Source of the DNA: a virus
Virus record (IMG/VR): IMGVR_UViG_3300048839_000064
Location: 1-26,098 of that record
Reading direction: 5' to 3' (one strand)
DNA length: 26,098 nt
Positions 1-26,098 of the stretch are shown piece by piece. Both the position numbers and the translations under genes were made by a program. A model generated the notes under the pieces. The model made no database searches, had not been told where the DNA came from, and saw nothing but the letters and a program-made list of their open reading frames with translations. Numbering within the stretch: position 1 is the first letter of the stretch; the number at the start of each line of letters is the position of its first letter.

Positions 1-418
1 TGTTGGGTGACTTGCCGCTATTCAGAATATCGTTGCTCGTCGCTTTGACATCGACAAATCCAGTTACTGATGATGAGTGTTTCCTTGTTCGTTTAAATTG
101 AAGAATAACATCCGCCATGTTAAGTCGTTCCCCTGATTCGACATTAACTAACTGGTATTCATTTTCACTGTCCTCAACAACGTCTGTGAACAGTTCTTGA
201 GCCCACGCTTCAACAAAAGGCCCAGCAATCTTATTCACATTCTCCATTGGGATTCCGTATCTAAGATTTGTGTTGATGATGATTTTGTTTCGGCCCACGT
301 CTAGAGCGGTTTTAACCATTTTTTCTATTGAAGTAACCACAAAACTGGAACACTCGGAATAGTCTTCCGATTCCACTGGTATCTTGAGGACAAGATTGAG
401 GTAATCACTATTCAGCAT
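1..418 (-). CDS. Restriction endonuclease-like PD-(D/E)XK protein (3' end cut by window edge)
   Basis: The minus strand is open from an ATG at 418 to the left edge, giving 139 residues with no stop. The protein contains ADVILQF (D103) and, 20 residues later, GFVDVKATS with D123-V-K125. This acid plus D-x-K arrangement fits the catalytic core of the PD-(D/E)XK nuclease fold used by many type II restriction enzymes. A conserved-looking block NKIAGPFVEAW (residues 62-72) lies before it. A GTG at 433 is an in-frame alternative start; I prefer the ATG because GGAG lies 9 bases upstream of it, while nothing similar precedes the GTG. It is the only minus-strand gene and is transcribed away from the virion genes. 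No methyltransferase partner is visible on this side. The fold call is inferred from motifs; target site and true length are unknown. Confidence 0.6.
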   Translation of the reverse strand, partial: MLNSDYLNLVLKIPVESEDYSECSSFVVTSIEKMVKTALDVGRNKIIINTNLRYGIPMENVNKIAGPFVEAWAQELFTDVVEDSENEYQLVNVESGERLNMADVILQFKRTRKHSSSVTGFVDVKATSNDILNSGKSPN

Positions 419-434
419 TTCTTGAGACTCCACT

Positions 435-448
435 GGATTTTAAAATCC
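435..448. promoter_or_regulatory. 14-bp perfect palindrome, possible operator
   Basis: GGATTTTAAAATCC is a perfect inverted repeat lying 17 bases upstream of the endonuclease-like ATG on the minus strand. Its core TTTAAAATC recurs at 516-524, within the proposed promoter of the divergent plus-strand gene. Two related sites in a 130-base divergent region fit binding of a dimeric repressor, but no regulator gene is visible in the window. AT-rich palindromes can also occur by chance. Confidence 0.4.
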
Positions 449-494
449 GATCCTACGCGATTGGAGGAGTCAGGCAATAGAACTCTTGTGCAGT

Positions 495-523
495 TTGCCG
501 TGATCAGAGAGGGAATTTAAAAT
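495..523 (+). promoter_or_regulatory. Candidate promoter of the membrane-protein/terminase operon
   Basis: TTGCCG (495-500) and TAAAAT (518-523) are separated by 17 bases. They lie 25 bases before the GTG start at 548, leaving room for a leader with an AGGAGA ribosome site at 535-540. The -35 matches consensus at 4 of 6 positions and the -10 at 5 of 6. It is the only reasonable promoter seen before the 548-3720 gene chain. Confidence 0.4.
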
Positions 524-547
524 CTAGGTTAATCAGGAGAGTGAATC

Positions 548-1090
548 GTGCCAACAGACGAATCAAGTTGGAGATTTTACATCATATCGAGTGTCATCAT
601 ATTGATAATCGGTGGATTGCTTGGGTTGGGCGTCAACCTCATCACTCCGAAAGTCAAAGAGACTGGAGAAGGTTGGTTTCAAAAGCGCCGCCTCAAGAAA
701 GAGAAATACAGAGCAAAGCTTGAGAGAGCATCCCACGATTTAGACACAGATCCCACAATAGTCTACTTATACTTTGTTGGTTTGGTATTACTTTTGGTGA
801 CAGGATTCGCGCTTTTGGGAATAGCCGCGATCATTATGGCCGTGATTTATCTATACTTTGAATCTGTTGTGCCTCCCGCTGATGGGTTTATAAGAATAAT
901 GCTAATCATCGCGGGTTTAGTTCTTCTAGCAGCGTTCGTAGTAGCTGGCTCTTACTTTGCTGTTCGCTGGATGGGGTTGGTTGCTTACGCTAAAGATTTG
1001 TATCTCGTACACTCAGACAGAAAAAGGGCAGAGAGGAAAGCAAGGAAAGAAGCGGAAGTTGAAAACGACCAAGAAGAAATGATAGACTAG
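548..1090 (+). CDS. Membrane protein with 3 or 4 transmembrane segments
   Basis: This 180-residue protein has hydrophobic segments at about 9-32, 71-104 (long enough to be one or two spans) and 114-138. The loop at 35-64 and the C-terminal tail at 158-180 are strongly charged, the tail being K/R- then E/D-rich. The start is GTG, supported by AGGAGA seven bases upstream; an overlapping ATG-start frame has no such support. It is the first gene of the plus-strand chain leading to the terminase, with only 4 bases before the next gene. No known family is recognised. Its place at the head of a packaging operon and its topology do not decide between a lysis, exclusion or virion-membrane role. Confidence 0.75.
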   Translation: MPTDESSWRFYIISSVIILIIGGLLGLGVNLITPKVKETGEGWFQKRRLKKEKYRAKLERASHDLDTDPTIVYLYFVGLVLLLVTGFALLGIAAIIMAVIYLYFESVVPPADGFIRIMLIIAGLVLLAAFVVAGSYFAVRWMGLVAYAKDLYLVHSDRKRAERKARKEAEVENDQEEMID

Positions 1091-1094
1091 CAAA

Positions 1095-1412
1095 ATGCTC
1101 ATGAAGTGTGTGGGGTGCAATTCCGAGCACGACCACCATAGTTGGAAGTTTAAGGACTACGAAGACCGGAAAGGTCAAATAAAAAGTGGATGGTTCTGTG
1201 GCAAACACTTCAAACCCTCAGTAAAAGAGTGGGTTCCCGATAGAATAAAGCAAGAAAGAAAAGCACACTTCAAGGATATAGTGCAGCCTTGGAGAGACAA
1301 CGAACCCTCAAGGGAATATATAGACACGTACCCAGAACAATCTAAGAAGATTTTTACTCCAAAGGAAAGAAAATCAGCCAAGAAAGTTTGGAGTGACATC
1401 GCACCAAAATGA
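1095..1412 (+). CDS. Small Cys/His zinc-binding-like protein upstream of terminase
   Basis: The 105-residue product has C5-x2-C8 and C35-x2-H38, which together could hold one zinc ion, followed by a basic, Trp-containing C-terminal half. A second ATG at 1101 would lose only two residues and is equally possible; neither has a clear ribosome site, so it may be translated by coupling with the preceding gene. Its stop overlaps the next start by four bases (ATGA). Small zinc-binding proteins are common beside phage terminase genes and may bind DNA or assist packaging. Function here is unknown. Confidence 0.7.
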   Translation: MLMKCVGCNSEHDHHSWKFKDYEDRKGQIKSGWFCGKHFKPSVKEWVPDRIKQERKAHFKDIVQPWRDNEPSREYIDTYPEQSKKIFTPKERKSAKKVWSDIAPK

Positions 1413-1681
1413 ACAATCAAATTATAGAGTTGCTTTTTAAAATCATTGACTCGGACATCTCTAAAGATGCCAAAGAGAAGATACTCTTGCACTATATGCT
1501 CCCCAAACCAAAAGAAGGCTATGAGTCTGAGATGGTCGCACCAATAGAAAAGATCGAAGATACGGGCAGAGTGGGAACTATCAAGCGACCTTCAAAGAAG
1601 GAGATCGATATGAGGAATAACCCAAAACTAAAGGAAGAATTTGAAGCAATGGCTGAAACACTAGAAAAACTGGAAGTATGA
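1409..1681 (+). CDS. Hypothetical charged small protein, terminase operon
   Basis: This 90-residue, charge-rich protein has a hydrophobic helix near the N-terminus (residues 4-13) and a predicted helical Glu/Lys-rich C-terminus. It overlaps its neighbours by ATGA at both ends (1409-1412 and 1678-1681), so it sits in a tightly coupled translational chain with the zinc-binding-like protein before it and the small terminase after it. No family is recognised. Confidence 0.65.
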   Translation: MNNQIIELLFKIIDSDISKDAKEKILLHYMLPKPKEGYESEMVAPIEKIEDTGRVGTIKRPSKKEIDMRNNPKLKEEFEAMAETLEKLEV

Positions 1682-2094
1682 GTAGACCGACTAAATACAA
1701 AGACACCTACCCAGATCAACTGTATGAACATATGAAGGGTGGTCTTAGTTTTGAATCATTTGGTGGAGTGATTGGTGTCTCTGAAGAAACTCTACACAAG
1801 TGGAAAAACCAAAAATCTAAGTATTTTCGTAAAGCGTTTTCTGAGTCCTATAAAAGGGGGAGAACCGCTTCCATGCTTCATTGGGAAGAATTAGGACACG
1901 ACATGGTACTCGCCGGACAAGGCAATGCAACGGCGTGGATATTCAACATGAAGAATAGATTTAACTGGAAGGACAAAAAGGATATCACCACCGACGACGA
2001 AAAAATAACTGGTCCAATACTTCTGGCACCCAAACGAAATGGAAGAATATTGGACACCCCACCCAAAACAACAGGAGGCTCTAAGGCGGAGTGA
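1678..2094 (+). CDS. terS: Terminase small subunit (DNA-recognition)
   Basis: The 138-residue protein has an N-terminal helix-turn-helix at about residues 24-43 (LSFESFGGVIGVSEETLHKW), the usual DNA-binding module of small terminases. A middle segment (residues 69-98) with an aromatic-rich stretch ending in FNWKDK follows, of the kind seen in terminase small subunits and related phage HTH proteins. It starts in a 4-base overlap with the upstream gene and overlaps the large terminase by 56 bases. In the family this subunit recognises the packaging site and feeds DNA to the ATPase. The assignment rests on HTH, size and position directly before the large subunit. Confidence 0.8.
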   Translation: MSRPTKYKDTYPDQLYEHMKGGLSFESFGGVIGVSEETLHKWKNQKSKYFRKAFSESYKRGRTASMLHWEELGHDMVLAGQGNATAWIFNMKNRFNWKDKKDITTDDEKITGPILLAPKRNGRILDTPPKTTGGSKAE

Positions 2095-3442
2095 GTTTGA
2101 AATACTTTATGGAGGAGCACGAGGCGGAGGCAAGACCGACGCGGGTATAGTTTGGCTCAGTTATGATATTGCTAATCCTAGATTAAGAGCCTTAGTTATT
2201 AGACGCAATGCAGATGATTTATCCGACTGGGTAGATAGAGCCAGAAGGATGTATGCGAGGTTTGGTGCCGACTTCGCTTATAGACCAACAGAGATCAAAT
2301 TCCCCACAGGCGCAATCATAAAGACAGGACATCTCAAAGACGACAGTTCATACACCAAGTATCAGGGACACGAATACCAACGAATGGTTATTGAGGAGCT
2401 TAATCAGATACCCGAGGAGAAGCGATACCTTCAACTTATAAGCTCGTGCAGATCGACAGTAAAGAACTTGCCGCCTCAAGTCTTTTGCACAACTAATCCA
2501 GGCGGAGCAGGACACGGTTGGGTTAAGAGAAGATTTGTTGACGTTGGACCACCCAACATTCCATACACAGACCCCGATTCAGGACTCAATAGAATCTACA
2601 TACCAGCGACTATCGATGATAACCCAACACTCTTGGAGAACGATCCTAACTACCTAAAGATACTTGAGGGATTAAAAGAGACAGACGTTGAATTGTGGAA
2701 GGCGTGGAGATTGGGTAGTTGGGATACCTTCGCTGGACAGTTCTTTAGGGAGTTTAGACGCGATCTGCATACCTGTAAGCCGTTCACACCAAAGAGCGAG
2801 ATACCAAAGTACGCGGGTGTTGACTGGGGACGTATTGCACCCTTTGTATTCCTAGCTGGTGCGTTTGACGTGGTTAAGATGGAAGACGGCAGGGTGTTTC
2901 ACAGAGTGTGGATATATAAAGAAATCGACGGCACCGAGAAAAATCCAAAAGAGTGGGCTGATGAAATAAAAGAGAGAGTAAATATCGAGGAGTTCACTAG
3001 GATATCAGTTGATCCGGCGATGTTCACGAAAGGTCAAGACAACTCAATCTCAATAGCGGATCAATTTAAAAAAGAAGATATACGCATGAAACCCGCTAGT
3101 AACGACAGAGTCGGTGGATGGTCGGTGTTACACGACTGGTTATCAATAGCACCAGATGGTTTACCCTATCTTGTAATCACCGAGGATTGCCATGACCTTA
3201 TTACTACACTACCCGAGCTTGTACACGATGATAATAAAGTAGAAGATGTGGATACCACCGGTAACGATCACTGGGCTGACGCTTTAAGATACATGCTAAA
3301 ACACGTAAAATGGATAGATGCTAAAATTGGAGGGGTTAAGTCAAGTCCACCCGAGCCGAAAATCAAGAAGGGTCCACTCATGAATCTTGACTTGGAGAAG
3401 TTTGAAGGTAGATCAAAGAAACGTCGTTACAAAGAGGTATGA
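2039..3442 (+). CDS. terL: Terminase large subunit (ATPase and nuclease)
   Basis: The 467-residue packaging motor has all expected signatures. An N-terminal PHPKQQEAL (residues 7-15) resembles the Q-motif. Walker A is GGARGGGKT (25-33), Walker B is RMVIEEL with E119/E120 (115-121), and TTNPGGAGHGW (151-161) fits the coupling motif. The C-terminal RNase H-like nuclease has Asp residues in GVDWG (D262), SVDPAMF (D325) and DHWADALRYM (D410, D414). It powers DNA translocation into the prohead and cuts concatemers. The start lies inside the small-subunit gene, without a clear ribosome site, so translational coupling is likely. I kept this start because it preserves the N-terminal motif. Confidence 0.95.
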   Translation: MEEYWTPHPKQQEALRRSEFEILYGGARGGGKTDAGIVWLSYDIANPRLRALVIRRNADDLSDWVDRARRMYARFGADFAYRPTEIKFPTGAIIKTGHLKDDSSYTKYQGHEYQRMVIEELNQIPEEKRYLQLISSCRSTVKNLPPQVFCTTNPGGAGHGWVKRRFVDVGPPNIPYTDPDSGLNRIYIPATIDDNPTLLENDPNYLKILEGLKETDVELWKAWRLGSWDTFAGQFFREFRRDLHTCKPFTPKSEIPKYAGVDWGRIAPFVFLAGAFDVVKMEDGRVFHRVWIYKEIDGTEKNPKEWADEIKERVNIEEFTRISVDPAMFTKGQDNSISIADQFKKEDIRMKPASNDRVGGWSVLHDWLSIAPDGLPYLVITEDCHDLITTLPELVHDDNKVEDVDTTGNDHWADALRYMLKHVKWIDAKIGGVKSSPPEPKIKKGPLMNLDLEKFEGRSKKRRYKEV

Positions 3443-3720
3443 AGGTATCAATACTAAGTAGAGAAACAACAGAAATCAGAGTGGTTGACGTTGATGTGAC
3501 TTCGGTTGTATTGGTGGCAACTCCCGACAATAGACTGAAGATGTTCTTTTGCCCTAACTGTCAAAATCCTGTGGTGCAGTACAACGGTCAAGTGGTACAA
3601 ATACTCCCGGGTGCAGTTCCAACAGACATACCCATCTTAGTTCAGTGCTCTAACCGCAATTGCAGGACTAAATATTTATTTGAGAGAATTGCTGTAAGAG
3701 ATGATATAATGGGGATATGA
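3439..3720 (+). CDS. Small zinc-ribbon protein
   Basis: The 93-residue protein has a beta-rich N-terminal part followed by C38-x2-C41 and C70-x4-C75, a four-cysteine arrangement typical of zinc ribbons. It begins in an ATGA overlap with the large terminase. The -10 element of the portal promoter lies inside its last codons. Lying between terminase and portal, it could assist packaging, but no specific function can be claimed. Confidence 0.75.
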   Translation: MKVSILSRETTEIRVVDVDVTSVVLVATPDNRLKMFFCPNCQNPVVQYNGQVVQILPGAVPTDIPILVQCSNRNCRTKYLFERIAVRDDIMGI

Positions 3721-3756
3721 GCATTCTAGCCCTCCGAAAGGTGGGCTTTTCTATTT
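3703..3756 (+). promoter_or_regulatory. Promoter plus terminator-like hairpin leader, copy 1 (portal)
   Basis: The extended -10 is TGATATAAT, with TATAAT at 3705-3710. After a GAGCATTCT block comes a hairpin at 3728-3747: AGCCC, a T-T mismatch, then CC closing a GAAA tetraloop (3736-3739). A T-rich tract follows and the ATG is at 3757. The hairpin plus T-run looks like an intrinsic terminator but stands between promoter and start codon. No Shine-Dalgarno site lies between hairpin and ATG. Confidence 0.7.
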
Positions 3757-5877
3757 ATGGATAACGACAAAGACCAAATACAAATCCAAGATCCTTTAAG
3801 TCTGGATATTGATGATGAAAAATTCGCCACAATCATCCAAAAGCGCATTGATAACTCCAAGGAATGGTACAAGGAAAAGAAGTATGACGAACGTGTAGAG
3901 AAGAATGAGAAGTATTACTTCGGCAAACAAGTGGATATAGAAGAACTCAAGGGCTACGAAGGCAAGTGGTTAGATAACATCATCTGGGAATCGGAGAAAA
4001 GCATCAAGGCTATATCTCTCTCACGAATGCCAGACTTGATCGTTAAACAGGGTAACGAAGGGGATCAGAGCAAGAAATCAGCCGAGGATTTATCTAAGGT
4101 AGTTGATAGTGGCATTAAACGCCGAGAGATGAGGCAGGTATTGGCACTCGCCTTTAAACATGTTCCAGTCTACTACCAAGGTGTTATTAAATATCGATGG
4201 GACCCCGAGCTGGGCGAGGATGGAGACTACATATTCGAGGTAGTGCATCCCAAGAATATTGTGGTTGATCACACATCCCCAAGTAACGACCAAAAGGATA
4301 TGGACTTCGTAGCGCAGAAGCTGGAACTATCTATTAAAGAGTTGATTATGCGCTTCCCAGACAAGAAGAAGGAAATCATCGAAGCCGCCCAGAAAGATGG
4401 AATACAAGCCAACGACGATGGGGAGATACCAGAGGCTAAAATGGCAACCAAAGTGCACCCTTGGGAGATATGGTTCACTTGGTACAAAGAGACTGAAGGC
4501 GGGGAGTATGAAAGAGTTGAGGGTGTAGCGTGGAAGTATCACAAAAAGATTTTAAAGAAGATCAAGAATCCTAACTGGGACTGGGAAGGGCAGACGAGAA
4601 CATTCAATTATGATCAGGAAATGGGCGAGGATGATATAAGACAGACAATGCTTGGTGGAATGGAAGTGCCAGGGATGAAAACCGAGACCTTCTACAATAA
4701 CTATTTCGAGTCTCCAGAAAAACCCTTTATCTTTTTAAATTCTGAATTGTGGGGCAATTCACCACTAGACGAAACATCAAGAATAGAGCAGTTGATCCTC
4801 ATGCAGTACACCCTAGACGAAAGAGGAAAGATCATCGCCGAGAAACTGAAGAATCGAACTAAGCACATATTCTCCAAAGACGGCGGTTTGAAAGCTGATG
4901 ACATAGAGGAAATGGACATCAACGATCCCGACGAGGACTTACTTGTTGACGGGGATGTGGGCAAGGTTCACGGAATAATCGCACCAGATCTAGCCACTCC
5001 ACAAGAGTTCAAAGACTATGAAGACACAAGAAGTCGTATGTTCGCAAAAGCCGGCACGTTTGCAACCCGAGGAGAATTACAGTCTGACACTGCTACGTCA
5101 AACCAAATCGCACGAGAGGCTGATTTCACGCGAGCAGACGATCTTGTAGACGATACCATTAACTATGCGGCCGAGAAGATGTCCAGGGCGGTACTACAGA
5201 TGATCAAACTAAGGTACACCAATGACCATTATGTACGTATTCTTGGCGACGACGGCAATACGGTCTTTACAAGAGTCCACAGGGATATGGTAGAAGACGG
5301 CATGGAAGTTCAAGTAACCGCCTCGGGCACAGATAAGCTGAAAGCCGAACGACGCGCTATGGACATGGCTGGCATGAAACTCATTGACCCTCTCACTTTC
5401 TATAAGGATGTCGGAGCCAGTGACCCACATGGAAGAACCAAGAAGCTAATGACGTTTATGATGAGTCCAGAGCAATATATGGCAGAGTTTGTGATGGGAT
5501 TGAAGGACAGCGCGGCTATGGGTGAAGCTTTGAATGGTCAAACTGGCGGCCAACAGGCGTTGATGGACATCGCTCAAATGCAGCAAGGTCAGATGCCCCC
5601 AGTACCGGAGAATGTAGATGCTGAGTATCTGGACACACTAACCACCTTTATGCAATCACCCGAATTTATGGCGTTACCACCAGAGTTACAACAGGCGATT
5701 AGCAGTTTTGCCGAGCAAGTGCTAAATATCGTCAGTTCACAGACCCAAGAGCAACCACAACAACCATCACCGTCAGATCAGTTTGGCGGTTCAGCGGCTG
5801 GACCCAGCCCGATGGATACAACCAAAGTAGCAACCGAACCTCAGACATTAGCACCGGGTTCAACCAGACGGTTATAA
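3757..5877 (+). CDS. Portal protein (P22-type size)
   Basis: This 706-residue protein directly follows the terminase block and precedes scaffold and capsid, the standard portal position. Its length and its acidic, helical N-terminus (ERVEKNEKYYFGKQ near residues 47-60) resemble the large portals of P22-like podoviruses. The C-terminal part is Met/Gln/Pro-rich (about residues 590-690) and may form the extended barrel or a disordered tail. In the family, twelve copies form the ring through which DNA enters and leaves and to which the tail attaches. No sequence motif proves it; the call rests on length, order and overall character. Translation begins directly after hairpin leader copy 1. Confidence 0.85.
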   Translation: MDNDKDQIQIQDPLSLDIDDEKFATIIQKRIDNSKEWYKEKKYDERVEKNEKYYFGKQVDIEELKGYEGKWLDNIIWESEKSIKAISLSRMPDLIVKQGNEGDQSKKSAEDLSKVVDSGIKRREMRQVLALAFKHVPVYYQGVIKYRWDPELGEDGDYIFEVVHPKNIVVDHTSPSNDQKDMDFVAQKLELSIKELIMRFPDKKKEIIEAAQKDGIQANDDGEIPEAKMATKVHPWEIWFTWYKETEGGEYERVEGVAWKYHKKILKKIKNPNWDWEGQTRTFNYDQEMGEDDIRQTMLGGMEVPGMKTETFYNNYFESPEKPFIFLNSELWGNSPLDETSRIEQLILMQYTLDERGKIIAEKLKNRTKHIFSKDGGLKADDIEEMDINDPDEDLLVDGDVGKVHGIIAPDLATPQEFKDYEDTRSRMFAKAGTFATRGELQSDTATSNQIAREADFTRADDLVDDTINYAAEKMSRAVLQMIKLRYTNDHYVRILGDDGNTVFTRVHRDMVEDGMEVQVTASGTDKLKAERRAMDMAGMKLIDPLTFYKDVGASDPHGRTKKLMTFMMSPEQYMAEFVMGLKDSAAMGEALNGQTGGQQALMDIAQMQQGQMPPVPENVDAEYLDTLTTFMQSPEFMALPPELQQAISSFAEQVLNIVSSQTQEQPQQPSPSDQFGGSAAGPSPMDTTKVATEPQTLAPGSTRRL

Positions 5878-5901
5878 GAATTAGACCTCGGCAAAAGGTT
5901 G

Positions 5902-5917
5902 TGATATACTTTACATA
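5902..5917 (+). promoter_or_regulatory. Extended -10 promoter giving a leaderless-type mRNA (scaffold)
   Basis: TGATATACT (-10 hexamer 5905-5910) lies only seven bases before the ATG at 5918. With normal start-site spacing, transcription would begin at or within a base or two of the ATG. No ribosome site is present. The bases around it (GTTGTGATATA) match the other -10 elements in the window. Confidence 0.55.
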
Positions 5918-6694
5918 ATGGCAACCGACGAGCCAAAGAGCATTACTCAGGAAACTACCGAAACTAAAGATCAGGTAGTGGATGAGACTTCACAAGAGAC
6001 CCCAAAACAAACAGCCGAAGATCAAACAACAGGAACAAAAGAGGTAAAGGAAGAGACCTCAGAGGTTGATGTGGAGAAGATCACAGAGACCGCTACCAAA
6101 AGAGCCGAAGAGCGTGTGGCTCAACGATTACTCGACGCACTGGGCGTTACTAAAGAGGAGAAAACTCAGGCTGAAGGGGAAGGATTGATACCGCCTTGGG
6201 AGAAGGAAGGCAGAAACCCCAAGAGTTATAAGGAAGTGGCTGAGTTTTCAGCACAGCTCGCGGAATGGAAGCTTGAACAGACCCAAAAGGCGAAGGAAGA
6301 AGAGGAAGAGCAAGCCAAAGAGCAACAGAAACAGACTAATGAACAATGGAATAAGTATTGGGACGATCAACTAGATGAGTTGGTTGCCTCTGGGAAATTG
6401 CCGAAGGTCGAAGACTCCAAAGACCCAAACGATCCTGGTGTAGTGGCGAGAAAGGTACTCTTCCAAAGCATGTTCGATATCTCCCAAGAGAGACTACAAC
6501 AGGGTAAACCGGCAGTAACTTCTTTAAAGGAGATATTTTACGAACACTACAAAGATCCCAACGCTCAACCAGCAGGTTACGATGCACCCATATCTCTGGG
6601 TAAGAGAGCTGTGTCAACAGGGGAGAAGGCTGATTACTCGTACAACGACATTCATGGATCAAGTTACTCAGAAATCATAGCCGGTAAGAAATAG
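5918..6694 (+). CDS. Capsid scaffolding protein
   Basis: The 258-residue protein lies between portal and major capsid protein. Residues 1-50 are Thr/Glu-rich and look disordered. Helical, coiled-coil-prone segments follow, including an acidic/Gln run at about 120-142 (KAKEEEEEQAKEQQKQ). The C-terminus contains conserved-looking aromatic residues and ends in IIAGKK. Acidic, helical composition and position are typical of scaffolds, which organise the coat protein during prohead assembly and then leave. No protease motif is seen, so maturation would need a protease elsewhere or none. Confidence 0.75.
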   Translation: MATDEPKSITQETTETKDQVVDETSQETPKQTAEDQTTGTKEVKEETSEVDVEKITETATKRAEERVAQRLLDALGVTKEEKTQAEGEGLIPPWEKEGRNPKSYKEVAEFSAQLAEWKLEQTQKAKEEEEEQAKEQQKQTNEQWNKYWDDQLDELVASGKLPKVEDSKDPNDPGVVARKVLFQSMFDISQERLQQGKPAVTSLKEIFYEHYKDPNAQPAGYDAPISLGKRAVSTGEKADYSYNDIHGSSYSEIIAGKK

Positions 6695-6709
6695 GCTCAG
6701 ATTGACCAC

Positions 6710-6795
6710 TTGACATAAAGATTTAGACTGTATTATAATTACAGCATACGAGAAATATACCTCGCCAAAAGCGGGGTTTTTTTATTGATTAAAAC
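6710..6795 (+). promoter_or_regulatory. Strong sigma70 promoter plus hairpin leader, copy 2 (major capsid)
   Basis: TTGACA (6710-6715) and TATAAT (6734-6739) are both perfect consensus, separated by 18 bases. This is the best promoter of the window, in front of the most abundantly needed protein. The hairpin at 6759-6777 has stem ACCTCGC/GCGGGGT with loop CAAAA and one T-G wobble. A run of seven T (6777-6783) follows, and ATG comes at 6796. The leader lacks a Shine-Dalgarno site between hairpin and ATG. Confidence 0.8.
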
Positions 6796-7881
6796 ATGGC
6801 AGTAGACGGAATCACAAATTCAAACAGAGTAGATGCAACAACAGAGCGAAAACTCTACGCTAAGGTTGTTGACGGTGTAGGAAACTCCAGATCATACTTC
6901 GCTAGAGCAATGGGTAAGGCAAAACCGTTCGTTGGTAAATCCATGGACGTGAGCATCAAATACCAAAATTCTAACACCTTTGAATGGTTCACTGGTCTTG
7001 AAGCACTAAATTCGGCAGCTTCGGATAATACAATCACACTTTCCTTTAGACATGCAGCGGGAACTCAACCAGTCGTTTCTATCATGGTTGAATCTTTTGC
7101 TAATCAAGGTGAAGCAGGAACGATTGATCTCGACGACTACAAATATGAAGAAGCGGTCATGGAAGCAGTACAAGCAGTCGGAACCAAAACATTCTCAGGA
7201 CTTGGTGCCGCTAACGACATTCTCGGACTAGAAGCAATAGTCGACGACGGATCGAACGTAGGAACAATCGGAGGAAAACTTCGATCTTCTTATGACACAC
7301 TAGATGCAACGGTAACAGCCTCGAGCGGAACTTTGACCTTGGCAAAAATGGCAACACTTCATAGCGCAATATCAGCAGGTGGAGTTGTAGCTTCTGAACC
7401 AAATATCATGGTAACAACAAAGACTATCTGGGATTTGGTAGAGCAACTTTTGCACCCAACATTGAGGAATAACTATTCCACACTTCCAGTGAGAGGTGAC
7501 AACCTAGAAAAGGGTGACGGACTCAAGGGCATGGCTGGTTTCAGGGCCATCACATGGAGAGGTATCCCAATAATTCGAGATGACGCTTGTACTTCTGGAG
7601 TTCTCTACATGCTTAATGAAAAAACATTTGCATGGCACGGAAGAACATCTGTACCAGAGGCATACAGGGGTGAACTTGAAAAAGTTAGTCTCGGAACCGC
7701 TTCAGCAATGGAAGGTACTGGAATCGACACACTACCAAGTGAATGGAATGGTTGGTTCTACAAACCAATGCAGATGCTTCCTAACCAAGCAGGCATGGTT
7801 GCAAGATTATTCTTAATCGGGAACTTTGTACCAAAAGAGTTCAGAAGAAACGGTAAATTAACAGGAATAACAGGAGTGTAA
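6796..7881 (+). CDS. Major capsid protein
   Basis: The 361-residue protein follows the scaffold gene and has the strongest promoter in the window. Its size and alpha/beta character fit an HK97-fold coat protein, although this is inferred and not motif-based. Features seen are an N-terminal segment rich in small and charged residues, a central region at about residues 130-165 including GLGAANDILGLEAI, and a C-terminal block LPNQAGMVARLFLIGNFVPK (328-347) ending the protein. It would form the icosahedral shell around the portal. The next gene starts four bases after its stop, with AGGAG near 7872 serving as that gene's ribosome site. Confidence 0.85.
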   Translation: MAVDGITNSNRVDATTERKLYAKVVDGVGNSRSYFARAMGKAKPFVGKSMDVSIKYQNSNTFEWFTGLEALNSAASDNTITLSFRHAAGTQPVVSIMVESFANQGEAGTIDLDDYKYEEAVMEAVQAVGTKTFSGLGAANDILGLEAIVDDGSNVGTIGGKLRSSYDTLDATVTASSGTLTLAKMATLHSAISAGGVVASEPNIMVTTKTIWDLVEQLLHPTLRNNYSTLPVRGDNLEKGDGLKGMAGFRAITWRGIPIIRDDACTSGVLYMLNEKTFAWHGRTSVPEAYRGELEKVSLGTASAMEGTGIDTLPSEWNGWFYKPMQMLPNQAGMVARLFLIGNFVPKEFRRNGKLTGITGV

Positions 7882-7885
7882 TAAT

Positions 7886-8359
7886 ATGGCAAATCAATCA
7901 ACAGGATACAGAACAATATCGGGATCACTTTTAACTGATCACGGCACAACCCAACTCGAAACATTGGGAACAAGAGTAATGGACAGAGCTGGTAATGAAT
8001 ATGTCTACCTACTCGGAGTAGCATCAACCGTAGCGAGTTCATGGGTAACTTATGATGAAAATTACGCGACAGCACTCTTGACCAGTAATGCCAAAGGAAT
8101 GGTTGCAATCGCACAAGCGGCAACAGTTGCAAATGAATATGGATGGTACTTAATCTACGGAGTAGGCACTGGAGTAATCGGAAACGAAGTCTCAGGTGAC
8201 ACACTGGCTTATATATCCTCAGTTACGGGATCAGTAGACGACCTCTTGGTAACAGGAGACGCAATACACGGAGCAATAATCAGAGGAGCATCCGCAGTAA
8301 CTGGAGCAGCAGTAGCAGTTCAAATCAATTATCCATTCGTACACGACAACGTGATCTAA
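7886..8359 (+). CDS. Capsid decoration-like protein, paralogue A
   Basis: The 157-residue, Ala/Gly/Val/Thr-rich protein lies four bases after the capsid gene, has an AGGAG ribosome site and is probably co-transcribed with it. From about residue 30 to its end it matches paralogue B (8425-9006) nearly throughout. Shared blocks include IGNEVSGD, AYISSVTGS, ASAVTGAAV and NYPF. Such small beta-rich proteins placed directly after the coat gene are usually head decoration or stabilisation proteins. The call is by position and composition; a tail-related role is possible. Confidence 0.55.
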   Translation: MANQSTGYRTISGSLLTDHGTTQLETLGTRVMDRAGNEYVYLLGVASTVASSWVTYDENYATALLTSNAKGMVAIAQAATVANEYGWYLIYGVGTGVIGNEVSGDTLAYISSVTGSVDDLLVTGDAIHGAIIRGASAVTGAAVAVQINYPFVHDNVI

Positions 8360-8424
8360 GGATAACTAATAGTTAGTTGGTCAGCCTCGCCTTGAAGCTA
8401 GAAGAGGCGGGGTTTTTTAATAAA
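8352..8424 (+). promoter_or_regulatory. Weak promoter plus long-loop hairpin leader, copy 3
   Basis: TGATCTAAG at 8352-8360 overlaps the upstream stop codon and sits where the other copies have TGATATAAT. Its hexamer (8355-8360) matches TATAAT at only 4 of 6 positions. The hairpin stem CCTCGCC (8385-8391)/GGCGGGG (8406-8412) has a longer loop than the other copies and a T-G wobble. A six-T run and then ATG at 8425 follow. The hairpin part is strong; the promoter part is doubtful. Confidence 0.5.
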
Positions 8425-9006
8425 ATGGCAATAGACGTACTAAAGAAACACGTACCAGGAATACAAGAACACGGCATCGTAACTGATGCTACTGTCACTT
8501 TGACTGGAACAGTTACTCTACCTGATGGAGTGATACTTAATGACGCACCCTTAGTTTTGACTTCAGCCCAGTTAACTACAGTTAGCACTTCTGCTATCTA
8601 TACGGTTGGAACAAGGGCTTTTGACTCTTCACACAACGAATATGTTTTCCTAAAAGGAGTAGCTTCGGTTGCAGCAGGAAGCTGGGTATCTTTTGACGAG
8701 AATTTTGAAACTACACTTTTAACCACATCATCTGTGGGTGCAGTGGCTGTTGCAATGGCGGCTACGGTTGCCAGTAGATGGGGTTGGTTCCAGATATACG
8801 GAGAAGGATCTGGCATAATTGGAAATGAAGTATCCGGAGACTTGAGAGCATACATCAGCTCGGTTACTGGCTCTATCGACGACTTGATGGTAACTGGAGA
8901 TTTGATACACGGTGCATTCATAAGATCAGCGTCAGCGGTAACAGGCGCAGCTGTAACGGTTCAGCTTAACTATCCTTTCACCGATCAAGCCTCTGGTTCG
9001 TACTAA
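8425..9006 (+). CDS. Capsid decoration-like protein, paralogue B
   Basis: This 193-residue protein resembles paralogue A over its last 130 or so residues but has a longer, beta-rich N-terminus (about residues 1-55, with TVTLTGTVTLPDG). I chose the ATG at 8425 and not the in-frame TTG at 8377, because the TTG would translate the hairpin leader. Codons differ widely between the paralogues despite similar protein sequence, so the duplication is old or one copy was imported from a relative. Probable role is head decoration or fibre. Confidence 0.6.
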   Translation: MAIDVLKKHVPGIQEHGIVTDATVTLTGTVTLPDGVILNDAPLVLTSAQLTTVSTSAIYTVGTRAFDSSHNEYVFLKGVASVAAGSWVSFDENFETTLLTTSSVGAVAVAMAATVASRWGWFQIYGEGSGIIGNEVSGDLRAYISSVTGSIDDLMVTGDLIHGAFIRSASAVTGAAVTVQLNYPFTDQASGSY

Positions 9007-9031
9007 CTTCAAAACAGTCCTTTACACGGTA

Positions 9032-9046
9032 TGATACAATCGTGCT
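9032..9046 (+). promoter_or_regulatory. Extended -10 promoter, leaderless type (methyltransferase)
   Basis: The element GGTATGATACAAT has its hexamer TACAAT at 9035-9040 and a TG one base before it. The ATG follows six bases later at 9047. Transcription should start at or next to the start codon. CGGTATGATA is identical to the element before the 21372 gene. Confidence 0.55.
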
Positions 9047-9625
9047 ATGTCGTGGGACGATGCACAAAAGCATGAAAGTATCTTCTGGAATGATGCGCTT
9101 GGTGCCAACACCTTCACCGAAGAAAACAAGCAACTAAAGATTTACTCTCCAAGACTTAAACTTACAATCGACGCTTGGTCTAGTTTAGACTTTGAAAATA
9201 AGTCTGTCGTTGATGTTGGAGCGGGACCAGTATCCTTGCTTTTAAAAGGAAAAAATCTAAAGAAGGGCTACGCAATAGATCCGTTGATGGACAGTTTTCC
9301 TCAATGGGTAAGAGATAGATATAAGTTTGCGGGGATAGACTGTAGTGCGGCTAGGGGTGAAGAGTTTAAACAATCGGCTGACATGGCGATAATCTATAAC
9401 GTATTACAGCACGTAGTCGATCCCCAGAAGCTGATTGAAAACACCAAAGCCCAGGTTACAGAGATTAGGGTCTTTGAGTGGATCAGCGTGCCGGCAGACG
9501 AAAAACACCTCCACGTATTAACGGCGTCAAAATTAAACGAATGGTTTGGTACCAAGGGGATAGTGGAACATATCACAGAAGAAAACTCGTTCACTCAATG
9601 TTGGTATGCAACCATTAAAACATGA
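9047..9625 (+). CDS. SAM-dependent class I methyltransferase
   Basis: The 192-residue protein has motif I VVDVGAGP (residues 54-61) for S-adenosylmethionine binding, an acidic residue in YAIDP (D78) for the ribose, and IIYNVLQHVVDP (about 113-124), a motif like those of small-molecule and sugar methyltransferases of this class. No NPPY or DPPY DNA-amino-methyltransferase motif is seen. It overlaps the glycosyltransferase start by four bases (ATGA), so the two are coupled and probably act on the same substrate, such as a glycan. This is an inference from the neighbour. Substrate unknown. Confidence 0.8.
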   Translation: MSWDDAQKHESIFWNDALGANTFTEENKQLKIYSPRLKLTIDAWSSLDFENKSVVDVGAGPVSLLLKGKNLKKGYAIDPLMDSFPQWVRDRYKFAGIDCSAARGEEFKQSADMAIIYNVLQHVVDPQKLIENTKAQVTEIRVFEWISVPADEKHLHVLTASKLNEWFGTKGIVEHITEENSFTQCWYATIKT

Positions 9626-10668
9626 GGTTCCATGTAGTAAACCTACCACACACACAGGTTGCCAAAGGCAAGTGGAGTCAATGCGCTTATACCGCTAAAT
9701 GTAGAAAGTTTTGTAAGATGATGTCGGATCGTGGGCACGAGGTCATTTTGTATGCTTCAGACCTCAATGAAACCCCAGCCGAGCTTGTAACTTGTATCAC
9801 CACAGAGCAACAGGATTACTTCTTGGGGGAGTTTGATTGGTACAAAGAGGGTGCTATTTATAAGATGCCCTACGACAGAAAACTCCCCATCTGGAGGATA
9901 TTTAACGACAATGCCATCAAAGAGATAAAGAAGAGAGCTAGACCTGGTGACTTTGTGCTTTATCTGACAGGCAACACTCAGCAAGATATCCAAAAAGCAC
10001 TCCCCGAATTAAAGCACGTTGAGTATGGAATCGGTTATCCTGGCATATGGAACACTCCCTACAAGGTGTTCGAGAGTTACGCATGGATGCACTACCTCTA
10101 TGGCAGGTACACAATCCCCGATTATGAAAGACAAAACTATGCCGTAATTCCCAACTACTTCGAGATAGACGACTTTCCATTCAGCGAGGAGAAGGAAGAC
10201 TATCTACTTTTCATGGCTCGCCCCATACCCGCTAAGGGATTGGCTTCTGTTATGATCTTGGCAAGGGAAGAAAACATAAAGATCAAGGTTGCAGGTGCAG
10301 TTCCAGTTGAAGGAGAGAATATCGAATGGGTGGGTTATGCCGACGAAAAGGTGCGTGGGGAGCTGATGAAGAAGGCTAGGGCGTTACTATCTCCTACCCT
10401 CTATGTAGAACCATTTGGAGGAGTTGCCGTAGAAGCACAGATTTGCGGTACCCCCGTAATAGCTTCACGGTGGGGTGCTTTCACTGAGAATGTAGAGGAT
10501 GGTAAGACTGGCTTTCTGACAAGCGACTATTCCGAGATTAAAGAAGCAGTCAAGAAGATTGACACTCTCGACAAGAAATACATCCGAGACAGAGCCATAA
10601 GACTCTACAGTACCGAAAGTGTTGCCAAGCAATACGAGGATTACTTTAAAAGAATCAGTGTGGTATAA
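9622..10668 (+). CDS. GT-B type glycosyltransferase (GT4-like)
   Basis: The 348-residue protein has a Rossmann-like N-terminal half starting MRFHVVNLPHT and the C-terminal donor-binding half of a GT-B enzyme. LLFMARPIPAKGL (about 194-206) is the usual 'K-G' linker region. EPFGGVAVE holds E263 and E271, the E-x7-E motif of retaining GT4-like enzymes, followed by CGTPVIASRWGAFTENV. It would move an activated sugar onto an acceptor. Lying inside the structural block and coupled to a methyltransferase, it probably decorates virion proteins or alters the host surface. Its stop codon overlaps the -10 of the next unit. Confidence 0.85.
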   Translation: MRFHVVNLPHTQVAKGKWSQCAYTAKCRKFCKMMSDRGHEVILYASDLNETPAELVTCITTEQQDYFLGEFDWYKEGAIYKMPYDRKLPIWRIFNDNAIKEIKKRARPGDFVLYLTGNTQQDIQKALPELKHVEYGIGYPGIWNTPYKVFESYAWMHYLYGRYTIPDYERQNYAVIPNYFEIDDFPFSEEKEDYLLFMARPIPAKGLASVMILAREENIKIKVAGAVPVEGENIEWVGYADEKVRGELMKKARALLSPTLYVEPFGGVAVEAQICGTPVIASRWGAFTENVEDGKTGFLTSDYSEIKEAVKKIDTLDKKYIRDRAIRLYSTESVAKQYEDYFKRISVV

Positions 10669-10715
10669 TTTAATAACAGGAGATTTATCCCGCAACAGGC
10701 GGGATTTTTGTTTTT
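10661..10715 (+). promoter_or_regulatory. Promoter plus hairpin leader, copy 4
   Basis: TGGTATAAT (hexamer 10664-10669) overlaps the upstream TAA stop. An AGGAG (10678-10682) and TTTA precede the hairpin at 10687-10705, stem ATCCCGC/GCGGGAT with loop AACAG. Five T follow, then ATG at 10716. The AGGAG is on the far side of the hairpin from the start codon. Confidence 0.7.
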
Positions 10716-11180
10716 ATGGCACTACCAACATCGCAACAAATAGACGCTAACAACAAAACTGTTTACTCTAACGAGGCATTCCTTTTGGAGTCTACTTGGA
10801 CATTCTCAGAGCTTACAACTGGTGCTACGGGCGCACATACTCTATTTACAGTTACTGGAAATGTTTTACTGACAGTGTTTGGTGTATGTGATACCAATCT
10901 AGTTGGAGCAGCCACAATAGAGGTTGGCACAGCGGGAAACACTGCACAATTATTAGCTCAAATAGCCAACGCCACAACCCTTGATGATGGGGATGTCTAC
11001 GTAGACGCTGCCACTGAAGTGGGCGCAGGTACTATTCCTTCCACGCAAGTAATTAACGACGGTGCTGATGTAATTATGACAATAGGAGCCGCTGCCGTAA
11101 CTGCGGGAGTTGTTGATTTTTATTGTCTCTGGAGACCCCTAAGTGCAGGATCGAGCGTTAGTGTAACAACACCAGCATAG
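10716..11180 (+). CDS. Beta-rich virion-like protein of unknown role
   Basis: The 154-residue protein is rich in Ala, Thr, Gly and Val and low in charge, like phage head or tail beta-sandwich proteins. Alternating hydrophobic stretches (for example VLLTVFGVCDTN near residues 49-60) suggest a beta-barrel. No known motif is present. It forms its own transcription unit between hairpin leader copy 4 and the next promoter. Confidence 0.6.
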   Translation: MALPTSQQIDANNKTVYSNEAFLLESTWTFSELTTGATGAHTLFTVTGNVLLTVFGVCDTNLVGAATIEVGTAGNTAQLLAQIANATTLDDGDVYVDAATEVGAGTIPSTQVINDGADVIMTIGAAAVTAGVVDFYCLWRPLSAGSSVSVTTPA

Positions 11181-11201
11181 TAGACTTTACATAACGGTGT
11201 G

Positions 11202-11222
11202 TGATATATTACAATTGTTTAC
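11202..11222 (+). promoter_or_regulatory. Extended -10 promoter with very short leader
   Basis: TGATATATT (hexamer 11205-11210) overlaps TACAAT (11210-11215). The ATG is at 11223, twelve or seven bases after the respective hexamers. Either way the leader is five bases or less. GGTGTGTGATAT matches the other elements of the window. Confidence 0.5.
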
Positions 11223-11411
11223 ATGGCAATAGCTAAAACACAATCTAGTGAAAAGAAGCCCCAAGCAGTTTCTCTCCTTCGTGATTTCCTCGCACAAAAT
11301 CATATAACCCTGAATCTTCTGCCTTTTAAAACATACTACGACAACGGCAAGTTGGTTATTGAACCGCCGCAGATTGCCGTAGACTTTACAGAAGATACAA
11401 AGAAAAAATGA
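11223..11411 (+). CDS. Hypothetical 62-residue protein
   Basis: This small, Lys-rich protein has a central mixed alpha/beta-like segment (about residues 17-53) ending in a charged tail. It starts a five-gene chain (11223-12705) in which every junction overlaps (ATGA, or 11 bases in one case), so all five are probably made together. No family is recognised. Confidence 0.6.
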   Translation: MAIAKTQSSEKKPQAVSLLRDFLAQNHITLNLLPFKTYYDNGKLVIEPPQIAVDFTEDTKKK

Positions 11412-11971
11412 CAGACCAATCAATAGATACAAGAGAACTTGAACGTAAGAGCCAAGACAGAATTAAGGTTCTAAATCCCACAGATAAAGAATTGAAGGTT
11501 GTATGGGATGGATATGCACACAAAGTCCCAGCAAAAGGGGACGCGACGCTCCCTAGATACCTGGCGAATAAATACATCAGGGAACAGGCAACAGCATTTC
11601 TCGTCAATAAACAAGATGAGGCTGTAAGTCTGGAGAACGAAAAACGAAGAAAATCAGGCAAAGAAGAGATGGAGAAATGGCAGGGTGGAGATCAAGAGGT
11701 GTTTGAGGGTAAGTTCAGGTTTGCGCATGGCGTGAATAACCCTGAAGCATTGCGTATGGCGATGAAGATGTTCTATGGTGGTTTAGTCGAAGAATACGGA
11801 CTCGACATGAGAGCCGAGAAGGAAGAGGGGCGAGACAATCGAAGAATAGAAGATGTCTTGCTTGAAGATCTGGAAAGAGAAACGCCTCAAGTTGATGACA
11901 ATGTTGCGTCTAAAGAAAAAGGTATCGAGAAGGATAAGAAGAGTGAACTAATATCTAAAATATCACAATGA
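11408..11971 (+). CDS. Hypothetical virion-associated protein with NPT-type module
   Basis: The 187-residue protein has an N-terminal module (about residues 18-60) reading VLNPTDKEL, VVWDGYAHKVPAKGDATLPRYLANKYI. It resembles the module in the 12131 protein (YNPLAYDFSVEYD and then YTVRSQEIAYFKPHLAEHI). The rest is charged and helical. Modules of this kind are common in phage structural regions, but their job is not known to me. It overlaps both neighbours by ATGA. Confidence 0.6.
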   Translation: MTDQSIDTRELERKSQDRIKVLNPTDKELKVVWDGYAHKVPAKGDATLPRYLANKYIREQATAFLVNKQDEAVSLENEKRRKSGKEEMEKWQGGDQEVFEGKFRFAHGVNNPEALRMAMKMFYGGLVEEYGLDMRAEKEEGRDNRRIEDVLLEDLERETPQVDDNVASKEKGIEKDKKSELISKISQ

Positions 11972-12141
11972 AGCCGATAAGAAGACAAGTAAGTGAAATC
12001 TTGGGAGTGCTGATTCCAGAGAACAAGTGGAAAGAGGTATTCAAAGAACTCAACGGTGCGGGAAGAATAACACAGAAAGAGATCACTGAAATTGTGATTG
12101 TTATACTCAAGCGACTCGAGGAGATGGAAGATGAAAAATGA
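11968..12141 (+). CDS. Small 57-residue helical protein
   Basis: This short gene starts in an ATGA overlap with the previous gene and ends 11 bases inside the next. The product is basic at the N-terminus (MKPIRRQ), helical throughout, with an aliphatic helix TEIVIVILKRLEEMEDEK at the C-terminus. Its last codons also contain the AGGAG ribosome site (12119-12123) of the next gene. The close packing with both neighbours supports it as real. No family is recognised. Confidence 0.6.
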   Translation: MKPIRRQVSEILGVLIPENKWKEVFKELNGAGRITQKEITEIVIVILKRLEEMEDEK

Positions 12142-12394
12142 TCCATTCGCACCGGTCCCCAAGAAAGTGGGCGTCTATAATCCACTAGCCTATGATTTCT
12201 CTGTTGAGTACGACACTTTAGGTAATGCAGAACCCAAAACTTATACCGTTAGATCTCAGGAGATAGCCTATTTCAAACCACATCTAGCCGAGCACATCAA
12301 GAAGCATCTTCTGGACGAAGTCACAAACGACAGGGGTGCAAGCCCGTTGGATCAATTGGTTAAACAAGAGATTCTTGATGAAATAAAAGTATGA
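12131..12394 (+). CDS. Hypothetical protein, short paralogue of the NPT-type module
   Basis: The 87-residue product starts at the ATG at 12131, chosen because AGGAG lies seven bases upstream; an in-frame ATG at 12098 has no such support. It consists mainly of the module also seen near the N-terminus of the 11408 protein: an N-P motif, a beta segment, Y-T-V, then a helix ending in EHIKKHLLDEV. The two may have arisen by duplication. It overlaps the next gene by ATGA. Confidence 0.65.
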   Translation: MKNDPFAPVPKKVGVYNPLAYDFSVEYDTLGNAEPKTYTVRSQEIAYFKPHLAEHIKKHLLDEVTNDRGASPLDQLVKQEILDEIKV

Positions 12395-12705
12395 AGCCAG
12401 ACACCATTAACTCAATAAAACAGAAGGCTCTCTCCCTAATGGAAGAGCTTAATAATCTAATGGACTCGATCAAACGTATTGAAGAGGACAAGGAGACAAT
12501 AACTGTCAAGAAGAAGAGTTTGGTGGGGAAAGAGAAAGACCTTGCCAATAGAGAGAGGGAGCTAGAAGAGCGCACCCAGACGATTGAGGCAGAACTCAAA
12601 AAAGAAAGAGAGGTAGATAGACACAGAAAAGAAGTTCTGGACGCACGAGAGAAAGACTTGGAGAACAAGGAAGCCAAACTCAAACGGATTCTGCAAACAG
12701 TTTAA
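12391..12705 (+). CDS. Coiled-coil protein
   Basis: The 104-residue protein is almost entirely Lys/Glu/Arg/Leu and forms a long predicted coiled coil from about residue 14 to 95, with heptad-like spacing of L/I and repeated KDLEN/KDLAN phrases. It is the last gene of the overlapping chain that starts at 11223. It might be a scaffold-like, chaperone or fibre-assembly factor. This is unsupported beyond the coiled coil. Its stop is 3 bases before the extended -10 of the next unit. Confidence 0.65.
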   Translation: MKPDTINSIKQKALSLMEELNNLMDSIKRIEEDKETITVKKKSLVGKEKDLANRERELEERTQTIEAELKKEREVDRHRKEVLDAREKDLENKEAKLKRILQTV

Positions 12706-12762
12706 TGATATAATAGATGTATTAGGTAATTTAGCCTCGCATTTGCGGGGCTTTTTGTTTTT
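12706..12762 (+). promoter_or_regulatory. Promoter plus hairpin leader, copy 5
   Basis: TGATATAAT (hexamer 12709-12714) is followed by a GGTAATTT block. The hairpin AGCCTCGC (12733-12740), loop ATTT, GCGGGGCT (12745-12752) is 8 bp with one T-G wobble. A T-run (12752-12756) and further T-rich sequence lead to ATG at 12763. Confidence 0.75.
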
Positions 12763-15336
12763 ATGGCAAGGGCAAAACGAGACGACAATTTCATACCAGC
12801 TTTACTCGCCGAGAACGATTCATCTGGGTTAACGGAAGCTGTTTTAAAAGACAACTCTACTGGTGGTGTGTATGTCCATATAGTTGGTACTGAAGTGGGT
12901 GCCGCGGGTGGGACTTCGTCTGTGGATGATAGCGCATTCACAGCAGGTTCGGGTTCAGGTACTCCGATCATGGGGTTTGCCACTTCAGACGCAGTAAACG
13001 CAGGTGATGTTGGTGTTCTTGCAATGGATACTAACAGGAATCTAAAAGTGTCCATTGAAGCTGACAATGCAGGTATAGGAGGAGGGATACAGTATACCGA
13101 GGATGCCACAGATGCTTCTATCACAGGAACGGTGGCCATGATGGAGGTTGCCGCAGATGCTATCGAACCTTTACAGGGAACCGTAGCTGATGGGCTTTTG
13201 GTCAACCTCGGAACTAACAATGATATTACGGGAACTGTTACTGCAAATCTATCAGCCGTAGACAACGCAGTCTTAGATGATATTGCAGCCGATACCGAAG
13301 CCATAAAGACAGCAGTAGAGGGAACACTTACCGTAACTGGTGGTGGCGGTGGAGTCGAATACACCGAAGGGGACACGGATGCAACCATTACAGGCTCGGT
13401 TGCTTTAATGGAAGTAGCGGGCGATGCAATACAACCAATTCAAGGTACCGTAGCTGGAGGTCTACTTGTAAATCTTGGATCAAACAACGATGTCACAGTA
13501 ACTGGGACGGTTGATCTCGGCGCAACAGATAACGCAGTCTTAGACACTATAGACTCGGTTCTTGATACGATAAACGCAAAGCTTGTAACGGGAACCGATA
13601 TTGGGGATGTAACAATAAATAATTCCACAGGAGCAGCAGCAGTAAACATACAGGATGGCGGAAACACGATAACGGTTGATGGGACAGTGGCTGTTACTCA
13701 CGCCGCCCTTACGGAACTGGGTGCGGCCATAAACTCAGACAAAGTAGATGTAAACATCGTATCGAGCAGTGTGGCGACTGGTGGTACTTCGGCGGCTGAT
13801 GATGATGATTTTACTGCGGGTACGACCCCGGGGACTCCACTTATGGGAGCTTACGATGACAACGCAACGGCGGTTACTGATAATGATATGGGTATAGTGC
13901 GTATCACCTCAGATAGAAAAATGCACGTTACCGATGCTTCTTCTCAAGCTCTTTTGACAACAATAGATGCTGATACTTCGGCTATTGCAACAGACGTAGC
14001 CGCAATAGAAACACTTTTGACAACCATTGAAGGCAATCAGTTGGCAGATGGTCACAATGTTACGGTAGATAACGCCTCACTTACTGTAGATTTGGGAGCA
14101 AATAACGATGTTACACTAGCCACACTTCCCGACACAGCAGCGAGTGACTTGGCCACGATTAACTCGAATACTGATACTTTGGCGGTTGTTGGTGGGGGTA
14201 CAGAAGCGACAGCTTTGAGGGTAACTATCGCCAACAACTCGACTGGAGTAGTCTCGGTAGACGACAACGGAGGAGCATTAACTGTCGACGGCACAGTCGC
14301 AGTATCGAGTGTTGGAGGAACCGTCGCCGTTACACAATCGGGCACATGGAACGTAACGGATGTGTCTGGAACAGTATCACTTCCAACAGGAGCGTCAACA
14401 CTAGCCGAACAGCAAACCCAAACAACGGCACTTCAGCTAATTGATGACACCGTGTATGTCGATGATGCCGACTGGACAGATTCAACCTCAAAGCATTCTC
14501 TGGTTGGAGGTCTATACCAATCGACACCACAGACAGTTACCGATGGAGATGTAGCACCATTTAATATAACAGCTAACGGAGCACTCCATGTGTCGGATGG
14601 TGGCGGAGCGCTAACGGTAGATGGTACTGTGACCGCCAATGCGGGGACGAATCTTAATACTTCTGCACTCGCCTTAGAAGCCGGCGGTAACTTGGCGGCA
14701 GCAGCAACCTCTCTCGGAAACCTAGACAACTCGGTCGATGGTAACTACTTGAATGTGAATATGAATGTAGCCGGAACTGATGTTGTAAGCGGATCGGGTA
14801 CAGCAACAGGAGCTTTGAGAGTTGAACTCCCCACCAACGGAACTGGCGTGATCGCAACAGTGGGCGCGGTTACAGCTATCACTAACGCACTCCCCGCCGG
14901 CACAAACGCTATTGGTAAACTTGCAGCCAACTCTGGGGTAGATATTGGAGACGTAACCCTAACCGCAGGAACCGCCGCCATTGGCAGTTTGCTTCCATCC
15001 GATATTGATGTAACAGCACACACTAATTATGCACGTAAGTATTACACAAGTGCAGGAGCCGCCACAGACGGCATTATCTGGAGTCCCGCAGCGGGTAAGA
15101 GGTGGCACGTAGTAACGATGTATATAAACGTGTCTGCAGCAGCGACAATAACACTGGAAGATGATAAGTCGGGTGGAGATGATCCGGTCTGGAAAGGTGA
15201 AATCGCAGCCAACTCGGGAGTGGTTCTTAGTTTTACAGAAAGATACCCAATGGCGTCAGGCGAAGACGCAGCCGACCTAACCATAACTACCACGGCGGGA
15301 AATGTATATTGCACCGTGGTCGGCTATGAAGTATGA
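12763..15336 (+). CDS. Large repeat-rich virion fibre-like protein
   Basis: This 857-residue protein is low in Lys, Arg and Cys and rich in Thr, Val, Asp, Ala and Gly, as in extended beta-structured phage fibres. Residues 111-199 and 200-277 are two copies of a domain beginning YTE-x2-TDA-x-ITG and containing LLVNLG-x-NND. A second repeat type (F-T-A-G-x-GTP-x-MG, with a conserved DTNRNLKV/TSDRKMHV end) occurs near residues 59-100 and 350-390, with a related copy near 573-615. The middle has GTVAVTQSGTWNVTD-like beta strands. The C-terminal 115 or so residues form a separate domain. Probable surface or tail fibre; receptor contact is an inference. Confidence 0.7.
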   Translation: MARAKRDDNFIPALLAENDSSGLTEAVLKDNSTGGVYVHIVGTEVGAAGGTSSVDDSAFTAGSGSGTPIMGFATSDAVNAGDVGVLAMDTNRNLKVSIEADNAGIGGGIQYTEDATDASITGTVAMMEVAADAIEPLQGTVADGLLVNLGTNNDITGTVTANLSAVDNAVLDDIAADTEAIKTAVEGTLTVTGGGGGVEYTEGDTDATITGSVALMEVAGDAIQPIQGTVAGGLLVNLGSNNDVTVTGTVDLGATDNAVLDTIDSVLDTINAKLVTGTDIGDVTINNSTGAAAVNIQDGGNTITVDGTVAVTHAALTELGAAINSDKVDVNIVSSSVATGGTSAADDDDFTAGTTPGTPLMGAYDDNATAVTDNDMGIVRITSDRKMHVTDASSQALLTTIDADTSAIATDVAAIETLLTTIEGNQLADGHNVTVDNASLTVDLGANNDVTLATLPDTAASDLATINSNTDTLAVVGGGTEATALRVTIANNSTGVVSVDDNGGALTVDGTVAVSSVGGTVAVTQSGTWNVTDVSGTVSLPTGASTLAEQQTQTTALQLIDDTVYVDDADWTDSTSKHSLVGGLYQSTPQTVTDGDVAPFNITANGALHVSDGGGALTVDGTVTANAGTNLNTSALALEAGGNLAAAATSLGNLDNSVDGNYLNVNMNVAGTDVVSGSGTATGALRVELPTNGTGVIATVGAVTAITNALPAGTNAIGKLAANSGVDIGDVTLTAGTAAIGSLLPSDIDVTAHTNYARKYYTSAGAATDGIIWSPAAGKRWHVVTMYINVSAAATITLEDDKSGGDDPVWKGEIAANSGVVLSFTERYPMASGEDAADLTITTTAGNVYCTVVGYEV
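13093..13593 (+). repeat. Tandem internal domain repeat of the 857-residue protein
   Basis: Unit 1 (13093-13359) and unit 2 (13360-about 13593) encode similar proteins in the order YTE, ITG, MEVA, GTVA, LLVNLG, NND, DNAVLD. Synonymous codons differ at most positions, so selection has kept the protein repeat while the DNA diverged. Confidence 0.75.
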
Positions 15337-15340
15337 GGAT

Positions 15341-15375
15341 TTGACAGCGGGATATGAGATTTGTTATCATATCTT
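15341..15375 (+). promoter_or_regulatory. Promoter of the HNH gene, leaderless type
   Basis: A perfect -35 TTGACA (15341-15346) and TATCAT (15365-15370), with TG one base before it, are 18 bases apart. The ATG at 15376 comes five bases after the -10, so the message would start at about the start codon. A perfect -35 is unusual among the short-leader promoters here. Confidence 0.6.
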
Positions 15376-15870
15376 ATGTCAAGTAAAGTCCAGAGGTCTG
15401 AGAACTGGTACAAGGCTGTTAGTAAGCCCAGACCTCAACATGTGAAAGATGCGATCAGTAAGGCTCAGAGGGGAAGGAGGCATCAATTAAATGAGGGGTT
15501 TCAGAAGGGACATAAACCATTTTCTGAAAAGGGAAGATTTTACAAAGGTCAGCCATCTTGGAATAAGGGTACAGGCAAGGGCTCAGATCCCGTTAAATTG
15601 AAGTTACGAACTTATAGGGCGAACGCAAAGAAAAAGAATATGGTTTTTGAAGTAACACTAAAACAAATGGATGAGTTTCTTAAAAGTGAATGTATTTACT
15701 GTGGGGGTTCGGCAACAGGAATTGACAGAATAGACAACTCAAAAGGATATATTGATGGGAACATGCAACCGTGTTGTGGGGTTTGCAATCACATGAAGTG
15801 GAATCTGACACACGAACAATTTATTTCGAAATGTAAACAAATTGTCACTTGTGTAGGATATGAAATTTAA
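15376..15870 (+). CDS. HNH homing-type endonuclease
   Basis: The 164-residue protein has a basic N-terminus with Gly/Lys/Ser/Phe segments (residues 20-75, including GHKPFSEKGRF and QPSWNKG) resembling NUMOD3 DNA-binding repeats. An HNH-like zinc core follows: CIYCGG (about 106-111), GIDRIDNSKGY and PCCGVCNHMKW. This combination is typical of free-standing homing endonucleases in phage genomes. I chose the ATG at 15376; the upstream TTG at 15361 lies in the promoter. It separates two structural genes that otherwise would be adjacent and carries its own promoter, as expected of an inserted mobile gene. Confidence 0.85.
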   Translation: MSSKVQRSENWYKAVSKPRPQHVKDAISKAQRGRRHQLNEGFQKGHKPFSEKGRFYKGQPSWNKGTGKGSDPVKLKLRTYRANAKKKNMVFEVTLKQMDEFLKSECIYCGGSATGIDRIDNSKGYIDGNMQPCCGVCNHMKWNLTHEQFISKCKQIVTCVGYEI

Positions 15871-15878
15871 TTTGAATA

Positions 15879-17144
15879 GTGGCAAAGATACCAAACAGAG
15901 TTTCAAACACAATCTCGCAGAACTACGAAAAGCGGGATAACACTTTTATTCAGGAAAAGAAGTCGAACCCCAAGGACAGAATCGAAGTAGAAATCGGTGA
16001 CTCCAAAACTCCAGACAGTTTTTTACCTCAAGTAAAGGTGATGCGGTGGGACAACGAAGTTAACGCTTCATTCAGATATGTAGACACAGAGCTAGGCGAA
16101 GCTCAGATAAGGACTGAGGGCAAAGTAATCAAGTATGTCAAACCAAAGACCGAGTTTCGTGCTTACGACCTTGATCCCAAAGAGGGGTTGGAAGATGGCG
16201 GACTTGAGATAGAGCTACTCCTAAAAGAAAAACCCGACACAAACAAGTTCGAGTTCACGCTCCAAACCAAAGGACTGGACTTCTTCTACCAACCCGAACT
16301 TACACAAAAGGAAATAGACGAGGGCGGTTCAAGACCCGATGATGTGGCTGGTTCTTACGCTGTTTATCACAAGACTAAGGGTGGAATGAACCGAGCCGAT
16401 GGAATGGAATACAAGGCTGGTAAAGCCTTCCACATCTACAGACCATTCGCTTATGACGCTAACGGGGATGGTATTTACGCAGATTTGAATGTTGATGTAG
16501 AAGCGGGGATTCTAACCGTAACTGTAGATCAAAAGTTCTTGGACAATGCTGTCTACCCAGTGGTGGTTGATCCTACGTTTGGGTATACGACAAATGGGGG
16601 CTCAAGTGCAGGAATTGCAGGCAGAAACGATATGTTTGAAACTTGGACTGAATCAAGACTTGGTGATATTTATGCAGGAGCGGTTGGAACATTAGATAAA
16701 ATATCGGGTGTATTTAATTCTACTGCGAGTAGAGATATTAAAGTATTTTTGAATACAAAAGACAGTGGAGGTTCGGGAAATCACGGGCAGGTTGCTGTTG
16801 TCGAAGTGGCAAATACCACATTTGCCAAAGCCGCATTTACAGATTTTACTGCTGGTGGAGAATCAATAAGTGCAGTTGATTATATTTTAAATGCCGAAAC
16901 AAATTCATCAGAGATTGCCGATGGCGAGTCTATAACATTAGACTACGACACCGTAACTGCTAGGGCAGGTTATAGTGAAGCATATAGCTCTGGTTCTTTC
17001 AAATATGCTTCTCCAGAGAGCCCTTGGCTAGTTGCGTCTGGAAGCAAAACGCAAAAATTATCCATCTACGCCACCTATACAGCAGGATCAATTACAGTAA
17101 TCAAAGACTTCTTGGGGAGTGGATTTATACCGTTTGCGAGATGA
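15879..17144 (+). CDS. Two-part virion-like protein, unknown role
   Basis: The 421-residue protein starts at GTG eight bases after the HNH stop, with neither promoter nor ribosome site in front, unlike most unit heads nearby. Residues 1-232 are charged alpha/beta, with YRPFAYDANGDGIYAD and a closing VYPVVVDPTFGY. From there to the end it is Ser/Thr/Gly/Ala-rich and looks like a beta-sandwich domain. The DNA of the second half is clearly more AT-rich than the first, suggesting a swapped C-terminal domain. It may be a structural or fibre protein; no family is recognised. Confidence 0.6.
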   Translation: MAKIPNRVSNTISQNYEKRDNTFIQEKKSNPKDRIEVEIGDSKTPDSFLPQVKVMRWDNEVNASFRYVDTELGEAQIRTEGKVIKYVKPKTEFRAYDLDPKEGLEDGGLEIELLLKEKPDTNKFEFTLQTKGLDFFYQPELTQKEIDEGGSRPDDVAGSYAVYHKTKGGMNRADGMEYKAGKAFHIYRPFAYDANGDGIYADLNVDVEAGILTVTVDQKFLDNAVYPVVVDPTFGYTTNGGSSAGIAGRNDMFETWTESRLGDIYAGAVGTLDKISGVFNSTASRDIKVFLNTKDSGGSGNHGQVAVVEVANTTFAKAAFTDFTAGGESISAVDYILNAETNSSEIADGESITLDYDTVTARAGYSEAYSSGSFKYASPESPWLVASGSKTQKLSIYATYTAGSITVIKDFLGSGFIPFAR

Positions 17145-17243
17145 GGTAAATATGCGGAAATTATCAATTATCGGTAGGGGAGAGTGGGGGAGAGGCTAAT
17201 TCGTGCGTAGAGTGGGTGACATATTCAGTAGGGGATAGGGGTG
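17145..17243 (+). other. G/A-rich intergenic stretch before tail adaptor promoter
   Basis: No gene is seen here. The plus strand has several G-runs: 17177-17180, 17186-17190, 17214-17216, 17231-17234 and 17238-17241, embedded in purine-rich sequence with repeated TAGGGGA. It directly precedes the extended -10 at 17247 and is the longest non-coding gap of the window apart from the divergent region. It may act as an upstream promoter element or binding site. Confidence 0.4.
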
Positions 17244-17299
17244 TGATATAATCAAAAAGAGCAATCTAGCTCGCCCGAAGTGGCGGGCTTTTTCTTTTT
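17244..17299 (+). promoter_or_regulatory. Promoter plus hairpin leader, copy 6 (tail adaptor)
   Basis: TGATATAAT (hexamer 17247-17252) is followed by GAGCAATCT. The 8-bp hairpin AGCTCGCC (17268-17275)/GGCGGGCT (17282-17289) has one T-G wobble and loop CGAAGT. A T-run and T-rich sequence then lead to ATG at 17300. The GAGCA block is shared with copies 1 and 8. Confidence 0.75.
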
Positions 17300-18256
17300 A
17301 TGAGCGCAGGACGACTTACATATACCGACCTATTTAATGACTTCCTACAAAACACGGGGAATTTGGCTAATTCTGCCGATACTAACTTGATTGCGTTTTT
17401 TAAAAGACACTTAACCTCTCGTTATCAGTTGGTGCTTTCCAAACTAACCAACTACACGACCCAAAAAACAAAGACCGCTTCAACAGTCGCAGACCAGCAG
17501 TTCTATCACTATCCCCCTGGTGTGGTAAATATTGAATCAGCTACTGTTACTGTGGGCGGTGTGGCTTACCCACTTAACGTGATCAATTCCCAAAAAGAGT
17601 GGGACAAACTGAATGAGTTGGATTTTAGTGATACTGCGATACCTACATATCTGTTCCCTAGACGAGACGATTTCGGAATATGGCCTGTACCGCAAGATGC
17701 GTACACCATAACATTTAACAGCCATCTCCGAGATCGGAGCCTTACAACGGCCGACTATACGACCGGAACCGTTACTGCCACCCAAAACAGCGCGACGCTA
17801 ACTGGGTCAGGCACGACTTGGACCGCCGCAATGGTTGGCCGCTGGTTCAAGGTAGATAACGACGGCTACTGGTACAGGATCAGTGCGTTTGGTAGTACGA
17901 CCAGCTTGACGATTGAATCGGTTTATGAAGGAACAACCGTAGCTGGTGCAACTTACGTTATTGGTGAATCACCAGAGATACCCGAGGAAGGACACATTTT
18001 GATCTCTTACGGAGTAACGGCCGATTACTTCGGTGGGCCAAAGAAAGACAAAGAACAGGCTAAGTATTGGGAAAATATGTTTTGGACAGGATCGGGATCG
18101 GTTACACCGCTTATGGGCGAGGATATGTCTAACGTGGGCGGTCTAATGGGATTACAGAAGAAGTATGCATCGAGATCAGATAGTAGGTTGATTAAGAGGC
18201 GATCCAAAGGACAAGATACGGCAGACAACAAGATTTGGGCAACAACGCTTTCATGA
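17300..18256 (+). CDS. Head-tail adaptor / tail accessory protein
   Basis: The 318-residue protein begins with a helical N-terminal part, followed by a segment TGTVTATQNSATLTGSGTTW (about 153-172) and FKVDNDGYWYRI. The latter is a beta domain often inserted in phage head-completion and tail proteins. IPEEGHILISYGVTADYFGG and a helical tail follow. Its place before the tail protein and spike, plus its size, fits a head-to-tail connector such as podoviral tail accessory factors. The role is inferred by position and this beta domain. Confidence 0.65.
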   Translation: MSAGRLTYTDLFNDFLQNTGNLANSADTNLIAFFKRHLTSRYQLVLSKLTNYTTQKTKTASTVADQQFYHYPPGVVNIESATVTVGGVAYPLNVINSQKEWDKLNELDFSDTAIPTYLFPRRDDFGIWPVPQDAYTITFNSHLRDRSLTTADYTTGTVTATQNSATLTGSGTTWTAAMVGRWFKVDNDGYWYRISAFGSTTSLTIESVYEGTTVAGATYVIGESPEIPEEGHILISYGVTADYFGGPKKDKEQAKYWENMFWTGSGSVTPLMGEDMSNVGGLMGLQKKYASRSDSRLIKRRSKGQDTADNKIWATTLS

Positions 18257-18257
18257 T

Positions 18258-20090
18258 ATGGCTAAACAGACACTTACTATTACCGACTTCACGGGAGGCA
18301 TAGGAACTCTCGGAGAAAAACGCGACAAACCAGGGTCTGCAAGATTTACACAAGGACTCAATCCGTTCGAGGACAATTCGTATATAACACTCGCCGCCGA
18401 GTCCGAAAAGATATCTTCAACCACAATAACCGCTATTCCCTACTTCATGGTTGAGGGTAGACCGTACGCAAATTATCGTTACGTCGGGGATGGCTCAGGA
18501 AAACTCTACTCAGTTGATGCTAGTCAAGTAGTGGCCAACATACACACCGCCTCTGATCCCTTCATTACGGGTTTGGCCGTTTATGATGATTATTTGTACT
18601 ACGCAACATCTGACAATATTGGTCGACGCGGAAAACTATCCGGTACACCAACAAATAATGATGATCTGACTTCGTGGGGACCAGTTGCCGATCTACAAAT
18701 TTCTGGAGGAGGTACTGGAGCATCTGATTATGTACCGCCCACGTCTATAGCAGAGACGGCCGCGGCAAGACAAACCTTTACACCTACGCTTGATCCCATC
18801 TACTCTATCACCATTGACGTTGATGTGGTGGGGAGTGGCAACTGGACAGTAACGGTTCATGACTCAAAAAACACTCTGATAGGTAGTAGCACGATTTTAA
18901 ATGCGGCAATGGCAACTGGTGATAAGGAATTTACATTTACATCACCTCTACGTGTTGTCAGACACAACGAATATCACTTTCATGTCACTTCAACCGTAGC
19001 CGATGGTGGAGTTGATACCAATGTGGCTACCGATCTTGAAGGTGCAGAATATGTGGTTGAGTTTAGTCCTCTGATTGAAACGTCTACCAATTCACACCCC
19101 ATGACGGTTATCGATAACGATATTCTAGTAATCTGTAACGAACGCTATCTAGCGACTTGGGATCAATCAACTTATCACCCCAATAAGATAACTTTCGCAG
19201 CAGGACACCAAGCGATCACAATGGCAAACTTCGAGGAGTTTATTGTCGTGGGAACGATCAAGGGATCGTACAGCTCGCCAACTGGAGGCAATCTGTATTT
19301 TTGGGATGGTATATCGCCTTCGTTTACGTTTTCGATGCCTGTTACTGTGGGTGCTGTACGTTCAATTATGAATTACAAGGGAAATCTGGTCGGTGTCTAT
19401 GGCAATCGAGGAGCAATCTATCAGGGTTACGATCCGTTTGTAAAGATCGTTGACGAGGTGCAAAACCTAGCGCGAGACTCATACGTTGTGCCAGATACAA
19501 GCGGTATGACTGAATACTATGACAGGCTCTTGATTGGTTTTGGGTCAACCGATGACGCGACATTTAAGCAGGGTGTGTATGAGCTTGGACAGCAAACCAG
19601 TGAGACACAGATTGCTTATAACTTCCCTTATCAGATGTCTACAGGAACGACACAATCGGTAAGTGCAAATGTCTCATTTGTTAAGTCTTTTGGTACTGAT
19701 TTGTACTTCGGGTGGAAAGACGGCGCAAGTTACGGGGTCGATAGGGTGAATCCTGGGAGTGGACCTATTGGCGCGGCGAATTACGAAAGCCTTATCTTTG
19801 ACGGAGGGAACACCAAGAAAGAGAAACTCCTACATAAAATTACTGTAACTTTTGAACCCCTCGTGGCTAGTGAGACTATAACGCCCAAATACAAAATAGA
19901 CAGGGCGGCATCGTTCACAAACGGCACGACTCAATCTACCGTAGGTGAAACCCAAGCCGAGATCAACCTAGACGCAAGATTCAAGGAGTTGGAGGTAGGG
20001 TTCGACATCGACGAGGACAATACAAACTTTCCCAAGATTACAGGCATTGTCATTGAATACGATGATCTGTCAGAAGAGGGGGATGACTAA
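18258..20090 (+). CDS. Tail tube/nozzle-like structural protein
   Basis: The 610-residue, beta-rich protein starts with MAKQTLTITDFTGGIG, a phrase like those opening tail stabilisation proteins, and contains many short beta strands with repeated aromatic-Gly turns. This suggests a propeller-like fold, as in podoviral tail nozzle proteins. A C-terminal beta domain at about 510-605 may be a separate module. It starts one base after the adaptor stop and its last base is shared with the spike ATG. Function is inferred from order adaptor-tail-spike and overall character. Confidence 0.6.
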   Translation: MAKQTLTITDFTGGIGTLGEKRDKPGSARFTQGLNPFEDNSYITLAAESEKISSTTITAIPYFMVEGRPYANYRYVGDGSGKLYSVDASQVVANIHTASDPFITGLAVYDDYLYYATSDNIGRRGKLSGTPTNNDDLTSWGPVADLQISGGGTGASDYVPPTSIAETAAARQTFTPTLDPIYSITIDVDVVGSGNWTVTVHDSKNTLIGSSTILNAAMATGDKEFTFTSPLRVVRHNEYHFHVTSTVADGGVDTNVATDLEGAEYVVEFSPLIETSTNSHPMTVIDNDILVICNERYLATWDQSTYHPNKITFAAGHQAITMANFEEFIVVGTIKGSYSSPTGGNLYFWDGISPSFTFSMPVTVGAVRSIMNYKGNLVGVYGNRGAIYQGYDPFVKIVDEVQNLARDSYVVPDTSGMTEYYDRLLIGFGSTDDATFKQGVYELGQQTSETQIAYNFPYQMSTGTTQSVSANVSFVKSFGTDLYFGWKDGASYGVDRVNPGSGPIGAANYESLIFDGGNTKKEKLLHKITVTFEPLVASETITPKYKIDRAASFTNGTTQSTVGETQAEINLDARFKELEVGFDIDEDNTNFPKITGIVIEYDDLSEEGDD

Positions 20091-21178
20091 TGACAACCGA
20101 TAGGGAAAGGATCAACCAAAGGAATATTCAACCCTCCGGACTCACACGTAGATTGCAGTTCTCTCCTGAACAGGAGAATCTAGTGGTTGTTTACCCGATA
20201 CGTGTGGGCAAGCAGGGGGCTTATACAGATATACAAGGCGCAGTTGACAGGATTAAGGAATTGGGGGGCGGCACGGTGTTTATTAGTTCCGGTACTCATA
20301 GGGTTACATCAGATATCACACTCTATTCAGGTGTGTCACTGGTCGGAGAAAACAGCCAGAGGTCGATATTAGACTTTATCGGAGAAGATAGACGAATAGT
20401 CATTGACAGGCACGATAACGACGTAGTAACTAATGTCGTGGTCAGAGATCTGAAGATTACCAATAGAGTAGGAATTTCTCAAGGGGCTATCTATATTAAC
20501 GATTCCGATAGTGTAAGAATTGAGAACAACTACTTCTACGGCAACACCGGCAGTTACGACATCTATGTTGGGAGTACCTCGAACGACAATCTTGTTGTTG
20601 CGGGTAATTTAGCAGAATCGGGTACATCGTTTCTCTATGTTAACGACTCCAATCCTATCGAAATAACATCCAACGTCGTAAGGACCTACACTTCTAATGC
20701 GATATATCTTGTCGGTGCTGTTGTGTCTGTGTCGAACAATACTTTTTCTGCAATCACCGGAGATGTCATAAAGGTAGAGGATTTGATATCTGAAGGACGC
20801 ATCTACTCAAATTATCTTCTGAATTGTGGCGCAGACGGTTTTGATCTGGGTGGTACGGAAAACACGGTAATTATGGGGAATTACATAGATGGTACAACGG
20901 GAAGCACCGTTGGTATCAAACTTGAGGGAGCGGTTTGGTGTATCGTATCTAGCAACCAGGTCAAAAGCTTTGGTGGAGATGGAATTGATTTAGGTGCTTC
21001 TGACGAATGCGTTTTGAACGGCAATATACTATATAACAATGGCGGCTATGGTATAGATATTCCAGGTGCTACTGCTGTAGAAAATCTCGTTACGTCTAAT
21101 GTTTTCAGTGGAAATTCGTCTGGGGGGCTTAACGATGCTGGAACCAGTACCACAAAGGCAAACAACATCACGACATGA
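20090..21178 (+). CDS. Right-handed beta-helix tailspike, pectate-lyase-like
   Basis: The 362-residue protein has AYTDIQGAVDRIKELGGGTVFI (about residues 43-64), the standard entry to phage pectate-lyase-like beta helices. Many rungs of the type I-x-I-x-NN and V-x-G-N follow (for example VRIENNYFYGN and VVSVSNNTFS). Such trimeric spikes bind, and often cut, host surface polysaccharide. The catalytic residues cannot be assigned from sequence alone, and the protein is short for a full spike. GAGGGGG about eight bases upstream is a fair ribosome site. Start and stop overlap the neighbouring genes (TAATG, ATGA). Confidence 0.8.
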   Translation: MTTDRERINQRNIQPSGLTRRLQFSPEQENLVVVYPIRVGKQGAYTDIQGAVDRIKELGGGTVFISSGTHRVTSDITLYSGVSLVGENSQRSILDFIGEDRRIVIDRHDNDVVTNVVVRDLKITNRVGISQGAIYINDSDSVRIENNYFYGNTGSYDIYVGSTSNDNLVVAGNLAESGTSFLYVNDSNPIEITSNVVRTYTSNAIYLVGAVVSVSNNTFSAITGDVIKVEDLISEGRIYSNYLLNCGADGFDLGGTENTVIMGNYIDGTTGSTVGIKLEGAVWCIVSSNQVKSFGGDGIDLGASDECVLNGNILYNNGGYGIDIPGATAVENLVTSNVFSGNSSGGLNDAGTSTTKANNITT

Positions 21179-21306
21179 CATTGAAATTAACTATTGTGGG
21201 ACTACTTATGATAATCACGGGATTGGTCTTCATCATCATCTGGCAACGAAACTTTGTCCAGCTCCAGCCGTTACAGTGTCCCAAGTATGGAAACCACTAT
21301 GCTTAA
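21175..21306 (+). CDS. 43-residue single-span membrane peptide
   Basis: A short gene begins in an ATGA overlap with the spike stop. It encodes one hydrophobic helix (residues 4-23, IVGLLMIITGLVFIII), then WQRNF and a short polar tail with one Cys. Overlap coupling, clean end directly before the next promoter, and a well-formed membrane span support it as real. It could be a small lysis factor, an infection-exclusion peptide or a virion membrane peptide; nothing in the sequence decides. Confidence 0.5.
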   Translation: MTLKLTIVGLLMIITGLVFIIIWQRNFVQLQPLQCPKYGNHYA

Positions 21307-21312
21307 TCGGTA

Positions 21313-21371
21313 TGATATAATTGTTTATTGGGAATTTACCCCGCCAGTTGTGCGGGGTTTTTCTTTTTAAA
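21313..21371 (+). promoter_or_regulatory. Promoter plus hairpin leader, copy 7
   Basis: TGATATAAT (hexamer 21316-21321) is followed by GGGAATTT and a 7-bp all-Watson-Crick hairpin ACCCCGC (21338-21344)/GCGGGGT (21352-21358). A five-T run, then CTTTTTAAA, leads to ATG at 21372. CGGTATGATA upstream is identical to the methyltransferase promoter. Confidence 0.75.
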
Positions 21372-22205
21372 ATGCCACCAAGCGATATTAGAGACATCTA
21401 TAGAAAACAAGGCTGGAATGATTCGGCTTCAATTGAAGCCGATATCAAAGCTGGTGGTTGGAAAACTAAAGTTCCTCAAACAACTCTCCCCACATCGGTT
21501 GCGCCCACATATACTGGACCTACAACTGCACAGCTTATCGAACAACAAAAGGGGCAAGGCGAGCAATTCATGGGGAAGTTGTCTTCTGCTCTACCCGCAA
21601 TCAGATCAAGACTTGAGGGTGATTTGAATTTACCATCACTCAGGGACTCTGCGTTCAACCTTACCCAGACTTTAAAAAGCATCCCTGGTAACGAGAATAA
21701 GATCGCCGATCAGGTGGGCATCTCCGCACCTAGACTTGCAAAGAGGGTTGCACAAAAACAGTCTGAGTTAGCACCTTCGGTTCAAGACGCAGTTTCACAG
21801 GCTCAATTTGCGGAAGGGGAGTTTACTAAGCGTTATGGATACGAGACTCAACCCTATCAATTTGAGTTCGATCTACTTACAGACAGATTTGCACGAGAAG
21901 CCACTGGGTACAGTTCTGAACAACAAAGAGGTCTTGATCTACTACTTGCCAAGATGAATGAGGGTCTTCAGTTGACACTCGCCGAACAGAATAGAGCAAG
22001 CCAATTAGCCGAGTCGGAGAAAGAGTATGAAAGACAAAAAGAGTTGATGAAAATCCAGACAGACGAAAGTGTCAGACTTGCACAGGAACAAGAGAAGATC
22101 AAACAAGCAAGCAAGAAGTCGAGCTCGGGGTCTGGCGCAATAAGCTATCTAAAGCCCAATATGTCTACTAATCAAGGAGCAATAAACACACTCTGGAATA
22201 GCTAA
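21372..22205 (+). CDS. Helical internal virion-like protein
   Basis: The 277-residue protein starts at the ATG right after hairpin copy 7; an in-frame upstream start at 21321 would read through the hairpin and was rejected. It is Gln/Glu/Lys/Ala-rich and largely helical, with a strong coiled-coil stretch near residues 190-245 (SEKEYERQKELMKIQTDESV) and a Ser/Gly linker before the C-terminus. It is followed one base later by the probable ejection protein. Internal virion proteins of podoviruses are typically helical and encoded near the spike, so this role is plausible. Confidence 0.5.
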   Translation: MPPSDIRDIYRKQGWNDSASIEADIKAGGWKTKVPQTTLPTSVAPTYTGPTTAQLIEQQKGQGEQFMGKLSSALPAIRSRLEGDLNLPSLRDSAFNLTQTLKSIPGNENKIADQVGISAPRLAKRVAQKQSELAPSVQDAVSQAQFAEGEFTKRYGYETQPYQFEFDLLTDRFAREATGYSSEQQRGLDLLLAKMNEGLQLTLAEQNRASQLAESEKEYERQKELMKIQTDESVRLAQEQEKIKQASKKSSSGSGAISYLKPNMSTNQGAINTLWNS

Positions 22206-22206
22206 C

Positions 22207-24339
22207 ATGGCGTTATCACAGCAACAGATCCAACAGTTTACAATGAAGGCTAAACAGGCTGGATTTTCTGATGATGAGATAGTAGCCGAGATAGCGAGAA
22301 AGTCAGCAGAGGTTCAACAAGCTCCACAATCGACACCGCAACCCACAGTTGCCCCGCCTCCACAGCAAGTACCTCAAAAGAGTTTCGCAGAGAATGTGGG
22401 TGGGGGCGTTATCAATCTGGGTAAGGAGTTGTCAAAGCCGTTTACCCGCACACTGTCCAACATTGGAACAGCGGGTATTGCAGTTCCACAATCAGCCATC
22501 GCAGCAATGGTGAGCAAAGTCAACCCAGAGAAGGGTGCTCAAATAGCATCAAAAGACATCTTAGGTACTCAAAGCCTAGCACAGGAAGTAGCCAAAGACC
22601 CCAAAAAGGCAATGACTCAACAACTCAAGGATTCGGTAAATGTTGCGTCTTATGCAGTGCCGTTTGGTAAAGCAAGAACAGGAGCCAACATTGTTGAGAG
22701 AGGACTTACAAAAGCAGTCTTGCCTGGTGCGGGTGTGGGAGCAATGCAGGGACTGTCTGAAGATGATGTTACTGCTGAGGGAGTTATAGGGAATGCAGTA
22801 TTGGGAGGAGTGGCGGCAGGTGTTTTGGGTGGAGCAGGAAAGGTTGCAAAAAAGGTTCTCGGAAAGGGTGGAAGTAAAGTAGCTAACGCCGGCACGAACG
22901 CTAGAACGGGTAAGGTTACACTGAAGTCATCCATGTCTGGAGCACGCCGAGAAAAGGAAGTCGTTGAGGTTCTGAAAAAGTACGGCATCAAAGGAACACC
23001 ACAGAAGCGATATGAAATGCTTGAACCGACTGTTGAAAAGATAAGTGGACAGGTAGACTCCGCACTATCAAAGAACCCAAAACAGGTAACTCTTACAGAG
23101 GTCGAGGAAGTCTTTAATAAGAAGATCGCAGAAGCTGTTAAGCAGGGAGATTTGACACTACCCGAGGCACAACAAGCATTTAGAGAGTATTTCGGCAATG
23201 TCGCTCAAGTCGATCCGGCATTGTTTCAAAATGGGGTAAGTGACACACAAAGACTATTTTCGCTAAAGAAAGATGTTCAGGCGGCGACAAGTCAGGTTGC
23301 AGCAGCGATGAAAAAAGCCGAAAACAAGGCAACATTGACACCTACTCAAAAGTCGATGAAGGCGATTAGGGATTCACTTGATGAGGTAATTACGATAGCC
23401 AATCCCGAAGTAAAAGAGTTGACCGTTGATCAGAGTAAATTGTATGAAGCCGCAGTATCTCTTGGGATACAGAGAAAAACAGTACCAACACAAAGGATTC
23501 TTGGAATCACTGTGCCAAAATCCCCAGTCAGTAATGCGATTGATAAAGTGGGAGCGGGGGCAGAATTGGTAGGGAAGGCTTCAAGTACAGCGGGCAAATA
23601 TTTACCCGATATAGCCGAAAGTAATCTAGGTGGTCAAATCGCCACTCGAGTTCCGTTAGTCCTTAGTAATGGCATCCCACAGCCAACACAAAACGCCGAA
23701 GGCATAGAAAGCAGCGTAAATAATTACAATGGCAGCAATAATATTAAAAGCCAAGCTAATCAAAATTTGTCACCCCCCATCGGTGGCGAACTACCACCTC
23801 TTGAGGCGAATTATATCACAGGCTACTCACCCGAGCAGTTGTATCAGGGTTATATGGACGCTCTGGGTGCAGGAGACACGGATGCCGCAAAGCAATTGAT
23901 GAGCTGGTATGAAGATGAAACCGCATATCAAAAGACCCAAGGGGGAGCAGGTAAACCACTATCTGGACCCAATTCGGTATTATTCAACAAAGCACAAACG
24001 GCTATTAGTTCACTCGACAGGATCGAACAGTTATTGGAGACCAATCCAGGAGCTTTGTGGGGAAAGAAGTTTAATCCACTTAATCAAACTGGTAGGGTAA
24101 TGGGAGCAGATATTGCTTCAGCAATCGACATACTTGGATTCTTTAGAACTGGCGCGGCCATAACACCAGATCAGAGGAAAGACTACGAATATATGTTCCC
24201 TAGTCCACTGGATGATGAAGCCACGAGACAGGCGAAATTAGACAACTTGAGAGATGAGTTTGAAGGTTATGTGGATGGGTTAAATCAATCGAGAGGGGTG
24301 ACAGACACGTTACCCACTACTCCTCAAGCGTTATATTGA
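22207..24339 (+). CDS. Probable DNA-ejection / internal virion protein
   Basis: The 710-residue protein has a helical N-terminus (1-36), a Pro/Gln-rich linker (38-57), and Gly/Ala hydrophobic segments at about 60-100 and 170-215 (VIGNAVLGGVAAGVLGGAG) that could enter a membrane. A long charged helical region (240-400) and a C-terminal domain with FFRTGAAITPDQRKDYEYMF follow. Glycine-rich amphipathic segments joined to long helices are seen in podoviral ejection proteins that form a channel through the host envelope. Low-complexity Asn/Ser near 500-520 separates the parts. No lysozyme motif was seen. Confidence 0.6.
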   Translation: MALSQQQIQQFTMKAKQAGFSDDEIVAEIARKSAEVQQAPQSTPQPTVAPPPQQVPQKSFAENVGGGVINLGKELSKPFTRTLSNIGTAGIAVPQSAIAAMVSKVNPEKGAQIASKDILGTQSLAQEVAKDPKKAMTQQLKDSVNVASYAVPFGKARTGANIVERGLTKAVLPGAGVGAMQGLSEDDVTAEGVIGNAVLGGVAAGVLGGAGKVAKKVLGKGGSKVANAGTNARTGKVTLKSSMSGARREKEVVEVLKKYGIKGTPQKRYEMLEPTVEKISGQVDSALSKNPKQVTLTEVEEVFNKKIAEAVKQGDLTLPEAQQAFREYFGNVAQVDPALFQNGVSDTQRLFSLKKDVQAATSQVAAAMKKAENKATLTPTQKSMKAIRDSLDEVITIANPEVKELTVDQSKLYEAAVSLGIQRKTVPTQRILGITVPKSPVSNAIDKVGAGAELVGKASSTAGKYLPDIAESNLGGQIATRVPLVLSNGIPQPTQNAEGIESSVNNYNGSNNIKSQANQNLSPPIGGELPPLEANYITGYSPEQLYQGYMDALGAGDTDAAKQLMSWYEDETAYQKTQGGAGKPLSGPNSVLFNKAQTAISSLDRIEQLLETNPGALWGKKFNPLNQTGRVMGADIASAIDILGFFRTGAAITPDQRKDYEYMFPSPLDDEATRQAKLDNLRDEFEGYVDGLNQSRGVTDTLPTTPQALY

Positions 24340-24352
24340 TTATGTAAAGTTG

Positions 24353-24409
24353 TGATATAATCTTGTAGGAGCAGTTTAGCCCACCGAAAGGTTGGGCTTT
24401 TTTATTGAA
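24353..24409 (+). promoter_or_regulatory. Promoter plus hairpin leader, copy 8
   Basis: TGATATAAT (hexamer 24356-24361) is followed by AGGAGCAGTTT. The hairpin at 24378-24398 is AGCCCACC, GAAA tetraloop (24386-24389), GGT, bulged T, GGGCT. Six T follow, then ATTGAA, then ATG at 24410. Its design with a GAAA loop is nearly the same as copy 1. AGGAG (24367-24371) lies before the hairpin and not next to the ATG. Confidence 0.75.
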
Positions 24410-24736
24410 ATGGAAAACACAGGCAGTTTTGGATCAGCAATCGGAGGAGGATCGGCAATCGCGGAAGCGATGTCAAGACGTGGTATGGGTGGTGGAGCCA
24501 CGAACCAAGTATCCCCCGCGTCAGCGACATTTGATCCTTCTACTCAACCAAGCCCCCAAGCGACGAACTCGGTTGCAGCAACACCCGCAGCGGGTGGGGG
24601 AAGTACACCTTCTGCGGGTGTGCCAGCCGGATCATTTGAGGCAGAGACTATTATTAAGGCTCTTGATTCACGCCTGAAATCACTCAGCAAAATCGACGAG
24701 GCTAAAAGTATCCCCCAAAAATTAGGAGGGTTCTAA
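24410..24736 (+). CDS. Low-complexity Gly/Ala/Pro/Ser-rich protein
   Basis: The 108-residue product has a Gly-rich N-terminus with SRRGMGGGATNQ, a middle (about 38-75) of Pro, Ser, Ala, Thr and Gly that looks disordered, and a short helical C-terminus (EAETIIKALDSRLKSL). The ATG at 24410 follows the hairpin; the in-frame start at 24392 would read the hairpin and was rejected. It could be a linker or assembly protein before the fibre genes. No family is recognised. Confidence 0.5.
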   Translation: MENTGSFGSAIGGGSAIAEAMSRRGMGGGATNQVSPASATFDPSTQPSPQATNSVAATPAAGGGSTPSAGVPAGSFEAETIIKALDSRLKSLSKIDEAKSIPQKLGGF

Positions 24737-24737
24737 C

Positions 24738-24905
24738 ATGGTGAGCACTAATTGGTCTGATACCACCACCAACTCCACGAACTGGTCAGATGCAACTACC
24801 AACGCGACCAACTGGGAAAACGATGACGAATCAGCAGGGATAATTTTACTTGAGTCAGGAGATTACGTTTTAACCGAAAACTCGGAATATTTACGATTAG
24901 AGTAA
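24738..24905 (+). CDS. 55-residue Asn-Trp repeat protein
   Basis: A strong AGGAGG (24724-24729) sits eight bases before the ATG. The N-terminal half is a ten-residue tandem repeat, STNWSDTTTN then STNWSDATTN then ATNWENDD, followed by a short beta-rich tail ending YLRLE. Its last base is shared with the next ATG (TAATG), so the two are coupled. Such Trp-Ser/Thr repeat peptides are seen near tail-fibre genes; its role is unknown. Confidence 0.6.
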   Translation: MVSTNWSDTTTNSTNWSDATTNATNWENDDESAGIILLESGDYVLTENSEYLRLE

Positions 24906-25822
24906 TGGCAAACACAAAATTATCAGCATTAACAGGATTAGCCACAGTCGCATCTGGGGACACGTTATATATTGTTGACGTATCCGACACAACCGATGGA
25001 GCAGACGGTACAAGTAAGAAGATTACACAAGCCAATCTTGTCTCGGGTTTGGCAGCGTCTGGAGCAAACACTGACATCACGTCACTTGCAGGATTAACTA
25101 CTCCAATAACAGTTGCACAGGGCGGATCGGGAGCAGCCACTCTAACAGGCATTTTAAAAGGCAATGGAACATCTGCATTTACGGCCGTGACGGCTCCCTC
25201 AGGAACAATAGTTGGTACTACCGATTCACAAACACTTACAAATAAGACACTAACCGCACCTGTCATTGCAACTATTTCTAATACCGGAACTGTTACGCTA
25301 CCTACGGCAACAGACACTTTGGTTGGGAAGGCTACCACAGACACTTTAACCAATAAAAGTATTTCGGGTTCTACCAATACTCTTACCAATATTGGAACAA
25401 CAGCCATCACAGACGCTGCGGTTACCAGCCGCAAGATGAAGCTGGACAAGATCCAATATGTGACGATAGGTGCTGTAGGGAGTTTGTCGAGCACAAGCTA
25501 CGCAGACTTAACAGGATTGACATCAACCTTTACTCCAGATGTTGCATCAAACTTGTTAGTTATGTACTCAGTAAACACCTACAACTCCGATGTCGCGGGA
25601 GTCAACAGTTTCATATTAGACCTAGATGGAGCAGATCAGGGCAATGACCCTAATATGTCTATTGGTATTCCCGTGGCAAGTGAAGCCATAGACATAGCTA
25701 CGTTTGTGTGGATTACGGGAGTTACAGCTGCGGAACATACACTCAAGGTTCAGTACAAAGTATCAGCAGGATCAGCTGCGGTCAACTACGGCCGAATGAT
25801 CATCATTCCGTTTGCCAGCTAA
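24905..25822 (+). CDS. Tail fibre protein
   Basis: The 305-residue protein begins MANTKLSALTGLATVASGDTLYIVD, the common opening of phage fibre proteins. It has VAQGGSGA and repeated TLTNK phrases (TDSQTLTNKTLTAP, TTDTLTNKSISGS and NTLTNIGTTAITD, about residues 105-165) typical of fibre shafts. The C-terminal 130 or so residues (from about 175) form a separate beta-sandwich-like domain, probably for receptor or glycan binding. It is coupled to the Asn-Trp repeat gene by TAATG. Confidence 0.8.
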   Translation: MANTKLSALTGLATVASGDTLYIVDVSDTTDGADGTSKKITQANLVSGLAASGANTDITSLAGLTTPITVAQGGSGAATLTGILKGNGTSAFTAVTAPSGTIVGTTDSQTLTNKTLTAPVIATISNTGTVTLPTATDTLVGKATTDTLTNKSISGSTNTLTNIGTTAITDAAVTSRKMKLDKIQYVTIGAVGSLSSTSYADLTGLTSTFTPDVASNLLVMYSVNTYNSDVAGVNSFILDLDGADQGNDPNMSIGIPVASEAIDIATFVWITGVTAAEHTLKVQYKVSAGSAAVNYGRMIIIPFAS

Positions 25823-25824
25823 TA

Positions 25825-26043
25825 ATGACCAATGAAGAAATTGAACAAAAGATTATTGAACTGGAGAGGGAGATTCGCGCAGCACGTAGGGCGTGGCGTA
25901 TTGATTACAACGAACTCACTGAAAGGCTTGACAATATGGGTATCAAAAACCTTACAGAGATTGCGAAAGGGTTATTCGCGCTCAAAGAGGAGGTCAACAC
26001 GCTAAAGAAAAAATATGACACAAACAAGGGGACAAAAAAATGA
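25825..26043 (+). CDS. Small coiled-coil protein
   Basis: The 72-residue protein starts at the ATG three bases after the fibre stop. An in-frame upstream start at 25708 was rejected, because it lies inside the fibre gene. It is charged, with coiled-coil heptads at about 3-35 and 45-65. Small coiled-coil proteins after fibre genes often precede lysis genes, but nothing here identifies the function. Confidence 0.6.
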   Translation: MTNEEIEQKIIELEREIRAARRAWRIDYNELTERLDNMGIKNLTEIAKGLFALKEEVNTLKKKYDTNKGTKK

Positions 26044-26059
26044 AATCAAACTCAATGTT

Positions 26060-26098
26060 ATGAGTGAACAAATCAAAAACATCCAGAGGGATATAGAG
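26060..26098 (+). CDS. Start of a further gene (cut by window edge)
   Basis: An ATG at 26060 opens a frame MSEQIKNIQRDIE that is still open at the end of the window. The fragment is helical and charged. GTTATG context shows no clear ribosome site. Too short to assign. Confidence 0.35.
   Translation, partial: MSEQIKNIQRDIE

Follow-up and report, generated by a model that had tools for sequence, protein, structure and literature searches.

Restriction-modification (R-M) systems are described as nearly absent from phages, 9 having been counted in 831 phage genomes, 7 of them type II, and as more frequent in prophages (Oliveira et al. 2014; PMC4176335). In marine biofilm viruses, too, R-M genes have been noted, type II among them (PMC10689801). 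In the hotspots of P2 and P4 a pair of conserved phage or satellite genes encloses anti-phage systems that vary; the P4 hotspot adjoins the cos packaging signal, and the type II system EcoO109I is included among those described (Rousset et al. 2022; PMC9122126). Complete phage-borne type II R-M pairs are already known, and the pair described here is a further one; of interest is the turnover of such pairs within one phage group. Among the literature matches listed, none described this group or a phage with an HpaI-type system.

The DNA analysed, referred to as the window, is an entire virus record (G000) of 26,098 b, the left edge of which cuts through a minus-strand gene, R. It is likely that R supplies the nuclease of a type II R-M system, complete and intact, in a tailed phage, and that the pair is an exchangeable defence cargo whose target is probably GTTAAC. 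The window phage resembles the phages and prophages surveyed by Oliveira et al. 2014 in carrying a complete type II system, the type to which most of theirs belong (PMC4176335). The survey found 9 systems in 831 genomes, however, whereas all four distinct phages (4/4) of the group studied here carry one (PMC4176335). Complete R-M systems are described as nearly absent from phages in that survey (PMC4176335); the one here is intact, with phage genes on both flanks. The varying occupancy between two conserved genes recalls the P2/P4 hotspots (PMC9122126), although the present group consists of different, uncultivated phages, its occupants are all type II R-M systems and the phages are too few to prove a hotspot. 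It is unusual that every one of the four phages in a group has a type II system, with three unrelated families among them.

The restriction gene and its methyltransferase partner

Within the window, R begins at ATG 418, preceded by GGAG, and residues 1–139 of 259 are encoded before the edge. With this 139-residue fragment alone there was no convincing match in Pfam, PHROGs, the PDB or phages, so the full gene was needed. It is provided by the contig IMGVR_UViG_3300048836_000308 (L002, L041; 9,942 b), which matches window positions 1–7644 exactly (7,644 b) and reaches 2,298 b further left. The features of the locus are as follows, positions being those of the window unless marked L041.

L041 248–1015, plus strand: metallopeptidase, 255 aa, SprT-like or M91-like (weak Pfam matches)
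L041 1952–1020, minus strand: M, N6/N4 DNA methyltransferase, 310 aa, wholly outside the window (nearest window position 1)
L041 2298–1937, minus strand: remainder of R (codons 140–259 and stop), outside the window
1–418, minus strand: 5' part of R (codons 1–139), type II restriction endonuclease by sequence; open frame to the edge, completed in the overlapping contig
419–547: intergenic, 129 b separating the divergent starts of R and of the rightward operon
548–1090, plus strand: predicted membrane protein of 180 aa, whose gene opens the rightward operon (weak matches to phrog_26862, E 7.5e-5, and to phrog_944, a membrane protein family, E 7e-4)
1678–2094, plus strand: probable terminase small subunit (PF13022, E 7e-4, and PF10668, E 0.048, below cut-offs; placed before the large subunit)
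2039–3442, plus strand: terminase large subunit (PF04466, E 6.6e-12; phrog_2, E 9.6e-42)

In the extended contig R is an unbroken frame of 259 codons (L041 2716–1937, minus strand), so that the whole gene is seen and no frameshift follows the edge. Full-length R matches the PADLOC profile PDLC03492 (REase_II) with E 2.4e-96 over profile positions 3–253 of 254, which answers the profile search against restriction enzyme families proposed by the first-pass annotation. No Pfam match and no convincing NCBIfam match was obtained for the full protein, and phmmer found none in the PDB. Judged by its sequence, R is an intact type II restriction enzyme of a known family.

M follows R in an order leading away from the packaging operon, and 16 nt at its start also belong to the end of R. 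The overlap suggests that translation of the two genes is probably coupled; GTGAGG, resembling a ribosome-binding site, precedes the start of M, as GGAG does that of R. M matches PF01555 (E 2.5e-68) and PADLOC PDLC03299 (MTase_II; E 2.8e-88). In M the motif DPPY precedes FCGSGTT, an order which we take to mark the beta class, and M is accordingly of the beta-class N6-adenine/N4-cytosine type. Both genes have a G+C content of 0.41, compared with 0.448 in the window, as for acquired genes. R and M, intact and adjoining, would thus form a type II R-M system, with cutting and marking of a shared site putative. The first-pass annotation had suggested that the truncated gene might belong to an R-M system, and the overlapping M gene bears this out. 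A vsr-like partner, which it had also mentioned, is not supported, since the adjoining gene encodes a DNA methyltransferase.

As had also been noted from the window, R diverges from the virion genes, 129 b separating its start from that of the 548–1090 gene. A control region common to R and the rightward operon is a positional suggestion only; promoter-like matches were weak, with 3 found against 0.6 expected in L041 2600–3000, the entire scanned stretch. The membrane protein is treated here as a neighbour of the R-M system.

Predicted fold, relatives and likely target of the pair

The cut-off gene had drawn attention through an Asp and a D-x-K spaced as in PD-(D/E)XK restriction enzymes. These residues, Asp103 and Asp123-x-Lys125, together with Glu70 and Glu94, are invariant in all 30 R proteins of an alignment (A2) comprising the phage R, 28 of 35 genome loci and one plasmid protein; the other seven loci (L017, L025, L032, L034, L036, L037 and L038) have broken, cut or partial R frames and were left out. 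D103, D123 and K125 are presumed to be the catalytic set by analogy with the HincII and EcoRV motifs. An AlphaFold2 model of R, built with 29 aligned sequences, has a mean pLDDT of 77.1 and a pTM of 0.74, with weak loops at 95–102, 115–118 and 131–135. In VIA-align comparisons SwaI ranked first (Z 16.5, 3.1 Å, 190 residues), with HincII at Z 13.3 (3.2 Å, 179 residues) and EcoRV at about 10. Foldseek likewise placed HincII chains at the top (best E 7.9e-6), but with low TM-scores (0.34–0.39) and large rmsd. R shares its predicted fold with these three solved PD-(D/E)XK type II enzymes, but at only 7–16% identity in the structural alignments, and sequence search misses them. The complete protein is thus predicted to have the PD-(D/E)XK core fold, in a form like that of HincII, EcoRV and SwaI. 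The full gene and the fold predicted for its product support the reading of the fragment as a PD-(D/E)XK restriction enzyme, as does the methyltransferase gene overlapping R.

Relatives of R were found at 35 genome loci, in several bacterial phyla and one Woesearchaeota MAG, with 59–73% identity to 28 of them. Together with the full-length profile match, these identities show that the restriction-enzyme features of the fragment are no accident. M lies directly downstream of R in 33 of the 35, the exceptions being L038, which runs off its contig, and L037, where R is truncated and followed by transposase-like frames; the M of L033 is only 44% identical to that of the window phage. Of 50,697 phage records none matched R, and of 72,556 plasmid records a single one did. 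In one set of 83 viral loci R occurred only in the extension contig, the other M matches being distant methyltransferases. In a tree of 31 R proteins the phage R stands alone on a long branch next to a clade of mixed bacteria, which does not allow a donor to be singled out. R frames are broken or truncated in L017, L025, L034, L036 and L037, and M still adjoins R in four of the five (not L037); in L017, L025, L034 and L036 the nuclease decays naturally whilst the methyltransferase stays. The same R-M family occurs in a 5,544-b viral contig of a different kind (L129 831–2539), with an R 60% identical to that of the window phage accompanied by its M, and holin-like and capsid-like frames were recognised there by eye.

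The target is probably GTTAAC, the site of HpaI (PMC6449724), though this is a best guess. HincII, a fold neighbour of R, cuts GTYRAC (PMC6449724), and BCAM0992 of Burkholderia cenocepacia is assigned GTWWAC (PMC7364216). The best solved matches of M are 8urk and 9c3u, labelled 'Methyltransferase' only; a search for a paper naming the 8urk structure found none. Both may be M.BceJIV, a GTWWAC enzyme. R.HpaI (GTTAAC) is a 254-aa enzyme of R's kind, accompanied by an N6-adenine methyltransferase; the PADLOC model is 254 positions long, and its label names no enzyme. By this description the pair is tentatively likened to the HpaI system of Haemophilus parainfluenzae, from which it differs in sitting in a phage. 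GTTAAC is the best guess in view of the fold kinship with HincII, the match of M to 8urk and the size and kind of HpaI, all of them indirect signs. A changed specificity is conceivable, since the branch of R is long and lone. The window holds 4 GTTAAC sites where 6.64 are expected, which is not a significant depletion and gives no clear sign of avoidance; GTWWAC occurs 23 times against 24.72 expected, making the avoidance test uninformative.

Phage flanks and sibling phages

To the right of R lie genes for the membrane protein, the probable small terminase, the large terminase, the portal and the capsid. On the far side the metallopeptidase gene is convergent with M, its stop four bases past the M stop. 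The peptidase gene and a small gene before it occur in the same order in four sibling viral contigs (G002, G003, G004 and G005), with an HNH gene between them in G004 and G005, and stand just ahead of structural or packaging genes. These siblings were found through the peptidase or the small gene, without use of the restriction genes. The window is tied to the same phage group by its identity to G002 and G005 at other points: positions 25825–26098, at its far end, show identities of 90.5% with G002 and 89.0% with G005, and positions 15011–17145 are 98.1% identical to G002. Two assembled contigs agree over the junction of the R-M and packaging genes. As far as assemblies can show, the pair is truly in a phage, with phage genes on both flanks.

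G004 and G005 are identical over 13,533 b and are therefore counted as one phage. The interval between their peptidase and terminase-like genes holds an Eco29kI-type enzyme on the minus strand (PF09517, E 9.1e-57) together with a methyltransferase. In G003 the peptidase and small genes are followed by a BstXI-type enzyme (PF09552, E 4.1e-91) with its methyltransferase, and then by structural genes rather than terminase. In G002 the junction is empty, the next gene following the peptidase after only 38 b, and a BstXI-type pair (PF09552, E 1.8e-85) lies elsewhere, just after a tail-region gene common to the window. Three of the four phages thus have their pair at or shortly after the peptidase and one elsewhere. 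Between peptidase and terminase the occupants differ in the window phage and G004/G005, G003 being partly alike; the genomes are few. We take the BstXI-type enzymes to have an HNH fold and the Eco29kI type a GIY-YIG fold. Since the junction holds unrelated type II systems or nothing in the siblings, the pair behaves as an exchangeable defence cargo at a module boundary. The boundary between the early genes and the packaging module is where mosaic exchange among phages is expected.

A search of three records with the tyrosine integrase profile PF00589 gave a match in G003 only, with none in G001, one of the two records of the window phage; G005 also has a tyrosine integrase. The resolvase profile PF00239 had no match in four records. 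G003 and G005 look temperate on account of their integrases. It is a real possibility, though short of a probable one, that in this phage lineage, at least partly temperate, type II R-M is a constant and interchangeable cargo, the slot after the early metallopeptidase and next to the packaging or structural genes being refilled with unrelated nuclease folds (PD-(D/E)XK, HNH, GIY-YIG) so that changing DNA specificities would face competing phages and hosts. Should the pattern hold in more genomes, it would offer a natural test of why phages carry R-M systems (cell defence, addiction or counter-restriction), because related phages differ in cargo, or have none, at the same junction. It would also point to one way in which R-M pairs pass between bacterial phyla.

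Several further observations concern these contigs. G003 and G005 start with a matching stretch (L122 1–159 and L132 1–159; tblastx 85–87% over 53 codons) beside the tyrosine integrase gene, which may be an attachment region or a shared end of the genomes. In G002 the large terminase gene (L121 5332–7214) appears split by an HNH_3 gene (6107–6568; PF13392, E 1.3e-9), as by an intron or intein-like element. A 60,313-b viral contig (G007; L138) has a BstXI-type R 60% identical to that of G003 and three N6/N4 methyltransferase matches. The block at 15011–17145 includes an endonuclease VII/HNH-like gene (15361–15870; phrog_1035, E 1.5e-15) and a 421-aa gene, and its surroundings have otherwise diverged between the window and G002; it looks like a recent transfer, perhaps nuclease-driven. 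The BstXI-type pair of G002 begins exactly where this block stops.

Role of the pair and competing explanations

The most likely role is ordinary restriction-modification, carried as exchangeable cargo protecting the infected or lysogenic cell. The pair is transcribed away from the packaging operon across the 129-b divergent region. M would mark phage and host DNA, and R would cut the unmarked incoming DNA of competing phages or plasmids, so that the phage could guard the cell it occupies as a lysogen or carrier. Loss of the pair might harm a cured cell, and M could in addition protect the phage in hosts whose enzymes recognise the same site. The genes, their intactness, families and order, the predicted fold, the phage flanks and the turnover among siblings are observed in this account; how active the pair is, what it targets, when it is expressed and what it gains are inferred. 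For the window phage, whose far-left part is unassembled, neither an integrase nor a repressor was identified, and protection of a lysogen is in its case conjectural.

Selection may instead have acted on M as a counter-defence, blocking a host enzyme of the same specificity, with R a passenger or a degrader of host DNA. Solitary methyltransferases are stated to be far commoner in phages than complete systems (PMC4176335), and ParB-methyltransferase-like genes stand before the large terminase in the terminase relatives L043, L045, L050 and L104. Yet R is intact with every catalytic residue kept, and what the siblings have at or near the peptidase junction is a complete R-M pair rather than a methyltransferase by itself, and we judge this explanation unlikely. 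An addiction role, in which the main effect of the pair is to maintain the phage or prophage because cells that lose it are killed (post-segregational killing), seems no likelier. Type II pairs on mobile elements are known to act in this way, as has been stated for prophages (PMC4176335), and tyrosine integrases are present in G003 and G005; the window phage, however, has no known integrase, and the frequent replacement of systems among the siblings neither favours nor excludes post-segregational killing. Ordinary restriction-modification by an exchangeable cargo is preferred to both.

That the R-M genes are bacterial chromosome beside an integrated prophage is very improbable. R and M are a common bacterial pair and R is absent from the phage records searched, but the peptidase and small gene on the far side are found again in front of structural or packaging genes in sibling viral contigs, and the two contigs agree over the junction. 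Free-standing homing-like or Vsr-type repair nucleases are many in phages, and the window has its endonuclease VII/HNH-like gene, but such an identity for R, the first of which the first-pass annotation had also offered, can be dismissed as exceedingly improbable given the full-length match to a type II restriction enzyme profile, the overlapping M gene, the recurrence of the pair in 33 of 35 genome loci and the absence of any match to homing-nuclease, HNH, GIY-YIG or Vsr profiles in Pfam and NCBIfam.

Elsewhere in the window, the virion region at 9047–10668 holds a class I methyltransferase-like gene (PF13489, E 5e-5) followed by a glycosyltransferase-like frame recognised by eye. Among the terminase relatives, the gene before the large terminase in L043 (462–1682) is a fusion of ParB-N and N6/N4 methyltransferase domains by Pfam, and the frames at this place in L045, L050 and L104 are similar by eye. 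GroEL-like frames, again identified by eye, lie near the packaging genes in L045 (3–1586), L050 (710–2413) and L052 (3913–5496).
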